Assembly (NCBI RefSeq): GCF_013294005.1
Contig: NZ_JABSNK010000003.1
Span: 186,001-250,000 of the forward strand
Direction: 5' to 3'
Length of the DNA stretch: 64,000 nucleotides
Source of the DNA: Flavobacterium gelidicaeli
GTDB lineage: Bacteria > Bacteroidota > Bacteroidia > Flavobacteriales > Flavobacteriaceae
Part shown: positions 1-64,000 of the stretch, piece by piece
Layout: each line of letters starts with the position of its first letter
Numbering within the stretch: position 1 is the stretch's first letter
Notes under the pieces: model-generated
The model's input: the letters and a program-made list of their open reading frames with translations, nothing else
Told to the model about the DNA's origin: nothing
Databases searched by the model: none
Position numbers and translations under genes: made by a program

Positions 1-499
1 TTCCTGCAATTTCACTTGAGGAGCGCACTACTGGGTAAGAACCATCTTGATCCTTAATATATTCAAAGGCTAGCGCAGTGATTTTTTTCTTGCTTAGTGC
101 TTCAAAATAGCTTTTGTTTTTTGTTTTTAGTTGGATTGAAGAGATTAAAATCGTTTGATTGTTCATCATTTCAATCTCGGCTAGTGTAGGAGTTCCTACT
201 TTTAAAATCATAGGACAGCCAAATACTTTTTTAGTATCATTAGTTACTTCTGCGCCAGCGTCACTATATTCTTTATCAGTATAACTAGAATTGAGTCCAG
301 CGCCTGCTTCAATCATTACCCTATGACCATGATAAGTCAAGGAATTTACAGCATCAGGAGTTAGGCAAATGCGGCGCTCTTGGTAACTAGTTTCATTAGG
401 AATTCCAATAAAAAGTTCGCTTTTGTGACGTGCTACTTCAAGCTTTTCTTCCTGAGGTAATAACTGTTCTTTTGTAAAGGGGGATAATGATATTGACAT
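1..499 (-). CDS. ald: Alanine dehydrogenase, N-terminal part (cut by window edge)
   Basis: Reading down the minus strand from an ATG at 499 gives 166 residues with no stop, so the 3' part lies outside the window. The alanine dehydrogenase/transhydrogenase N-terminal signature is present near residues 31-50 (GIPNETSYQERRICLTP), with the conserved arginines and the LTP stretch. Family members catalyse NAD-dependent oxidative deamination of L-alanine to pyruvate and ammonium in the cytoplasm. The NAD-binding half is not visible, so a transhydrogenase alpha-subunit homologue cannot be fully excluded, although the sequence style fits flavobacterial alanine dehydrogenase better. Confidence 0.8.
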   Translation of the reverse strand, partial: MSISLSPFTKEQLLPQEEKLEVARHKSELFIGIPNETSYQERRICLTPDAVNSLTYHGHRVMIEAGAGLNSSYTDKEYSDAGAEVTNDTKKVFGCPMILKVGTPTLAEIEMMNNQTILISSIQLKTKNKSYFEALSKKKITALAFEYIKDQDGSYPVVRSSSEIAG

Positions 500-577
500 T
501 TTGGCTACTAATTTTAGAGTAAAAATACGTAAAAAGTTTAAAAAACCGACTTTAGCTAGTACAAATCAATAAAGAAA

Positions 578-1051
578 CTACTTTAAGAGTAATTCCATTT
601 TGATATCTGCGCGTTCATAATCAGTGGTTTCTAGTGTTACCTCTATAAAACCGTGCTTTTTATACAAATGCAGGGCGGGAGTGAGTTTCCTATTCGAGTA
701 TAAAATTAGCTTTTTTAAATGCTGTTCCTGAGCAACTTGAATGCTGTGTTGTACTAATTTATTACCTATACCTAAACCTTGAACGCCATCAGTAACGGCC
801 ATTTTGCTCAATTCATATTCGGTTTCATTGATTTTTAATAAAGAGACCGTACCTACAATTTGGTTGTTGTACTGCGCGTAAAATATGTGTCCGCCTTGAT
901 CAATAATCTCTTCTTGTGGGTTAGAAAGCATTAACACATCCTTAGGCTCTACTTCAAAATAACGTTCAAGCCACTCTAAATTTAAGGTTTTGATGTGCTC
1001 TCTTAAGTTGGTAGTAAACGGAATTATAACTACAGTATGATCTGGATTCAT
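578..1051 (-). CDS. GNAT family N-acetyltransferase
   Basis: A 157-residue protein, the usual length of a single GNAT domain. The acetyl-CoA binding motif A is clear at residues 91-96 (QGLGIG), preceded by the beta-4 strand ELSKMAV and followed by the helix GNKLVQHSIQ. The C-terminal LYKKHGF is typical of motif B. It should transfer an acetyl group from acetyl-CoA to an amine; the substrate cannot be read from the sequence. It lies 9 nt downstream of tsaE on the same strand, so the two are probably co-transcribed. Flavobacterial RimI is not recognisable here, so a ribosomal-protein substrate is not claimed. Confidence 0.85.
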   Translation of the reverse strand: MNPDHTVVIIPFTTNLREHIKTLNLEWLERYFEVEPKDVLMLSNPQEEIIDQGGHIFYAQYNNQIVGTVSLLKINETEYELSKMAVTDGVQGLGIGNKLVQHSIQVAQEQHLKKLILYSNRKLTPALHLYKKHGFIEVTLETTDYERADIKMELLLK

Positions 1052-1060
1052 AGTGATGAA

Positions 1061-1468
1061 TTAGCTTAAATGTAACAATCGTTTTCCGTCAGGCAAAACC
1101 TCAATTTTAATGACGCTGTGTTCCTCTGGTATTAAACTAGCCACATTCTCAGCCCATTCTATAAAACACCAATTACCCGAATAAAAATAATCATCGGCAC
1201 CCATGTCTAATGCTTCATGCTCATTTTTTAATCTATAAAAATCAAAATGGTAAACCGTTTGATTAGTAGTGGTTTGGTATTCGTTAACTAAAGAAAAGGT
1301 TGGGCTGCTAGTAGCCTCCGTTACTCCAAGTGTTTTAGACAATTGTTTGATAAAAGTAGTTTTTCCAGCACCCATTTCTCCATGAAATAAAATCACTTTA
1401 TGTGGGTTCTCTGCAACTACAATTTCGGCCACTGAGGCAATGTCTTCTAATGAAAATATAAATTCCAT
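1061..1468 (-). CDS. tsaE: tRNA threonylcarbamoyladenosine biosynthesis ATPase TsaE
   Basis: A 135-residue small P-loop ATPase of normal TsaE length. Walker A is GEMGAGKT at residues 30-37. The family motifs SSPTFSLVNEY, HFDFYRL and IEWAEN follow in order. TsaE works with TsaB and TsaD to transfer the threonylcarbamoyl group to A37 of ANN-decoding tRNAs; TsaC, which makes the intermediate, is encoded at 29919-30539. It is probably the first gene of a two-gene unit with the GNAT gene. The start ATG at 1468 gives the standard N-terminus. Confidence 0.93.
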   Translation of the reverse strand: MEFIFSLEDIASVAEIVVAENPHKVILFHGEMGAGKTTFIKQLSKTLGVTEATSSPTFSLVNEYQTTTNQTVYHFDFYRLKNEHEALDMGADDYFYSGNWCFIEWAENVASLIPEEHSVIKIEVLPDGKRLLHLS

Positions 1469-1642
1469 TTGCTAAATATTAATTTTAAATTGTCAACCGT
1501 ACCGCATTTAACTATCTTAAATTTGCAAATCGATAGCAATGTTTTTACAACGCAAATTTATGGATAACTTTTGCTAATTAAACACAAAGATTAAGATAGA
1601 AACTGTTTTTAATGTATGCCTAAAACCAGTACACTATAATTC

Positions 1643-1716
1643 AATCTATTTCATTTAAATCGAGCGCAGTAGAAATTCAATATTTTTCACGACTGCACTC
1701 GAACTATAAATAGACT
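1643..1716. repeat. Imperfect inverted repeat in the tsaE-porX gap
   Basis: TCGAGCGCAGT (1660-1670) faces ACTGCACTCGA (1692-1702), pairing at 10 of 11 positions. Weaker outer arms extend the hairpin (CAATCTATT and AATAGACTG). Stems built on a GAGCGCAGTCGA-like core are a common flavobacterial intergenic repeat type, from memory. It sits between the 3' end of porX and the start of tsaE, both on the minus strand, and could act as a terminator-like structure for porX. The rest of 1469-1737 shows nothing else. Confidence 0.5.
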
Positions 1717-1737
1717 GTTTTATGAAACGTATTGGTA

Positions 1738-3291
1738 TTACTTTGGGTTAAACACCAAGCAAGGTATAATCATCTCCTCTAGGGAAATTCCGCCATGTTG
1801 GTACGTGTTTTTATAATAACTCACATAATGATTGTAGTTGTTGACATACGCCAAGAACAAATCATTTTTAGCAAAAATATAAGAACTACTCATATTAATA
1901 GAAGGCAAACCTATTTTTTTAGGATCTTTTACCGCATATACATCTTTGTACTCGTAGGTCAAGCTACGTCCTGTTTTATAACGCAGGTTCAAACTTGTGT
2001 TTTTGTCCCCTACAACCTTGGATGGATTTTTAACATTGATGGTTCCGTGGTCTGTGGTTAGGACCATTTTAAAACCTAGTTTTTGCGCTTGCTGAATAAT
2101 CTCTAACAAAGGCGAATTTTTAAACCAACTCAAAGTAAGAGAGCGGTACGCTTTATCATCAGAGGCCAATTCTTTCACTACATCCATTTCGGTTTTAGCA
2201 TGGGACAACATATCAACAAAATTGTATACAATAGTCACAAGATCATTGTCTTTAAGGCCTTTAAAATTCTCTACTAGTTTTTTCCCTGAGGAAAGATTAG
2301 TGATTTTAAAATAATCCTCTTTAATGTTCAAGCCCAAGCGTTTTAATTGCGCTGTAAGAAACTCAGCTTCATACAAGTTTTTCCCACCTTCCTCAGGATC
2401 ATTTTTCCAGTACTGCGGAAACTGTTTTTCCATTTCTACCGGTAACAATCCAGAGAAAATAGCATTACGCGCATATTGTGTTGCTGTAGGTAAAATAGCG
2501 TAATAAGGCACCTCTTTTTCTAATTTGTAATAATCAGCTACAACACTCTCAAAAGTTTTCCATTGATCATAGCGTAAATTATCAATTACTATAAAAAGTA
2601 CCGGTTTGTCTTTCTTTACAATTTCAGGAACCACTAATTCTCTAAACAATTCATGAGATTGGATGGGTTTATCAGCCTTTGGTAAAAACCAATCCTCATA
2701 ATTGCGCTCAATAAATTTTCCAAACATTGAGTTGGCTTCCGCCTTTTGAGATTCTAGAATCTCAATCATGCCTTGATCGTTAATGTCCTCCAGTTGCAGC
2801 TCCCAGAAAATTAGTTTTTTATACAATTCTACCCAATCTTCATAGGTATTGACCATCGCCATTTCCATGGTGATTTTTCTGAATTCTTTTTGGTAATCTA
2901 AGGTCGTTTTTTGCGAAATTAAGCGTGAGTGATCCAAGTTTTTCTTCAAACTCAATAAAATCTGGTTGGGATTCACCGGTTTAATCAAGTAATCAGCAAT
3001 TTTAGAACCTATTGCTTCTTCCATGATGTACTCTTCCTCACTTTTAGTGATCATAATCATGGGAATAGCACTCTTTTTTTCCTTCATTTCTGATAGGGTT
3101 TCTAGTCCACTCATTCCCGGCATGTTCTCGTCTAGAAAAACAACATCAAAATTCTCTTTTTCAAAAATATCAATAGCGTCGCGACCGTTATTACAAGTAG
3201 TTACAGCGTAGTTTTTTTTCTCCAGAAACAGTATGTGGGGCTTTAGATAATCAATCTCATCATCAACCCATAATATTTTTATTTTGTCCAT
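1738..3291 (-). CDS. porX: Type IX secretion system response regulator PorX (receiver + PglZ)
   Basis: A 517-residue protein with an N-terminal receiver domain: acidic pocket D10/D11, phospho-acceptor D54 (VFLD), T82 and K104 in YLIKP. A helical linker follows, then a C-terminal PglZ/alkaline-phosphatase-superfamily domain, with FIVIDNLRYDQW near residue 235 and a TTDHGT metal-site motif near 415. This architecture is that of PorX, the cytoplasmic response regulator paired with the PorY kinase and SigP sigma factor that controls T9SS genes in Bacteroidetes. PglZ domains in general have phosphodiesterase-type activity. It is not next to other T9SS genes, which is usual for porX. Confidence 0.93.
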   Translation of the reverse strand: MDKIKILWVDDEIDYLKPHILFLEKKNYAVTTCNNGRDAIDIFEKENFDVVFLDENMPGMSGLETLSEMKEKKSAIPMIMITKSEEEYIMEEAIGSKIADYLIKPVNPNQILLSLKKNLDHSRLISQKTTLDYQKEFRKITMEMAMVNTYEDWVELYKKLIFWELQLEDINDQGMIEILESQKAEANSMFGKFIERNYEDWFLPKADKPIQSHELFRELVVPEIVKKDKPVLFIVIDNLRYDQWKTFESVVADYYKLEKEVPYYAILPTATQYARNAIFSGLLPVEMEKQFPQYWKNDPEEGGKNLYEAEFLTAQLKRLGLNIKEDYFKITNLSSGKKLVENFKGLKDNDLVTIVYNFVDMLSHAKTEMDVVKELASDDKAYRSLTLSWFKNSPLLEIIQQAQKLGFKMVLTTDHGTINVKNPSKVVGDKNTSLNLRYKTGRSLTYEYKDVYAVKDPKKIGLPSINMSSSYIFAKNDLFLAYVNNYNHYVSYYKNTYQHGGISLEEMIIPCLVFNPK

Positions 3292-3437
3292 ATATCTAGT
3301 CTAAAATTTAGTATCAATGTGCCAAATTACATTTTTTTAAGGCGCTTGGATATTAATATTATTATAAAATTTAATAGTATAACACAGTCTAGGGCATATT
3401 ATTTCCCTTGGCAGCACATAAGTTGTAATTATTTTTT

Positions 3438-3550
3438 GGCGTGCCCTTAGAAACCCCGATAATTATTGGATCATGTCGGGCAGTTCACTACAAGTCCGCG
3501 CCCCGAAAAAAAGCGGTGCTATGGGCTTTTTGTTGTCGTCCCTCACGCGC
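3438..3550 (-). repeat. Short intergenic repeat with CGCGTGAGGGA / GGGCACGCC ends (copy 1)
   Basis: Read on the minus strand, this 113-bp unit begins with CGCGTGAGGGA and ends with GGGCACGCC. The same terminal words occur 116 bp apart at 33468-33583 on the plus strand, while the middles differ. The unit is far richer in GC than its surroundings. It lies in a 576-nt gap without a recognisable gene (3292-3867). A 61-codon open frame across it has no coding character. Confidence 0.6.
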
Positions 3551-3610
3551 GACTCGATTTATAAAGATGAGAATGAAATATTCAAACTTTTTCACAATTA
3601 AATTCTCTAA

Positions 3611-3626
3611 TTACGGGAAACCGTAA
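3611..3626. promoter_or_regulatory. Perfect TTACGG-GAAA-CCGTAA palindrome
   Basis: TTACGG (3611-3616) and CCGTAA (3621-3626) form a perfect 6-bp inverted repeat around GAAA. It could be a dimeric regulator site or a GNRA-capped RNA hairpin. It lies 241 nt upstream of the orphan ORF at 3868. A second, longer imperfect hairpin (about 3731-3771, arms CCATAGTAAAAAG and CTTTTTATTATGG) follows. No function can be assigned from this window. Confidence 0.35.
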
Positions 3627-3867
3627 AACAACCACAATTCTTTATTTTACATTTGGCTATCAAAAAATAAAAACAAATCATTAACATAATAAATCCTAAA
3701 ATTGAAAACCACGAAAAAGACAATTTTAATCCATAGTAAAAAGAAAGACTACTTTCCTTTTTATTATGGGTTTTTGTTTTTTATTGGAAACAGGGAGGAA
3801 TTGTTCCTTTTTTAATGGATAGTAATATGAAGATTTATGTTAGTTAGCAAATATTTTATAATTAAAT

Positions 3868-4482
3868 ATGATACAAATTGAAATTATGAACAATGACAAT
3901 TTCCGAGAAAAATCCTGGGAATTAGAAAAGGAAATAGACAATCAAATAATTCTATCTCTAAATGAAGATGTAGAACACTTTCACGCAATGAGATTTCCTA
4001 AAAAGAAGCTTATTTGGGTTACTAACCTTAAAGAAAAAGAAATAAATTATTTGATTGAGCTCTGTCCATTAAAACATAATGAACCTGGACGAAATTTGTG
4101 TAATAAAACTTCTTTCTTTTTTGGAGGAGATGATAATTCATTATATCAATTTTCCAATATCAATATTAAAGGAATAATCAAGGAAGCATTTCAGTTTGTA
4201 AGCGGTACGGAGAAACAAGTTTTTAGAAACGAAAAATCTCATAGAGATCAAGAAATAATTGAAATTTGTGAAATAGAAAAACTTCCTTGTTCCGAATTAT
4301 TGTTTATGCAAGTTAGTCATCATTCAAAATTGATATTTTTCAATTGTGTTTTCTATAATAGCAGTGAATTAGATTTTATAATTGAAACTTGGAATGATGC
4401 TGTTATAGAATTTGTCAATTGTGAATTTAAAGGAAATTTTTCTTTTAATTCAAATCAAGATTCAGTTATTATTAGACATTAA
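3868..4482 (+). CDS. Hypothetical protein, 204 aa
   Basis: I do not recognise this family. The protein starts MIQIEIMNNDNFREKSWELEK, with no signal peptide or membrane segment. The C-terminal third (residues ~150-200) has alternating short beta-strand repeats with aromatic and Asn/Cys positions (FFNCVFYN, FVNCEFKGNFSF). These resemble a small solenoid or pentapeptide-like fold, but no full repeat motif is met. The gene stands alone, AT-rich, between a repeat-bearing gap and an inverted-repeat element that begins 6 nt after its stop. That layout is like a single-gene cassette. Confidence 0.6.
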   Translation: MIQIEIMNNDNFREKSWELEKEIDNQIILSLNEDVEHFHAMRFPKKKLIWVTNLKEKEINYLIELCPLKHNEPGRNLCNKTSFFFGGDDNSLYQFSNINIKGIIKEAFQFVSGTEKQVFRNEKSHRDQEIIEICEIEKLPCSELLFMQVSHHSKLIFFNCVFYNSSELDFIIETWNDAVIEFVNCEFKGNFSFNSNQDSVIIRH

Positions 4483-4487
4483 AAATG

Positions 4488-4637
4488 TTTCCTAACAGCG
4501 GCTAGATAAAGTTGGCGGTTATAAGTATTTAAATGAAACTTTGTACTTCTAAATTGCCATCTTCTTTTAGCCGCTAAACTTCAGGCTGTGAAAAAACTAA
4601 GTTAAAACAAGAAATTATTTGGGAGCTGTTGGAGAAA
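4488..4637 (+). repeat. attC-like inverted-repeat element following an orphan gene
   Basis: Starting 6 nt after the stop of the 3868-4482 gene, TTTCCTAACAGC (4488-4499) faces GCTGTTGGAGAAA (4625-4637). The outer arms pair apart from one bulge and one mismatch. Inner arms AGCGGCTA (4497-4504) and TAGCCGCT (4568-4575) pair perfectly. The outer arms carry AAC and GTT triplets as integron attC R boxes do, and GTTGGA fits GTTRRR. No integrase is in the window, so this is a structural resemblance. The remaining gap 4638-4867 shows no gene. Confidence 0.4.
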
Positions 4638-4867
4638 AATTTCATACGACGATTCTCAGTTACAACATTTGAGTTTATTCACAGACTGATGTTATGCGTC
4701 TTGCTAAAAGCATAAGAAAGAAATATAAAAAAAAACACAAGCCAATACTTTGCAGCACATTTGATTTTAACCAAAAACACCGACACACTTTAACAAACAC
4801 GATGACGGGAAATTGAAATAACAATTAAAAAAACGAAAACAACTTGCGAAATCGTAAAATTTATTAG

Positions 4868-6352
4868 ATGAAATCAATACTTAATAATCCCTACAGAATT
4901 GCAGGAATTCTCTCCAACAGCTCTGAAAAAGATATTTTAAAACAAAAAAGTAAAATCAAGAGATTTAGTGAAGTAGGTAAAGAAATTACTTCAGAATATG
5001 ATTTTACTTTTCTTAATTCAATACAAAGAACTAATTCAGTCATTGACAAAGCCTTTTCTGATATTGAACAAAATCAGAATAAAGTAGTACATTCTTTATT
5101 TTGGTTTACAAATTTGAATACTGTTGACAATACTGCAATTCAACATTTAATAAGTGGAAATAAGAAAAAAGCTATTGAGATTTGGGATAAACTAACGGAC
5201 GAAAAAGATGTTACATCTAAAAATTTTTCTGCTTTCAACAATATTGGAACGCTTTATTTATTGGAGAATTCCAAAGAAGAAATTAAACAAGGAATTACAG
5301 CCAAAATAAAACTTATAGTATCGGAGAACTTTAAAGACTTTGTTCATACGGTTGCTGATGAAACTTTTTCAATTGATAAAAATAAACAAATTGAAATATT
5401 GATTGATGAATTGCTAACGCAATTCAAAAGCAAATATTCAACTGCTGAAACAATGGAATTGTTCAGTAATTGCGATGGGATTACACAAAAGTACATTTCT
5501 AAAAAGTTTACGGAAGAGCCTATTCATAAAATTGAAACTCAAATTGAACAATGCTCTAAAAAACGTTCAAAGGACAAAAGCAATGCTTATAAATTTGGAA
5601 CAGATTTATACAGTAAAACCAAAAGCGAATTAACACTTTTAAAATCTATTGTAGGAAACACCAACCTACAATACAAAATGTTAGCAGACAATATTGCTAA
5701 AGAATTACAACAATGTTCCATTGATTATTTTAATGAAAGTCAGGAACTTGAAAAAAGTAATGATTACCTAGAAGAAGCAATGAAACTTGCCAAATTAGCT
5801 GAAAGTGTAGCGGTAAATGAAGCAACTAAAAGCAAAGCTAAAGAAAACATCAGTACGCTTGAAGGAATGAAAGACAGAGAACTTAATCAAGCAATTGATA
5901 TTTTAAAGTCTGTAAAAACCGCGTACGAAACGAATAAAGCAAAAATAACTAAAGAGGTTTTGGAAATGCCTATGGGTTATAACCAATCTATAAATTGGAC
6001 TAAAGTAAATCAAATGATAGAACAATCATTAGATTGGAATAAGGTTGTTGAACTTATTAAAGAAACTATACCATATAGAAGTATCGAAAAAATTAAAAAT
6101 ACGGATAAACTTACCAAAATAACAGAATTTAAAACCTTGGTTGATTTCATACTTGGAAAATTGAATTATTCTCAAAAAAATCAAATCAAATATATCTGCT
6201 ATTGGAAAACAGTTTCAACAACACAAACAACCACAAGTAGACCAACAACATCAACAACAAGTAATTCAAATAATAATGAAGGTATTCCAACTTGGCTTTA
6301 TTGGGTCGGTGGTATAATACTATTAATAATTCTTTCAAAAGCGTGTAATTAA
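4868..6352 (+). CDS. J-domain-like tail-anchored protein (HPD absent), first gene of Hsp70/kinase-AAA operon
   Basis: A 494-residue protein with no close match in memory. Residues ~4-80 read like a degenerate DnaJ domain: NPYRIAGILSNSSEKDILKQ resembles the J-domain start YxxLGl..nAs..ei, and IDKAFSDIE resembles helix III. The invariant HPD between helices II and III is missing. The middle is helical and TPR-like (WDKLTDEKD, LEEAMKLAKLAE). A Thr/Ser-rich linker (~446-462) precedes one C-terminal hydrophobic segment (WLYWVGGIILLIIL), so the bulk should face the cytoplasm. It lies 12 nt before the next gene and is the likely partner of the Hsp70-like product two genes on. The co-chaperone role is inference. 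Confidence 0.75.
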   Translation: MKSILNNPYRIAGILSNSSEKDILKQKSKIKRFSEVGKEITSEYDFTFLNSIQRTNSVIDKAFSDIEQNQNKVVHSLFWFTNLNTVDNTAIQHLISGNKKKAIEIWDKLTDEKDVTSKNFSAFNNIGTLYLLENSKEEIKQGITAKIKLIVSENFKDFVHTVADETFSIDKNKQIEILIDELLTQFKSKYSTAETMELFSNCDGITQKYISKKFTEEPIHKIETQIEQCSKKRSKDKSNAYKFGTDLYSKTKSELTLLKSIVGNTNLQYKMLADNIAKELQQCSIDYFNESQELEKSNDYLEEAMKLAKLAESVAVNEATKSKAKENISTLEGMKDRELNQAIDILKSVKTAYETNKAKITKEVLEMPMGYNQSINWTKVNQMIEQSLDWNKVVELIKETIPYRSIEKIKNTDKLTKITEFKTLVDFILGKLNYSQKNQIKYICYWKTVSTTQTTTSRPTTSTTSNSNNNEGIPTWLYWVGGIILLIILSKACN

Positions 6353-6364
6353 ATAATCGAATAA

Positions 6365-7273
6365 ATGAAAAAAACTATACTCATTCCCATTCTGCTTTGT
6401 GCAATAACAATTTTTGCACAAGAAAAAAATCAAGACTTGCAAAAGCAACAGCAGGAACTTGTTTCGTTAAACCAAAAACTAAACAATCAACAAGTTATAA
6501 TCAGCCAGCAAAAAAATGAGCTGGCAAAACTTTCTGCGAAAACAGAAAATCAAAATAAACTAATCGACAGTCTGAAAATTGAAACAAATAAAAATGTTCA
6601 AAATATTCGAGCAATTGCAAATGATTTAGGTACAAAAATTCAACAAACAGAAACTACTGCAAAAGATAGCATTTCAAAGTTAGACAAAGACGTAAATACA
6701 AATCGTTTGTATTGGATTATCGCAACTTTAGTAACGTTACTTTTAGGTGGTGTTATATATTGGCTATTGGGCAAACGTATTGCAACGAGTAAAACTGATG
6801 TAGAAACCCAAATCAAAAACACAAAAAAATCTTTAGAAGAAGAAAGTATCAAATTAGATAGTAAACTTATTGAAGTTTTGGACACACAGCTAAAATTGAA
6901 ACAAGAAGAAAAACAAATTACTTCTGCTAATTCCAATATTGAAATCGACCATTCTTTGGCTTTAAAAGTAGCTGATGAAATTGTGAGAATTCATAAAAAT
7001 TTGCAACAAATGGATTCAAGCACAAAAGGATTAAAACAACTTTCTGCATCTGTACAAAGAATACAAGATAATTTCGCTTCTAACGGTTATGAATTAGTGG
7101 AAATGTTAGGGAAAGAATACAACGAAGGTATGAAAGTAATAGCGAATTTCATTCCAAGTGAAGATATTGAAACAGGAAAACAAATAATAACAAGAATTAT
7201 CAAACCACAAGTAAATTATAAAGAACAAATGATTCAATCTGCTCAAATAGAAGTAAGTATTGGAGAAAAATAA
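6365..7273 (+). CDS. Coiled-coil protein with signal peptide and one membrane span
   Basis: A 302-residue protein. Residues 1-19 look like a cleavable signal peptide ending before QEKNQ. Residues ~22-110 form a Gln/Lys-rich coiled coil in the periplasm. A single strong membrane span follows (LYWIIATLVTLLLGGVIYWLL, near 115-135). The remaining ~165 residues are helical and cytoplasmic (VADEIVRIHKNLQQMDS). Family unknown. It sits between the J-like gene (12 nt) and the Hsp70-like gene (10 nt), so it is part of the same transcript. The topology suggests a transmembrane scaffold or sensor that could link periplasmic events to the cytoplasmic chaperone and kinase parts; this is inference. Confidence 0.75.
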   Translation: MKKTILIPILLCAITIFAQEKNQDLQKQQQELVSLNQKLNNQQVIISQQKNELAKLSAKTENQNKLIDSLKIETNKNVQNIRAIANDLGTKIQQTETTAKDSISKLDKDVNTNRLYWIIATLVTLLLGGVIYWLLGKRIATSKTDVETQIKNTKKSLEEESIKLDSKLIEVLDTQLKLKQEEKQITSANSNIEIDHSLALKVADEIVRIHKNLQQMDSSTKGLKQLSASVQRIQDNFASNGYELVEMLGKEYNEGMKVIANFIPSEDIETGKQIITRIIKPQVNYKEQMIQSAQIEVSIGEK

Positions 7274-7283
7274 TATTAAAATT

Positions 7284-9800
7284 ATGGCAAGAACAAAAAT
7301 AGACTACGGTATTGACTTAGGAACAACCAATTCCGCAATTTCAAGAATTGAAAATGGAGAAGCAATCATTAAAAAAACAGACATTTTAAAAGACACTTTG
7401 CCTTCTTGTGTTTATTTTAACAAAAGAAAAGCTATACAAGTTGGAGATACTTCATACAATACTTTACGAAGAGATAAACTTGGTGCAATGAAAAATTGGG
7501 TTGATGATTCAAATGTATTCATTGAGTTCAAAAGAACAATGGGAACGGATAAAAAATATTCTAGTTCCAATTTAGGAAAAGAATTAAGTTCAGAAGAATT
7601 GTCAGCAGAGGTTTTAAAAACATTAAAATCATTTGTTGATGAAAATGTAAATGCAGTTGTGATAACCGTTCCTGCGGCTTTTGGGAATAATCAAAAAGAA
7701 GCCACTCGTGAAGCTGCAAAATTAGCTGGTTTCAATCATATAGAATTGTTACAAGAACCCGTTGCCGCTGCAATGGCTTACGGTTTAGACAGTAAAAAGA
7801 AAAATGGTTTTTGGTTGGTTTTCGATTTTGGAGGAGGAACATTTGATGCTGCTTTGCTTAAGGTCGAAGATGGTATTATGCTGGTAAAAGATACAGAAGG
7901 CGATAATTATTTAGGGGGTAAAAATTTAGATTTGGCTATCGTTGATGAAATTATTATGCCTTATATCGAACAAAATTATGCCATAGATTCTATTTTAGAA
8001 GACGATAACAAAAAACAAATTTTGCGTAATGCAATGAAATTTTACGCAGAGGAAACGAAGATTAAATTATCGTTTAACGATACGCATAATATTCTTTCTG
8101 ATTTAGGTGATATTCCCGGAGAAGACGACAACGGAGATGAATTTGAATTAGACATTACAGTTACACAAACTGATATGGAAAGAGCATTAGCACCTATTTT
8201 TCAAAAAGCTATAGATATTTCTAAAAAGTTAATTGAAAGAAATAATTTAAAAGGTTCGTCTTTGGATTCTTTGATTTTAGTAGGTGGACCAACTTTTTCG
8301 CCAATAGTTAGAAAAATGTTAGAGAAACAGATTTGCAAGCCTGATACAACTGTTGACCCAATGACTGTTGTTTCTAAAGGTGCAGCCTTGTATGCCTCTA
8401 CAATTGACATTTCGGAAGAAATAAAAGAGCAGACAAGAGATAAGTCGAAAATTCAAATTGAAATCGGACACGAAGCATCAACCGTAGAATTAGAAGAATT
8501 TGTAACGATTAAAATTTTGGCAGATAAAACAGAGGGAACAATTCCAAACAAAGTATTTGCTGAAATTACAAGAATCGACAAAGCTTGGTCAAGTGGAAAA
8601 GTTGAAATCAACGAAATTGGTGAAGTCATTGAAACACAATTAATAGAGGGCAAAACAAATAGTTTTGAAGTTATCCTATTTGATGATAAAGGAAATGTTT
8701 TAGAAAGCGAACCCAAACAATTTAATGTTATACAAGGTTCTAAAATTGGAAGTGCTACATTGGCATACAATATTGGTATTGAAATTAAAAAAAGAGAAAC
8801 AGGCAAAATAGTTTTTGAAACGCTTAAAAATTTAGAGAAAAACAAATCTATTCCTGCAGTAGGAACAAGAAATGGGCTAAAAACCCAAAAGCAAATCCGC
8901 CCAGGAATGGATACCGACTTTATTAAAATTCCAATTTATGAAGGAGAACACGAGGCAGAAGGAACTAGAGCAATTCACAACAATCACATTAAGGATATTA
9001 TCATAAGCGGAGCAGATTTACCCGCTTTATTGCCCGAAAATAGCGATGTAGATTTAACTGTAAATATTGACAGATCAGAGCAAATTACTGTAATGGCATA
9101 TTTTCCTTATTTAGATTTTTCATATGAAGCGAACGTTGAAAGAACGATTCAATCTATAGAAACAAATTGGCTTTCAAATGAAATCCGAAAAGCAAAAGGA
9201 AGTGTTGAAGAATTGAAAGACGATGGAATAAACGCTGATAAAGTTCAAAAAATTGAAAATGATATTACTGAATTAGAAAAAAAATTTGACAATAGCAAAA
9301 ACGATGTGGACGGTAAACAAGAAGTTTTAACAAATCTTCGTAAAACGCTTAAAACTATTGACGAATTAAGCGAAACTACAGAATGGCCAAAATTGGAAGA
9401 AGAGCTAAAAGAAGAATTTTACAGATTAGAGAAAGCTAATAAGGACTTAGGAAATGATAAAACAACTCAAATCGTAAATCAATTAAGAAACCAATTAGAG
9501 GAAGTGATTCAATCCCAGGATATTAAATTAGGTAAAGCGTTGGCAGAGGAAATACATTCTGTATTTTTTCAAATGACTTTAGTATATCAATTGATTAATT
9601 TCATTAGACAACACAATCAAAATTTTGGTTCATACCATTGGAAAGATAGCAATCGAGCAAGACAACTTTTAAATGACGGTTTACAACAAATCGGAGAAAA
9701 TCCAACTACTGACGATTTACATCCTATTGTTATTGATTTAGTCAATTTATTACCAGATACAGAAAAACCAAGCGGTGATGATACTGTTTTAGTCGGATAA
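7284..9800 (+). CDS. Hsp70-like ATPase with extended C-terminal region
   Basis: 838 residues from the ATG at 7284. An earlier in-frame ATG at 7260 overlaps the upstream gene and adds a non-homologous MEKNNIKI. The actin-like nucleotide-binding domain is intact: IDLGTTNS (phosphate 1), QEPVAAAMAYGL, VFDFGGGTFDAAL (phosphate 2) and LVGGPTFSP (adenosine). About 100 extra residues with beta-rich character separate it from a substrate-binding-like region, recognisable by IPIYEGEHEAEGTRA. A long helical tail follows. Housekeeping DnaK is about 640 residues, so this is a divergent paralogue. The operon has a J-like gene but no GrpE. Confidence 0.9.
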   Translation: MARTKIDYGIDLGTTNSAISRIENGEAIIKKTDILKDTLPSCVYFNKRKAIQVGDTSYNTLRRDKLGAMKNWVDDSNVFIEFKRTMGTDKKYSSSNLGKELSSEELSAEVLKTLKSFVDENVNAVVITVPAAFGNNQKEATREAAKLAGFNHIELLQEPVAAAMAYGLDSKKKNGFWLVFDFGGGTFDAALLKVEDGIMLVKDTEGDNYLGGKNLDLAIVDEIIMPYIEQNYAIDSILEDDNKKQILRNAMKFYAEETKIKLSFNDTHNILSDLGDIPGEDDNGDEFELDITVTQTDMERALAPIFQKAIDISKKLIERNNLKGSSLDSLILVGGPTFSPIVRKMLEKQICKPDTTVDPMTVVSKGAALYASTIDISEEIKEQTRDKSKIQIEIGHEASTVELEEFVTIKILADKTEGTIPNKVFAEITRIDKAWSSGKVEINEIGEVIETQLIEGKTNSFEVILFDDKGNVLESEPKQFNVIQGSKIGSATLAYNIGIEIKKRETGKIVFETLKNLEKNKSIPAVGTRNGLKTQKQIRPGMDTDFIKIPIYEGEHEAEGTRAIHNNHIKDIIISGADLPALLPENSDVDLTVNIDRSEQITVMAYFPYLDFSYEANVERTIQSIETNWLSNEIRKAKGSVEELKDDGINADKVQKIENDITELEKKFDNSKNDVDGKQEVLTNLRKTLKTIDELSETTEWPKLEEELKEEFYRLEKANKDLGNDKTTQIVNQLRNQLEEVIQSQDIKLGKALAEEIHSVFFQMTLVYQLINFIRQHNQNFGSYHWKDSNRARQLLNDGLQQIGENPTTDDLHPIVIDLVNLLPDTEKPSGDDTVLVG

Positions 9801-9812
9801 AAATCAAAAACT

Positions 9813-10493
9813 ATGAAAATAAAAATAATTTCACTTTCGCTTTTAACTATAATGCTTTTAACCTCTTGTGAATCAGAACAAGCGAGAAAAGATCGATTGG
9901 CTACCGAAGAGCGCCAACAAATCGAATTAGAACATCAATTAGCTGAGAGAAATAAAGCGGAATCGATCCGATTGGAACAAGTTCGTGTAGAGCAAGAAAA
10001 AAAATCAGAAGTGGAGCGGCTCGAAAGAGAAATTATATTGGAAAAAGAACGCAAAGAAAAAGAAATCTATAACAAGTATATATCTAATTCTTTGCATACA
10101 GGTTCAACACCTTATTCAATATATTATGGCAAAAACTCATCTTGTAGTGATAATGGCTGTTCGCAAATAAAAGTAAGAACAAGTAATGCAGACGTTTTAG
10201 TAACTATAAAAAATAATGATAAAGTTGTAAGTCACTCATTTATTCAGGCAGGTGATAGTTATACATTTTCTTTCCCTAATGGCACTTACCAAGCATTTTT
10301 CTACTATGGAAAAGGATGGAATCCCGAAAAAGAAATGAAAAATGGAGCAATGAATGGAGGATTTATTTCCAGTGAGGAATTTGGAAAGGACGAACCTCAA
10401 TACTTATTTAACAATGTTTTACGATATGAACTAATACTGCAACAAAACGGAAACTTTAGTACAAGTCCAAGTAATGCTGAAGAAGCTTTATAG
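9813..10493 (+). CDS. Lipoprotein with charged coiled coil and C-terminal beta domain
   Basis: A 226-residue protein. MKIKIISLSLLTIMLLTSC is a lipoprotein signal with the lipobox cysteine at residue 19. Residues ~22-95 are a highly charged Glu/Arg/Lys coiled coil. Residues ~100-226 hold a compact beta-rich domain with two close cysteines (SSCSDNGC) and the run FPNGTYQAFFYYGKGWNPEK. I recall similar domains in other Bacteroidetes lipoproteins, all of unknown function. The product should be anchored to a membrane on the periplasmic side. It lies 12 nt after the Hsp70-like gene, so it is probably a non-cytoplasmic member of the same system. Confidence 0.75.
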   Translation: MKIKIISLSLLTIMLLTSCESEQARKDRLATEERQQIELEHQLAERNKAESIRLEQVRVEQEKKSEVERLEREIILEKERKEKEIYNKYISNSLHTGSTPYSIYYGKNSSCSDNGCSQIKVRTSNADVLVTIKNNDKVVSHSFIQAGDSYTFSFPNGTYQAFFYYGKGWNPEKEMKNGAMNGGFISSEEFGKDEPQYLFNNVLRYELILQQNGNFSTSPSNAEEAL

Positions 10494-10494
10494 A

Positions 10495-10788
10495 ATGGAT
10501 AAAATCAGCAAAATTGCTTTAGAATCGCTACTTTTCCTCTGCATTTTAGATATGCCTTATGGTTATTTCTAATTGGTTAGGTTTGCGGCTTTTGTTGGCT
10601 TTGGAATTTTAACTTACCATGAAAATCAACAAAGAAAACAAATCGAGTTAATAATTTTCGGAGCTATGGCATTGTTGTATCAACCGTTTTTAAAAATTAT
10701 TTTAAGGCGGGAGTTGTGGAATAATATAGATGAGATTATTGAAGTAGGATTAATGGTTAGGCTTTTAAAGAAACAAAATGATGAATAA
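10495..10788 (+). pseudogene. DUF6804-like small membrane protein interrupted by an in-frame TAA
   Basis: From ATG 10495 the frame reads MDKISKIALESLLFLCILDMPYGYF, meets TAA at 10570-10572, then continues in the same frame as LVRFAAFVGFGILTYHENQQ through LYQPFLKIILRRELWN to a stop at 10788. Both halves match what I recall of the DUF6804 family, where MPYGYYQLVRF is continuous; the stop would sit where Gln is expected, so CAA to TAA is the simplest explanation. No frameshift is involved. Intact, it would be a ~97-residue protein with three to four membrane spans. It overlaps the next gene's start by 11 nt. A sequencing error or reinitiation at the TTG 10573 are alternatives. Confidence 0.7.
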
Positions 10789-12538
10789 ATCTATATTAAC
10801 AAAAGGTCAAATTATTGACGGCAAATATTCGGTTAGCTTCTTTATGAAAAAAGGAAGCTATGCCGAAACTTATCGTGTACAAAATGAAACAAAAGAAATC
10901 AAATTTCTAAAACTTTTTGACTTCGCCAAACTGCATAGAACACAATTTACAGAAAGCGGAGAAATTTTAGAAATTGAAATGCTTAAACAAATCAAACATT
11001 CGAATTTAGTTAAGTACAACGATAGTGGAGATGTCGTAATTGACAACCAAAAATTGGCCTATGTGGTTTTAGATTTTGTAAGTGGCGAAACTCTAGCTGA
11101 AAAAATGAAACGTGAAAACACCTTGAATTTATATGAAGCAAAAAGTATCATTTTGAGTGTTTTAAATGGTTTGAATTATTTACACAACAAGCAAATCATT
11201 CATAATGACATTACGAATCAAAATATAATGTTAGATTTATCTGGGAAAGTTAATATTGCGAAAATCATAGATTTTGGATATGCTCGTTTTTTAAAACAAT
11301 CCAATAAAGATTTTTTGAAAGAGGGTATAAATTTGTTTTATACAGCGAATGAAACTTTCAATAAAGTCTTTTCATGCCAAAGCGATGTTTATTCTGTGGG
11401 AGCATTGTATTATCATTTACTTACAGGCCTACCACCTTATTTTATAGAAATATCAAAATATAAATCTGGCAGAATACAATTAGAAGAAGTTATCTTAGAC
11501 GAAAGAAAAAAGTCTTTAAAATTTTCTGATAAAATAGATGAGCAAACACAAAGTATAATCCGAAAAGCATTACAACCAAAAGCAGAAAACCGTTTTAAAT
11601 CTGTAAAAGAATTTATTCAAACATTAAACGGAGAATTAGAGGTTGAACTTTCAATTCCTGAAGAAAAGGTTAATAAAGTTCAATCCAAAGATAATAAGAA
11701 AGGGAAAGGATTTACTTCCATTGCAGGAATGCAAGAATTAAAAAATACCATTCAATTAGATGTTATTGATGCTCTAAACCAAAAAGAACGCTATGCAGAA
11801 TATGGTTTAACAATTCCAAACGGAATGTTGCTTTATGGTCCGCCAGGATGTGGGAAAACATTCTTTGCAGAGAAAATGGCAGAAGAAATTGGATTTAATT
11901 TTTATCAGATAAAACCATCTGACATTCAAAGTAAATTTGTAAATGCTTCGCAGGAAAATATCAAAAATTTGTTTGGTGAAGCAAAACAAAACGCACCAAG
12001 TATAATTTTCATAGACGAATTAGACGCACTTGTTCCAAATAGAGATACAGCTAACATTAGCCATATGAACACAAGTGTTGTCAATGAATTTTTAGCACAA
12101 ATGAATAATTGTGGAGATGACGGTATTTTTATAATCGGTGCTACAAATAGACCAAATGCTATTGACCCAGCAATTTTACGTTCAGGAAGAGTAGATAAAC
12201 ATATTTATTTGCCACCGCCTGACTTTGAAGCCCGAAAATTGATTTTTCAATTGTACTTAAAAAAGCGACCAACAGAAATTGGTCTGAATTATGAAGAATT
12301 AGCCATGGCAACAGAAAACTATGTTTCAAGCGACATTAAATTTTTATGTGATGAAGCTTCAAGAAAAGCATTAAAAGACAGTTTAAGAATTACAAAATCA
12401 ATTGTATTGGAAACAATCAGAAGCAACAAACCATCAATTTCTTTGCAGGAGTTAAACAGCTACCTAGTAATCAAAGCTAAAATGGAAGGGGAGAACAACA
12501 ACACTAACGACAAATCAAGTATTGGATTTAGGACATAA
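10778..12538 (+). CDS. Fused Ser/Thr protein kinase and AAA+ ATPase
   Basis: A 586-residue protein. Residues ~8-290 are a eukaryotic-type kinase domain: a loop GSYAETY, catalytic loop HNDITNQN (Asn in place of the Arg of HRD, catalytic Asp and Asn kept), IIDFGYA (DFG), and SDVYSVGALYYHLLTGLPPY. Residues ~300-586 are an AAA+ domain of the FtsH/Cdc48 type: GPPGCGKT (Walker A), SIIFIDELDAL (Walker B), IIGATNRP (sensor 1), LRSGRVD (arginine finger) and a helical lid. There is no signal peptide or membrane span. The start overlaps the preceding gene by 11 nt; ATG 10781 is an alternative. It closes the Hsp70-like operon. It probably remodels a protein substrate under kinase control, which is inference. 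Confidence 0.9.
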   Translation: MMNKSILTKGQIIDGKYSVSFFMKKGSYAETYRVQNETKEIKFLKLFDFAKLHRTQFTESGEILEIEMLKQIKHSNLVKYNDSGDVVIDNQKLAYVVLDFVSGETLAEKMKRENTLNLYEAKSIILSVLNGLNYLHNKQIIHNDITNQNIMLDLSGKVNIAKIIDFGYARFLKQSNKDFLKEGINLFYTANETFNKVFSCQSDVYSVGALYYHLLTGLPPYFIEISKYKSGRIQLEEVILDERKKSLKFSDKIDEQTQSIIRKALQPKAENRFKSVKEFIQTLNGELEVELSIPEEKVNKVQSKDNKKGKGFTSIAGMQELKNTIQLDVIDALNQKERYAEYGLTIPNGMLLYGPPGCGKTFFAEKMAEEIGFNFYQIKPSDIQSKFVNASQENIKNLFGEAKQNAPSIIFIDELDALVPNRDTANISHMNTSVVNEFLAQMNNCGDDGIFIIGATNRPNAIDPAILRSGRVDKHIYLPPPDFEARKLIFQLYLKKRPTEIGLNYEELAMATENYVSSDIKFLCDEASRKALKDSLRITKSIVLETIRSNKPSISLQELNSYLVIKAKMEGENNNTNDKSSIGFRT

Positions 12539-12720
12539 AAACTAACCACAAAATGTAAAATTGCAATAAGAGCTTACTCTTCTAAAGTATCAAAGACCCA
12601 AATGAAAAGCTTAATAACTTAACAAGGATAAGAATGAATGTATAACAAGGTTTTGCCATATTTGGAATTTTAGTAGCTTTAATGTTTCAAAGTGTATTTT
12701 TGTTTAGCAAAAAACAATCG

Positions 12721-12752
12721 GTCTCAAAACTCACAAGTATAAAGCGTGAGAC
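12721..12752. repeat. GTCTCA / TGAGAC inverted repeat downstream of the kinase-AAA gene
   Basis: GTCTCA (12721-12726) and TGAGAC (12747-12752) form a 6-bp stem with a 20-nt loop, without a following T-run on the plus strand. Upstream, the run GTATAACAAGGTTTTGCC near 12640 resembles the gene-end tails of other orphan genes in this window. The gap 12539-12783 contains no gene I can support. Confidence 0.25.
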
Positions 12753-12783
12753 GATACAGTAATAATTTAAAAACCAACTAAAT

Positions 12784-13629
12784 ATGTATATTTCGGGAAT
12801 TCCTGACGAAATTTTTAAATATAATAATTCTGAATCAGATAAATTATCTGGCTTAACTCCAAATCAAACTCATGAATTAATTTATAATCCGCTGGGTGAA
12901 AATTCTTGTATTAAGTTTAGTAGTACAATTAATTCTGAGATACTTGATGAAATTCCTTTTTTTAGAATTTCAGAAGAGTTACTGAAAATTATAAAACGAG
13001 ATGGATTTATAAAACTCACGCCACTAGGGGCACTTCCAAAAAAAATACTTATTGAATTATATGATTTTAGATTTATTGTTGACGAACACATCGAATCTGG
13101 AATTAACAAACTTTATAGAGAAGACGTATGTGTTCCAATAAAGACCGCTAGAATTGTATGTGAATCGACAAATCTTGTCAAAAAGACTAAGGGGAAATTA
13201 TTGCTTACAAAAAATGGCGAAAGATGTTTAAAAAACGAAAATCGTGTTGAACTTTTTAAAATAATTTTTTTGATTTTTTCAGAAAAATTTAATTGGGCTT
13301 ACAACGACGGTTACACAAAAGAACCAGTTGGACAATATGGCTATTTATTTTCAATTTACTTATTGAAAAAATTTGGCGACAAAGAAAACTCAACTAACTA
13401 TTTTGCTGAAAAGTACCTACAAGTTTTTGAAAAGTTCATCACCTATTTTAATGAAGACTATTCGACTCCCGAGAAACTATTCAATAGCTGTTACACTTTA
13501 AGAACTTTTGAAAGATTTACCGAATGGTTTGGATTAACAAAGTTAAGCGGAAAGAATAGCTATTTTGATCTTGAAAATGCTAAAATTACTAAAACAATAT
13601 TATTTGAAAAGATATTTATTCTTGAATAA
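12784..13629 (+). CDS. Hypothetical protein, 281 aa
   Basis: The family is not firmly recognised. The product is soluble, with no signal peptide or membrane span. The N-terminal third has GLTPNQTHELIYNPLG followed by PFFRISEELLKIIK and KLTPLGALPKKI. I have seen that word pattern in uncharacterised bacterial proteins of similar size, some fused to SEC-C motifs. No SEC-C zinc motif or catalytic motif is visible here. The C-terminal half is helical and rich in Phe, Tyr and Lys. It stands alone in AT-rich DNA, 245 nt after the kinase-AAA gene and 97 nt before a small membrane-protein gene, so it is probably accessory. Confidence 0.65.
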   Translation: MYISGIPDEIFKYNNSESDKLSGLTPNQTHELIYNPLGENSCIKFSSTINSEILDEIPFFRISEELLKIIKRDGFIKLTPLGALPKKILIELYDFRFIVDEHIESGINKLYREDVCVPIKTARIVCESTNLVKKTKGKLLLTKNGERCLKNENRVELFKIIFLIFSEKFNWAYNDGYTKEPVGQYGYLFSIYLLKKFGDKENSTNYFAEKYLQVFEKFITYFNEDYSTPEKLFNSCYTLRTFERFTEWFGLTKLSGKNSYFDLENAKITKTILFEKIFILE

Positions 13630-13726
13630 AAATTACTAATGCCAACACTTTTTTCTCTAAGTTAATGTGATCACCTAATTGAGATGGTTACTATAAGAAG
13701 AATTAAATAGTTAAAAGAATATAAAA

Positions 13727-14110
13727 ATGCAGAAATTACTAACGGTAATGGCAATTGTAAATACGGTTATTATTGCACTTTTTTCATATTTAACGGTTTT
13801 CATGTCTAATAATCAAATAGGTGCAACTGAAAAATTTGCAGGAGCAGTTATTTTAAGTTGTCTTTTAGGAAGTGTAGTTACTAAAATCATAAAACAAAAA
13901 TTTTGGATTATTATACTGTCCTTACTATTCGATTTTATACTAATTACATTTTTATACAACATAACAGACTATAGTTCAATTTATGAATTTATTCAAAGCT
14001 TGTTTAATATAGCAACACATGTAGTACTTTTTATATATTTATATTTAATTTTTTACTACGTTTATAAGTTTAAACAAATACTTAAAAAACGAACCAATTA
14101 CCTAGTTTAA
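13727..14110 (+). CDS. Small membrane protein, 127 aa
   Basis: Almost entirely hydrophobic, with about four membrane spans (LTVMAIVNTVIIALFSYL; FAGAVILSCLLGSVV; FWIIILSLLFDFILITFL; IATHVVLFIYLYLIFYYVY) and a basic C-terminal tail (KFKQILKKR). I recognise no family. It is 15 nt upstream of another small membrane gene at 14126, so the two are likely co-transcribed. No charged residue inside a span suggests transport or catalysis. Confidence 0.6.
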   Translation: MQKLLTVMAIVNTVIIALFSYLTVFMSNNQIGATEKFAGAVILSCLLGSVVTKIIKQKFWIIILSLLFDFILITFLYNITDYSSIYEFIQSLFNIATHVVLFIYLYLIFYYVYKFKQILKKRTNYLV

Positions 14111-14125
14111 AAAAACGAACTAATT

Positions 14126-14329
14126 ATGAAGATGTCCAAAAATGTTTATTTAGGCTTAGCCATATTATTTTTAATCTCTTTTATCTATTCCTTATTTGAT
14201 ACAAGAACTACCCACGAACTATTGTTTTGGGAAGTAAATATTTGGGTATATCGTTTTTTTCGCTTGGCTGTTGCTGTATTATTTATGAAAACGTATTTGG
14301 ACAAGAGAAAAGACGAGAATGTAAACTAG
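14126..14329 (+). CDS. Small membrane protein, 67 aa
   Basis: A 67-residue protein with two predicted membrane spans (VYLGLAILFLISFIYSLF and FFRLAVAVLFMKTYL) and a hydrophilic, charged end (DKRKDENVN). No family is recognised. It follows the 127-residue membrane gene by 15 nt. The start ATG 14126 is preceded by AAACGAACTAATT, a normal A-rich leader for this genome; the second ATG (14132) is an alternative. Confidence 0.55.
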   Translation: MKMSKNVYLGLAILFLISFIYSLFDTRTTHELLFWEVNIWVYRFFRLAVAVLFMKTYLDKRKDENVN

Positions 14330-14385
14330 TAATTGATTTAAAAACTATCTACCTCATTAAAAAAAATAGAAATTAAAACACAAAT

Positions 14386-15255
14386 ATGAAAAAATGGATC
14401 TTATTTACTTTCATGCTACTATATAGCATATTCTCTTTTTCTCAATCTTTAGAAAAAAGAGCGGCAATAGAAACCTGCAATTGTTTGGCGGATTATAATA
14501 GGCCTTCTGAAAAAAACTTTAGTGAATGTATTGGGAATTCATTTGCAAAAACTTTTATGGAAGAAAAGGATGAGAAAATTAGAGAAAAAGCTAATACAGT
14601 GGAAGGGATTACTACAATAATGCGAGAGATTAAGGCTCTTTTACCTGAAACTTGCAACGTTGTAAAAGAAGAAAAAATTAAGGCTAAGAGAGAGGTGCAT
14701 TACGCTGATTCGGATAATCAAAGTGCGGCGAATTATTATACAATGGCCAAAGACATGATGATTACGGGCAAATACGAGTTGGCCATTGAAGGTTTTCAAT
14801 TGGCAATTAAAGAAGACAAAAATTATGTTCTTGCCTATGATGATATGGCTGCTTGTTACCGTAAGCTTGACGATTATGACAATGCTATAAAATATTATAA
14901 AAAATCACTAGTAATTTATCCTGAGGGAAACTTTTCATTAATGAATATTGCTGTTGTGTATTCTTTAAAATCCGATTTTAAAAACTCGGTTCGTTATTAT
15001 GAAAAACTCATCGATTATGAACCGAATAATGCAGAGGGGTATTATGGAGCAGGAAAAGCCTATTTTGGTTTAAAAGAATATGAAAAAGCATTGGATAATA
15101 TTTTTAAGGCACACCGCATTTACACTAATGAAAATTCAGATTACAAAGCGGACTCTGAAAAAATTATGGCAATGATGTATCAAAAGTTAAAAGCGGAAGA
15201 TAAAGAAGCTTTATTTATAAAAATAGCAGAAAGTAATAATATAAAATTAAACTAA
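14386..15255 (+). CDS. Secreted TPR-repeat protein
   Basis: A 289-residue protein with a signal peptide (MKKWILFTFMLLYSIFSFS) and a Cys-containing N-terminal domain (ETCNCLADY, FSECIGN, ETCNVV; four cysteines that could form disulfides). At least three to four tetratricopeptide repeats follow from ~115 to 250 (YYTMAKDMMITGKYELAIEGF, LAYDDMAACYRKLDDYDNAIK, GYYGAGKAYFGLKEYEKAL). It should be a periplasmic or surface scaffold. It is 18 nt upstream of a serine hydrolase gene and so may form a unit with the two beta-lactamase-fold genes. The partner is unknown. Confidence 0.8.
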   Translation: MKKWILFTFMLLYSIFSFSQSLEKRAAIETCNCLADYNRPSEKNFSECIGNSFAKTFMEEKDEKIREKANTVEGITTIMREIKALLPETCNVVKEEKIKAKREVHYADSDNQSAANYYTMAKDMMITGKYELAIEGFQLAIKEDKNYVLAYDDMAACYRKLDDYDNAIKYYKKSLVIYPEGNFSLMNIAVVYSLKSDFKNSVRYYEKLIDYEPNNAEGYYGAGKAYFGLKEYEKALDNIFKAHRIYTNENSDYKADSEKIMAMMYQKLKAEDKEALFIKIAESNNIKLN

Positions 15256-15273
15256 AATAACTACCGTAAATAA

Positions 15274-16317
15274 ATGAAAACAAGCAAGCACATCTCTTGT
15301 CATATTACAGTATTACTACTCTTTATCCACTGCAATTTGTTTGCACAAAAAAAGATCTATTATGCTGCCTTTATAGATAGTTTGATCAAAACTACTGATG
15401 TTAGAACGTTTAATGGAGTGATTGCGATAGCCGAAAACGGTATCTTGAAATATACTAAAGCGTATGGTTTTTCGAATTTAGAAAAGAAAACGCCCTTAAA
15501 AATGCAAGATAATTTCGAAATCATGTCTAATTCGAAACAAATAACAGCAGCATTACTTTTAAGAGAAGTTGATAAAGGTAAGGTTGATTTGCAAGCACCT
15601 ATAAAAACTTATTTGCCTTATTTAACGCAATCTTGGGCTGATACAGTTACAGTTCATCAATTGCTGAACCACACGCACGGAATTGAGGCTATAGACAAGC
15701 CGTTATTATTCAAACCTGGAACTAGTTTTAAATATGGAAATTTCTCTAATGTACTTTTAGGGAAAATTATCGCTTTTTCGAGTAAAAAAACCTATAATCA
15801 AATGGCTGATTCATTGTTTAAAGCACTAAAAATGAAACATACTTTTGCTTATGTAAAAGATAAAAACAAACCTATTGTAACGGGTTACAAAAACAAAGAC
15901 GGTGTTTTCACGAAAGTAGAAACGTCACAAATAAATCCCGATTCTACTCCCGCTGACGGTATCATTACCACCGCAGAAGATTTGGTGATTTGGAATTCCA
16001 ACTTGCATGAGGGTAAAATTTTAAAACCAGAAACTTATAAATTGATGGTGAGTGAAACCGTTTTAGCACAACACAATTCCTTTGGGAAAGAAAAATGTGG
16101 TTACGGCTATGGGATTCGAGTAAATAATAATGGAAAAACAAAATACATAGGACACACTGGCTTGGGTGATGGTTTTGCGTCTTTAAACATTTATTTTCCT
16201 AAAAATAAAATTAGTGTTGTAGTTTTGGAAAATCAAATGAACGACAAACTAGAGTTAGCGTATTATTTTGGTAATCAAGTAAAAGAGATTATTTTAAAAC
16301 TAGAGGATAAAAAATAA
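15274..16317 (+). CDS. Beta-lactamase-family serine hydrolase (class C/penicillin-binding type)
   Basis: A 347-residue secreted protein (signal peptide ending ...CNLFA). Serine beta-lactamase/DD-peptidase motifs are present: SxxK at S85-K88 (SNSK), YxN at Y154-N156 (YGN), and HTG at 294-296 in place of KTG. In this family the acyl-serine enzyme acts on peptidoglycan stems, esters or beta-lactams. The HTG variant is typical of the esterase/peptidase-like branch, so true beta-lactamase activity is not claimed. It is followed after a single nucleotide by a B1 metallo-beta-lactamase gene, so the two are almost certainly translated from one mRNA. Confidence 0.88.
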   Translation: MKTSKHISCHITVLLLFIHCNLFAQKKIYYAAFIDSLIKTTDVRTFNGVIAIAENGILKYTKAYGFSNLEKKTPLKMQDNFEIMSNSKQITAALLLREVDKGKVDLQAPIKTYLPYLTQSWADTVTVHQLLNHTHGIEAIDKPLLFKPGTSFKYGNFSNVLLGKIIAFSSKKTYNQMADSLFKALKMKHTFAYVKDKNKPIVTGYKNKDGVFTKVETSQINPDSTPADGIITTAEDLVIWNSNLHEGKILKPETYKLMVSETVLAQHNSFGKEKCGYGYGIRVNNNGKTKYIGHTGLGDGFASLNIYFPKNKISVVVLENQMNDKLELAYYFGNQVKEIILKLEDKK

Positions 16318-16318
16318 G

Positions 16319-17062
16319 ATGATAAGGAAAACTTTTTATACTAATTGCTTGCTGTTTTTATTTCTAAGCATTGTTGCTACTGGACAAACAGTAAAAAACG
16401 AATTAAAAATTACGCCAATTACAACTGATTTTTATGTTTACAGCAGCTACAAAATGTTTGGTACTAAAAAACAAGATGCTAATGCCATGTATGTTGTTAC
16501 TACTGCTGGTGTAGTACTTATTGACTCGCCATGGGATGATTTTCCTTATCAAAATTTATTAGACAGCATTGAATCGCGCCACCATAAAAAAGTAATTATG
16601 GCAATAGCCACCCATTCTCACGAAGACAGAACATCAGGATTGGATTTTTATAAACAACACGGAATCAAAACCTACACGACCAATTTGACTGATAAGATTT
16701 CGATTAAAAAGAACCAGCCTAAAGCGCAATTTTTGATACAAAAAGATACTGTTTTTACGGTTGGCGATAAAACTTTTGAAACATATTATGCCGGTCCAGG
16801 ACATACAAAAGATAATATTGTTATTTGGTTCAACGACCAAAAAGTACTTTATGGAGGTTGCCTTGTAAAAAGTATCGATGCAAGAGATTTAGAGTATGTT
16901 GGGGAAGCAAATGTCCCGCAATGGCCAAAAACGATAAAAAAAGTGCAAGCTAAATTTCAAGATCCCAAATACATCATAACGGGGCACCACGATTGGACTA
17001 GCACAAAAGCTTTAGACCATACTTTATATTTATTAGAGGAAAATAATAAGAAAAGGAAGTAG
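16319..17062 (+). CDS. bla: Subclass B1 metallo-beta-lactamase
   Basis: A 247-residue secreted zinc hydrolase with the full B1 ligand set: H99, H101 and D103 in HSHEDR, H162 in GPGHTKDN, C181 in GGCLVK, and H223 in ITGHHDW. K184, three residues after the cysteine, matches the substrate-binding lysine (K224 in standard numbering). The signal peptide ends near TGQ. B1 enzymes open penicillins, cephalosporins and carbapenems in the periplasm. Chromosomal B1 enzymes of this type are known in Flavobacterium and relatives (JOHN, IND, EBR groups). Expression is probably coupled to the serine hydrolase ahead of it. Which named enzyme it is nearest to cannot be settled without alignment. Confidence 0.92.
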   Translation: MIRKTFYTNCLLFLFLSIVATGQTVKNELKITPITTDFYVYSSYKMFGTKKQDANAMYVVTTAGVVLIDSPWDDFPYQNLLDSIESRHHKKVIMAIATHSHEDRTSGLDFYKQHGIKTYTTNLTDKISIKKNQPKAQFLIQKDTVFTVGDKTFETYYAGPGHTKDNIVIWFNDQKVLYGGCLVKSIDARDLEYVGEANVPQWPKTIKKVQAKFQDPKYIITGHHDWTSTKALDHTLYLLEENNKKRK

Positions 17063-17187
17063 GAGCAATACCTTTTATTTAAATCTCGATTGTTTCAATT
17101 TACATTTAAAGAATAAAGCGGGAATTTAAATTGTGATTTCTATTGTAAAGACAATATCTTTGGATCCAAATAAAAAAAAAGCATACA

Positions 17188-17742
17188 ATGACAACTCATC
17201 TCGCCTTATTACGTGGTATCAATGTTTCAGGACACAACATGATTAAAATGGATGCCTTGCAAAAAATGCTAGAAAACATGGGATTTACTAATGTGGCTAC
17301 CTACATACAATCAGGAAATGTTTTTGTGACTAGTGAAGAACCAGATGCTGCTACGGTGGGTTTTAAAATCAAACAAGAGATTTTTAAGGAATTTGGTTAT
17401 GATGTACCTGCTATAGTCTTGGGAATGGAGGATTTGCAAAACTGCTTTTCAAATAATCCTTTTTTGAAAGAAAAAGAAGCCGACTTAAAAAAATTATACG
17501 TGGCTTTTGTATCAAAAGAGTTACGAAGTGACAACATCAACGACTTAAAAATTAGTCAGTTCAAGCCAGACGAAGCACAAATTGATAAAAACAAAATTTT
17601 TATTAAATATGCGGTAGGTGCTGGAAAAACAAGGCTAGATCAAAAATACATAGAGAAAAAATTAAACCTTACAGCTACTATTAGAAACTGGAATACCGTT
17701 ACTAACTTGTTGAAAATGTATGAAGACAGTAAAGTGAGCTAA
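17188..17742 (+). CDS. DUF1697 domain protein
   Basis: A 184-residue protein matching DUF1697 from end to end: LALLRGINVSGHNMIKMDAL at the N-terminus, TYIQSGNVFVTS near 45, and TIRNWNTVTNLLKM at the C-terminus. The family is widespread, cytoplasmic and of unknown function. The gene stands alone and is followed by a hairpin with T-runs on both strands, shared with the convergent gene at 17799. Confidence 0.88.
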   Translation: MTTHLALLRGINVSGHNMIKMDALQKMLENMGFTNVATYIQSGNVFVTSEEPDAATVGFKIKQEIFKEFGYDVPAIVLGMEDLQNCFSNNPFLKEKEADLKKLYVAFVSKELRSDNINDLKISQFKPDEAQIDKNKIFIKYAVGAGKTRLDQKYIEKKLNLTATIRNWNTVTNLLKMYEDSKVS

Positions 17743-17765
17743 TAGTAATTATTAATTTATCTGAA

Positions 17766-17797
17766 AGCGCTTAAGAAATTAACTTAAGTGCTTTTTT
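17766..17797. terminator. Bidirectional terminator between DUF1697 and Dph6-like genes
   Basis: AGCGCTTAAG (17766-17775) pairs with CTTAAGTGCT (17783-17792), with one G-T pair, a 7-nt loop and TTTTT following. The complementary strand shows AAAGCACTTAAG and an A/T-rich exit, so it can serve the convergent gene too. Confidence 0.75.
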
Positions 17798-17798
17798 A

Positions 17799-18536
17799 TT
17801 ATTTTTCAAGTAAATCACAATACCAAAACCCATAATCAAACGCATCAGTAGCACTAGTATCACAGGCTGTGTCTGAGCTATCTACTTTTTCGGGTTTTTC
17901 ATATTTACGGTAAACAATTTCACCTATTTCAAAATTTATTGGATATGAAAATAAAGGACCATCAAAAGTAAATGTATGGAACTCTCCATTTTCACCACAA
18001 ACATCAACATTTTCAGGCAAATCATTGAGGAATTCTTGATCAATAATTCTGCCAACAAAATTTTTGTCGAGATAACGTTCGTTGACACAAACCACAATGG
18101 TTTTAAAACCCAAACTGATAAATTCCTGAATTATATCATGTGTAGGGATTTTCCATAGCGGAAAAATACCTTCAAAATCGAGCGTTGCTAACTTGTCTTC
18201 TCGATATTTGCGTAGGTCTTCAAGGAAAATATCTCCAAAAATGGAGTGAGTAATACCTTGTTGTTTAAGTTTACTCAGTGTATTTGACATTACGGTTTCA
18301 TAAACTTCCATTGTGGGCATTTCAGGAATTTGCATGATTTCGAGAGGCAATCCAATACTTTTTGCCTGTTGCTGTAACAATTCTACGCGAACACCGTGCA
18401 TAGAAATGCGCTGAAACTGCTCATTAACACTCGTTAGCAGTGTGCAAATTTCAATTTCAGGATTCTGTAGGGTTTTGTATAATGCTAAAGCGGAATCTTT
18501 ACCGCTACTCCAATTAAATAAGGCTTTCTTTTTCAA
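17799..18536 (-). CDS. Diphthine-ammonia ligase (Dph6)-like ATP pyrophosphatase
   Basis: A 245-residue protein with the N-type ATP pyrophosphatase PP-loop SSGKDS at residues 10-15. Family motifs follow: SMHGVR, FGDIFLEDLRKYRE and CGENGEFHTFTFDGP, the last typical of the Dph6/MJ0570 family. In eukaryotes and archaea Dph6 amidates diphthine on EF2. Bacteria lack diphthamide, so the substrate here is unknown; an ATP-dependent amidation or adenylation is likely. It is convergent with DUF1697. Confidence 0.85.
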   Translation of the reverse strand: MKKKALFNWSSGKDSALALYKTLQNPEIEICTLLTSVNEQFQRISMHGVRVELLQQQAKSIGLPLEIMQIPEMPTMEVYETVMSNTLSKLKQQGITHSIFGDIFLEDLRKYREDKLATLDFEGIFPLWKIPTHDIIQEFISLGFKTIVVCVNERYLDKNFVGRIIDQEFLNDLPENVDVCGENGEFHTFTFDGPLFSYPINFEIGEIVYRKYEKPEKVDSSDTACDTSATDAFDYGFWYCDLLEK

Positions 18537-18833
18537 TTTATTGTTGTTGAATTTGGTTGTAAACGTACAAAAAAAGTACTGTTTTTATAACAAGCCGTGA
18601 CTTCTAATACTAAATATTTGTAACTTTGACGACAATATATTGACAATAGCGTTATTACAAAACAACTATAAAATAACCTCTAAGCAATTGAAAAATTGGG
18701 ATTCTTAAAGTGAACAAATTTATTTTAGCACTTTAAAAACTAAGGAATTATAATTAATTTGATAGCAATCATTGTTATTGTACTAATAATCCTAAAAAAA
18801 AATGGCGTTACGATACTATAAAACCTCCTATAA

Positions 18834-20906
18834 ATGAAATACCTTTTATTATTATTATCTACTGTGGCATTTGCACAACAAAGTCAGTCAGTCGATTTTA
18901 AGTCGGTTACGGGACAAATTAGAGTAAACGCCAAGGAGAAATCAGTTTCTGGGTCGGTCAATTACATTGTAGAAGTCTTACAACCTATAGACACGATTAA
19001 AATTGATGCACAAAACATGACCTTTACTAATGTGGAGTTGAATCAAGCGCAGCTACTTTTTGAAAATAATGAAAAACAATTGCTACTGATTTTTCCGTTC
19101 CAAAAAGGAAAATACGAGATTAGTTTTAATTATTTGGCTCAGCCAAAACAAGCTTTGTACTTTGTAGGATCAGAAGAAAAAGACAATTTACAAATCTGGA
19201 CACAAGGACAAGGACGTTATACAAGTAATTGGTTTCCAAGTTTTGATGATGTCAATGAAAAATTAGTTTTTGGTCTTGAAGTAGTTGTCGATGAAAAGTA
19301 TCAGGTAGTTTCTAACGGAGTTTTAGATTCTAAAATTACCAGCGAAGGATTGAATCATTGGAAATATCAAATGAAAAAACCAATGAGTTCTTACTTATTG
19401 ATGCTTTCCATAGGTAAATTTGATAAACACATTGAAAAATCAAAGTCGGGAATTCCTTTAGAATACTATATTGAACCAAAAGACACAGCTAATTACGAAA
19501 CGACTTACCGCTACAGTACAGCAATGTTTAATTTTTTAGAAAAAGCAATAGGAGTGAAGTATCCTTGGGAAGTATACCGACAAATTCCGGTTCGAGATTT
19601 TTTGTATGCTGGAATGGAGAATACCACAGCAACACTATTTTCAAGCAGGTATGTGGTAGATGCTATAGGATTTGAAGACCGTAGTTATACCAATGTCAAT
19701 GCACATGAATTAGCACATCAATGGTTTGGTGATTTGATTACTGCACAAAGTGGTAAGCACCACTGGTTACAAGAAGGATTTGCAACCTACTATGCTTTAT
19801 TAGCTGAGCGTGAACTATATGGAGACGATTATTTTTATTACAAATTATACGAGTCAGCCCAACAAATAAAATACGCTTCTCGAACAGATAGTATTCCGGT
19901 TTTGAATGCCAAAGCAAGTTCGTTAAGCTTTTATCAAAAAGGGGCTTGGGCACTTTTTGTTTTGAATGAATCATTAGGGGATAAAAAATTTAAAAAAGCA
20001 ATTTGTAATTATTTAAAAAAGTACCGCTATCAAACAGTAGAAACAGATGATTTTTTTAACGAAATTAAAAAAACAGCTGATTTTGATACTACAGATTTTA
20101 GTAAAGTATGGCTTGAATCAACTACCTTTAATACATCACAAGCCAATGACTTACTATTGTCTAACAAAATGATAAAAACCCTTTTTGAAGTTGAAAAGCT
20201 TAAAAAAAATCCATTGATAGATAAAGAAAAGTTTTTTGTTGAAGTGTTGCAATCTAATGTTTATTTTGAAGTAAAAATAGCCGTCGTTAACCAATTAAGA
20301 AACGAGAAATTTGAAGCTAAAAAAGCATTATTACAATTGGCTCTAGCCACAAATAACGTTCAAGTTAGGCAAGCCGTAGCGAGTTCATTGTCTAAAATTC
20401 CGGAAGAATTTAGAAAGGCATACGAGACTTTACTAAATGATGAATCGTATCAAACACAAGAATTAGCATTGTATTATTTGTGGAATAACTTTCCTGAAAA
20501 ACGGGTTGCTTATTTAGAAGAGTCCAAAGACTGGATTGGTTTCAATGATTACAATCTCAAAACATTATGGCTCTCATTAGCCTTATCAACACAAGAATAT
20601 GATATAGATAAATCTGTTTTAATAACTGAATTAATCAATTATTCTTCAATTAATTATGAGGCAACTACACGGCAAAACGCGCTAGAAAAACTCCTTGCTT
20701 TTAAGTTGCTCAATGATCAAGTTTTAGAAAATTTAGTCAATGCAACAACGCACCATATGTGGCAGTTTTCAAAATTTGGTAGAGACAACATCCGTTTGTT
20801 GCTTAAAAATCCCGAAATGGTGGTTTCTTTTCAAAGAATATTACCCAATCTAAACGAAAAGGAACAATTTCAGCTAAACCGTTTGCTTCTTGAGTTGAAA
20901 CCGTAA
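18834..20906 (+). CDS. M1-family metallopeptidase (aminopeptidase N-like)
   Basis: A 690-residue protein with a short signal peptide (MKYLLLLLSTVAFAQQ). The zinc site is complete: HELAH at 291-295 and a third ligand E314 in LQEGFATYY. The exopeptidase motif reads GMEN (260-263), where gluzincins usually have GAMEN. A beta-sandwich N-domain precedes it and a helical HEAT-like C-domain follows (~470-690). It should remove N-terminal residues from peptides in the periplasm or at the surface. The 297-nt upstream gap (18537-18833) contains one TAACTTTG -7-like box near 18618 and no gene. Confidence 0.92.
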   Translation: MKYLLLLLSTVAFAQQSQSVDFKSVTGQIRVNAKEKSVSGSVNYIVEVLQPIDTIKIDAQNMTFTNVELNQAQLLFENNEKQLLLIFPFQKGKYEISFNYLAQPKQALYFVGSEEKDNLQIWTQGQGRYTSNWFPSFDDVNEKLVFGLEVVVDEKYQVVSNGVLDSKITSEGLNHWKYQMKKPMSSYLLMLSIGKFDKHIEKSKSGIPLEYYIEPKDTANYETTYRYSTAMFNFLEKAIGVKYPWEVYRQIPVRDFLYAGMENTTATLFSSRYVVDAIGFEDRSYTNVNAHELAHQWFGDLITAQSGKHHWLQEGFATYYALLAERELYGDDYFYYKLYESAQQIKYASRTDSIPVLNAKASSLSFYQKGAWALFVLNESLGDKKFKKAICNYLKKYRYQTVETDDFFNEIKKTADFDTTDFSKVWLESTTFNTSQANDLLLSNKMIKTLFEVEKLKKNPLIDKEKFFVEVLQSNVYFEVKIAVVNQLRNEKFEAKKALLQLALATNNVQVRQAVASSLSKIPEEFRKAYETLLNDESYQTQELALYYLWNNFPEKRVAYLEESKDWIGFNDYNLKTLWLSLALSTQEYDIDKSVLITELINYSSINYEATTRQNALEKLLAFKLLNDQVLENLVNATTHHMWQFSKFGRDNIRLLLKNPEMVVSFQRILPNLNEKEQFQLNRLLLELKP

Positions 20907-20919
20907 AAAATAAAATAAT

Positions 20920-20965
20920 AAAAAGGGCCTTCAATTAATTTTAAATTTAGTTAAAGGCACTTTTT
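20920..20965. terminator. Bidirectional terminator after the M1 peptidase
   Basis: AAAGGGCCTT (20922-20931) pairs with AAAGGCACTTT (20953-20963), with one mismatch and a long A/T loop. The stem is flanked by an A-run and a T-run, so it can end both the M1 peptidase and the convergent gene at 20975. Confidence 0.6.
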
Positions 20966-20974
20966 ATTTACTGA

Positions 20975-21496
20975 TTACCAGAGTTGGTTTACTTCATTTT
21001 TTATAAAAGATAAAGCAGCACCACTAGGAGATGTTTTATCAAATAAAGAAGTCAATATCTCTTCACGTAAGGCATCAGCATTAGTAACCGAATCTTTTTT
21101 TGTTGCCAAACGAATCATTTGTATGGTTGCATTTTTGGCAGCCAAAATAATCGACCAGCATTCTTCGCTAATGTATATTTGTTGGGATAAATTGTGTTCA
21201 AATTCTTGTTCAATTTGTGCTACAACATAATTTTGATATTCGTTTTTATCATCAGATATAGGCGTTACGCGCACCATGAGTTGCGAAGGATTTATACGCT
21301 CCATGAACAATGTCATGCGCTCGTAAGCTTGTAAACGCAAAGGTAAAGTCGCAGCTTGATTGTCTTTTTGCAACATCCATCGACGTGTATTTTGTTGGTC
21401 TTTAAAATGCGAATCGAATAAAAAATAAGCAACTGCTCCTGTAATTATTGAAGGAATTGTATAAGCAAGTATGTTTGTAATAATAGTAGAATCCAT
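20975..21496 (-). CDS. Hypothetical membrane-anchored protein, 173 aa
   Basis: A 173-residue protein with one N-terminal membrane span (ILAYTIPSIITGAVAYFLF, ~9-27). A soluble, mostly helical domain follows, with LRLQAYERMTLFMERINP, QIEQEFEHNLSQQIYIS and a C-terminal SFIKNEVNQLW. I recall this as a conserved protein of unknown function (DUF7935-like) in Flavobacteriia. No catalytic motif is evident. It is convergent with the M1 peptidase and divergent from the TSUP permease. Confidence 0.75.
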   Translation of the reverse strand: MDSTIITNILAYTIPSIITGAVAYFLFDSHFKDQQNTRRWMLQKDNQAATLPLRLQAYERMTLFMERINPSQLMVRVTPISDDKNEYQNYVVAQIEQEFEHNLSQQIYISEECWSIILAAKNATIQMIRLATKKDSVTNADALREEILTSLFDKTSPSGAALSFIKNEVNQLW

Positions 21497-21631
21497 AATT
21501 TTTTTTTAGAGAAACAAAAATATACTTTTTGGTTGAAATTCATAACGTTTATAGTGTTATTTAGATTGTTGAGTTGTATTTTTGTCAATTGTCCTCATTT
21601 TCTAATTGCATTTTCAATTTTTTACATTTTC

Positions 21632-22402
21632 ATGGAAAACTATATCCTATTATTTCTTTGCATCGCAGCATTTGTAGCTGGTTTTATAGATGCAATTGTT
21701 GGTGGGGGCGGACTTATTCAAACACCAGCGGGTTTGATTTTCTTGCCTAATTTGCCTGTTTCAACAGTTATTGGTACCCTGAAAATCCCTGCTTTTAGCG
21801 GAACTTCTTTTGCTGCTTATCAGTATTTAAAGAAGGTAAATATGAACTGGAAATTACTTCTTATCATGATGGCATTAGCCATGCCGTCAGCCTTTTTAGG
21901 GTCTACTTTATTGACCTATATGAGCAATGATTTCATGAAGCCGCTGCTGCTTTTTATACTCTCCTTACTAGCGATTTATACGTATGCAAAGAAAAACTTT
22001 GGTCAACATGTAGCTAAAAATATTTCAGATAGAACGTTAGTGTTAAATGCCGTACTAATTAGTTTTATAGTGGGTTTTTATGATGGCTTTATTGGTCCTG
22101 GTACGGGAAGTTTTTTTGTAGTTGCTTTTATTGCGTTAATGGGGTTTGATTTTCTTCATGCTTCTGCAAATGCTAAAATGGTCAACTTGGCAACTAATTT
22201 TGGTTCCATTTGTCTGTTTGCTTTAAAAGGTAAAATTATTTGGGCTATTGCTTTACCCATGGCTGCTTGCAATGCATTAGGCGGTTGGTTAGGAGCTAAA
22301 CTGGCGATTAATAAAGGAAACGGTTTTATCCGAATTTTCTTTTTAGTTGTGGTTGTTGGAACATTAATTCGTTTTGCGTACGATGTTTTTTGGAACAAAT
22401 AA
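21632..22402 (+). CDS. TSUP (TauE/SafE) family membrane permease
   Basis: 256 residues from ATG 21632 (MENYILLFLCIAAFVAGFID). An earlier ATG at 21533 would add 33 residues not typical of the family, so the later start is preferred. The TSUP signature is doubled: GFIDAIVGGGGLIQTPAGL in the first half and GFYDGFIGPGTGSFFVVAF in the second. There are about eight membrane spans. Family members export or import sulfur-containing or organic anions (sulfite, sulfoacetate, taurine breakdown products); the substrate is not readable here. Confidence 0.88.
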   Translation: MENYILLFLCIAAFVAGFIDAIVGGGGLIQTPAGLIFLPNLPVSTVIGTLKIPAFSGTSFAAYQYLKKVNMNWKLLLIMMALAMPSAFLGSTLLTYMSNDFMKPLLLFILSLLAIYTYAKKNFGQHVAKNISDRTLVLNAVLISFIVGFYDGFIGPGTGSFFVVAFIALMGFDFLHASANAKMVNLATNFGSICLFALKGKIIWAIALPMAACNALGGWLGAKLAINKGNGFIRIFFLVVVVGTLIRFAYDVFWNK

Positions 22403-22520
22403 AAAAATAGTACGAGCTAATAATCTTGAAGTATTTAGCACGGATTACTTTCGATACATAAAATAATAATTATTGTATTAAACGAACACTATTATGCCGT
22501 TAAAACTTCACTGCTTCCGA

Positions 22521-22549
22521 TTGTATTAATTCTTAAATTCTTATTTTTG
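22521..22549 (+). promoter_or_regulatory. Bacteroidetes-type promoter of the UvrD/PcrA gene
   Basis: TTG at 22521-22523 is followed after 18 nt by TATTTTTG at 22542-22549, matching the Bacteroidetes primary sigma consensus (TTG, ~19 nt, TAnnTTTG). The start codon of the helicase gene lies 19 nt downstream. Confidence 0.6.
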
Positions 22550-22568
22550 CATAAATAGAAAAAACTTC

Positions 22569-24902
22569 ATGCAACAATATATATCCCAACTTAACGAAGC
22601 CCAGCGCGAACCCGTTTTACAAAAAGAAGGTCCAATGATCATTATTGCTGGTGCTGGCTCCGGAAAAACAAGGGTGCTTACCATACGAATTGCGTACTTA
22701 ATGCAACAAGGAATTGATGCATTTAATATTTTATCGTTGACTTTTACTAATAAAGCAGCGCGTGAAATGAAAAAACGTATCTCAGACATTGTAGGTTCTG
22801 GCGAAGCTAAAAACCTTTGGATGGGAACTTTTCACTCGGTTTTTGCTCGAATTCTACGTTCAGAAGCAGATAAGCTTGGGTATCCTTCCAATTTTACTAT
22901 TTATGATTCTCAGGATTCGCTTCGTGCCATTTCAGGAATTATCAAAGAAATGCAGTTGGATCGAGATGTGTACAAGCCAAAACAGGTTTTAGGACGCATC
23001 TCTAATTTTAAAAATAGCTTAATCACCGTAAAAGCTTATTTCAATGACAAAGAGCTGCAGGAGGCTGATGCAATGTCTAAAAAGCCACGTATGGGTGAGC
23101 TTTATGAGAAATACGTAGAGAAATGCTTCAAATCTGGTGCGATGGATTTTGATGATTTGTTATTAAAGACCAACGAACTGCTGACACGTTTTCCAGAGGT
23201 TTTAGCCAAGTATCAAAACCGTTTTCGTTACATCATGGTAGATGAGTACCAAGATACCAACCACTCCCAATATTTAATTGTACGTGCTTTATCAGATAAA
23301 TTTCAAAATATTTGTGTTGTAGGTGATGATGCGCAAAGTATTTATGCTTTTAGAGGGGCAAATATTAATAATATTCTGAATTTCCAGAAGGATTATGAAG
23401 GCGTAAAAACATTTAAATTAGAGCAAAATTACCGTTCAACGCGTAATATTGTAGAAGCAGCAAATACCATTATTGATAAAAATAAAGTAAAGCTGGATAA
23501 GATTGTTTGGACAGCAAATGAATTTGGACCAAAAATAAAAGTGCACCGCAGCATGACTGATGCTGAAGAAGGACGTTTTGTTGCCAGCACCATTTTTGAA
23601 CAAAAAATGCAACAGCAAATGACGAATGGTCAATTTGCAATTTTGTACCGTACCAATGCACAATCAAGAGCGATGGAGGATGCTTTGCGTAAGCGTGATA
23701 TTCCGTACCGTATTTATGGAGGTTTGTCTTTTTATCAAAGAAAAGAAATCAAAGATGTCCTGTGTTATTTAAGGCTGGTTATCAATCCAAAAGATGAGGA
23801 AGCATTGATGCGTGTTATTAACTATCCCGCAAGAGGAATAGGGGATACCACCGTTGAAAAATTAGTCGTTGCTGCAAATCATTACAAGCGTTCTATATTT
23901 GAAGTCATGCAGAATATTGATAAGATTGATTTAAAACTAAACAATGGTACGAAACAGAAATTAAAAGATTTTGTCTTGATGATTTTGAGTTTTCAAGCCA
24001 TTGATCAAAACCATGATGCCTTTTATGTAACAGATCATGTTTCTAAAAAAACAGGATTAGTTCAAGAGCTTAAAAAAGATGCTACTCCAGAGGGAATGGC
24101 TAAAATTCAAAATATAGAGGAGTTATTAAACGGTTTAAAAGATTTCACTGAGGGTCAAAAAGAAATTGATGGCGCTCGTGGTGCTTTGGCTGAATTTATG
24201 GAAGATGTGGCTTTGGCTACTGATTTAGATAAAGATACTAGTGATGAAGATCGTGTAGCGTTAATGACTATTCATCTTGCAAAAGGGCTAGAATTCCCTC
24301 ATGTTTTTGTGGTAGGAATGGAAGAAGATTTGTTTCCGAGTGCGATGAGTATGAGTACCCGAAGTGAGTTAGAGGAAGAGCGTCGTTTGTTTTATGTAGC
24401 GCTAACACGTGCAGAACATCAGGCGTATTTAACGTACTCGCAGTCAAGATACCGCTGGGGAAAATTGACGGATAGTGAACCATCGCGTTTTATTGAGGAG
24501 ATTGACGGACAGTTTTTAGAATACCTAACACCAGCCGAATCCAATTACCGATATAATTCGCCTATTGATAAGGATATCTTTGGGGATGTAGATAAATCTA
24601 AAATGCGTTTATCGAAACCGTCTAATGGTACTCCGCCTCAAAAAGCAGTAGGGAATGATCAAAAATTAGAAGCTTCAGTTAGAAAACTAAAACCGATGAC
24701 CGGTAGCGGACCTGCATCAGGACCTAATTTATTTGATAATAACCTTGCCATGGGAAATATCGTGATGCACGAACGTTTTGGTAGAGGTCAAATTGTAAAT
24801 ATAGAAGGGGTAGGCGCTGATAAAAAAGCGGAAATTAAATTTGAAGTTGGCGGACTTAAAAAGTTGCTATTGCGTTTTGCAAAACTTGATGTTATTGGTT
24901 AA
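22569..24902 (+). CDS. UvrD/PcrA-type superfamily 1 DNA helicase
   Basis: A 777-residue protein with the SF1A helicase motifs in order: GAGSGKT (28-34, motif I), LSLTFTNKAAREMKKR (Ia), MVDEYQDTNHSQY (II), VVGDDAQSIYAFRGA (III), LEQNYRST (IV), LMTIHLAKGLEFPHVFVVG (V) and RRLFYVALTRAE (VI). The C-terminus carries a beta-rich PcrA-like tail (VMHERFGRGQIVNIEG). It unwinds DNA 3' to 5' in nucleotide excision and recombination control. Length and tail fit PcrA/UvrD well. Confidence 0.93.
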   Translation: MQQYISQLNEAQREPVLQKEGPMIIIAGAGSGKTRVLTIRIAYLMQQGIDAFNILSLTFTNKAAREMKKRISDIVGSGEAKNLWMGTFHSVFARILRSEADKLGYPSNFTIYDSQDSLRAISGIIKEMQLDRDVYKPKQVLGRISNFKNSLITVKAYFNDKELQEADAMSKKPRMGELYEKYVEKCFKSGAMDFDDLLLKTNELLTRFPEVLAKYQNRFRYIMVDEYQDTNHSQYLIVRALSDKFQNICVVGDDAQSIYAFRGANINNILNFQKDYEGVKTFKLEQNYRSTRNIVEAANTIIDKNKVKLDKIVWTANEFGPKIKVHRSMTDAEEGRFVASTIFEQKMQQQMTNGQFAILYRTNAQSRAMEDALRKRDIPYRIYGGLSFYQRKEIKDVLCYLRLVINPKDEEALMRVINYPARGIGDTTVEKLVVAANHYKRSIFEVMQNIDKIDLKLNNGTKQKLKDFVLMILSFQAIDQNHDAFYVTDHVSKKTGLVQELKKDATPEGMAKIQNIEELLNGLKDFTEGQKEIDGARGALAEFMEDVALATDLDKDTSDEDRVALMTIHLAKGLEFPHVFVVGMEEDLFPSAMSMSTRSELEEERRLFYVALTRAEHQAYLTYSQSRYRWGKLTDSEPSRFIEEIDGQFLEYLTPAESNYRYNSPIDKDIFGDVDKSKMRLSKPSNGTPPQKAVGNDQKLEASVRKLKPMTGSGPASGPNLFDNNLAMGNIVMHERFGRGQIVNIEGVGADKKAEIKFEVGGLKKLLLRFAKLDVIG

Positions 24903-24925
24903 TTGTAGGCAATAATCACCAAAAA

Positions 24926-25681
24926 ATGAGAAACCATATTTATATATTTACATTATTAAGTTTTTTTGCATGTAAAACAGAAACTGAAAAAATTGAAAGT
25001 AGAGCCAAATCTAAAGTTAATGTTTCGGAAAATTTTTCATATGAAGAAGAGTTAAATAAAAGAAAAGAAAATACAACAAAAGACTCTGTTTTATTAAACG
25101 ACATTCAATTTATTAATGATTCTATTCTGAAAGGAAAATTTAAATTAGATATTTCTAAATACAGTGATGAAAGCTCAAAAAATAAATGTTATCTAATAAG
25201 ACTTAATAAGAATATTTTTAATGAGTTTTATAATGAAGGATTTGAATATATTGGTGATTTGAATGGTGATGGAAAAGAGGATTATGTTTTTGTTTTACCA
25301 GCTTTAAATTATTGTGAAGAAGGTGATTCATATTACTTTACAAATAATAACATCCCAAGAATATTAACAGATTCAAATTGTTGCCATCCGAATAATATAA
25401 TAAATATTGGAGATATAGATGAAGATGGAAATATGGAAATTGCAGAATACTACTCATCTTGTGCAAGTAGATATAAAGCAATAACGATATATAGTTTAAA
25501 GAATTCTAAATGGAATGAGATTAAATCTTTTTCATTTGTTTTAAACGATAAATATTCAATCGAAAAAGATTTTAAAAAACTATTTAGAAAAACTTCTAAA
25601 AACCAACTTAAATATTATGAAATAAATGATGTGGATATCAAAAATGAATTAGTCGCTTCTTGGAAAAAAATAAAAATATAA
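24926..25681 (+). CDS. Putative lipoprotein with acidic repeat loops, 251 aa
   Basis: The N-terminus (MRNHIYIFTLLSFFACKTE) looks like a lipoprotein signal with the cysteine at residue 16, though FFAC is a weak lipobox. Two Asp-rich loops, DLNGDGKEDYVFVLP near 111 and DIDEDGNMEIAEYYSS near 162, resemble the calcium-binding FG-GAP/VCBS loop type. The four cysteines in between could form disulfides. Family otherwise unknown. It is AT-rich and followed 2 nt after its stop by an attC-like inverted repeat; it is the first of an orphan-gene array. Confidence 0.65.
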   Translation: MRNHIYIFTLLSFFACKTETEKIESRAKSKVNVSENFSYEEELNKRKENTTKDSVLLNDIQFINDSILKGKFKLDISKYSDESSKNKCYLIRLNKNIFNEFYNEGFEYIGDLNGDGKEDYVFVLPALNYCEEGDSYYFTNNNIPRILTDSNCCHPNNIINIGDIDEDGNMEIAEYYSSCASRYKAITIYSLKNSKWNEIKSFSFVLNDKYSIEKDFKKLFRKTSKNQLKYYEINDVDIKNELVASWKKIKI

Positions 25682-25682
25682 T

Positions 25683-25828
25683 AATTACTGCCTACAACAG
25701 CGGTTTGCATAAATGGCGAAATATGTGGTAAATTCACGTTTATCTTTCGCATGAAATTTTATCTTAGCCGGAAAATCTCGGTCACGAAGTTCACTACTTC
25801 ATGAAGCCGCAAAACGTTAGCAGTAATT
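25683..25828 (+). repeat. attC-like inverted-repeat element in orphan-gene array
   Basis: AATTACTGC (25683-25691) pairs perfectly with GCAGTAATT (25820-25828). Inside it, GCGG (25700-25703) pairs with CCGC (25807-25810). The outer and inner stems are separated by unpaired spacers of 8 and 9 nt that contain AAC (25696-25698) and GTT (25816-25818). This R-box/spacer/L-box plan with AAC...GTT is that of integron attC sites, although the R' box (GTTAGCA) does not fully fit GTTRRRY. The element fits exactly between the stop of one gene and the broken start of the next. No integrase is in the window. Confidence 0.45.
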
Positions 25829-26018
25829 CCCCATTTCTATAAGTGGTTATAAAGGTTATAGTTTCCCTTTTTTTAAGAATAATATTGTATCAATTTCAGA
25901 AAATTCAACACAATCTACTATTTATAATTATATTTATGACAACGAAAATTATCCTACAGAAGTAAATGGTATTTCTATGGGAGAAACATTTAATTTTAAT
26001 ATAGAATATTACGAATAA
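25829..26018 (+). pseudogene. 3' remnant of a lipoprotein-like gene
   Basis: An open frame without a start codon begins at the outer edge of the preceding inverted-repeat element and ends at TAA 26016-26018. It reads ...GYSFPFFKNNIVSISENSTQ and ends EVNGISMGETFNFNIEYYE. The alternating polar beta-strand style resembles the C-terminus of flavobacterial YD-like surface lipoproteins. Only about 62 codons remain, so it is a fragment. The following stretch 26019-26194 has a CTTCTAACAGCC tail and no gene. Confidence 0.5.
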
Positions 26019-26194
26019 AAGCCACTTCTAACAGCCATTTTTGATATAGCTGAAGTTTAGAGGAATTAAAGTAACAGATCAAGTTTTCTTATAACCGAAA
26101 ATTGAAATGTTGCTAATTTCCAGTCATATCAAAGCAGTAAAATATTATTTCCTATTTAACTGCACAAGATAATTAAAATTTAAAAATATAAATT

Positions 26195-26764
26195 ATGATA
26201 AAAGGATTTTTAGGATTTCTAATAGGAGTATTTGTTACGGTACTGACTCTACGATTTAAAGAACTCGTTAACAAAGAGATGTTTACTATCGATAATTTAA
26301 AAATTTTACTACCACTTTTGTTAGTAGTAATTACTGGAATAATCGCATTATACCAAATGAAGTCAAATATTTTCGTTTCTTACAGAATTAGATGGATTGA
26401 GAATTTTAAACTAAATCTAAGCGGATATATAAGTGAAACACATCTCGCTCTTTTTAGCTTACAAATTTATTCAAAGGATAAAGAAAACCGAAAGGCTTAT
26501 TATGACAAATATTTTGAAGCAATAAATAAATCTGCAATGTACAGAAACAGAATTTTCCTTGATTTAGACACCAAAGATGATTTACAAGAAAAAATTTTAT
26601 TGAATATTGTGGATGTAAATTCATTGTTAGATAAATTTGTAAACGAAGATTTAAGTAAAGATTTGGAACTTCAGATTTCTTTAAAACAAACTGAATTGGA
26701 AGCTCTAATTTTAAAATTATTAAATTCAGAGTTTGTTAAAAATAAAAATATTTTACATTTTTAA
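26195..26764 (+). CDS. Membrane-anchored hypothetical protein, 189 aa
   Basis: Two N-terminal membrane spans (FLGFLIGVFVTVLTLRF and ILLPLLLVVITGIIALYQM) are followed by a helical cytoplasmic domain (~65-189) beginning FVSYRIRWIENFKLNLSGYI. It contains a Leu/Lys-rich amphipathic C-terminus that may form a coiled coil. A two-span anchor followed by an RxxWI(E/D) helix is a pattern I recall in small phage- and island-encoded membrane proteins, but no family can be named. The gene is alone, flanked by repeat-like spacers. Confidence 0.6.
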   Translation: MIKGFLGFLIGVFVTVLTLRFKELVNKEMFTIDNLKILLPLLLVVITGIIALYQMKSNIFVSYRIRWIENFKLNLSGYISETHLALFSLQIYSKDKENRKAYYDKYFEAINKSAMYRNRIFLDLDTKDDLQEKILLNIVDVNSLLDKFVNEDLSKDLELQISLKQTELEALILKLLNSEFVKNKNILHF

Positions 26765-26806
26765 AAAAAAATTAACGGCACATAAAAGCGTTTTGCGAGA
26801 TTATTA

Positions 26807-26832
26807 GAATTAACATTTTTTAACATATCTCC
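26807..26832 (+). repeat. 26-bp spacer repeat, copy 1
   Basis: The 26-nt run starting GAATTAACATTTTTTAAC and ending ATATCTCC matches the run at 27563-27588 in 23 of 26 positions. Both copies lie 42-50 nt after the stop codon of an orphan gene (26764 and 27512) and before the next one. The surrounding DNA is AT-rich, which raises chance similarity somewhat. Confidence 0.5.
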
Positions 26833-26921
26833 ATCAAGTAAAAATAATATGTTTTAAAGAAAGTTCCATCCATCCTGTATCGCTAAGATGTAGTATCCAT
26901 TTTGAAAAAAAAAACGAACAA

Positions 26922-27512
26922 ATGAAGCCAAAATCTAAATCAGAATTAATAATAATAATTTCAATTTTTATATTTATTATCTTCTCATTTTTAATTGATA
27001 TTAATAAATATCTTCCAGGTTTAAGTAGTCTCTTTCCATTTATTTTGATTTTCATTTTCATTTTTGACATTTACAAATCAAATAAATATCTAAAAAACAT
27101 ACCTATAAACGAAATCCGAATAAGAAGTAATAATGATAGTTATTATATTTTGCCATTTATTGGTGGCGTAATTTTTTGTTCAATATCTATAATTTTAATA
27201 TTCATAGATGAAACTAAGATCATAGCAATTCTAACTTTCGTATCGGGAATAATTCTAATTTTTAAAGGATTAATATTTATACCAAGCGCCTTAATAAAAA
27301 TGGAAAATGGCAATATATATTTTGAAAATGGTATAGTTACTAATAGACTTCAAATAGAAAAAATAGATAAAATTGTTTTTAACAAAAATAATATTGAATT
27401 TAAACTCAATGAAAATAAAAATTATTTTTTTTTACATCTTGAACTAAATCTAAAGGAAATTGAACTTACGAAAAAATTTTTAAGCGAAAATATAACGGCT
27501 AACATCATTTAA
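26922..27512 (+). CDS. Membrane protein with PH-like C-terminal domain, 196 aa
   Basis: Four predicted membrane spans: two at the N-terminus (LIIIISIFIFIIFSFLI and SLFPFILIFIFIFDIY) and two in the middle (ILPFIGGVIFCSISIILIFI and IIAILTFVSGIILIFKGLIF). A soluble ~75-residue C-terminal part, IYFENGIVTNRLQIEKIDKI, has the strand pattern of bacterial PH-like domains. Family not identified. The next locus (27658) also encodes spans followed by a PH-like stretch (IYFDNNGILYNLPLFN), so the two may be distant paralogues. Base composition is extremely AT-rich. Confidence 0.6.
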   Translation: MKPKSKSELIIIISIFIFIIFSFLIDINKYLPGLSSLFPFILIFIFIFDIYKSNKYLKNIPINEIRIRSNNDSYYILPFIGGVIFCSISIILIFIDETKIIAILTFVSGIILIFKGLIFIPSALIKMENGNIYFENGIVTNRLQIEKIDKIVFNKNNIEFKLNENKNYFFLHLELNLKEIELTKKFLSENITANII

Positions 27513-27562
27513 AAGAAAACCGATCTACCAACAGGCTTTACACAATAGTTATGAATTTAGTT

Positions 27563-27588
27563 GAATTAGCATTTTTTAATATATCTTC
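27563..27588 (+). repeat. 26-bp spacer repeat, copy 2
   Basis: This copy reads GAATTAGCATTTTTTAAT then ATATCTTC and differs from copy 1 (26807-26832) at three positions, all transitions. It lies 51 nt after the stop of the 196-residue membrane gene and about 70 nt before the decayed gene at 27658. A short imperfect inverted repeat, CTACCAACAG with GTTTGGGTAG, surrounds it. Confidence 0.5.
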
Positions 27589-27657
27589 GTTTGGGTAGAA
27601 AGTAATTAACTCCTAATATTACCAGATCAACTGCTAATACTTAACTATAACTTTTAG

Positions 27658-28374
27658 ATGAAATTTAATATATTTACTTTATTAAAATTAATACCAGTAC
27701 TATTTATAAGTATAGGTTTTATTATTGTTATTATGATGATTAAAAATGATGTAAAAGTTATCTAAGCCTATGTAACATTAGGACTTTTTATTTCAGTACC
27801 AAGTTTTATTTTATATGGATTATGTTTTGGTTTTAAAGTGTCTGAAAAAACAATTAAAAAATAAAAAGAAAATCAAGAAAGCATTTATTTTGACAATAAC
27901 GGAATTTTATATAATCTTCCGTTATTTAATACTACTCATTTCATTGATTGGAAAACAATTGAGACAGTAATTTATATAAACTATCAATCTGATGATAACG
28001 CAAAATTTATTTTTTACTTAATAAAACCAACTATTCAAACAATGAATCAAAATCCTATGTGGTTCAATAAAATATATCCTTTTTTTATTAAAAATAAAAT
28101 TGAAGTTATAATTAAAGACGATTGTGAGAATTTTTACGAAATACCTAAAATGTTAGAAATTTATTTGGATAAAGTTAATCCAATTGATTTAGCAAAAGAC
28201 TACAGAAAAGGAACTTTATTAACTTCAAAAAGTACGATAAAAAATAACACTGTGAAAATTGAGGAACTTTGGAAAGGAATTAATAATAATTCACGAGAAA
28301 AAGTTATTTTTGATAAACTTAATCGCAATTTTGAGCAAATAAATTTTAAAAAAAAAACAAATACACAACAATAA
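27658..28374 (+). pseudogene. Membrane/PH-like gene with two in-frame TAA codons
   Basis: One frame runs from ATG 27658 to TAA 28374 (238 codons), broken only by TAA at 27763-27765 and TAA at 27862-27864. It begins MKFNIFTLLKLIPVLFISIG (span 1), then AYVTLGLFISVPSFILYGL after the first stop (span 2), and IYFDNNGILYNLPLFNTTHF (PH-like part) after the second, so coding character persists across both stops. Each could derive from CAA, AAA or GAA by one change. No frameshift is needed. The longest intact piece starts at ATG 28042 and covers only the last 110 residues. Recent decay is the simplest reading. Confidence 0.7.
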
Positions 28375-28508
28375 TTTAGCATGATTGTCTATTTAGCGTA
28401 ATTATCTTTTTTATCACTACCTTTTTTAATATTTGTAAATAGTTTACTACTAAGTTCTAGAACTTGCAAAACGACATAACGTAATTTTAGATAACATCGC
28501 GAAATGTA

Positions 28509-29375
28509 ATGGAGAAAAATTTTATTAATAAACCTAGAATTGAAATTGATGATTTTGGTAAGTCAACCAAAATTACTTGGTCAGTAGTTGGAGGACATTT
28601 ATATCCATATTGCCAAAATATGCCTTCACCAATTGGGGGTATCGTTTCTAATTCTGATACAGGTAAAGATTTAGTATTTTCTTTTGAGAATCATGATTGT
28701 AAAGATTTTTTAATTTTTTACGTTTCTCCTTCTAAAACATATAATTTATGTGTTTCAGATAAAGTTTTTTTTATGTTTGATAATGAAATAATAATTTCGT
28801 TTGAGATTACTAATGAAAAAGAGAGATCAAGATATGAAAGTTTTAATAAGATTAGAATACAAATAACTCAAAATGAACTTGAAATATTTGCTTACAATAA
28901 ACTATTAAAATGGAAAATAGAATCTTTTAAAAAAAATAACTCAATTATCAGTGTTGCTAAAAATTTCTATTGGTATAAAAATGAAAATTATGCAACTGTT
29001 GTTCAGAATCTTGCTAAAGATTATAAAGAATTAGTAAAACAAAATATCAATAACTATCTACCATTGTTAATGCGAAATAACGATAATAATAGAAATGTTA
29101 TTTATAAAGAAGAATGTTATGTTTATTTGATGATTGACACGACAAATAATTTTCACAAAATAGGCATTTCTAATAATCCAAAATATCGTGAGAAAACTTT
29201 ACAGAGTGATAAACCAACAATTGAGCTTGTATGTAGTAAGTCATTTCCAAATAGAAAAACTGCTCAATTTTTAGAAAAGACTTTACACAAAGTTTATGAC
29301 CATAACAGAGTTAGAGGAGAATGGTTTAGATTAGATTACTCTGAAGTACAAGAAGTGATAATTACTCTAAAATAG
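28509..29375 (+). CDS. Protein with C-terminal GIY-YIG (T5orf172/MUG113) nuclease-like domain
   Basis: A 288-residue protein. Residues ~200-288 match the T5orf172/MUG113 branch of the GIY-YIG fold: CYVYLMIDTTNNFHKIGIS (strands 1-2, with YVYL for GIY and KIGIS for YIG), NPKYREKTLQS (the arginine position), AQFLEKTLHKVYDHNR (the metal-site Glu) and RGEWFRL. The N-terminal ~195 residues are a beta-rich domain I do not recognise (RIEIDDFGKSTKITWSVVGG). Members occur in phages and islands as DNA-cutting or DNA-binding modules. The target is unknown. It is the last gene of the orphan array before the core gene at 29541. The gap before it, 28375-28508, holds no gene. Confidence 0.75.
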   Translation: MEKNFINKPRIEIDDFGKSTKITWSVVGGHLYPYCQNMPSPIGGIVSNSDTGKDLVFSFENHDCKDFLIFYVSPSKTYNLCVSDKVFFMFDNEIIISFEITNEKERSRYESFNKIRIQITQNELEIFAYNKLLKWKIESFKKNNSIISVAKNFYWYKNENYATVVQNLAKDYKELVKQNINNYLPLLMRNNDNNRNVIYKEECYVYLMIDTTNNFHKIGISNNPKYREKTLQSDKPTIELVCSKSFPNRKTAQFLEKTLHKVYDHNRVRGEWFRLDYSEVQEVIITLK

Positions 29376-29540
29376 TGTTCTTAGTAACTAATAAAAAAAA
29401 ATATTAAAACCAGATTTGTTTAAGAAATATATACCTAAATAAAGGGATGTTATTACTCAGTTTGCACTTATTGAAAAGCAAATTGTTTTTAAAATATATA
29501 ACGTTATACAAATATTATTAAATCATTAATAACTTAAAAA

Positions 29541-29888
29541 ATGCCTTATAACGAACTTTTATCGCTGCGTATAGAAAAAATTTTGATTGAAATGAATGTT
29601 GATTTTAAGCAAAAGAAAATGTTTGGAGGGAACACTTTTATGGTTAATGATAAAATGTGTTTCGGTATTATGCAGGAGGAGATAATGCTGCGGGTTATGG
29701 ATGAATTTTACGAAACATTACTTGAGGAGAATCATGTTAAACCAATGGATTTTACTAAAAAAATTATAAAAGGGTTTTTATTTATCGAAAAAGAGGCTTT
29801 TAAAACGGATAATCAATTGCTGCGATGGATTAATTACGGACTCGATTTTAGCGAACGCGGCATCTTAAAACACAAAAAGAAAAAATAA
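29541..29888 (+). CDS. TfoX N-terminal domain family protein
   Basis: A 115-residue protein covering the TfoX N-terminal domain: KKMFGGNTFMVNDKMCFGIM (~25-44), EEIMLRVMDEFYETLLEE and KGFLFIEKEAFKTDNQLLRWI. The C-terminal TfoX domain is absent, as is normal for the short form. TfoX regulates competence in gammaproteobacteria; short forms in Bacteroidetes are of unknown function. The gap to the orphan array upstream (29376-29540) shows no gene. Confidence 0.85.
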   Translation: MPYNELLSLRIEKILIEMNVDFKQKKMFGGNTFMVNDKMCFGIMQEEIMLRVMDEFYETLLEENHVKPMDFTKKIIKGFLFIEKEAFKTDNQLLRWINYGLDFSERGILKHKKKK

Positions 29889-29918
29889 AGGTTAACTTTG
29901 TAGTTAAATTAAAAGAAA

Positions 29919-30539
29919 ATGGCACAATTTTTAAAAATATACGAAGACAAACCTAATGAAGCAGCTATTGCGAAAGTTGTTAAGGTTTTAAAAGATGGGG
30001 GATTAGTTATATATCCTACTGATACGGTTTATGGTCTAGGTTGTGATATCACTAATACCAAAGCATTAGAGCGTATTGCAAAAATAAAAGGGATCAAACT
30101 AGAGAAAGCTAATTTTTCCTTTGTATGCCACGATTTAAGCAATATATCTGACTATGTGAGGCAAATTGACACCGCTACTTTTAAAATTTTAAAGAGAGCC
30201 TTGCCTGGTCCTTATACCTTTATTTTACCTGGTAATAATAATTTACCAAAGGAATTCAAGAAGAAAACAACGGTAGGTATTCGTGTTCCAAATAATGCAA
30301 TTGCTTTAGAAATAGTACGTCAATTAGGAAATCCTATTGTTTCAACTTCTATTCGCGATGATGATGATGTAATTGAGTATACTACAGATCCAGAGTTAAT
30401 TTTTGAAAAGTGGCAAAATCAAGTAGACTTGGTTATTGATGGTGGTTATGGAGATAATGTTGGGTCAACTATCATTGATTTGTCTGGAGATGAGCCAGTT
30501 GTAGTTAGAGCAGGAAAAGGAGATATTGATATTATATAA
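29919..30539 (+). CDS. tsaC: L-threonylcarbamoyladenylate synthase (YrdC/Sua5 family)
   Basis: A 206-residue single-domain YrdC protein. Conserved motifs are GGLVIYPTDTVYGLGCD near 28-44, KIKGIKLEKANFSFVCHD, LPGPYTFILPGN, TVGIRVPNN and GNPIVSTSIRD. It makes threonylcarbamoyl-AMP from threonine, bicarbonate and ATP for tRNA t6A37. It cooperates with TsaE at 1061-1468. In this branch KR-S/T of classic Sua5 reads KANFSF. A -7-like TAACTTTG box lies at 29893-29900. Confidence 0.92.
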   Translation: MAQFLKIYEDKPNEAAIAKVVKVLKDGGLVIYPTDTVYGLGCDITNTKALERIAKIKGIKLEKANFSFVCHDLSNISDYVRQIDTATFKILKRALPGPYTFILPGNNNLPKEFKKKTTVGIRVPNNAIALEIVRQLGNPIVSTSIRDDDDVIEYTTDPELIFEKWQNQVDLVIDGGYGDNVGSTIIDLSGDEPVVVRAGKGDIDII

Positions 30540-30609
30540 TTTATTGGCAAAATATTTGATTTTACTCTAATATTTTTTATATTAGCATAAGGATATACAA
30601 TTTAAAAGT

Positions 30610-30654
30610 ATGTTATTCTTAATTATATTTAATTGGTTATTAGAAAAAGATTAA
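30610..30654 (+). CDS. Possible 14-codon leader ORF before an orphan terminator
   Basis: ATG at 30610 opens a 14-codon frame (MLFLIIFNWLLEKD) ending at TAA 30652-30654, 10 nt before a strong intrinsic terminator. The peptide is hydrophobic with an acidic end. It may be a genuine small peptide, the remnant of a leader, or chance within a small RNA. The rest of the 30540-30945 gap shows no larger gene. Confidence 0.25.
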   Translation: MLFLIIFNWLLEKD

Positions 30655-30663
30655 GGATACATT

Positions 30664-30690
30664 AAAGCAGGTCGCAAGACCTGCTTTTTC
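30664..30690 (+). terminator. Strong intrinsic terminator downstream of tsaC
   Basis: AAAGCAGGTC (30664-30673) pairs perfectly with GACCTGCTTT (30678-30687) around a GCAA tetraloop, followed by TTTCTTTTT. It is 124 nt after the tsaC stop, so the RNA it ends is either a long tsaC 3' UTR or a separate small transcript. Confidence 0.85.
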
Positions 30691-30893
30691 TTTTTGGTGT
30701 AAGTCTTATGAAATAGCACTCAATTTTTTTTATCAGTAGTAATGATAAAAACAGTCTAAATTTATTTCAAATGGAATAGGTAACAATTGTTGCTTTTCGA
30801 GGTTCGCCCACTGTCAAAAAACGAATTACGACTATATTATATGGTTATTGGTATATTCTATTATTATAATTGATGTTCCTTTAATTGCATAAA

Positions 30894-30924
30894 AAAAGCG
30901 CCTCGAATATCGAGGCGCTTTTAA
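30894..30924 (-). terminator. Terminator of the OmpA-family gene
   Basis: AAAAGCGCCTCGA pairs with TCGAGGCGCTTTT (30910-30922) around a 3-nt loop, with A-runs on the plus strand giving the U-tract for the minus-strand gene that ends at 30946. Confidence 0.85.
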
Positions 30925-30945
30925 TTATTCTAAAAGAATTAAAAA

Positions 30946-31779
30946 CTATTTAGTTTGTTTTTTCATTTCTTTTTCAATCATTTCGTAGAATTGGTCAATT
31001 TTAGGTAAAACAACAATACGTGTTCTTCTATTACGTGCTCTGTTTTCAGCAGTATCATTATCAACTAATGGTACGTAAGAACTTCTACCCGCAGCGATAA
31101 GTTGTTCTGGTTTAACACCTAATTGGTTTGTTAAAACACGAATAATAGATGTAGAACGTTTCACACTTAAATCCCAGTTGTCAAGTAAAACACCACTTCC
31201 GTTATAAGGAACATTATCAGTATGACCTTCAACCATACATTCAAAATCTGGTTTGTCATTTACTACTTTAGCCACTTTAGCTAAAACACCTTTTGCTTTA
31301 TCAGTTACTTCGTAGCTTCCTGATTTGAATAATAATTTATCAGCGATTGAGATAAAAACAACTCCTTTTTCAACGTTAATTTCGATGTCTGGGTCAGATA
31401 TTCCAACAGCACTTTTTAAACTAGTAACAACAGCAAGTGTAACGCTGTCTTTTTTAGTTAATGCATCTTGCATTCTGCTTATTTTTAAATCTTTCTCTTT
31501 GATAGATTCTAAAGCTTTTTCGATATTTTCAGCACCTTTAGTAGTTAAAACAGTCATGTCTTTAGACGTACTAATAAGTGTTTGATTGTGCTCTCTTAAT
31601 CCTGATACAGTAGCTGTAAGCCCTGCTTTCTCTTCTAAACAAGAATTTAACTTGACAGTAGCAGAATTTAATAAATCTTGAGTTTCTTTATTTTTTGCTT
31701 CTAGGTCAGCGTATTTCTTTTTAGAAACGCATGAACTTAAAAGTGCCATAACAGATAAGGCGATTACGATTTTTTTCAT
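30946..31779 (-). CDS. OmpA-family peptidoglycan-binding lipoprotein
   Basis: A 277-residue lipoprotein: signal MKKIVIALSVMALLSSC with the lipobox cysteine at residue 17. Residues ~20-120 form a coiled coil. The OmpA C-terminal peptidoglycan-binding domain (~140-265) contains VEGHTDNVPYNG, NWDLSVKRSTSIIRVL and AENRARNRRTRIVVLPK, with the diaminopimelate-contacting Asp and Arg. It anchors the outer membrane to peptidoglycan. A TAAATTTG -7 box lies at 31811-31804 on the minus strand, 25 nt before the start. Confidence 0.92.
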   Translation of the reverse strand: MKKIVIALSVMALLSSCVSKKKYADLEAKNKETQDLLNSATVKLNSCLEEKAGLTATVSGLREHNQTLISTSKDMTVLTTKGAENIEKALESIKEKDLKISRMQDALTKKDSVTLAVVTSLKSAVGISDPDIEINVEKGVVFISIADKLLFKSGSYEVTDKAKGVLAKVAKVVNDKPDFECMVEGHTDNVPYNGSGVLLDNWDLSVKRSTSIIRVLTNQLGVKPEQLIAAGRSSYVPLVDNDTAENRARNRRTRIVVLPKIDQFYEMIEKEMKKQTK

Positions 31780-31852
31780 AAAATTTAATGTTTAGTTGAA
31801 TTACAAATTTAGTTTTTAATGATTACATATTGGACATAAAGTTCTGTTAAAA

Positions 31853-32842
31853 TTACTTAACAAATACCTTGCCAGCCTTTATGTAATAACTATAAACGAT
31901 ACTTTTAGTGCTATAGTACTTTTGGTGCTGGAAATCCCCTCTTTTTTTATAAGCTTTTGAGAATAAGGCGTGAAAATCAAAATGTGCTTTTAAAATGGCT
32001 GTGAAATGTTTCCATTTTCCTTTAAAAATAAATTGTATTCCTGCAACACCGTCAAGAACCATACGGGTAAAAAGTACCAAGTATAACTTTTCTTTGGGTA
32101 AATTTTTAGTCAACATTAATAGCGAATTTCTGAAATTGAGGTAGGTTTTCCTTGGATTGCCTTGTTGCAGCGTTGCGCCACCTACATGATATACCACAGA
32201 TTGGTAATTGTATTTAATAGTATGTCCTTTATTTATAGCTCGCCAACATAAATCTATTTCTTCTTGGTGTGCAAAGAAATCAGCATCAAAACCCGCTAAT
32301 TCTTTATAAACTTGGCTTCTAATAAAAAAGCAAGCTCCTGATGCCCAAAAAATTGTTCTATTATCGTTGTATTGACTTAAATCTTCTTCAAGTGTGTCAA
32401 AAATTCGTCCCCGACAATAGGGGTAGCCATATTTATCAATGAAACCGCCAGCAGCTCCAGCGTATTCAAAGTAATTCTTCTTTTTAAAATCTAAGATTTT
32501 TGGCTGAATTATTGCAGTTTTAGGTTCCTTTTCAAAAGTTTCCAGTATGGGCTGTAACCAATTCTTAGTTACCTCAATATCTGAATTTACTAAGGCATAA
32601 ATTTGAGCATCAATATGTTGTAACGCTTCATTATAGCCTTGTGCAAAACCGTAATTAGCTTTGTTAATTACAATTTGTACTTCAGGATAAGTATTTTTTA
32701 TAAACTCAATAGAAGTGTCTGTTGAAGCATTATCAGCGATATAAATAGTTGCTTCTGGTGAATAAGCAATTATAGATGGCAAAAACTGTTCTAAGAGTGA
32801 AACACCATTCCAATTAAGTATAACGACTGCGATTTTTTTCAA
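31853..32842 (-). CDS. Family 2 glycosyltransferase
   Basis: A 329-residue GT-A enzyme: VVILNWNGVSLLEQFLPSI at the N-terminus, ADNASTDTSIEFI, YGFAQGYNEAL, VNSDIEVTKNWL (the DxD-equivalent region) and FFAHQEEIDLCWRA (acceptor-site motif). This is the rhamnosyltransferase-like branch of GT2, acting on lipid-linked glycans at the inner face of the membrane. The sugar donor and acceptor are unknown. It stands between ompA-like and HsdR_N-like genes, not in a polysaccharide cluster. Confidence 0.9.
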   Translation of the reverse strand: MKKIAVVILNWNGVSLLEQFLPSIIAYSPEATIYIADNASTDTSIEFIKNTYPEVQIVINKANYGFAQGYNEALQHIDAQIYALVNSDIEVTKNWLQPILETFEKEPKTAIIQPKILDFKKKNYFEYAGAAGGFIDKYGYPYCRGRIFDTLEEDLSQYNDNRTIFWASGACFFIRSQVYKELAGFDADFFAHQEEIDLCWRAINKGHTIKYNYQSVVYHVGGATLQQGNPRKTYLNFRNSLLMLTKNLPKEKLYLVLFTRMVLDGVAGIQFIFKGKWKHFTAILKAHFDFHALFSKAYKKRGDFQHQKYYSTKSIVYSYYIKAGKVFVK

Positions 32843-32878
32843 AATAAATATTTTATGTTTTTATAATCGTAAATGAAT

Positions 32879-33340
32879 TTAAAGTACGGCTTTGGATTGA
32901 CCAAAATCAGGTAAGTCTCGTAAGAATTCGTATTTTTCATTTTCATAATCCATTTGGCAAAAGTAATGATTCAATCCGTTGGTCACCATTAAATAATCGG
33001 CTTTCATAGTCATATTATAACGGGCGATTTGGTCAAAGGTAGCTTGAGCAATTTTAATTTCGGGGGCTTTACATTCAATAAGTACAAAAATAGAACCATC
33101 AGGATTAAAAACGACAACGTCATACCTTTTTCGCAAGCCGTTGACTTTTAAAACTTTTTCTACGTTTATCATTGATTTTGGATACTTTTTTTCTTCTAAT
33201 AAAAAGAGTACTACATGTTGACGTACCCATTCTTCGGGTGTTAGAATGATAAATTTTTTCCTAATTTCATCAAAGATAGCCACTTTATTTTCGCTATTTT
33301 TGAATCGAAATGTATAAGAAGGAAAATTTAGTTTTTGCAT
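32879..33340 (-). CDS. Stand-alone type I restriction HsdR N-terminal-like nuclease domain protein
   Basis: 153 residues from the ATG at 33340 (MQKLNFPSYTFRF). A longer frame from 33388 has an unlikely N-terminus. It carries the PD-(D/E)XK-like core of HsdR_N_2: KRYDVVVFNPDGSIFVLIECKAP, with the D...ECK catalytic pattern, then QIARYNMTMKADYLMVTNG. No methylase, specificity or helicase gene is nearby, so it is not part of a type I system here. Such orphan copies are common in Flavobacteriia next to core genes such as holA, and their role is unknown. Confidence 0.85.
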   Translation of the reverse strand: MQKLNFPSYTFRFKNSENKVAIFDEIRKKFIILTPEEWVRQHVVLFLLEEKKYPKSMINVEKVLKVNGLRKRYDVVVFNPDGSIFVLIECKAPEIKIAQATFDQIARYNMTMKADYLMVTNGLNHYFCQMDYENEKYEFLRDLPDFGQSKAVL

Positions 33341-33467
33341 AGCACAAAAATAATGTTTTTTTTGGGATAGGAACTGCATAATTAGCATACTCGCAGCATT
33401 TTTTAAATTTTGCAGTTTTGTATTTAAGTGGTTTTTAATCTAAAACGAATTGGTTTACCTAAATTCC

Positions 33468-33583
33468 CGCGTGAGGGATAGGAATAAGCTACCGAAGTAG
33501 CATGGATAGCCCGACAGCAGTGAAGAAAAGGGCTTTATAAGTACAAAGTGAGTGAAGCCCTTTTTTTTACTGGTGGCACGCCC
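33468..33583 (+). repeat. Short intergenic repeat with CGCGTGAGGGA / GGCACGCC ends (copy 2)
   Basis: Begins CGCGTGAGGGAT (33468-33479) and ends GGCACGCCC (33575-33583), the same terminal words as the 3438-3550 unit in opposite orientation. The middle contains GGGCTT (33531-33536) and AAGCCC (33555-33560) arms followed by a T-run, so the unit could act as a terminator. It fills most of the gap between the HsdR_N-like gene and holA. Confidence 0.6.
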
Positions 33584-33634
33584 AAATGGAACTTATAAAA
33601 AGATATGATTTTTTTTTAAATTGAAAGAATATAA

Positions 33635-34639
33635 ATGGACGAAGTAATAAAAATTGTTAATGATATAAAGGCGGGTAATATAAAACCAATCTATTTTTTG
33701 ATGGGTGAGGAGTCCTATTATATTGACAAATTATCAGATTATATTGAGAAAAACGTTTTGACTGAAGAGGAAAAAGGTTTTAATCAAACGGTTTTGTACG
33801 GTAGAGATGTATCAATTGAAGATATTGTCTCGACTGCAAAACGATATCCTATGATGGCAGATCGTCAAGTGGTTATTGTTAAGGAAGCGCAGGATTTAAG
33901 CCGTACTATTGATAAGTTAGAATCCTATGCTGAGAATCCTATGCCTAGCACCGTTCTTGTGTTTTGCTACAAGTACAAAACCTTAGATAAGCGTAAAAAA
34001 ACAACCAAGCTACTTGCTAAAGCTGGGATTGTTTACGAAAGTAAAAAACTGTATGATAACCAAGTAGGGGACTGGATTAAACGTGTTCTGGCAGGTAAGA
34101 AATACAATATTGAACCCAAAGCTTCAGCAATGTTAGTGGAGTTTTTAGGTACTGACTTAAGTAAGATTAACAACGAACTTGAAAAATTACAAATTATTTT
34201 ACCAAAGGGAAGCACGATTACTCCAAAGGATATTGAGGAGAACATTGGTTTTAGTAAAGATTTTAATGTTTTTGAGTTACGAAAAGCAATTGGTGAACGC
34301 AACCAATTAAAAGCATATACTATTGCGGATAATTTTGCTAACAACCCAAAGGATAATCCTATGGTGGTTACTACGAGTTTGGTTTTTAGTTTTTTTATCC
34401 AACTACTTAAATACCATGGGTTAAAAGATCGAAATCCTAAGAATGTAGCTGCAGTGTTAGGTGTTAGTCCGTTTTTCTTAAAAGATTACGATGTTGCTCT
34501 AAAGAATTACCCCATGAGAAAAGTAAGCCAAATTGTGGCTACATTACGGGATATAGACGTTAAGAGTAAAGGAGTTGGGGCACAATCGATGTCTAATTAT
34601 GACCTTTTAAGAGAAATGCTCTACAAAATATTTAATTAA
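33635..34639 (+). CDS. holA: DNA polymerase III subunit delta
   Basis: A 334-residue protein of normal HolA length. Recognisable blocks: IKPIYFLMGEESYYIDKLSDYI, FNQTVLYGRDVSIEDIV, RQVVIVKEAQDL, TVLVFCYKYKTLDKRKK and DFNVFELRKAIGERN. Delta opens the beta sliding clamp as part of the clamp loader. It stands at the head of a run of core genes (membrane protein, ettA). Confidence 0.92.
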   Translation: MDEVIKIVNDIKAGNIKPIYFLMGEESYYIDKLSDYIEKNVLTEEEKGFNQTVLYGRDVSIEDIVSTAKRYPMMADRQVVIVKEAQDLSRTIDKLESYAENPMPSTVLVFCYKYKTLDKRKKTTKLLAKAGIVYESKKLYDNQVGDWIKRVLAGKKYNIEPKASAMLVEFLGTDLSKINNELEKLQIILPKGSTITPKDIEENIGFSKDFNVFELRKAIGERNQLKAYTIADNFANNPKDNPMVVTTSLVFSFFIQLLKYHGLKDRNPKNVAAVLGVSPFFLKDYDVALKNYPMRKVSQIVATLRDIDVKSKGVGAQSMSNYDLLREMLYKIFN

Positions 34640-34684
34640 CGATTAAAAATTAGCGATATTTGCATATTAAAAATAAAGCAAAAT

Positions 34685-34867
34685 ATGGGAATGAATAAGA
34701 ATACCATTTTAGGATGGGCCACTTTAATTATGATATTGATGGGTTTGTTATTAATAGGTCTCGGTTTTTTTAGATATAGAGATGTATCTGGATGGGGTTT
34801 TGCCGCTACTGGAGTAGGGTTCTTAGCAAATGCATGGGTTTTTAGTTCGCTAAAAGGGAGATTGTAA
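34685..34867 (+). CDS. CAL67264-family small membrane protein
   Basis: A 60-residue protein with two membrane spans (LGWATLIMILMGLLLIGLGFF and GWGFAATGVGFLANAWVF) joined by RYRDVS. The pattern matches the flavobacterial CAL67264 family, which is of unknown function. ATG 34691 (MNKNTILGW) is an equally plausible start. It lies between holA and ettA on the same strand. Confidence 0.8.
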   Translation: MGMNKNTILGWATLIMILMGLLLIGLGFFRYRDVSGWGFAATGVGFLANAWVFSSLKGRL

Positions 34868-34894
34868 ATTATTTTAAATTTTAAATTATAAAAA

Positions 34895-36589
34895 ATGTCA
34901 GACGATAAGAAAGTGATTTTCTCAATGTCAAAATTGAGTAAAACCTACACAGGAGCAGACAAACCAGTACTTAAGAATATTTATTTAAGCTTTTTCTATG
35001 GAGCTAAAATTGGTATTTTAGGTCTTAACGGATCAGGAAAGTCCTCTTTATTAAAAATTATAGCTGGAGTTGATAAAAATTACCAAGGTGATGTTGTTTT
35101 CGCACCAGGTTACACTGTAGGTTATTTAGAACAAGAACCTATTCTTGACGATAGCAAAACTGTAATCGAAATTGTACGTGAAGGTGTTGCCGAAACAATG
35201 CAAGTTCTAGAAGAATACAACAAAATCAACGACTTATTTGGTCTTGAAGAAAACTATTCTGACGCAGATAAGATGGACAAATTAATGGACCGTCAAGCCG
35301 CTTTACAAGATAAAATTGATGCATTAGGTGCTTGGGAAATTGACACCAAACTAGAGATTGCTATGGATGCATTGCGCACGCCAGATGGAGATACGCCTAT
35401 CAAAAATCTTTCGGGTGGTGAGCGTCGTCGTGTGGCTCTATGTCGTTTGTTGTTGCAACAACCAGATGTATTGTTACTGGATGAGCCTACGAATCACTTG
35501 GATGCGGAGTCGGTTTTATGGTTAGAACAACATTTAGCTCAATATTCAGGAACAGTAATCGCGGTAACACACGATAGATATTTCCTTGATAACGTTGCAG
35601 GATGGATTTTAGAGTTAGATAGAGGAGAAGGTATTCCATGGAAAGGGAACTATTCTTCTTGGTTGGACCAAAAATCAAGCAGAATGGCTCTTGAAGAAAA
35701 AGTAGCTTCAAAACGTAGAAAAAACTTAGAACGTGAGCTGGACTGGGTTCGTCAAGGTGCCAAAGGACGTCAAACAAAACAAAAAGCGCGTTTACAAAAC
35801 TATGATAAAATGCTTAATGAAGATCAAAAAGCATTAGATGAGAAATTAGAAATTTATATTCCTAATGGACCACGTTTAGGTACCAATGTAATTGAGGCAA
35901 AAGGAGTTTCTAAAGCGTATGGAGATAAATTATTATACGATAATTTAAACTTCACTTTACCACAAGCTGGAATCGTTGGAATCATCGGGCCCAACGGTGC
36001 GGGTAAATCGACTATTTTCAGAATGATAATGGGTGAAGAGAAACCAGATGCAGGTGAATTTGAAATTGGTGATACTGTAAAGATTGCCTATGTAGATCAA
36101 GCGCATTCTAATATTGATCCTAATAAATCAATCTGGGAAAACTTTTGTGATGGTCAAGAATTAATTATGATGGGTGGCCGTCAAGTGAATTCTCGTGCTT
36201 ACTTAAGCCGTTTCAACTTTGGAGGAAGTGATCAAAACAAAAAAGTATCCACACTTTCTGGTGGAGAGCGTAACCGTTTGCACCTTGCAATGACTTTAAA
36301 AGAGGAAGGTAACGTATTATTACTGGATGAGCCTACCAATGACCTGGATATTAATACACTACGTGCATTAGAAGAAGGTTTGGATAACTTTGCTGGTTGT
36401 GCGGTAGTAATATCTCACGACAGATGGTTCTTAGATAGAATTTGTACGCACATTCTAGCCTTTGAAGGAAACTCTGATGTGTATTATTTTGAAGGTGGTT
36501 TCTCTGAATATGAAGAAAATAAGAAAAAACGTTTAGGTGGTGATTTAACTCCAAAACGTTTGAAATACAGAAAATTAATCAGAGGATAA
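34895..36589 (+). CDS. ettA: ABC-F ATPase EttA (energy-dependent translational throttle)
   Basis: A 564-residue protein with two ABC cassettes and no membrane domain. Cassette 1 has GLNGSGKSS and LSGGERRRVALCRLLL; cassette 2 has GPNGAGKST and LSGGERNRLHLAMTL. The inter-cassette linker (KRRKNLERELDWVRQGAKGRQ) is typical of EttA. It binds the ribosomal E site and gates the first elongation step according to ATP supply. Length and C-terminus (PKRLKYRKL) are standard for EttA rather than Uup. Confidence 0.93.
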   Translation: MSDDKKVIFSMSKLSKTYTGADKPVLKNIYLSFFYGAKIGILGLNGSGKSSLLKIIAGVDKNYQGDVVFAPGYTVGYLEQEPILDDSKTVIEIVREGVAETMQVLEEYNKINDLFGLEENYSDADKMDKLMDRQAALQDKIDALGAWEIDTKLEIAMDALRTPDGDTPIKNLSGGERRRVALCRLLLQQPDVLLLDEPTNHLDAESVLWLEQHLAQYSGTVIAVTHDRYFLDNVAGWILELDRGEGIPWKGNYSSWLDQKSSRMALEEKVASKRRKNLERELDWVRQGAKGRQTKQKARLQNYDKMLNEDQKALDEKLEIYIPNGPRLGTNVIEAKGVSKAYGDKLLYDNLNFTLPQAGIVGIIGPNGAGKSTIFRMIMGEEKPDAGEFEIGDTVKIAYVDQAHSNIDPNKSIWENFCDGQELIMMGGRQVNSRAYLSRFNFGGSDQNKKVSTLSGGERNRLHLAMTLKEEGNVLLLDEPTNDLDINTLRALEEGLDNFAGCAVVISHDRWFLDRICTHILAFEGNSDVYYFEGGFSEYEENKKKRLGGDLTPKRLKYRKLIRG

Positions 36590-36607
36590 TTCCTTTAATT
36601 ATGAAGC

Positions 36608-36643
36608 TAAAAAAAGGATATCCGTACTGGATATCCTTTTTTT
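36608..36643. terminator. Bidirectional terminator between ettA and a small membrane-protein gene
   Basis: AAAAAAAGGATATCC pairs perfectly with GGATATCCTTTTTTT around GTACT. The symmetrical A- and T-runs allow it to end ettA on the plus strand and the 42-codon gene on the minus strand. Confidence 0.85.
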
Positions 36644-36770
36644 ATTTCTTCTTTTTATCGTTATTCATCATTAAAACTACTGCAGCTACTAAAGCTATAA
36701 TTACTAACCCAAAGACAAAAACGATAATTATTGAACCATTATCCCAATTTATAAGTACTCCTTTTTTCAT
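36642..36770 (-). CDS. Small single-span membrane protein, 42 aa
   Basis: From ATG 36770 the minus strand encodes 42 residues: a short polar start (MKKGVLINWDNGS), one strong membrane span (IIIVFVFGLVIIALVAAVVL) and a basic tail (MMNNDKKKK). The span/tail layout, a tight terminator at its stop and the absence of any competing gene in 36600-36869 argue for a real gene, too short for routine calling. Function unknown. Confidence 0.7.
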   Translation of the reverse strand: MKKGVLINWDNGSIIIVFVFGLVIIALVAAVVLMMNNDKKKK

Positions 36771-36869
36771 AATGTATAGATTTAAGTGTACAAAAGTAAA
36801 AATCAAGAGCTATAAAAAATATGATAAAAGTCAGTTTTTAGTGTGTATACAGATAAAAAGCTAATCTAA

Positions 36870-37727
36870 TTACTGAATATCCAAAAATAAACCAGCGCTA
36901 TAGGTAGGTGCTGCATAGGTAATTTTTCCAGATAGTATTTCAGTGTAATTCAAACTTACACCAAATTTAGTTGAAATATAGTAAGCTGCTTCTAAGCCTA
37001 GATTGGTATATTCGACATTATTTGCAAAAATCCCTTGGCCAGTTCCAACTAAGTTACCATTGTTAAACGAACGAACATTGCTAGATTTTAGCGCAATAAA
37101 TACTTTATCATAAAATTTACTTCCAATTTCGCCTCCAAAATGATATTCATCAGAGAATCCATTATTTCTATTATTAAAACCAGAATATATTTTTCCATAC
37201 CAATTATGGCCACTAACTTTAAAAGGAAATCCTAAATCTAATTGAAGTAACTGATTAAATTCTCCATCACCAGTTTGCAGACTACCATCAGTTCCTCCAG
37301 ATTTTTTTCCTGTTGGTAATCCTAATTTTAAGGTTCCTGACAAGGCTATTATATCATTTTTTAAAATGCCGTAACGAACGCCCAAATCAATATCACCAAT
37401 TGAATTTACTGCCTCACCGTCTGAAATTGTATTTCCCGTTTTACCAGAAACTTGCTTATTTTGATACACTCTAGCTAAAAGCGGTACATAGGCAATAAGG
37501 TCTATTTTATCACTAATTCCGTATTCACCATAAGCACTCACAACAAAATTTCCACGGGTAATATTAGGATCCTTTTCTTTCGCGCTTGTAAAATGCTCAT
37601 CAGCTACTAGTGAACTTGCAGCTAGTTTATAATAGCCATTTCCTTTTCCTTTGTTCCATTGACCGTATGACATTTGCGTTATCATCACTAGTACAATTGC
37701 TATTTTTGTAAATTTATTGGTCATCAT
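36870..37727 (-). CDS. Outer-membrane beta-barrel protein, MetA-pathway-like
   Basis: A 285-residue protein with a signal peptide (MTNKFTKIAIVLVMITQMSYGQ). Many amphipathic strands with aromatic girdles end in a terminal strand, YAAPTYSAGLFLDIQ. IDLIAYVPLLARVYQ, GDIDLGVRYGIL and SGTLKLGLPTGKKSGG resemble the MetA-pathway-of-phenol-degradation barrel family. The substrate is not readable. Its start overlaps the stop of the upstream Ig-like lipoprotein gene (TAATG), so the two are translationally coupled. Confidence 0.7.
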   Translation of the reverse strand: MMTNKFTKIAIVLVMITQMSYGQWNKGKGNGYYKLAASSLVADEHFTSAKEKDPNITRGNFVVSAYGEYGISDKIDLIAYVPLLARVYQNKQVSGKTGNTISDGEAVNSIGDIDLGVRYGILKNDIIALSGTLKLGLPTGKKSGGTDGSLQTGDGEFNQLLQLDLGFPFKVSGHNWYGKIYSGFNNRNNGFSDEYHFGGEIGSKFYDKVFIALKSSNVRSFNNGNLVGTGQGIFANNVEYTNLGLEAAYYISTKFGVSLNYTEILSGKITYAAPTYSAGLFLDIQ

Positions 37728-38437
37728 TATTTGTTTTTGATTATTGCTTCTCCCACTTTTATTTTAAAAGGCTCACACCAATGTGTCAAATAGCCATAAT
37801 CATTAATTCCTACACCCATCACATCAAGCGTAAAAGCTCCATTGTAAGTAACTCCATCGGCATCACCTTGCGAATCAATTTTGAGTGCTCCGTTAATCAC
37901 ATTAGGATTGTTAGTTAAATACATTGCAAAACCGGGTAAGGACTGGTCTGCACGATAATTACTTGCAAACTTAATTCGGATACCTCCTGGAATTTCAGTG
38001 ATTTCAAAGTCACCTGCAGAAGCGTAAGAGCTCGTTTTAGTAATACTTCCAATTTTTACATTGGCTACTGGAGTAGGAGTAACGCTGTTTTCAATAACTG
38101 TAACTGCAATAGTCGTTTCAATTGATTTACCCTCATAAAATGTCGAAATTACAATTTCAGCATCACCTTTGCTTATTGCATTAATCTTTTTGGTTGTATT
38201 ATCTACGGTGATAACAGCCGTATTATTTGATTTTAAGCTAAAATCTACAGTTTGCTTTATACCTTGACTGTCAAAAAATAAGGCATCTAATACTAAAGAT
38301 TGCCCAACAGCAAAATTTGAAAAATTAGTATTAATCCGGATGCTTTCGTCTATTTCATCATTAACAATATCTTCGCTAATACAGGAGCTCAGGCCTAAAA
38401 ACAGACTAAGTATCCAAATCATTTTCATAACTTTCAT
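37727..38437 (-). CDS. Lipoprotein with bacterial Ig-like (BIG2-type) domain
   Basis: 236 residues from ATG 38437 (MKVMKMIWILSLFLGLSSC, lipobox cysteine at 19). A further upstream ATG at 38494 would spoil the signal peptide. The N-terminal half is BIG2-like (LVLDALFFDSQGIKQTVDFS, ISKGDAEIVISTFYEGK). The C-terminal half (~120-236) is a beta domain with YADAG-like strands and a single late Cys (YLTHWCEPFKIK). It is coupled to the barrel gene behind it; together they may form a small surface/outer-membrane pair. Confidence 0.7.
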   Translation of the reverse strand: MKVMKMIWILSLFLGLSSCISEDIVNDEIDESIRINTNFSNFAVGQSLVLDALFFDSQGIKQTVDFSLKSNNTAVITVDNTTKKINAISKGDAEIVISTFYEGKSIETTIAVTVIENSVTPTPVANVKIGSITKTSSYASAGDFEITEIPGGIRIKFASNYRADQSLPGFAMYLTNNPNVINGALKIDSQGDADGVTYNGAFTLDVMGVGINDYGYLTHWCEPFKIKVGEAIIKNK

Positions 38438-38576
38438 AGTATATAATTTTAATGGTTTACTAATATAGTCGTCGCTTAATTCTAATCCTGACAAATAAAA
38501 TTGATTTATTTTAGTAATAACAGTAAAATTTATACTTAATTAACAAATTATCTGTAATATGTTCGAACTAGAGCCT

Positions 38577-38720
38577 AATCCTGCTTTCTGCTATAGCCCT
38601 CTTTCATAAAGTTTTTTTACTAAGTCATAGCAGGAGCTTCCGCTGGTCGCTCTGCTATTCCTGTAAAAAATAACTTTTTTCAATCGGGGCTGCCGCTACA
38701 ATCAGGGGCAGAGGAAGTGC
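38577..38720. repeat. GC-richer intergenic repeat-like stretch
   Basis: A stretch of higher GC than its surroundings with several short inverted words: CTGCTATAG / CATAGCAG, GGAGCTTCCGCTGG, and GGGGCTGCCGCTACA followed by CAGGGGCAG. It resembles flavobacterial extragenic repeats around AGCAGGAGC. No gene is evident in 38438-38825. Confidence 0.4.
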
Positions 38721-38825
38721 AATTCAAGTAGAGGAGATTAAATTAATTACTTTTCTACTATTTTCAGCATCACAAAGTTTCGGGAGTAGAATTATAATTT
38801 TAAAAGAGGGTTAAACCAAAATCGC

Positions 38826-39242
38826 TTAATCTAAAAATTTTGATTTTAAATCGGCTGGCGGAATCATGCAGCTTTCTTTCTTGCCATACCATTTGTAACG
38901 GTTGCGTGCAATAAAATCATAAACTACATTACTAAAACCAGAAGGCAACACTTTAAAGACCGACAAAAGACTAATCGCACCACCCAGATCACTAGTAATA
39001 TTCAAAGCTGCTTCTGATTTGTAATAATAAGCAATTCCAGGCTCATACAATATAATACTATCCATTTTTGAAACATCAATACCGATATGTTTGCAGATTT
39101 CCTGTCCAATTTCTGATTGCAATGAAGCAAATCTAAATATGTCTTTTTTGTCGTTTTTAATAATAAACTGCACCGCCGAATCACACAAATTGCAAACGCC
39201 GTCAAAGAGTACTATTTTTTTGTTTTCAGGTAGTTTTTGCAT
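38826..39242 (-). CDS. DCC-family thiol-disulfide oxidoreductase (DUF393)
   Basis: 138 residues from ATG 39242 (MQKLPENKKIVLFDGVCNLC). An upstream in-frame ATG at 39260 lies inside a chromosomal repeat and is rejected. The family hallmark FDGVCNLCDSAVQFI with a CxxC is intact, followed by FRFASLQSEIG and the C-terminal YRYKWYGKKESCMIPP. DCC proteins are predicted thioredoxin-fold redox enzymes; the substrate is unknown. Confidence 0.88.
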   Translation of the reverse strand: MQKLPENKKIVLFDGVCNLCDSAVQFIIKNDKKDIFRFASLQSEIGQEICKHIGIDVSKMDSIILYEPGIAYYYKSEAALNITSDLGGAISLLSVFKVLPSGFSNVVYDFIARNRYKWYGKKESCMIPPADLKSKFLD

Positions 39243-39255
39243 TTTTATTTTTTTT

Positions 39256-39455
39256 GTCATTGCGAGGAACGAAGCGATCCCGCTCGCTGCATCCGTTATA
39301 ATATGTTTGACGTTTTTTGTGATTGCTTACTTCGTCACAATGACATTGTTTGCTGATTTTATTTGTCATTTCGAGGCATGAAGCAATCCCGTTCGCTCCA
39401 CCCATTGTAATGTGTTTTACGTTCTTTATATGACAGCTTCTTTCATCTCAATGGT
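39256..39455. repeat. Two tandem diverged copies of a GTCATTGCGAGG-type chromosomal repeat
   Basis: Copy A (39256-39344) begins GTCATTGCGAGGAACGAAGC and ends TTCGTCACAATGAC, its inverted complement. Copy B starts 109 bp later (39365) as GTCATTTCGAGGCATGAAGC and ends near CATCTCAATGGT. Each copy is an imperfect palindrome of the TCATTGCGAGGMACGAAG kind found as extragenic repeats in many bacteria. They fill the space between the 3' end of mutS2 and the DCC gene. Confidence 0.8.
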
Positions 39456-39462
39456 AAATTAT

Positions 39463-41631
39463 CTATTTCTTTTTCATTGCTTCGACTAGCTCCAGTTCAT
39501 CCATGCTTACTTTTGACGTAAACATGCCGTAATTAACCGTGGCTTTATTTTTTTCAATCGCATCAATTGTGCCTACAGCTTTACCATCAAGCATGCGCAC
39601 ACGATCGCCTAAACGAATGATTGCTTTTGGCTTTTCGATGACTGGTTTGAGTTTTTTTTCTTTTTTCTCTTTTCGAATTTCCTCTACAATGACTTCAGCT
39701 TCTTTGATGATTTCTTTTTTCTTCTCAACGATCGCTTTTACCTCTTTAGGAGTTGCTTTTTTACGTTTAGAATTTTCAATTTCGATAATTTTTAAAAATT
39801 CTCCTATTAGGTCTTTTTTGTTTTTGTTGTTGAAGTACTTCTCAGAGATATCTTCAATTTTTTGACCTATATATATTGTTTTTTGATTGCTATCGTACAA
39901 TTCTTGATAGCTTTCTAATTTTTGTTTTATCTTGGTATTGATGTTTTCCATCTTTTTACCTTCTTCACGCGCTTTGGTTTCTTCTTCTTTTAATGTCTGT
40001 GAAGTTTTTTCCATTTTAGAACGTTCTTTTTGAAGCGTAGCAATTGTTTTGTCAAAACGAACTTTTCCCACTTCAATTTTCTTCTTGGCGCGATTGATTA
40101 AACTAAAAGGGATTCCGTTTTTTAAAGCGACCTCAAAAGTAAACGAACTTCCGGCTTGGCCTAGTACTAATTTGTACATGGGCTCTAAGGTTTTCTCATC
40201 AAAAAGCATGTTGGCATTTGTGGCAAAAGGCAACTCATTTGCTAAAATTTTCAAATTAGAATAATGAGTAGTAATAATTCCAAACGCTTCACGATGATAA
40301 AACTCTTCCAAGAAAATCTCGGCAAGAGCACCACCCAATTCGGGATCAGAACCCGTACCAAATTCGTCAATTAAGAACATTGTTTTATCATTACACTTCT
40401 TTAAAAAGTAGTTCATGTTCTTCAATCGGTAACTGTAGGTACTTAGATGATTTTCAATAGATTGATTATCTCCAATATCTGTAAGTATTCTATCGAATAA
40501 AAAAGTTTCGGAACGTTCGTGTACTGGAATCAACATTCCTGATTGTAACATTAATTGCAGTAAACCAACTGTTTTTAATGAGATGGTTTTACCACCAGCA
40601 TTGGGTCCTGATATTACAATAATTCGGTTTTCTTGTTGTAATTCAATTGTTTGTGGATGCGTGATTTCCTTTTTTTGCTTGTTGTTCAAGTACAAAATAG
40701 GGTGGTAGGCATCTCTAAAATAAAGTCGTCTGTTGTTGGTAATTGCAGGTAAAATTCCGTTAATTTTATTAGCATATTTTGCTTTTGCAGCAAGAACATC
40801 AATATCACTTAAAAAGTCTTGGTACTGAATTAATAACGGCAAATAAGGGCGAATTACATTCGATAAATTTTTTAAAATACGGGTAATTTCCTCAGCTTCC
40901 TCGTATTCTAAATTACTTAGTTCACGAGAATATCTCAAAGTCGCTTCGGGTTCAATATAGGCAATACTACCTGTTTTAGAACTTCCTAAAATAGACCCCT
41001 TTACTTTACGGCGGTACATGGCTAAAACAGCTAAAACACGACGATTTTGAACAAAACTTTCTTTAATATCATCCAAATAGCCTAAGCTGTTGTACTGCGT
41101 CAAAGCAGAACCGAAGCTTTGATTCACTTTCCCTCGTACGGTATTCATATTTCTACGAATATCCAGTAATAGAGGCGAAGCGCTGTCTTTAATTTCTCCA
41201 TATTTATCAACTATAACATCTATTTGAGTGATGATGTCCTTAGTAAATTCGACTTGTTTGGCTCTGTTGTTTAAATGAGGGTAGTAATCTTCGAATTTTT
41301 TGAAGTAATTCAATAAAAAATTCACTGTAGCAGATAGCGTAGCAATTTTTCTAAAACTACCTACTTCAAGAAAACTGTCCTCAATGGCTAGAAATTTTAT
41401 TTCGTGCGTTATGGCATCAAATCCATGATTGGGAATCGCGTTATTATTTTGAAAAGAAGAAACATATTCAGATGTTTGCATCAAAGATTCCATCAAACTT
41501 TCTTTGTCTCTAAATGGAATAATTTCTAATGCTTTTTGTTTCCCTAAATCAGTATTACATATTGCCGAAATAGTTTCGAGAACCGTAGGAAATTGTAAAT
41601 CTTGTAATGTTTTTTCTGTAATGGATATCAT
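39463..41631 (-). CDS. mutS2: MutS2-family ATPase lacking an Smr domain
   Basis: A 722-residue protein with the MutS2 layout: helical core, Walker A GPNAGGKTISLKTVG near 344, LIDEFGTGSDPELGGALAEI (Walker B) and TTHYSNLK. A long coiled coil and a KOW-like end follow (IIRLGDRVRMLDGKAVGTID). MutS2 proteins act on branched DNA or stalled ribosomes rather than in mismatch repair. The C-terminal Smr nuclease domain found in B. subtilis MutS2 (785 residues) is absent; the protein ends with VEAMKKK at a normal stop. Confidence 0.9.
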   Translation of the reverse strand: MISITEKTLQDLQFPTVLETISAICNTDLGKQKALEIIPFRDKESLMESLMQTSEYVSSFQNNNAIPNHGFDAITHEIKFLAIEDSFLEVGSFRKIATLSATVNFLLNYFKKFEDYYPHLNNRAKQVEFTKDIITQIDVIVDKYGEIKDSASPLLLDIRRNMNTVRGKVNQSFGSALTQYNSLGYLDDIKESFVQNRRVLAVLAMYRRKVKGSILGSSKTGSIAYIEPEATLRYSRELSNLEYEEAEEITRILKNLSNVIRPYLPLLIQYQDFLSDIDVLAAKAKYANKINGILPAITNNRRLYFRDAYHPILYLNNKQKKEITHPQTIELQQENRIIVISGPNAGGKTISLKTVGLLQLMLQSGMLIPVHERSETFLFDRILTDIGDNQSIENHLSTYSYRLKNMNYFLKKCNDKTMFLIDEFGTGSDPELGGALAEIFLEEFYHREAFGIITTHYSNLKILANELPFATNANMLFDEKTLEPMYKLVLGQAGSSFTFEVALKNGIPFSLINRAKKKIEVGKVRFDKTIATLQKERSKMEKTSQTLKEEETKAREEGKKMENINTKIKQKLESYQELYDSNQKTIYIGQKIEDISEKYFNNKNKKDLIGEFLKIIEIENSKRKKATPKEVKAIVEKKKEIIKEAEVIVEEIRKEKKEKKLKPVIEKPKAIIRLGDRVRMLDGKAVGTIDAIEKNKATVNYGMFTSKVSMDELELVEAMKKK

Positions 41632-41790
41632 TCTTTATTGTAAAAGGTAAAGAAGCAAAGTTACAAAGAATGCGTGTTAAATTCATTATTAGTTTGAGGG
41701 TAATTTAGAGGATGATTTATGGTCAATTTATATGGTTGCTCCAAAATTCATCCTTATATTTGAGGTTCACTTTGCCTTAACAACATCACA

Positions 41791-43215
41791 ATGAATTCCT
41801 CCCTGTTTTATAGTCTTTTACGTAAAAAATTTCCTTTTAGCCCAACCTATAATCAGGATATCTTCTTTCAAAAGATTGCTATTTTTTTGACTGATACTCA
41901 TAACGACACTATTTTTGTACTTAAAGGATACGCAGGAACCGGAAAAACTACAGTGATTTCAACTATTGTAAATAATTTGCTGGAACTTAATAAAAAGTAT
42001 GTTTTGCTAGCGCCCACTGGTCGTGCTGCAAAAGTAATTGCCAATTATTCTGAAAAACCAGCGTTTACAATTCATAAAAAAATATATTTCCCCAAGAAAT
42101 CTTCTGGCGGTGGGGTATCCTTCACCTTGCAACAAAACAAGCATAAAAACACGATTTTTATTGTGGATGAAGCTTCGATGATTTCTGATTCCAATTCAGA
42201 CTCTAAATTATATGAGAATGGCTCCCTTTTAGATGACTTGATTTCGTATGTGTATTCTGGAACTAACTGTAAAATGATTCTGCTAGGAGATACCGCACAG
42301 TTGCCTCCTGTGAATTTAGACATTAGTCCGGCGCTGGATATTCATACTTTGGGTTTACATTATAATAAAGAAATTGAACATATTGAGTTAGACGAAGTGA
42401 TGCGTCAAGAAGGGGATTCTGGAATCTTATTCAATGCTACAGAGTTGCGGGAATTATTGAAAGACTCCTTCATAACCGATTTCAAATTTGATGTAAAAAA
42501 ATTCAAAGATATTGTGCGATTAACTGATGGTTATGATATTCAGGATGCTATAAATTCGGCTTATAGCAATTATAGTATTGAAGATACTGCATTTATTGTG
42601 CGATCTAATAAAAGAGCCAATCAATATAATGAGCAAATTAGAACTAAAATTTTGGATAAAGAAAGTGAGCTTTCTACAGGCGATTTTTTAATGGTGGTAA
42701 AGAACAATTATTTCTGGTTGAAAGATGCTGATGAAGCTGGTTTTATTGCCAATGGTGATATTATAGAAATACTCGAGATTTTTAAAATTCAAGAATTGTA
42801 CGGTTTTAAATTTGCCAATGTAAAAATACGCATGGTAGATTATCCCAATCAAAAACCTTTAGAAACAGTTTTATTATTAGATACCATAAAAAGTGAATCA
42901 CCATCACTTACGTATGAAGAATCAAACAGATTGTATGAAGAAGTGATGAAAGATTATGAGAGCGAAACGACCAAATACAAGAAATTCCAAAAAGTAAAAG
43001 CCAACGAGTATTTTAATGGATTGCAAGTAAAATTCTCCTATGCAATCACTTGTCACAAATCTCAAGGAGGACAGTGGAACACCGTTTTTGTTGAGCAACC
43101 TTATTTGCCTAACGGTATTGACCGTGACTATATAAGATGGTTGTATACCGCTATGACGAGAGCAAAAAACAAATTATACTTGATTGGTTTTAAAGATGAT
43201 AGTTTTGTGGAGTGA
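41791..43215 (+). CDS. RecD-like superfamily 1B DNA helicase
   Basis: A 474-residue protein. SF1B motifs: GYAGTGKTTVIS (~52-63, motif I), LLAPTGRAAKVI (Ia), IFIVDEASMIS (II), ILLGDTAQLPPV (III), and the C-terminal UvrD_C_2 block FSYAITCHKSQGGQWNTVFVE with YTAMTRAK. It is much shorter than RecD2 and has no N-terminal OB/HhH part, the usual form in Bacteroidetes. It should translocate 5' to 3' on single-stranded DNA; its cellular role is not established. Confidence 0.88.
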   Translation: MNSSLFYSLLRKKFPFSPTYNQDIFFQKIAIFLTDTHNDTIFVLKGYAGTGKTTVISTIVNNLLELNKKYVLLAPTGRAAKVIANYSEKPAFTIHKKIYFPKKSSGGGVSFTLQQNKHKNTIFIVDEASMISDSNSDSKLYENGSLLDDLISYVYSGTNCKMILLGDTAQLPPVNLDISPALDIHTLGLHYNKEIEHIELDEVMRQEGDSGILFNATELRELLKDSFITDFKFDVKKFKDIVRLTDGYDIQDAINSAYSNYSIEDTAFIVRSNKRANQYNEQIRTKILDKESELSTGDFLMVVKNNYFWLKDADEAGFIANGDIIEILEIFKIQELYGFKFANVKIRMVDYPNQKPLETVLLLDTIKSESPSLTYEESNRLYEEVMKDYESETTKYKKFQKVKANEYFNGLQVKFSYAITCHKSQGGQWNTVFVEQPYLPNGIDRDYIRWLYTAMTRAKNKLYLIGFKDDSFVE

Positions 43216-43358
43216 TCTTATAGTTTACTTAATACCAAATTAATAATATTTATTAATAGTCAAAATTAAAATAAACGGTTTATTAATTATTCTCATGAAT
43301 AGCTATTTATTTTATCAAAATTTCCAATTACTTTAGCGCTATAGCAAACAAAAATAAT

Positions 43359-44084
43359 ATGAAAATAATAGCAGTCATTCCAGCACGTTACGCTTCTACA
43401 CGATTTCCAGCAAAACTGATGCAGGATTTGGGAGGAAAAACAGTCATTTTAAGAACCTATGAAGCGGCTGTAGGAACACATTTATTTGATGATGTTTTTG
43501 TGGTTACTGATTCGGATTTAATTTATGACGAAATTGTTTCTCAAGGTGGAAAAGCGATTATGAGTATTAAAGAACATGAATCTGGTAGTGACCGAATTGC
43601 AGAAGCAGTGGAACATCTGGATGTGGATATTGTTATTAATGTACAAGGTGACGAACCCTTTATAAATGCAGAGCCTTTAAAAGAAATTATTGAGGTTTTT
43701 AAAAACGATGAGGATAAAAAAGTTGACCTAGCCTCTTTAATGCGTAAAATCACTGATGAAGACGAAATCAATAATCCCAATAATGTAAAAGTAGTTACAG
43801 ATCAAAATGCTTTTGCTTTGTATTTCTCACGTTCTGTTATTCCGTTTCCTAGAGAGAGAAATGTGGGTGTGCGTTACATGCAACACATTGGCATTTATGC
43901 TTTCAGAAAACAAGCATTACTTGATTTTTATAGTTTACCAATGAAATCTTTGGAAGCATCCGAAAAATTAGAGCAACTACGCTATTTAGAATTTGGCAAA
44001 CGCATCAAAATGGTAGAAACTACACATGTAGGAATTGGGATTGACACGATTGAAGATTTAGAAAAGGCCAGAAAAATGCTTTAA
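43359..44084 (+). CDS. kdsB: 3-deoxy-manno-octulosonate cytidylyltransferase
   Basis: A 241-residue protein of normal KdsB length. Motifs: [15 protein letters not shown] at the N-terminus (CTP-binding loop), [19 protein letters not shown] (metal/substrate loop) and [13 protein letters not shown]. It activates Kdo as CMP-Kdo for lipid A-core synthesis. The stop codon abuts that of the convergent channel gene at 44085. Confidence 0.95.
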
Positions 44085-44795
44085 TTAATCAGTGCCATCT
44101 TGTTCAAAATAACCTTTAGACTTAACCTTGGTAGAGAAAAAATTCAAGAACAATACAACATACATTAAAACCAAAAGTGCTTGCATACTTACTAGAAACT
44201 TACCAAAAGCTTTGACGGGATAATATTCCCCAAAACCAATGGTGGAGGAGGTTACAGTGCTAAAATAAATAGGATCGTACCAATGATCAAATGGTTTATT
44301 TAGATAATTATCACATGAATATAAAACGCCAAAAGCAAATACCATTTCTAGATAATTTAAAAACAACAGTAGCATTGATCTTTTATAAGAACGTGGTTTT
44401 GAGAATAAGTCTGATGCAAAAATTAAAGTAGGAATGTATAATACGGTTTCCAGCATTAAGTAAACCATAATTGCTAAGATAAATTTATTATCCTGCCACT
44501 GATTTACTATAATCATTAAAGGAAGCGCTACTTTAAATAAAACATAAAAATCTACTGTTAAATCCTCATATTCAGATCCTTTTTTAGAAACTAAATATTT
44601 AATGTAAATCCCAGGAAAAAATAATTGAGAAGAAGCGAGAAACAAGCGTACAATTTTTTCGATCCCGTTGTCATCTTGATGATCGTTATTCCAAATCGCT
44701 TTTATATTTTGAATCCTTCTTTCAATAGGATTAAATTTAGGTTTCCCCATTTTAGTAACGTTTCCTAAAAGAAGTTTTCGGATTATTTTTTTCAT
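44085..44795 (-). CDS. Two-pore-type potassium/ion channel protein
   Basis: A 236-residue membrane protein with about five hydrophobic segments. The last two flank a pore loop with TSSTIGFGEYYPV (~190-202), equivalent to the TVGYGD selectivity filter; GFG is an accepted K-channel variant. The final span is LVSMQALLVLMYVVLFLNFF. It should conduct K+ or a related cation across the inner membrane. It follows the methyltransferase gene on the same strand with a 38-nt gap, so co-transcription is possible. Confidence 0.85.
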   Translation of the reverse strand: MKKIIRKLLLGNVTKMGKPKFNPIERRIQNIKAIWNNDHQDDNGIEKIVRLFLASSQLFFPGIYIKYLVSKKGSEYEDLTVDFYVLFKVALPLMIIVNQWQDNKFILAIMVYLMLETVLYIPTLIFASDLFSKPRSYKRSMLLLFLNYLEMVFAFGVLYSCDNYLNKPFDHWYDPIYFSTVTSSTIGFGEYYPVKAFGKFLVSMQALLVLMYVVLFLNFFSTKVKSKGYFEQDGTD

Positions 44796-44833
44796 GTTTG
44801 ACGCTTAATGATTTTGGAAAACGATACAACTCT

Positions 44834-45502
44834 TTAATCTTGCTTTTCGATCAAAATTAATTCATTGTGAACTTCCACTCTCGGAATAGTTCTAATCTTA
44901 TAATTTGCTACATTATAATCAGTTACATATTTCTTATTTCTTATGTTGTCTTGCTCAGTCAATAACATTGTGTTGAATAACACTACGCCTGATTTATTCA
45001 ATAAAAAACAAACTCGGTTTACAAAGTATTCTTCGAACAGAAAATTAGGCATTTTAGTATCTTGAAATACATCGATGATTATTAAATCATATTTATCTTT
45101 GGTTTTTAAAACAAACTCAAAAGCATCATCAATAACAATCTCTAATTGGTCAATTTGGTTTAAATTGAAGTAATTATTTGCAACTTCAATAATATCAGGA
45201 TCAATCTCAACACCTGTAATTTTACCTTTAAATTTAACTTCATCAACTAGTGTTTTAATTACGCTACCACCTGCAACACCTAAGATCAGAATATGATTCA
45301 TGTTTAATATCTTAGAAAAACCAATTTTTTTTAAACCAAGACGTAAAATTAGTTGTAAACTTCCGTAAGAATAATTTGTATTTTCAGAATCTAATACTAG
45401 TTTTCCGTTGTACCAAGTTACTTCAATTGATTTACTTAAGGCTGATTTTAAGGTATATATTTTTATTGGAATGAGATAACTCATTATTTTTTTTAACATC
45501 AA
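44834..45502 (-). CDS. Spermidine synthase-like methyltransferase-fold protein
   Basis: A 222-residue Rossmann-fold protein resembling spermidine synthase: ILILGVAGGSVIKTL near 69 (motif I, in place of GGGDG), KITGVEIDPDIIEVANNYF (ribose-binding acid), DDAFEFV and YDLIIIDVFQD. Without GGGDGG and the usual putrescine-site residues, true aminopropyl transfer is uncertain; a SAM- or dcSAM-dependent enzyme is the safe reading. Confidence 0.8.
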   Translation of the reverse strand: MMLKKIMSYLIPIKIYTLKSALSKSIEVTWYNGKLVLDSENTNYSYGSLQLILRLGLKKIGFSKILNMNHILILGVAGGSVIKTLVDEVKFKGKITGVEIDPDIIEVANNYFNLNQIDQLEIVIDDAFEFVLKTKDKYDLIIIDVFQDTKMPNFLFEEYFVNRVCFLLNKSGVVLFNTMLLTEQDNIRNKKYVTDYNVANYKIRTIPRVEVHNELILIEKQD

Positions 45503-45561
45503 TATAACTTTTTCGCAAAAATAAGCTTTAAATTATATATTTTGCATAAAAAATCATAAGA

Positions 45562-46116
45562 ATGAAGGAAGTAATTTACAAATGGATATTTTTTCGCTTA
45601 ATGGGTTGGAAAATAGTGGGAACTATTGCACCCGAAGTAAAAAAATGCGTGATGATGGTGATGCCACATACTAGTGCGCACGATTTTTATTTAGGAATTT
45701 TTACAAGAGGAATTACAGGATTAGAAATGAATTGGGTTGGAAAAAAAGAATTGTTTAAATTCCCACTGAATTATTATTTCAAATATATGGGCGGAGAACC
45801 TCTGGATAGGTCGGGAGGATTAAATAAAGTTGATTCGATTGCGGCTATTTTTGATCGAAAAGAAGTTTTTAGACTTGCCGTATTACCTGAGGGAACGCGT
45901 AAAAAAGTAGATACTATAAAAACAGGTTTTTATTTTATAGCCTTAAAGGCCAATGTGCCTATTATTCCAGTAACATTTGATTTTGGAAGAAAACAAGTTA
46001 GTTTAGGTAAACCATTAATGCCAACAGGAAATCTCGAAGAAGATTTGGCCATCCTAAGCAAACATTTTATAGGAGTGAAAGGCAAAATTCCTAAAAACGG
46101 CTTTGAGTTTAAATAA
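45562..46116 (+). CDS. PlsC-like acyltransferase (1-acyl-glycerol-3-phosphate type)
   Basis: A 184-residue protein with the acyltransferase HxxxxD motif as HTSAHD near 36-41, then GEPLDRSGG, VLPEGTRKK (the EGTR block) and NVPIIPVTFDF. It transfers an acyl chain to a lysophospholipid or related glycerol phosphate at the membrane. It is shorter than classic PlsC and lacks an N-terminal span, like other flavobacterial glycerol acyltransferases. It is divergent from the methyltransferase gene. Confidence 0.88.
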   Translation: MKEVIYKWIFFRLMGWKIVGTIAPEVKKCVMMVMPHTSAHDFYLGIFTRGITGLEMNWVGKKELFKFPLNYYFKYMGGEPLDRSGGLNKVDSIAAIFDRKEVFRLAVLPEGTRKKVDTIKTGFYFIALKANVPIIPVTFDFGRKQVSLGKPLMPTGNLEEDLAILSKHFIGVKGKIPKNGFEFK

Positions 46117-46165
46117 TTGTTTTTTGAAAATAAATTGTAAAACTATAATTATAGATGATTAAGCT

Positions 46166-46200
46166 TAACCTCAATTCATAAACTGAATGGAGGTTTTTTT
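46166..46200. terminator. Terminator shared by acyltransferase and XRE genes
   Basis: TAACCTCAATTCA pairs with TGAATGGAGGTT (one mismatch, loop TAAAC), followed by T7 on the plus strand. The convergent XRE gene ends at 46199 in the T-run, so the stem may serve both. Confidence 0.7.
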
Positions 46201-46639
46201 ATGGAACATAACTTTTGAAAGTACCGTCTTTATAGAAAATTACAATTTTATCAATTTCGGCTTCATTAGTTTTTTTTATCGTTTTCATTTCCGTTTCTCT
46301 TTTATCTTGAATTTGCACCACACTTTCATTTTTTTCTTCATCAAATAAGCCATTCGGGATGGTATGATTAATAGGAGCGTGGGGTATTTTTTTTTCGGTA
46401 TCTGAAATAGCATTTTTTGGAAAACTACCTTTGCCGTTTAAAATCCAATATAAATCTACATCAGGATAAACATCTAGAATTTTCAATACAAAATCAAGAC
46501 TTGGTTTATTTCTACCAGATAATAGATGGGATAAACTAGAGCGCTGTACACCAATTTTATCAGCAAAAGCAGAGGCATTTATGCCATAATAATCCAAAAT
46601 AATTTCTAGACGTTTTATAAAATCTTCGATGTTTACCAT
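46199..46639 (-). CDS. XRE-family HTH transcriptional regulator
   Basis: A 146-residue protein. Residues ~6-62 are a lambda-repressor-like HTH: RLEIILDYYGINASAFADKIG, VQRSSLSHLLSGRNKPSLDF and VLKILDVYPDVDLYWILNG. The remaining half is a charged, low-complexity linker with a short C-terminal end (IVIFYKDGTFKSYVP). It is divergent from the M14 peptidase gene. Six TTTAC-N4-GTAAA palindromes lie in the shared region, one over its own start codon, so negative autoregulation and control of the peptidase are likely. Confidence 0.85.
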   Translation of the reverse strand: MVNIEDFIKRLEIILDYYGINASAFADKIGVQRSSLSHLLSGRNKPSLDFVLKILDVYPDVDLYWILNGKGSFPKNAISDTEKKIPHAPINHTIPNGLFDEEKNESVVQIQDKRETEMKTIKKTNEAEIDKIVIFYKDGTFKSYVP

Positions 46640-46715
46640 TGTAAATTGTATTTTAAAGAATGCTATTTACAAATGTAATAAAAAGAAGTTGATTAAACAA
46701 TATTACATAAGTAAA
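46632..46715. promoter_or_regulatory. Three operator-like palindromes at the XRE gene start
   Basis: Copies of a TTTAC-N4-GTAAA palindrome: TTTACCATTGTAAA (46632-46645, overlapping the XRE start codon at 46637-46639), TTTACAAATGTAAT (46666-46679) and ATTACATAAGTAAA (46702-46715). Centres are 34 and 36 bp apart. The first is perfect in its arms and the others have one mismatch each. They are probable binding sites for the adjacent XRE regulator. Confidence 0.7.
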
Positions 46716-46865
46716 CAGTGTTTTAAATCCATATAAATCTACATTGATACTTTAGCTTAGATAAATTAATCTACTGAAGAACAGTATTTTGATGTATTTA
46801 TTTAACATTAGTAACAATTGTTATTTTAATAAGCGCTAATACTACTATAATAGTAAACTAGGCTG

Positions 46866-46936
46866 TTTACAATTATAAAAAAAAACTTAAATTAATTGTT
46901 TACAATTGTAAAAATAAAGATGTTTACTTTTGTAAA
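46866..46936. promoter_or_regulatory. Three operator-like palindromes over the M14 peptidase promoter
   Basis: TTTACAATTATAAA (46866-46879), TTTACAATTGTAAA (46899-46912, perfect palindrome) and TTTACTTTTGTAAA (46923-46936) repeat the motif seen at the XRE end. The third contains a -7 box TACTTTTG (46925-46932), with TTG at 46906-46908 as a possible -33. A regulator bound there would block the promoter of the gene starting at 46951. Confidence 0.7.
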
Positions 46937-46950
46937 CCAAATAAGAAGCT

Positions 46951-48105
46951 ATGAATTTAGAACAACTATACACTGAGAATAAAGAACAATCAATTTCAGG
47001 AAGATACATTACATTAGAAAATATTGAACCAATATTAAACCGATTAAACACTAATAACCAACTTTCAATTATTGGAAAATCAGTACTAGAAAGGCCTATT
47101 TATAAATATCAAATTGGAAAAGGGAAAACTAAAATATTTCTCTGGTCGCAAATGCACGGTAATGAAAGTACTACTACAAAAGCATTGTTTGATTTTATAA
47201 ATCTATTGCACAGTGGTACTGATTTAGCTAAACAATTCTTAAATACATTTACATTTTGTGCCATTCCCATGTTGAATCCAGATGGCGCTACCTTATATAC
47301 ACGTGCAAATGCAAATAAAGTAGATCTAAATAGGGATTCACAAGACTTAACACAACCAGAAAGTAAGTTACTTAGAGCTGTTTTTGAAGAATTCCAGCCT
47401 GATTACTGCTTTAATCTTCATGATCAGCGAACAATATTTGGTGTAGCTGATTCTGGTAAACCAGCTACATTATCGTTCTTAGCACCGGCTTATAATGAGG
47501 CGCGTGAGGTTAATGAATCAAGATTAAAGGCAATAAATTTAATTGCGGGTATCAATACCGTTTTGCAACAATATATCCCCAATCAAGTAGGTAGATTTGA
47601 TGATTCCTTTAATATTGACTGTATTGGGGATACTTTTCAATTCCTTGGTGCTGCCACGATTTTGTTTGAAGCGGGGCATTTTCAAGAAGATTATCAAAGA
47701 GAGGAAACACGTAAATATGTATATATGGCATTAATTACAAGTTTTACTACACTTTGCGAAAACGATATAGTTAGCAATGGATATGACAAATATTTGAGTA
47801 TTCCTCAGAATAAAGTCGTTTTTTATGATTTTATATATAAAAATGTCAAAATAAATTATGATGGTATAGAAAAAATAACGAATTTTGCTGCGCAATACAA
47901 AGAAGAGTTAATTGATAATAATGTATCATTTAATGCTTATATATCAGAAATCGGCAATTTAGACGGTTATTTTGCTCACACTGAATATGATGCCCAAGGG
48001 GCAAAGTATAGTGACGAGCAAGGGAGTTTTCCGAAATTAAATCAAAAAGCCAATTTTTCATTAGATAATAACATCAAAAGTGTTAATGGATTGATAAAAA
48101 AATAA
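46951..48105 (+). CDS. M14-family zinc carboxypeptidase-like protein
   Basis: A 384-residue protein. The M14 zinc motif HxxE is MHGNES near 69-74, with the later ligand His in FNLHDQRTIFG; NPDGATLYTRANANKVDLNRD carries the substrate-binding Asn-Arg pair. The catalytic Glu is probably in ILFEAGHFQED. There is no signal peptide, so it is likely cytoplasmic and may act on a small amide or peptide. The promoter carries three operator-like palindromes shared with the divergent XRE gene. Confidence 0.88.
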   Translation: MNLEQLYTENKEQSISGRYITLENIEPILNRLNTNNQLSIIGKSVLERPIYKYQIGKGKTKIFLWSQMHGNESTTTKALFDFINLLHSGTDLAKQFLNTFTFCAIPMLNPDGATLYTRANANKVDLNRDSQDLTQPESKLLRAVFEEFQPDYCFNLHDQRTIFGVADSGKPATLSFLAPAYNEAREVNESRLKAINLIAGINTVLQQYIPNQVGRFDDSFNIDCIGDTFQFLGAATILFEAGHFQEDYQREETRKYVYMALITSFTTLCENDIVSNGYDKYLSIPQNKVVFYDFIYKNVKINYDGIEKITNFAAQYKEELIDNNVSFNAYISEIGNLDGYFAHTEYDAQGAKYSDEQGSFPKLNQKANFSLDNNIKSVNGLIKK

Positions 48106-48182
48106 TATTTTACATCCTTTTCATGTTTTTATATATATTTTTACACTTTGTTTGAGCAAATAATAATATTAATTAAAAGAAT

Positions 48183-48662
48183 ATGAGTAAGTTCCGTTTA
48201 GATGAAGTAGATCATCAAATTTTAGATATGTTGATTGACAACACAAGGGTTCCTTTTACAGATATAGCAAAGAAATTATTAATTTCTGCGGGTACTGTGC
48301 ACGTTAGGGTTAAAAAAATGGAAGATGCTGGAATCATTATGGGATCTTCACTAGTACTTGACTATGATAAATTAGGGTACTCTTTTATCGCTTATGTTGG
48401 TGTTTTTCTTAACAATACTTCACAAACTAAATTTGTTTTAGAGAGAATCAACGAAATTCCTTTTGTAACAGTAGCTTCTGTGACAACTGGTAAATTTAAT
48501 ATTTTTTGTAAAATTAGAGCAAAAGATACAAAGCATGCAAAAGATGTTATTTTTATGATTGATGATATTGATGGTGTTTATAGAACAGAAACTATGATCT
48601 CACTTGAAGAAAGTATCAATGATAAGAAGCGTTTAATGCATACTATTTTTAAAAATATGTAA
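48183..48662 (+). CDS. Lrp/AsnC-family transcriptional regulator
   Basis: A 159-residue protein of standard Lrp length. The N-terminal HTH reads LDEVDHQILDMLIDNTRVPF, IAKKLLISAGTVHVRVKKM and EDAGIIMGSS. The C-terminal RAM ligand-binding domain (~65-155) follows with AYVGVFLN and TVASVTTGKFNIFCKI. It forms octamers that sense amino acids or similar ligands. It is 77 nt after the M14 peptidase and 102 nt before ppc; regulon not readable. Confidence 0.92.
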   Translation: MSKFRLDEVDHQILDMLIDNTRVPFTDIAKKLLISAGTVHVRVKKMEDAGIIMGSSLVLDYDKLGYSFIAYVGVFLNNTSQTKFVLERINEIPFVTVASVTTGKFNIFCKIRAKDTKHAKDVIFMIDDIDGVYRTETMISLEESINDKKRLMHTIFKNM

Positions 48663-48688
48663 TACAAACTTGAATGCTATATTTAAAA

Positions 48689-48724
48689 TATAACCTCAAG
48701 TTAGTTCTTGGGGTTATTTTTTTA
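48689..48724 (+). terminator. Terminator after the Lrp/AsnC gene
   Basis: ATAACCTCAAG pairs with CTTGGGGTTAT (48707-48717) around TTAGTT, with one mismatch, followed by a T-run. It separates the regulator from ppc. Confidence 0.8.
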
Positions 48725-48764
48725 TAACTATTTTCCACTACAACCAACCAACTATAACAAAATT

Positions 48765-51350
48765 ATGTATACACTACCTAAAATTGAACGTTTTAATCAA
48801 AACGTGCTTTCAAAATACAACATTTACAACAGTGTATTTATCACGCTACCGTTTGACTCCATTGATAATACAGGTGTTTTATTACCTTTATTTACAGAGG
48901 TTTGCGAGTCAGGATTTAAAAAGCAAGAAACTCCAAAAGAGATTATTGATTTTTTCTCTGAAAAATACCTACACAGCACTGTTGAAGCAGATCAAATTGA
49001 CTTGATGTTTCGTTTTATACAATATATAGAACGTCAAATTGTACTTTTTGACGCCGTAGAAGATGCTGCTTTTCCTATTGTAAATAACATGGAAGGTAGA
49101 GGTTCGTTAAGAGATATTAAAGAAAAGGCTGATGCCAAAGGTAAAAAAGAGGAGTTAATTAGCTTTTTAGAAACATTCAACGTTAGAACGGTTTTAACTG
49201 CTCATCCTACACAGTTTTATCCTGGATCTGTACTTGGAATTATCAATGATTTAACAGATGCAATTCGAGATAATAAGCTATTGAAAATCAAACATTTATT
49301 GGCACAATTAGGAAAAACACCATTTATAAAAAATGAAAAACCTAATCCGTTTGATGAAGCAGTAAGTTTGATCTGGTATCTTGAAAATGTATTTTATAAT
49401 ACATCTGGTGATATGGTGCATTATTTACAAAAAAATGTTTTTAAAGACGTAGAAATTCAAAATTCATTAATTAAATTAGGTTTCTGGCCAGGTGGTGATC
49501 GTGATGGAAATCCTTTTGTAACTACCGAGATTACCCTGAATGTAGCTGACCGATTAAGAACATCAATTTTAAAGTGTTATTATATTGAAATAAGAAACTT
49601 AAAAAGAAAGCTAACCTTCTTTAATGTAGATGTTTTGGTAGCGGAACTTGAATATAAACTTTATCGTTCTGTTTTTTATTCCAAAGGAGAAATATACATC
49701 ACTCTAGAAGAGTTTAAGTCGCAATTACATAAAATTAAAACGATTGTAATTGAGCAACATCAATCACTATATTTAGACGAGTTAGATGCGTTACTTATTA
49801 AAGTAAACTTATTTGGTTTCCATTTTGCTACACTTGATATTCGTCAGAATAGCAGAATTCATGATGGTGTTTTTAGAGATATTTTTGATTTTTATCAAAA
49901 GAGCGGTAGCAATATATTTCCTAAAAACTATTATGAATTAGATGAAACAGCAAAATTTGAAATCCTTTCTAAAGTTCAAGGTGATTTAAATCCAGCTGAT
50001 TTTGAAAATGAAATAACACGCTCTACAATTGAATCAATTCAAGCTATAAAAATTATTCAAGAGCAAAACGGGGAGGAAGGTGCTAATAGATATATTATTA
50101 GTAACAATGAAAGTGCATTGAATGTATTGGAAACTTTTGCAATGATTCGCCTGTCAAATTGGGAAAAACCTACTGTAGATGTCATTCCATTGTTTGAGTC
50201 TGTAGAGGATTTATTGAAAGCACACACCATAATGGAGCAATTGTATACTAATCCTATGTATGCAAAGCACCTTGAAGATAGAGAAATGAAGCAAACAATC
50301 ATGCTTGGTTTTTCTGATGGAACAAAAGACGGTGGTTATTTAATGGCAAACTGGAGTATTTTTAAAGCAAAAGAAGCTTTGACCGAGATGTCTAGAAAAT
50401 ATGGAATTAAAGTAATTTTCTTTGATGGTCGTGGTGGTCCTCCTGCTAGAGGTGGTGGAAAAACACATAAGTTTTATGCTTCTTTAGGACCAACAATAGA
50501 AAATAACGAAATTCAAATTACTGTTCAAGGACAAACTATTAGTTCTAATTTTGGAACTTTAGATTCATGCCGTTACAATTTGGAGAATCTATTAAGCGCA
50601 GGAGTAACCAACCAAGTTTTCAGCAAAAATAAAAACGAGTTGTCCACGGATGAAAAGGTGGTAATGGATCAGTTAGCTGATTTAGGGTATAAAAAATATT
50701 TAAGCTTTAAAAACCACCCAAAATTTATTCCGTATTTAGAGCAAATGAGTACGTTGAAATATTATGCAAAAACTAATATAGGTAGTCGACCATCTAAAAG
50801 AAGCAAGTCGGATCAATTAGATTTTGCTGATTTAAGAGCAATACCTTTTGTGGGTTCTTGGAGCCAGCTGAAGCAAAATGTACCTGGATTTTTTGGAGTA
50901 GGTGCTGCTTTAAAACATTTTGAAGAAACAAATCAATGGGAGAAAGTTCAGGATTTATATGATAACTCCTTATTTTTCAAAACACTTTTGGAGAACAGTA
51001 TGATGTCATTAGCAAAGTCTTTCTTTCCTTTAACTGCATATATGAAAAAGGATCCTGAATTTGGAGAATTTTGGCAAATTATTTACGATGAGTTTTTGGA
51101 TACAAAACGATTATTATTAAAAATAGCGGGGCATACTGAGTTAATGGAAAACTATCCTGACGGTAAAGCTTCTATTCAGATAAGAGAGCGTATTGTACTG
51201 CCATTGTTAACAATACAACAATATTCTCTGTTACGAATTAACGAATTAAATAAAGCTGCTGTTCCTGATGAAAACCTAATTAAGGTATATGAAAAATTGG
51301 TAATGCGTTCGTTATTTGGAAATACAAATGCAAGTAGAAATTCTGCTTAA
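48765..51350 (+). CDS. ppc: Phosphoenolpyruvate carboxylase
   Basis: 861 residues from ATG 48765 (MYTLPKIERFNQNVLSKYNI). An ATG at 48708 lies inside the preceding terminator and is rejected. Catalytic motifs are intact: VLTAHPTQ (the catalytic His), GFWPGGDRDGNPFV, DIRQNSRIHD, LGFSDGTKDGGY, FFDGRGGPPARGGGKTH and the active C-terminal NTNASRNSA. It carboxylates PEP to oxaloacetate to refill the citric acid cycle. It is slightly shorter than the E. coli enzyme (883). Confidence 0.95.
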   Translation: MYTLPKIERFNQNVLSKYNIYNSVFITLPFDSIDNTGVLLPLFTEVCESGFKKQETPKEIIDFFSEKYLHSTVEADQIDLMFRFIQYIERQIVLFDAVEDAAFPIVNNMEGRGSLRDIKEKADAKGKKEELISFLETFNVRTVLTAHPTQFYPGSVLGIINDLTDAIRDNKLLKIKHLLAQLGKTPFIKNEKPNPFDEAVSLIWYLENVFYNTSGDMVHYLQKNVFKDVEIQNSLIKLGFWPGGDRDGNPFVTTEITLNVADRLRTSILKCYYIEIRNLKRKLTFFNVDVLVAELEYKLYRSVFYSKGEIYITLEEFKSQLHKIKTIVIEQHQSLYLDELDALLIKVNLFGFHFATLDIRQNSRIHDGVFRDIFDFYQKSGSNIFPKNYYELDETAKFEILSKVQGDLNPADFENEITRSTIESIQAIKIIQEQNGEEGANRYIISNNESALNVLETFAMIRLSNWEKPTVDVIPLFESVEDLLKAHTIMEQLYTNPMYAKHLEDREMKQTIMLGFSDGTKDGGYLMANWSIFKAKEALTEMSRKYGIKVIFFDGRGGPPARGGGKTHKFYASLGPTIENNEIQITVQGQTISSNFGTLDSCRYNLENLLSAGVTNQVFSKNKNELSTDEKVVMDQLADLGYKKYLSFKNHPKFIPYLEQMSTLKYYAKTNIGSRPSKRSKSDQLDFADLRAIPFVGSWSQLKQNVPGFFGVGAALKHFEETNQWEKVQDLYDNSLFFKTLLENSMMSLAKSFFPLTAYMKKDPEFGEFWQIIYDEFLDTKRLLLKIAGHTELMENYPDGKASIQIRERIVLPLLTIQQYSLLRINELNKAAVPDENLIKVYEKLVMRSLFGNTNASRNSA

Positions 51351-51359
51351 AAAAATATT

Positions 51360-51875
51360 ATGACATCAAGTGAATTAAAAAAAACAGAATATGCCCCTTA
51401 TTTTGAGGGGTATGTTCAAGCAGCTAAAGAGGCAGATTTGATTGAAGAATTAGAAATTTGTCTTCATGATTTTATTCGATTTGTTCAAAATATTCCCATG
51501 GATAAATTTGACTACTGTTATGCTGAAGGGAAATGGACTATAAAAGAAATCATTCAACATTTAATAGATACTGAACGTATTTTTGCTTATCGAGCATTAC
51601 GAATTTCTAGAAATGATCAAACACCATTACCAGGTTTTGAAGAAAATGATTATGTAACAAACTCAAATGCTAATGAAAGAAATCTTCAAGGATTATTGAC
51701 AGAAATGGCTGTGGTTAGACAAGCAACTTTGTCTCTTTTTAAAAGTTTTTCTAAAGAGCAGTTATTGAGAACAGGAATTGCATCTAACAATGCCGTTTCG
51801 GTAAGAGCGATTGGTTTTATTACCATAGGTCATCAAAAACACCATCAACAAATTTATCAAGAAAGGTATTTATAG
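51360..51875 (+). CDS. DinB-family protein
   Basis: A 171-residue four-helix protein of the DinB/YfiT metal-binding fold: YCYAEGKWTIKEIIQHLIDTE (first His ligand in the HLIDTE helix), LPGFEENDYV and TIGHQKHHQQIYQERYL, with the closing HxxxH ligand pair. Such proteins bind divalent metal and include thiol transferases; the substrate is unknown. It starts 9 nt after ppc, so the two are probably co-transcribed. Confidence 0.88.
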   Translation: MTSSELKKTEYAPYFEGYVQAAKEADLIEELEICLHDFIRFVQNIPMDKFDYCYAEGKWTIKEIIQHLIDTERIFAYRALRISRNDQTPLPGFEENDYVTNSNANERNLQGLLTEMAVVRQATLSLFKSFSKEQLLRTGIASNNAVSVRAIGFITIGHQKHHQQIYQERYL

Positions 51876-51880
51876 GTCTT

Positions 51881-52357
51881 TTATTTTAAAAAATCAGACC
51901 AATATTCTAATTTTTTATCAAAAGACATGGTATTAGCGGGACTTGTAGAAGGCATCACATAATAAGTGATGCCTTTTATTTGTCCAAATTTTTTAAAAAA
52001 GTATTTATGACTTTCTTTACCATTGAATACTATTTTTTTAATGCCTGGATACTTCTCGAGTAATGATTCAAAATCATTTTCTTTTTGATTTTTTATATTT
52101 ACATCGAGACTGCCTTTTCTTTCGCAATTTTCAAGGACATCCCACAATCCAATATGATGATTTTGCAATAGTTTTATTTTATTTTCAAATTTTTCATCTA
52201 CGGGAATCTCGCTTAATAAAGTATACATGATTTTCCAGAAATGGTTTCTGGGATGTGCATAATATTCTTGCTTTTCTATAGAAGCAATTCCAGGCATAGT
52301 TCCTAAAACTAAGATTTTTGTCTCTGAATTTATGTAAGGAGTAAAAGAGTTAATCAT
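51881..52357 (-). CDS. DNA-deoxyinosine glycosylase (uracil-DNA glycosylase superfamily)
   Basis: A 158-residue protein with the UDG-fold motif 1 as VLGTMPGIASIEKQEYYAHP, RNHFWKIMYTL, GLWDVLENCERKGSLD and motif 2 as MPSTSPANTMS. The Asn-less motif 1 and the HPRNHFW run fit the hypoxanthine-DNA glycosylase (HDG) family. It removes deaminated adenine from DNA. It lies 11 nt after recQ on the same strand, a likely repair unit. Confidence 0.85.
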   Translation of the reverse strand: MINSFTPYINSETKILVLGTMPGIASIEKQEYYAHPRNHFWKIMYTLLSEIPVDEKFENKIKLLQNHHIGLWDVLENCERKGSLDVNIKNQKENDFESLLEKYPGIKKIVFNGKESHKYFFKKFGQIKGITYYVMPSTSPANTMSFDKKLEYWSDFLK

Positions 52358-52368
52358 ACTAAAGCTAA

Positions 52369-54477
52369 TTATAGATTTTCTTTTTCGATAATTGATAATG
52401 CTATTCGTATTTTATCGTAAGCCACTTTTTCTTCAAAGTAATCAAAATAGGGTTTTAAAGTCGTTGGAGTCTCTAATTTTGTTTTTGCTTTAGCGACTAA
52501 TTTTATTTCCTCTTCTGTTATAAATTCGCGTAAATCAATTTCGGATCCATCCAAATATAATTTAGCAAAATGCGACATTATAGTACCTAGTCCTAATTTT
52601 CTTTTTTCAGCAATTTCTTCAGCAGTCAAGCCACTTTGAAATAAGCTTAAAGTTTCTTTATAAGTAGAAGCTTCTTTTTTAGTTTTTACACTTTTATTTT
52701 TCTGAAAATTGATAATTGCTTTTATAAACGCATCACCATATTTTTCTAACTTCACTTTTCCAACACCGTCAATAGCGAGTAATTCTTCGTCACTCATTGG
52801 TCTTATGGTTTCCATTTGGCGTAAAGCCGCATCACTAAAAATAACATAAGCTGGTACTTCATCCTCTTTTGAAATTTCATAACGTAATTTTCTCAAAACT
52901 TCAAATAACGAGTTGGCATCTGCTTTAGTTTTTGGCTCTTTTACTGTTGTTTTTTGAATAACGACTTTTTGTGGTTCAATTAACTGTACTTTTTCTCCAG
53001 CAAATAAAACCTCATGTGCTAATGCTGTGAGCTTAATTTTGTTTTGTTGGTCAAAAGCCACTTCACAAAATCCTTGATTCATTAACTGAATAATATATTG
53101 ATTCCAATCTTGCCATGAAATATCACTCCCAACGGCATAAGTTTTTAAGTCTTGGTAGTTTTTTTCATAGATATACGCATTTTTGGATCCTCTTAAAAAA
53201 TCAATAATTACTGGTAATGGTTCAAATTCTTTCAAACGAATTATTGCTGATAATGCTTTTTGAGCAATAATAGTTCCGTCAAAAAAAGCGGGTGGTTTTT
53301 TGCAAATATCGCAATTGCCACAATTTTCGGTTACAAGCTCTCCAAAATAAGAAAGTAAAATTTTCCTACGACAACTCAATGCATCAGCATATTGTTTCAT
53401 GCGCTCTAGTTTAGCTAATTGCACTTCTGCATTTAGTCCTTGAGATGCGAATTTTTGTAACTGAATCACATCACCATAACTTTCAAATAAAATAGTTTCA
53501 GATGGTAATCCGTCACGACCAGCACGACCAATTTCTTGGTAATAACCTTCAATGTTTTTAGGTAAATTATAATGAATTACCCAACGCACATTTGATTTAT
53601 CAATCCCCATTCCAAAAGCAATCGTTGCACAAACCACTTGACAATCATCATTAATAAAAGCATCTTGAGTTTTAGAACGAACATTAGCATCAAGACCCGC
53701 ATGATAAGCTTTAGCATTTATTCCGTCTTTTAATAATTTTTGAGCTAATTCCTCAGTTGTTTTTCTACTTAAACAATAAATTATTCCTGATTCATTAGGC
53801 TTTTTATGTATAAAATCGATGATTTGTTTAACTCGATCTAATGCTGGTCGTACTTCTAAACTTAAATTTTTTCTATCGAATGAAGAAATAAAAACCTTAG
53901 GATTTGTTAAGTTTAATTGATCGCTAATATCCTTACGTGTAGCCTTATCAGCAGTTGCGGTTAAAGCTAAGATTGGAGTAGAAGGGAAGCGTTTTTTTAA
54001 ATAACCTAGATTGGTATATGCAGGTCTAAAGTCATGTCCCCAAGAAGAAATACAATGTGCTTCATCAATTGCAATAAGACTTACTGTTAGTATATTAAAC
54101 AAATTCTCTAAGTAGGATAAACTCTCTGGAGCTAAGTAAACAATTTTAATTTTGTTGCTTTTTAAATCTTCAATATGCTCTTGTTGTTCGGCAGCAGTTT
54201 GACTACTGTTGATGTAACAAGCTTGAATTCCGTTTGTTTTTAAACTATCTACTTGATCTTTCATCAAGGCAATTAATGGCGAAATCACGATCGTAATTCC
54301 CGGCAAAACCAGGGCTGGTAATTGAAAGCAAATTGATTTTCCGCCTCCAGTAGGCATAATCGCTAAGCTATCTTGCTTAGACAATACTGTATTTATAATC
54401 GCTTCTTGATTAACGCGGAATTTTTCAAAACCAAAATTTTCCTTAAGTGTTTGATGTAATAATTGAGATGTAATCAT
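52369..54477 (-). CDS. recQ: ATP-dependent DNA helicase RecQ
   Basis: A 702-residue protein: helicase core with LAIMPTGGGKSICFQLPAL, IAIDEAHCISSWGHDFRP (DEAH box and RecQ aromatic loop), TATADKATRKDI and YYQEIGRAGRDGLPS. The zinc-binding region CRRKILLSYFGE...CGNCDICKKP follows, then a winged helix and an HRDC domain (~530-600, with LLAIDGVGKVKLEKYG). A C-terminal helical tail (~610-702) completes it. It acts 3' to 5' in recombination and fork repair. The deoxyinosine glycosylase follows in the same transcript. Confidence 0.95.
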   Translation of the reverse strand: MITSQLLHQTLKENFGFEKFRVNQEAIINTVLSKQDSLAIMPTGGGKSICFQLPALVLPGITIVISPLIALMKDQVDSLKTNGIQACYINSSQTAAEQQEHIEDLKSNKIKIVYLAPESLSYLENLFNILTVSLIAIDEAHCISSWGHDFRPAYTNLGYLKKRFPSTPILALTATADKATRKDISDQLNLTNPKVFISSFDRKNLSLEVRPALDRVKQIIDFIHKKPNESGIIYCLSRKTTEELAQKLLKDGINAKAYHAGLDANVRSKTQDAFINDDCQVVCATIAFGMGIDKSNVRWVIHYNLPKNIEGYYQEIGRAGRDGLPSETILFESYGDVIQLQKFASQGLNAEVQLAKLERMKQYADALSCRRKILLSYFGELVTENCGNCDICKKPPAFFDGTIIAQKALSAIIRLKEFEPLPVIIDFLRGSKNAYIYEKNYQDLKTYAVGSDISWQDWNQYIIQLMNQGFCEVAFDQQNKIKLTALAHEVLFAGEKVQLIEPQKVVIQKTTVKEPKTKADANSLFEVLRKLRYEISKEDEVPAYVIFSDAALRQMETIRPMSDEELLAIDGVGKVKLEKYGDAFIKAIINFQKNKSVKTKKEASTYKETLSLFQSGLTAEEIAEKRKLGLGTIMSHFAKLYLDGSEIDLREFITEEEIKLVAKAKTKLETPTTLKPYFDYFEEKVAYDKIRIALSIIEKENL

Positions 54478-54540
54478 TTATAGTTTTATACTGGAGTAGC
54501 TTAAAAATAGTTCTAAAAGACAAAGATAATTTATTAGTAT

Positions 54541-54578
54541 AAAAAAAGGAACTCCATTTTAGAGTTCCTTTTTTTATT
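54541..54578. terminator. Bidirectional terminator between recQ and the acidic-protein gene
   Basis: AAAAAAAGGAACTC pairs perfectly with GAGTTCCTTTTTTT around CATTTTA. Both genes flanking it are on the minus strand, so it ends the acidic-protein gene (54590) and insulates recQ. Confidence 0.85.
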
Positions 54579-54589
54579 TATATGCTTTT

Positions 54590-54964
54590 TTAATCTTCGT
54601 CATCGTCATCATCATCTTCGTCAGAATCTTCACTATCATTATCCGGTCTGTCCAAATTATCGTCATCTTCATCGTCATCTTCGTCATCATCTAAATCAAG
54701 CCCTTTAATTGGCATGATTGGTTCGATAACATCATCGATTTCATCATCTTCATCGTGGTTTTCGATACGGTCTGCTAGTTTCATACTTACTTTAACTAAG
54801 TAAATAGTGTCTTCAGTTCGTACTTCAACAGCTTCAATTAATTCGTTTTTAGCATTTCTAAAACGAATGATATCTGAGTCATCATAACCATCAGGAAATC
54901 TTTCAACCAATAAGTTTAAGATTTCGTTTGTAAGTTTTGCGTAATCAACAATTACTCTTTTCAT
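54590..54964 (-). CDS. Conserved acidic protein, 124 aa
   Basis: A 124-residue protein in two parts: an ordered N-terminal ~75 residues (VDYAKLTNEILNLLVERFPDGYDD, IIRFRNAKNELIEAVEV, VKVSMKLADRIE) and a C-terminal tail that is almost only Asp and Glu. I recall this as a conserved flavobacterial protein of unknown function. The tail could chelate metal ions or bind basic protein regions. It is 9 nt after the DHS-like gene on the same strand, so it is co-transcribed with the polyamine-related genes. Confidence 0.75.
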   Translation of the reverse strand: MKRVIVDYAKLTNEILNLLVERFPDGYDDSDIIRFRNAKNELIEAVEVRTEDTIYLVKVSMKLADRIENHDEDDEIDDVIEPIMPIKGLDLDDDEDDDEDDDNLDRPDNDSEDSDEDDDDDDED

Positions 54965-54973
54965 AATGATATT

Positions 54974-55945
54974 CTATAGGTCTAATATATAAGCAAAAAT
55001 AAGCGGTGCTACAATTGTAGCATCAGATTCGATAATAAACTTAGGAGTCTTAATATCTAGTTTACCCCAAGTAATTTTTTCATTTGGTACTGCTCCAGAA
55101 TACGAACCATAACTCGTTGTAGAGTCTGAAATCTGACAGAAATAACTCCAAAAAGGAGTTTCAGGCATTTCCATATCTTGGTACAACATAGGAACAACGC
55201 AAATTGGGAAATCTCCAGCGATACCACCACCAATTTGGAAAAAACCAACTCCATTAGCAGAATTTTTAGGATACCAATCTGCTAAAAATGTCATGTATTC
55301 TATTCCAGATTTCATCGTAGAGACTTTTAAATCTCCTTTAATGACATACGAAGCAAAAATATTTCCCATAGTACTATCTTCCCATCCTGGGCAGATAATT
55401 GGTAAGTTTTTTTCTGCTGCAGCATACATCCAGCTGTCTTTTAGGTCAATTTCATAATATTCTTCTAAAACACCTGATAAAAGCATTTTATACATAAATT
55501 CATGCGGTAAAAAACGTTCTCCTTTGTCGTCAGCATCTTTCCAAATCTTGTAAATGTGTTTTTGTAAACGACGGAATGCTTCATGCTCAGGAATACAAGT
55601 ATCTGTTACTCGATTTAATCCTCTTTCAAGTAAATCCCATTCTTGTTCTGGAGTCAAATCACGGTAGTTAGGTACTCTTTCGTAATGTGAATGCGCTACC
55701 AAGTTCATGATATCTTCTTCTAAATTTGCACCTGTACAAGATATGATTTGTACTTTGTCTTGACGGATCATCTCTGCAAAAATCTTTCCAATTTCGGCAG
55801 TACTCATTGCTCCAGCAAGAGTTACCATCATTTTAGCTCCATTTGCTAGCTGTTGTTCATAAGCTTTTGCTGCATCTACTAAAGCCGCAGAATTGAAATG
55901 CAAGTAATGCTTTTCGATAAACTGACTGATTGGTCCTTTACTCAT
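54974..55945 (-). CDS. Deoxyhypusine synthase-like protein
   Basis: A 323-residue protein of the deoxyhypusine synthase fold: MMVTLAGAMSTAEIGKI, ISCTGANLEEDIM (NAD site), VPNYRDLTPEQEWDLL, IICPGWEDSTMGN and FFQIGGGIAGDFPICVVP. The catalytic lysine is retained at K295 (TWGKLDIKTP). Eukaryotic DHS modifies eIF5A with spermidine; bacterial homologues have been linked to homospermidine or related polyamine chemistry, so the reaction here is probably aminobutyl transfer to an amine. It lies next to arginine decarboxylase on the same strand. Confidence 0.85.
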   Translation of the reverse strand: MSKGPISQFIEKHYLHFNSAALVDAAKAYEQQLANGAKMMVTLAGAMSTAEIGKIFAEMIRQDKVQIISCTGANLEEDIMNLVAHSHYERVPNYRDLTPEQEWDLLERGLNRVTDTCIPEHEAFRRLQKHIYKIWKDADDKGERFLPHEFMYKMLLSGVLEEYYEIDLKDSWMYAAAEKNLPIICPGWEDSTMGNIFASYVIKGDLKVSTMKSGIEYMTFLADWYPKNSANGVGFFQIGGGIAGDFPICVVPMLYQDMEMPETPFWSYFCQISDSTTSYGSYSGAVPNEKITWGKLDIKTPKFIIESDATIVAPLIFAYILDL

Positions 55946-56037
55946 TTTATTGGATTTTAATTTTTTAAAAATCGGCTATTGAATATTGTATGCTTTCAAA
56001 TATAGCGAAATTTTATTTTGACTGATTATGTAATTAT

Positions 56038-57438
56038 TTATTTTTTATTGTAACCTAGAATTTTTAGCACATCATCAGAAGTTTGTTGTTCTGAGAAAAC
56101 TTCTGTTGCAATAATTCCGTTTTCATCCCTATCTATTAAGATATGTTTAGGTTGCGGAATCAAGCAATGATGTAAACCTCCATAACCTCCTATGGTTTCT
56201 TGGTAAGCTCCAGTGTTGAAAAAACCAATGTACAATGGTTTTTCTTTATTGTACTTGGGTAAATAAATGGCATTCATGTTTTGCTCAGAGTTGTAGTAAT
56301 CATCGCTATCACATGTTAGTCCACCTAGTAAAACGCGTTCATAGGTTTCATTCCATCTATTAATTGCAAGCATAATAAAACGCTTGTTTATTGCCCATGT
56401 ATCCGGTAATGTGGTAATGAAAGAGGAATCAATCATGTTCCATTTTTCTCTATCATTTTGTTGTTTTTGATACAAAATCTGATAAATAGCTCCACCACTT
56501 TCTCCTACAGTAAATGAACCAAATTCTGTAAAAATATTAGGGACATCAACTTCTGCCTCGTCACAAGCAATTTTAATTTGATTGATAATTTCATCAATCA
56601 TGTATTGATAATCATATTCAAATGCTAATGAATTTTTGATAGGGAAACCACCACCAATATTCAATCCATCAAGCGTAGGACATTCTTTCTTTAAGGCAAT
56701 GTATACTTTAATACATTTAACTAATTCATTCCAGTAATACGCTGTATCATTGATACCGGTATTAATAAAAAAGTGCAACATTTTAAGTTCTAAATTGTCG
56801 TTCTCTTGAATTTGTTTTTTGTAAAAGTTTACAATGTTTTTGTACCCAATACCCAATCTTGAAGTATAAAATTCAAATTTAGGTTCTTCTTCTGCAGCAA
56901 TACGAATTCCTATTTTGAATTTCCCTTTGATCTCTGCTTGTAGTAAGTCTAACTCTTCGTAGTTATCAATGATTGGAATGGTATTTTTATGTCCGTTATT
57001 AATTAAACGAGCAATATTTTCTATGTATTGGTCTCTTTTAAAACCATTGCAAATTACGTAAGTACTTTTATTAATCTTCCCATTTGCCATTAAATTCTCA
57101 ACAATATTAATGTCAAAAGCCGAAGAGGTTTCTACATGAATATTATTTTTAAAAGCTTCGTTCATTATAAATTCAAAATGAGAACTTTTAGTACAATAAC
57201 AGTAAAAATATTTACCATCGTACTTATTTTTCTCCATTGATTTCCTGAACCAACTTTTAGCTTTATTTATATTGTTTGAAATTTGTGGTAAATAAGTAAA
57301 CTTTAATGGCGTACCATATTTTTCTACTAATTTCATCAAATCAATATTATGAAACTGAAGGTTGTCTTTGTTTAATGTAAATTCTTCTTGTGGGAAATAG
57401 TATGTTTGATTTATTAAGTCGGAATATTTAGTATTCAT
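56038..57438 (-). CDS. speA: Biosynthetic arginine decarboxylase, short (fold III, PLP)
   Basis: A 466-residue fold-III PLP enzyme: the PLP-lysine motif is YCYCTKSSHFE with K84, followed by KIGIRIAAEEEPKFEFYTSR, LNIGGGFPIKNS (phosphate clamp) and LLGGLTCDSDDYY (the substrate Cys-Asp motif). It is shorter than E. coli SpeA (658). The match is to the Bacteroidetes arginine decarboxylase type, though an ODC/DAPDC activity cannot be excluded from sequence alone. The product agmatine feeds polyamine synthesis; the DHS-like gene follows at 55945. Confidence 0.82.
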   Translation of the reverse strand: MNTKYSDLINQTYYFPQEEFTLNKDNLQFHNIDLMKLVEKYGTPLKFTYLPQISNNINKAKSWFRKSMEKNKYDGKYFYCYCTKSSHFEFIMNEAFKNNIHVETSSAFDINIVENLMANGKINKSTYVICNGFKRDQYIENIARLINNGHKNTIPIIDNYEELDLLQAEIKGKFKIGIRIAAEEEPKFEFYTSRLGIGYKNIVNFYKKQIQENDNLELKMLHFFINTGINDTAYYWNELVKCIKVYIALKKECPTLDGLNIGGGFPIKNSLAFEYDYQYMIDEIINQIKIACDEAEVDVPNIFTEFGSFTVGESGGAIYQILYQKQQNDREKWNMIDSSFITTLPDTWAINKRFIMLAINRWNETYERVLLGGLTCDSDDYYNSEQNMNAIYLPKYNKEKPLYIGFFNTGAYQETIGGYGGLHHCLIPQPKHILIDRDENGIIATEVFSEQQTSDDVLKILGYNKK

Positions 57439-57489
57439 TGTATTTTGAGTATAAAAGATTATTGAAATAAAACGGAATTAATCGAGTAT

Positions 57490-57669
57490 TCAAACCCTAA
57501 TATTCGCATATATAATTTGTAGTTTTTTATTCTCAAGTTTTAAATACTGAAAAATATCAAAAGTAAAACTTCCTTTAATAGAATAGAGGTGTTTCAATAC
57601 TCTTGAAAAAGAACTATTGTTTTCCATTCGATTCGACCGATAATTACCTTTGTTTTTAGTGTTTTTCAT
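57490..57669 (-). CDS. Possible small ORF upstream of arginine decarboxylase, 59 aa
   Basis: On the minus strand ATG 57669 opens 59 codons (MKNTKNKGNYRSNRMENNSS and a C-terminus KKLQIIYANIRV) ending at 57490, 51 nt before the decarboxylase start. It is basic and soluble-looking. A second ATG at residue 15 is an alternative start, and better spaced, because the first ATG is only 5 nt from a -7 box at 57682-57675. It may be a leader peptide, an uncharacterised small protein, or chance. Confidence 0.4.
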   Translation of the reverse strand: MKNTKNKGNYRSNRMENNSSFSRVLKHLYSIKGSFTFDIFQYLKLENKKLQIIYANIRV

Positions 57670-57674
57670 TGCTA

Positions 57675-57706
57675 CAAATGTAAAAAATAAAATATACCCA
57701 ATGCAA
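57675..57706 (-). promoter_or_regulatory. Bacteroidetes-type promoter for the arginine decarboxylase unit
   Basis: On the minus strand TACATTTG (57682-57675) matches TAnnTTTG exactly, and TTG at 57706-57704 (21 nt away) or 57701-57699 (16 nt away) can serve as the -33 box. Transcription would begin about 230 nt before the arginine decarboxylase start, through the small ORF. Confidence 0.5.
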
Positions 57707-57726
57707 TCCTTTTGCCTAAAAATAAA

Positions 57727-58806
57727 TTAAGATTTATAATCCCTAAAAGCATTAAGAATTAATTCATTTTCAACCAATTGATTTATTTTTATTTTACCGA
57801 TGCTTTCAATTAGTGCAAACTGAATGCTACCGTACTCATTTTTTTTATCGTGAATTAGCAATTCAAGTATCGGATCGATGTCTTTTTCGTCAAAAGAAAT
57901 ATCATCAAATATTGCTTTTATCGCAGTTTTTATCTCATTATATTCTGCATCGGTGATTAAATTCTTCTCTAATGAAATATAACTTTCTAAAATCATCCCC
58001 ACCGCAATTGCTTCTCCATGCAGTAAGGTTGTTTTATCATCACTTTCTAAAAAGTAACTTTCAATGGCATGACCTAAGGTATGTCCAAAATTCAATGACT
58101 TACGAATATTTTTCTCAGTGGGATCTATTGTGACAATTTCGTTTTTAATAGCTACTGAACGATGAATTAAGGGATCAAAATCAGCAAAATCAATTGCATC
58201 TAAATCTAAGAATTGTTCCCAGTAGTTTTTATCGAAAATTAAACCGTGTTTCAACATTTCGGCAAGACCAGAACGCATTTCGTTTTTTGGGACTGTTTCT
58301 AAATAATCGGTATCAACTAATACCATTACGGGTAAATTAAAAACACCTATTTGGTTTTTTAAATTTCCTAAGTCTACACCGTTTTTACCTCCTACAGAAG
58401 CGTCAACCATAGAAAGTAGGGTAGTAGGTATGTTTATAAAATCGATTCCTCTCTTAAAAGTAGAAGCCACAAAACCACCTAAATCAGTAACAACACCACC
58501 ACCTAGATTGATCACTAAACTTTTTCTATCTGCTCCTAGTTCTGTTAGAACATTCCATATTTGAACGCAAGTTTCAATATTTTTATTGATTTCGCCATTT
58601 TCAAATTCAATGATTTCAATCGTTAAATCGGTTTCTAAAACTGGTAATAATTTAGGTAAACAAAACTCATTTGTATTACTATCAACAATGATAAATAAGT
58701 TAGAGTATTTATTTTCTTTTAGATGTATGTTTAATGCTTCGTACCCTTTTTCATTAAAATAAATAGGATGATTACTCGCTTGTATTGTTGTTAGATGTGT
58801 TGACAT
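57727..58806 (-). CDS. aroB: 3-dehydroquinate synthase
   Basis: A 359-residue protein of normal AroB length: IIEFENGEINKNIETC (NAD region), INLGGGVVTDLGGFVASTFKRG, TTLLSMVDASVGGKNGVD, GLAEMLKHGLIFD and LNFGHTLGHAIES with the zinc-ligand His. It converts DAHP to 3-dehydroquinate in the shikimate pathway. It starts 6 nt after the stop of the O-antigen-ligase-like gene on the same strand. Confidence 0.95.
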   Translation of the reverse strand: MSTHLTTIQASNHPIYFNEKGYEALNIHLKENKYSNLFIIVDSNTNEFCLPKLLPVLETDLTIEIIEFENGEINKNIETCVQIWNVLTELGADRKSLVINLGGGVVTDLGGFVASTFKRGIDFINIPTTLLSMVDASVGGKNGVDLGNLKNQIGVFNLPVMVLVDTDYLETVPKNEMRSGLAEMLKHGLIFDKNYWEQFLDLDAIDFADFDPLIHRSVAIKNEIVTIDPTEKNIRKSLNFGHTLGHAIESYFLESDDKTTLLHGEAIAVGMILESYISLEKNLITDAEYNEIKTAIKAIFDDISFDEKDIDPILELLIHDKKNEYGSIQFALIESIGKIKINQLVENELILNAFRDYKS

Positions 58807-58812
58807 AATGAA

Positions 58813-61197
58813 TTAATTACAGTATTGGGCTACTATTTTTGCAGCTCCAGGATAGTTTTTATTTTCGGCCGCAATCATATTTTTACAACCTTTTTCTTTA
58901 TTATTTGTATTCAAATAGCTGGCTCCAAGTATAAACTCAGTCTTACCATCTATAAGTAGTGGCGAATTTAAGGTTTTTTCTAAATAAACGATAGCTGATT
59001 TAAACTGATTCGTCTTAAAATAACAAATTCCTATATTCTGTGTTATTATGATGTTATTTGGATCTTCTTTTGAAGCTTTTTTGTAATATTCTAATGCTTT
59101 ATTAAAATTTTCCTTAGCTGCATATTGCGCTGCAATGATAATATTACTTGGTGCGGTTACATTAATTTGCTGAGTATTTTTGGCTTTAGCCAATGCTGCA
59201 TCCTTCTGAAAGGATTTTTTTCTATTCAATAAAGTAGAATCCTTAGGAAAAATAACTAAACCAGAATCGATAAAATCAATAATTCGGTTGTTTGAATATT
59301 GTGATTGTGCCAAAGCGCTTGATGTATTTATCCATACGCTTGGACTCTGGATGTACTTGATGTACTGATTATGGGTTTTTAAAATAGCCGTTGTATCTTT
59401 TGCATTAGCATCAACAACTAATGCCGATAAATAATAATCTTCATTTCGAGGTCTGATTTCAAAAGCTTTTTGAGCATAGTAACGGGCACTATCGCTCATT
59501 TCCTTCTCTTTATAAATTCTATATTTATACCACTCGGCTCTTCCGGTGTAAGGATTTATCTTTTCTGATTGGTTAAAATATTTAATCGCTTGATCGTATT
59601 TTTTTTCTTTTACAGCATAAATTCCCGCTAGTTCTATATAAGGTTGTGAATTTGTTGCTACGTTAGGGAATTTTGGAATCTTTGTCAAAATCTCGTCATA
59701 ACTATAGGTGTAATTAGCTTCACCTTGAGCCAAATCTATTACAATATCATTCTCTAACTGATAGGCTTTAAAAGTGCTGTACGAAAAATACAATGCAACC
59801 ACACTTAATGTAGTTATAGTCAAAATCAAATTTTTATTAGCTAATCTAGTAGTAGTACTATCTTCAATATTAGTATTGATGACAGTCAAAACTAAAAACA
59901 AACAAAAATTAATTTGCATGGTAGTTCTATACAACGGAAAATTAAATAAAGCATCAATACCGTAGCTAATCATTAATAGCAAAGCTAAAAAAGCAATTAT
60001 ACGCGTTTGTTGCTCATTTTTAGTACTACATCTTTTAATATTTACTGCTAAAGCAAAAAAGAATAGAGACAAATAAACGATTAGGTTTAAAAATCCAGTT
60101 TCGGCAGCAATTTCTAAAAAGTCATTATGTGGATGATCAGAAACTGTTAGTCTGTTTGAAATTTTCTTTTCGAAAGGAATCGATTCTACCTTCCAGTTTC
60201 CTAATCCAATTCCGAGCACTGGATTACTTTTGGCTATTTCAATAGCATTTTCCCAATACTTTAATCGAATATTAACCGAAGCATCATTTTTTTCAGGACT
60301 TATAGTAGCAACCCTATCAGATATTGAACTAAACCTTTCTGTACTCTCTGATTTTTTGAATAATAAATTAGTTATTAAAAAAGCAATTATTAATGGCAAC
60401 AATACTGTTGTAAGTAAATTGATATTTAGCTTTTTATTTGATTTCATAATTGTTAGTGTAGCAATAAAACCAATAACGATTAAAAACAAGGCAATATAGG
60501 AAGCTCTAGAGGCGATTAACAAAATTAAAAGTGTGGCTATAAATAAAGTCAGACTTAAAAACCATTTTTTCCACTTAGAGAAATGAACAATTCCTAAAAG
60601 TAAAAACGGAATTTTACCCGTTAAACTTGCTGCAAATATGTTGATGTTTCCTGTATTTCCTTTTATTGCACCAAAAGCCGCTACTAAACTGCTAGACTTA
60701 GCAAGATTTATAAAATTATTTAATTCAATAAAAGATTGAATAAAAACACTTACGGCTATTAACAGTGTAATATTATAAATAAGATGCAATCTATTATGAA
60801 GGAGTATAGCGAGATTGACAAACATACAAAACACAATAGTTAGCTGCATAAAACTCACTATTGCTAAAGAGAAATTGTGAGCGGTAACTGTAGAAACTGC
60901 ACAGATAATTAAAAAAATTACATACGCTTTAATTACCCAGCTTTTTTTGAAAACCGTGAAAATACTATTAGATAGTAGCGCTGGGTTTTTATAAATAAAT
61001 AAACTTGTAATACTATTTATAATCGAAAGGTATAAATATTGAGGAGCAATAATCTCGAGACTACCCAATTGTGCAAAGAAATCAATAAGTAAAATGCTAA
61101 AAATAAAAAGCATTGTCATTATCTCAAAATAGTTATTATTGTTGTTTAAAGTAACTGAATTGGGATTATTGGTATCGTTTTTACTTTTTTTAGCCAT
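58813..61197 (-). CDS. O-antigen ligase-family membrane protein with TPR domain
   Basis: A 794-residue protein with about eleven membrane spans over residues ~28-470. The Wzy_C/O-antigen ligase periplasmic loop contains VSDHPHNDFLEIAAETGFLN near 357-376. The last ~300 residues are soluble TPR-like repeats (YIELAGIYAVKEKKYDQAIKY, AAQYAAKENFNKALEYYKKA, TQNIGICYFKTNQFKSAIVY). It should join or polymerise lipid-linked glycan at the periplasmic face. In flavobacteria such TPR-fused forms are common and their acceptor is not known. Confidence 0.85.
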   Translation of the reverse strand: MAKKSKNDTNNPNSVTLNNNNNYFEIMTMLFIFSILLIDFFAQLGSLEIIAPQYLYLSIINSITSLFIYKNPALLSNSIFTVFKKSWVIKAYVIFLIICAVSTVTAHNFSLAIVSFMQLTIVFCMFVNLAILLHNRLHLIYNITLLIAVSVFIQSFIELNNFINLAKSSSLVAAFGAIKGNTGNINIFAASLTGKIPFLLLGIVHFSKWKKWFLSLTLFIATLLILLIASRASYIALFLIVIGFIATLTIMKSNKKLNINLLTTVLLPLIIAFLITNLLFKKSESTERFSSISDRVATISPEKNDASVNIRLKYWENAIEIAKSNPVLGIGLGNWKVESIPFEKKISNRLTVSDHPHNDFLEIAAETGFLNLIVYLSLFFFALAVNIKRCSTKNEQQTRIIAFLALLLMISYGIDALFNFPLYRTTMQINFCLFLVLTVINTNIEDSTTTRLANKNLILTITTLSVVALYFSYSTFKAYQLENDIVIDLAQGEANYTYSYDEILTKIPKFPNVATNSQPYIELAGIYAVKEKKYDQAIKYFNQSEKINPYTGRAEWYKYRIYKEKEMSDSARYYAQKAFEIRPRNEDYYLSALVVDANAKDTTAILKTHNQYIKYIQSPSVWINTSSALAQSQYSNNRIIDFIDSGLVIFPKDSTLLNRKKSFQKDAALAKAKNTQQINVTAPSNIIIAAQYAAKENFNKALEYYKKASKEDPNNIIITQNIGICYFKTNQFKSAIVYLEKTLNSPLLIDGKTEFILGASYLNTNNKEKGCKNMIAAENKNYPGAAKIVAQYCN

Positions 61198-61339
61198 CTA
61201 TACTGGGTTGTGAAGTTATATTTTGGATCAAATTTATTGATTATTTTCTCCTGGAGTCTTTTTTTTACTAAAAATTATCATAAAAAAGAATTTGGATATT
61301 TTTTTTGAGAAATTAGCAATCATAAAATCAAACTATAGC

Positions 61340-61347
61340 TATATTTG
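61340..61347 (+). promoter_or_regulatory. -7 box of the proline dehydrogenase promoter
   Basis: TATATTTG matches TAnnTTTG exactly and lies 16 nt before the ATG at 61364. Its position inside the longer frame that begins at 61292 supports 61364 as the real start. No good TTG is placed at -33; TTA near 61314 is the nearest. Confidence 0.55.
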
Positions 61348-61363
61348 CGTAAAAAACCACCCT

Positions 61364-62533
61364 ATGGACAAAATATTTAATAATACGCAAGTAGCCTTTT
61401 CATTAAAGAGCGATACGGAACTGGATCGTGCTTATTTTTTATTCAAAATGATTGCTAATCAGCCTTTGGTTCGCATTGGTACAGCAGTAACAAACTTTGC
61501 TTTAAAAGCACATTTACCTGTTGAAGGATTGATTCGTGCTACAGTATTTGATCACTTTTGTGGTGGTATCAATGAGCAAGACTGCCTCTCTGTAGTTGAT
61601 AAAATGTATACCAAAGGAGTTTCTTCGGTTTTGGATTATTCTGTTGAAGGAAAAGAAGAAGAGGATCAGTTTGATGCAGCTTTAAAAATGACTCTTAAAA
61701 CAATTGAATTTGCTAAAGAGCGTTTGGCGATTCCGTTTGCGGTTTTTAAACCTACGGGACTTGGACGTTTTGAATTGTATGAAAAAATAGGACGCAATGA
61801 ATTATTAAATCCTACTGAACAAGCTGAATGGGATCGAGTAGTAACTCGTTTTGATTTAGTGTGTAGTGAAGGTCATAAAAAAGATGTTGCTTTATTGATT
61901 GATGGTGAAGAGAGCTGGATGCAAGATGCTGCCGATGATTTAGTCACTAATATGATGCGCAAGTACAATAAGGATAAAGCAATTGTATTTAATACACTGC
62001 AATTGTACCGTTGGGATCGATTGGATTATTTAAAAAAGCTGCACGAAACAGCAAAAAATGAAGGTTTTTATATCGGAATGAAATTAGTTCGTGGTGCTTA
62101 CATGGAAAAAGAAAATGTACGTGCTACCGAAATAGGATATCCAACACCTATTTGTGCTTCAAAAAATGATACCGATATAAATTATGATACTACTGTAAAA
62201 TACATGTTGGAACACTTAGACCAAATGTCAATTTTTGCAGGTACACATAATGAATCAAGTACTTATACTTTAATGAAATTAATGAAAAGTAAAGGAATTG
62301 AGTCGAATGATAACCGTATATGGTTTGGACAATTATATGGTATGAGTGATAATATCAGTTACAACTTAGCCGAAAATGGTTATAATGTAGCTAAATATTT
62401 GCCATTTGGACCAGTTAAGGATGTGATGCCTTACTTAATTCGTCGTGCGGAAGAAAATACTTCAGTAGCGGGGCAAACAAGCCGTGAATTAGAAATGATA
62501 AAAGCAGAAAGAAAAAGAAGAAAAGAAGATTAA
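61364..62533 (+). CDS. Proline dehydrogenase
   Basis: 389 residues from ATG 61364 (MDKIFNNTQVAFSLKSD). An ATG at 61292 would add 24 unrelated residues upstream of the promoter and is rejected. The FAD TIM-barrel motifs are present: VFKPTGLGRFELYEKI, YIGMKLVRGAYMEKEN, FAGTHNESSTYTLMKL and WFGQLYGMSDNISYNL. It oxidises proline to pyrroline-5-carboxylate, passing electrons to quinone. It is the stand-alone form, without a P5C dehydrogenase domain. Confidence 0.93.
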   Translation: MDKIFNNTQVAFSLKSDTELDRAYFLFKMIANQPLVRIGTAVTNFALKAHLPVEGLIRATVFDHFCGGINEQDCLSVVDKMYTKGVSSVLDYSVEGKEEEDQFDAALKMTLKTIEFAKERLAIPFAVFKPTGLGRFELYEKIGRNELLNPTEQAEWDRVVTRFDLVCSEGHKKDVALLIDGEESWMQDAADDLVTNMMRKYNKDKAIVFNTLQLYRWDRLDYLKKLHETAKNEGFYIGMKLVRGAYMEKENVRATEIGYPTPICASKNDTDINYDTTVKYMLEHLDQMSIFAGTHNESSTYTLMKLMKSKGIESNDNRIWFGQLYGMSDNISYNLAENGYNVAKYLPFGPVKDVMPYLIRRAEENTSVAGQTSRELEMIKAERKRRKED

Positions 62534-62550
62534 TGGCTCACTTCTAAATA

Positions 62551-62584
62551 AAAAAGGTTTCGCCATTATAGCGAAACCTTTTTT
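62551..62584. terminator. Bidirectional terminator between proline dehydrogenase and porin
   Basis: AAAAAGGTTTCGC pairs perfectly with GCGAAACCTTTTT around CATTATA, with A- and T-runs on both sides, serving the two convergent genes. Confidence 0.88.
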
Positions 62585-62603
62585 ATTACAATTATTTAGA
62601 AAT

Positions 62604-63926
62604 TTAGAAAGATACCTGAAATTGCAATACAAACATGTCTTTACGGTCACTTTGAGAATACTTTATATCAGCTGTTTTATCAAATATAGCTCTGCTTTGA
62701 TATCCTAAACTTAACTTAGGACCTAATGATCCTGTTAAGTAATAATTAGCGCCTAATTCATACATACTCATTGGGCTGTTTAGTGCTTCTAAGTCGGCTA
62801 TTTGACCTGCTGCATAAGCCTGAATACGGCCTTTTATATTGGCATCTTTTGCTTTAGCAAATAAATAACCTACTTGGCTATAATAAATATTTCCGGTTCC
62901 AACACCAATGAATCCGTTACCAGAACCATTAATAAGCGATCCATCAGCAATTGCAGGATTAGGAGTTGAGATACTACGAATGTAGTTTTTCCCGAAATTA
63001 CAATTATTGTAAGCAGCATAAACGGTCAATGCATCTCCTTTTGCACTCAGAGGTTTATCATAAAAAATATCTAATCCTAGAATATTCATGTCCTCATATA
63101 ATGTAGCCGTAGCATCATTAGGATCTACTCTCCACATTGATTTTGATTGCGTTAGATAGCCCGCAGCAATATTAAATATTTTTTTAGTTCCTAAATAAGT
63201 TCCTTTATTGTACGGTTCGTTATTAGATTCTTTATCTGCAAAAGCATAGGTCAACATACCTGAATATTGCGCTTTTGGAGTGTGTGTACTAATTGTAGAA
63301 TTAAGATTCAAAGTACTTGTTGCATTGCGATACGGATTTGTGATCGCTACACGATAGCTTAATTTATCAAACATTCCTTTGGCATAAATACTTAAATTTC
63401 TGTTTCCAAAAGTAGATGAGATATTAATATTCTGTTGGTATATAGGTGCATCCAGTGTCATTTGTGAAGAAGAACTATTTGCAGAATAGCGTGTAGTTCC
63501 AGCTCCCCAAGCCGTTAGACCTCCACCTAAATTAAACTTTTCATTAAAACGGTATTCACCAATAGCGTCTAAAAGAGATAGTGGTGCATTAGATGGTCCA
63601 GAATTTTGTGTAAAATTGATATTGTTTTGCCCTAATTGAATATGGAAAAAAACATTATCAGTAAGCATACCGCTTGCTTGTAAACGCAACCTCCTAATTA
63701 AAACATCAGTAGATTGTGAAACTACATTATCACCAATTTTACTATTCGGATTGAGCTCAGTGTAACGTCCCCATATTTGTAGGTTGGCACCAAATTTAAT
63801 GTATTTTTTTCCATCTTCAGAAAGGTTTACTACAAACGGACTTTTATTCTCTTGTGCTTGAATAGCAACAGATTTTAAAAAAAATAAAAATAATAGAACA
63901 GCTGCTTTATTTAGCTTTGTTTTCAT
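62604..63926 (-). CDS. Outer-membrane porin, phosphate-selective-porin-like
   Basis: A 440-residue protein with a signal peptide (MKTKLNKAAVLLFLFFLKSVAIQAQ). A beta-barrel sequence follows: YIKFGANLQIWGRYTELNP, DVLIRRLRLQASGMLTDNVF (the RRxRL hallmark of the porin O/P family), FFHIQLGQNN and a terminal strand DMFVLQFQVSF ending in Phe. It should allow small solutes through the outer membrane. It lies 10 nt after a gene that is cut by the window edge, so it is probably the second gene of a unit. Confidence 0.85.
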   Translation of the reverse strand: MKTKLNKAAVLLFLFFLKSVAIQAQENKSPFVVNLSEDGKKYIKFGANLQIWGRYTELNPNSKIGDNVVSQSTDVLIRRLRLQASGMLTDNVFFHIQLGQNNINFTQNSGPSNAPLSLLDAIGEYRFNEKFNLGGGLTAWGAGTTRYSANSSSSQMTLDAPIYQQNINISSTFGNRNLSIYAKGMFDKLSYRVAITNPYRNATSTLNLNSTISTHTPKAQYSGMLTYAFADKESNNEPYNKGTYLGTKKIFNIAAGYLTQSKSMWRVDPNDATATLYEDMNILGLDIFYDKPLSAKGDALTVYAAYNNCNFGKNYIRSISTPNPAIADGSLINGSGNGFIGVGTGNIYYSQVGYLFAKAKDANIKGRIQAYAAGQIADLEALNSPMSMYELGANYYLTGSLGPKLSLGYQSRAIFDKTADIKYSQSDRKDMFVLQFQVSF

Positions 63927-63936
63927 TGGTTGTTAA

Positions 63937-64000
63937 TTAGAATTCGGTAAATTGTAGGTTACTTAAGTTTTTATATTTTCCATTTTCTAAAGCCATTAGT
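63937..64000 (-). CDS. C-terminal end of a gene cut by the window edge
   Basis: The minus strand is open from 64000 to a TAA at 63939-63937, giving about 20 residues ending ALENGKYKNLSNLQFTEF. Too little remains to name the protein. The 10-nt spacing to the porin start suggests a shared transcript, and the solute-binding gene of a transport system would be one possibility. Confidence 0.45.
   Translation of the reverse strand, partial: LMALENGKYKNLSNLQFTEF

What the first reader, a model, noticed from the sequence alone, without database searches (positions are those of the whole stretch)
4868..12538. Six-gene operon joining a J-like protein, an Hsp70-like ATPase and a kinase-AAA+ fusion
Seen: six same-strand loci with gaps of 12, 10, 12 and 1 nt and one 11-nt overlap, encoding in order a tail-anchored J-like protein, a coiled-coil bitopic membrane protein, a long Hsp70-like ATPase, a lipoprotein, a DUF6804-like membrane gene with a stop, and a kinase-AAA+ fusion. 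Known: J proteins recruit Hsp70, and Cdc48/FtsH-type AAA+ domains unfold proteins. Inferred: an envelope-linked chaperone or signalling machine, perhaps for stress or defence. I know of no described system with this composition.
Basis: partly seen in the sequence, partly recalled or inferred. Interest (0 to 1): 0.8.

Follow-up and report, generated by a model that had tools for sequence, protein, structure and literature searches.

The report
Mobile Hsp70–GrpE–AAA+ machine operon
This operon, found scattered among bacteria and on some viral sequences, encodes an Hsp70-like chaperone with its own J-like and GrpE-like partner proteins and a kinase-AAA+ motor protein, which are predicted to work as one protein-unfolding machine, likely a defence against phages or rival mobile DNA.

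Summary
Its four-gene core (J-like, coiled-coil membrane protein, Hsp70-like, kinase-AAA+) is kept in order in 17 of 20 related bacterial loci, on one plasmid, in four of six further genome contigs, and in three of four viral contigs that carry all four parts. In 395 genomes of the phylum the Hsp70 and full-length kinase-AAA+ orthologues occur in the same six genomes, each with the J-like gene on the same contig.

New here: the coiled-coil membrane protein carries a GrpE-like domain (profile match E 2.7e-9; score 58 versus at most 20 in 100 permuted controls). So the operon holds a dedicated Hsp70/J-like/GrpE-like trio plus an AAA+ motor. The J-like region lacks HPD in 204 of 204 distinct sequences. 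AAA+ catalytic residues do not vary; the kinase catalytic Asp does.

It is patchy (0 of 36 congeners in one survey), lies near integrase, BREX, type I RM or NACHT genes in several genomes, and between terminase and portal genes of one viral contig. Best reading: a mobile, membrane-tethered chaperone-unfoldase, likely a conflict (anti-phage) system. The function is untested.

The parts
4868..6352 (+). J-like protein, 494 aa: N-terminal J-like region without HPD, helical solenoid, C-terminal transmembrane tail
   Evidence: ORF; profile match to J domain; HPD in 0 of 204 distinct N-termini; model pLDDT 81; hydrophobic segment 471-493
6365..7273 (+). membrane-spanning coiled-coil protein with GrpE-like C-terminal domain, 302 aa
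   Evidence: ORF; hydrophobic segment 114-137; alignment
6920..7270 (+). GrpE-like domain (residues 186-302)
   Evidence: hhalign against 28 GrpE sequences: E 5.8e-6, E 2.7e-9 and probability 96 with two viral members added
7284..9800 (+). Hsp70-like ATPase, 838 aa: NBD, extra beta region, substrate-binding beta domain, long helical lid
8451..8759 (+). extra beta region (about residues 390-492) between NBD and substrate-binding domain
   Evidence: secondary structure of the model (low pLDDT at its start); range judged by eye
9813..10493 (+). predicted lipoprotein (lipobox by eye), 226 aa; its C-terminal domain is fused to J-like proteins elsewhere
   Evidence: fusion in L013 (E 3e-15) and, using the L010 copy as query, in L162 (E 2e-26)
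10495..10788 (+). DUF6804-like small membrane protein gene, interrupted by one in-frame stop
   Evidence: family from relative L001, DUF6804 E 1.7e-37
10778..12538 (+). kinase-like domain fused to a Cdc48/FtsH-type AAA+ domain, 586 aa
   Evidence: Pfam; NCBIfam CDC48 and FtsH best matches; motif counts

Best explanation
The operon encodes a mobile, self-contained Hsp70 set (an Hsp70-like ATPase with J-like and membrane-anchored GrpE-like partners) plus a kinase-AAA+ protein, and these are predicted to act as one machine that passes client proteins from the Hsp70 to the AAA+ ring for unfolding, likely as a defence against phages or rival mobile elements. Inferred steps: (1) the J-like protein, held at the membrane by its swappable tail, picks up a client or signals a disturbed envelope; (2) it loads the client on the Hsp70-like protein; (3) the GrpE-like domain, tied through the inner membrane to a periplasmic coiled coil, triggers nucleotide exchange and release at the membrane; (4) the AAA+ ring threads the client, with the kinase-like domain as a gate or docking part; (5) variable parts (lipoprotein domain, TerB-like, DUF6804-like) tune sensing or output. 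Shown by sequence: who the partners resemble, their conserved order, intact AAA+ and Hsp70 motifs, patchy and mobile distribution. Not shown: any binding, activity or phenotype.
Against: No experiment. HPD, needed by J proteins to stimulate Hsp70 (recalled), is absent in all 204 distinct N-termini. The J-domain match of the cellular family is weak by HH standards: probability 8 and 34. The window J-like protein has no Pfam DnaJ match up to E 0.1, and DnaJ is not among the 25 of 75 families shown for 44 members; Pfam GrpE is not reached by the single proteins scanned. In two of the four viral contigs (L163, L245) the J-like and GrpE-like hits score only 24-30 bits, and in L244 the GrpE-like hit 31. 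Window neighbours look mostly like ordinary chromosome genes (30 ORFs scanned, 25 families shown per table), though one resembles a GajB-type UvrD helicase and one a type I restriction R N-terminus. One search shows only single-part matches to known defence proteins. The flank comparison (100 PADLOC families among 144 ORFs, 35 among 126 controls) is crude. Genes on viral contigs could serve the phage rather than the host. The kinase HRD Asp is replaced in 9 of 22 diverse members, so phosphorylation cannot be general.
Confidence: 0.5

Rival explanations
1. An accessory envelope-stress chaperone: the same machine repairs or clears damaged membrane-proximal proteins and spreads because it helps in harsh habitats; it is not a defence system.
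For: Chaperone and unfoldase parts are the constant core; the membrane span of the GrpE-like protein, the lipoprotein and an SH3-domain accessory point to the envelope; the window copy sits mostly among ordinary chromosome genes.
Against: Very patchy (6 of 395 genomes); near a recombinase, restriction genes and on viral contigs; J-like tails and accessory genes vary between loci, as in conflict systems.
Confidence: 0.25
2. A phage-borne helper: viruses carry the cassette to fold or disassemble their own particles or to take over host proteins, and the bacterial copies are prophage remnants or captures.
For: Four IMG/VR contigs carry all four parts; L162 has it between terminase and portal genes; L245 has it near a baseplate-like gene.
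Against: No match to the window J-like protein in 50,697 annotated phage records; 20 loci come from bacterial genome assemblies; several stand beside restriction or NACHT genes.
Confidence: 0.13
3. A signalling module in which the kinase is the output and the Hsp70 and GrpE-like parts only sense misfolded protein.
For: In the window protein and 118 of 120 listed close hits the kinase HRD Asp is present, and Lys and DFG Asp in 120 of 120.
Against: The HRD Asp is replaced in 9 of 22 diverse members, and L163, L244 and L245 show no kinase motifs by eye, while the AAA+ residues counted do not vary.
Confidence: 0.07

Closest known systems
DnaK/DnaJ/GrpE with ClpB (KJE-ClpB bichaperone; recalled)
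   Same: Hsp70, J-like and GrpE-like partners plus an AAA+ motor that could receive clients
   Different: AAA+ is Cdc48/FtsH-type with a kinase-like domain, not ClpB; J-like part lacks HPD; GrpE-like part is membrane-anchored; the set is mobile and patchy
GAP1-N2 GTPase conflict systems, Hsp70/GrpE theme (Kaur et al. 2020, PMC7159879; passages, section 29 read)
   Same: Hsp70 and GrpE genes with a DnaJ- or TPR-fused protein, membrane-linked, proposed conflict role
   Different: that theme is centred on GTPases and FNIII proteins, mainly in actinobacteria and firmicutes; here no GTPase or FNIII, but a kinase-AAA+ protein, studied here in Bacteroidota
CoCoNuT type IV restriction systems (PMC11090510; passages seen)
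   Same: Hsp70-like units and coiled coils in defence superoperons
   Different: CoCoNuTs have McrB-type GTPase and McrC parts; none here; their Hsp70 units are said to have degenerate motifs, here the motifs are kept
IetA and PD-T4-6 defence proteins (PADLOC and NCBIfam models)
   Same: AAA domain resembles IetA; kinase domain resembles PD-T4-6
   Different: single-part resemblance only; 106.6 bits against a cut-off of 510 for the IteA model
bNACHT25 with host DnaJ (PMC12169576; abstract read)
   Same: a J protein links a phage protein to an immune response
   Different: uses the housekeeping DnaJ, not a dedicated set

Membership tests
Hsp70 (PF00012) | Hsp70 nucleotide-binding domain | tested here: met
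   209 bits, cut-off 20.6
Hsp70 (PF00012) | substrate-binding domain after the NBD | tested here: met
DnaK equivalog (TIGR02350) | curated cut-off | tested here: not met
   220 bits against 822.55
J-domain proteins (PF00226) | HPD motif | tested here: not met
   0 of 285 rows, 0 of 204 distinct N-termini
J-domain proteins (PF00226) | J-domain profile similarity | tested here: inconclusive
   no DnaJ among the 25 of 75 families shown for 44 members; hhalign probability 34, E 4.2e-4; three viral members probability 78, E 1.8e-5
GrpE (PF01025) | Pfam match of a single member | tested here: not met
   no GrpE match up to E 0.1 in the window protein or in the L162 and L163 members
GrpE (PF01025) | profile similarity through the C-terminal wing | tested here: met
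   hhalign probability 96, E 2.7e-9, 95 columns to the common C-terminus
AAA+ (PF00004) | Walker A, Walker B, arginine fingers | tested here: met
   22 of 22 diverse members and 120 of 120 listed close hits for Lys, Glu and two Arg
Protein kinase (PF00069) | catalytic Asp of the HRD motif | tested here: inconclusive
   present in the window protein and 118 of 120 close hits, replaced in 9 of 22 diverse members
CoCoNuT | McrB-type GTPase and McrC partner | tested here: not met
   no such Pfam hit in the five intact operon proteins (for the kinase-AAA+ protein 25 of 27 families shown; the interrupted fifth gene was not scanned)
GAP1-N2 system | TRAFAC GTPase and FNIII protein | tested here: not met
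   no such Pfam hit in the five intact operon proteins (with the same limits)
Anti-phage system | protection against phage | not testable with these tools
   needs plaque assays

The most novel reading that the evidence does not exclude
A new class of mobile immune machine: a privately owned Hsp70/J-like/GrpE-like set, with its nucleotide exchange factor wired through the membrane to a periplasmic sensor, that recognises phage or plasmid proteins as chaperone clients and feeds them to a dedicated AAA+ unfoldase.
Probability: 0.35. Interest if true: 0.88.

Novelty: new variant of a known kind. Interest (0 to 1): 0.72.

Why it matters
Hsp70 machines are thought of as housekeeping. A complete set that travels on a plasmid, viral contigs and islands, with a membrane-tethered GrpE-like exchange factor and its own AAA+ motor, would show that bacteria and their mobile elements have turned the chaperone cycle into a weapon or a sensor. 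It also gives a testable case of a J-like domain without HPD and of an Hsp70 whose linker region holds an extra domain, so it bears directly on how Hsp70s are switched. In my paper searches I saw no description of this composition; most subscription papers are not in that library.

Full report
Observation. Pfam places an Hsp70 NBD in the 838-aa protein and Pkinase, AAA and AAA_lid_3 in the 586-aa protein. The fifth gene carries one in-frame stop after codon 25; its relative in L001 is DUF6804. The genome has one full-length match to the kinase-AAA+ protein; two other matches are to the AAA part.

A conserved unit. A scan of genome contigs with the Hsp70 gave 20 loci. In 17 of 20 the J-like, coiled-coil, Hsp70 and kinase-AAA+ genes stand in that order on one strand. 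L008 and L015 begin inside the operon at contig ends; L019 has the J-like gene in three pieces and an extra 399-aa ORF before the kinase-AAA+ gene. Around the core genes come DUF6804-like (13 of 20 loci), TerB-like (12 of 20) and lipoprotein genes (7 of 20) (same-strand ORFs over 240 nt near the core; the TerB name rests on L021, 26.4 bits against a cut-off of 24.4, while L005 reaches only 16.5). The plasmid of Haliscomenobacter hydrossis has the same core.

Co-occurrence. In 395 genomes drawn from the phylum, Hsp70 orthologues (E 1e-120 or better) are in 6. Kinase-AAA+ matches (E 1e-60 or better) are in 11: full length in 6, AAA part only in 5. The six of each are the same genomes, each with both genes on one contig. 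The J-like N-terminus is in 7 of 395: those six, on the same contigs, and G413, whose contig ends inside the J-like gene. Twelve further matches of the J-like profile cover only its C-terminal part. In these large draws only the 2-3 best candidates per genome were scored. Of the six contigs fetched besides the window, L094-L097 keep the order; L098 has Hsp70, kinase-AAA+, TerB-like, then J-like, and its contig ends just before the Hsp70; L099 is cut.

The missing partner. The coiled-coil protein has a signal-like start (by eye), a membrane span at 114-137 and a conserved C-terminal domain. I compared that domain with a GrpE profile built from 28 of the 30 GrpE loci returned. The match reaches probability 85 and E 5.8e-6; the best of 60 column permutations scores 19.8 against 39.2. 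With the soluble 128- and 129-aa relatives of two viral contigs it reaches probability 96 and E 2.7e-9, score 58.2 against at most 20.2 in 100 permutations, and runs to the shared C-terminus. Four viral members alone give probability 96.6. Single members fall below Pfam's GrpE model, so I call it GrpE-like.

The J-like part. The window family alone scores 19.0 against at most 12.4 in 40 permutations and 15.1 for other stretches of the protein, aligning 23 columns (helices I and II), HH probability 8. With 285 rows (204 distinct N-termini) the score is 23.6 against 16.8 in 100 permutations, probability 34. Three viral members align over 63 columns, probability 78, E 1.8e-5, best permutation 16.5 against 30.5. 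HPD is absent in all rows. The rest of the protein is modelled as a helical solenoid without a clear PDB relative. The tail varies: a membrane helix in the window and several relatives, a CFI-box type tail in others (name from the record), a longer tail ending in charged helices in others (all by eye), and the lipoprotein's own domain in L013 and L162, which ties the lipoprotein to the machine.

The motor. In 22 diverse members and 120 listed close hits the Walker A Lys, Walker B Glu and two arginines of the second region of homology do not change, and the pore-loop aromatic is kept in 21 of 22 and 120 of 120 (motif names recalled; the 120 include the window's own protein and two others of the 22). 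The kinase HRD Asp is kept in 118 of 120 close hits but only 13 of 22 diverse members. L244 has a 359-aa AAA+ protein with no room for a kinase domain, and L163 and L245 show no kinase motifs by eye.

Mobility and context. None of 36 congeners has the J-like N-terminus (G022 has only a tail match), though one congener in the larger draw does (G199). The gene beside the operon, porX-like (name recalled), is in 61 of 61 genomes of the genus search, the own one included; in 8 fetched congener regions around it no part of 4868-12538 is found. L094 lies next to a tyrosine recombinase, with genes that look phage-like by eye on the other side; L095 is followed by HsdM and L097 is beside a NACHT protein; L021 is near brxL, pglZ and a SIR2 gene. 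Scans of viral contigs gave four carrying all four parts: L162/L242, L163/L243, L244 and L245, with J-like and GrpE-like scores as low as 24-31 bits in the distant ones. In L162 the cassette lies between a terminase large subunit (34% identity over 98% to an annotated one) and a portal gene (25% to annotated portals); L245 has a baseplate-like gene nearby. A crude comparison found 100 PADLOC families among 144 flanking ORFs and 35 among 126 control ORFs. Against this, 30 neighbouring ORFs of the window itself look mostly ordinary, with a GajB-like UvrD helicase and a type I restriction R N-terminus among them (25 families shown per table).

Mechanism. A dedicated Hsp70 cycle with a membrane-tied exchange factor and an AAA+ ring reads most simply as client capture, handover and unfolding at the membrane. 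I put defence or other conflict first because of patchiness, carriage and neighbours; envelope stress is the main rival. No step has been tested.

Comparison. The nearest described analogues are the KJE-ClpB bichaperone (recalled), the Hsp70/GrpE theme of GAP1-N2 systems (section read) and CoCoNuTs (passages seen). Defining parts of the last two are absent among the intact operon proteins. My nine paper searches showed no system of this composition; the library lacks most subscription papers.

Noticed in passing
window 14124-14320: Block between ORFs, about 75% conserved in 3 of 8 congener regions at varying distances from the porX-like gene; no Rfam or tRNA match, single copy in this genome.
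   Followed up: partly
L019 7583-9074 and 12631-13830: J-like gene in three ORF pieces and a 399-aa ORF inserted before the kinase-AAA+ gene.
   Followed up: no
L017 13229-14059: A KilA-N domain protein sits inside the operon between lipoprotein and kinase-AAA+ genes.
   Followed up: no
L244 1740-9109: Variant on a viral contig: GrpE-like with an N-terminal hydrophobic stretch, Hsp70, J-like, two extra ORFs, AAA+ of 359 aa, DUF6804-like.
   Followed up: partly
L164-L241: Many viral contigs carry Hsp70 NBD homologues at 32-37% identity without profile hits for the J-like or GrpE-like partners on the stretch held.
   Followed up: no
L014 and L016: Hsp70 only 56-57% identical to the window while the kinase-AAA+ protein is over 80% identical block by block, suggesting recombination inside the operon.
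   Followed up: no
window 12784-13629: 281-aa ORF after the operon without a match in the Pfam, PADLOC and NCBIfam scans.
   Followed up: no
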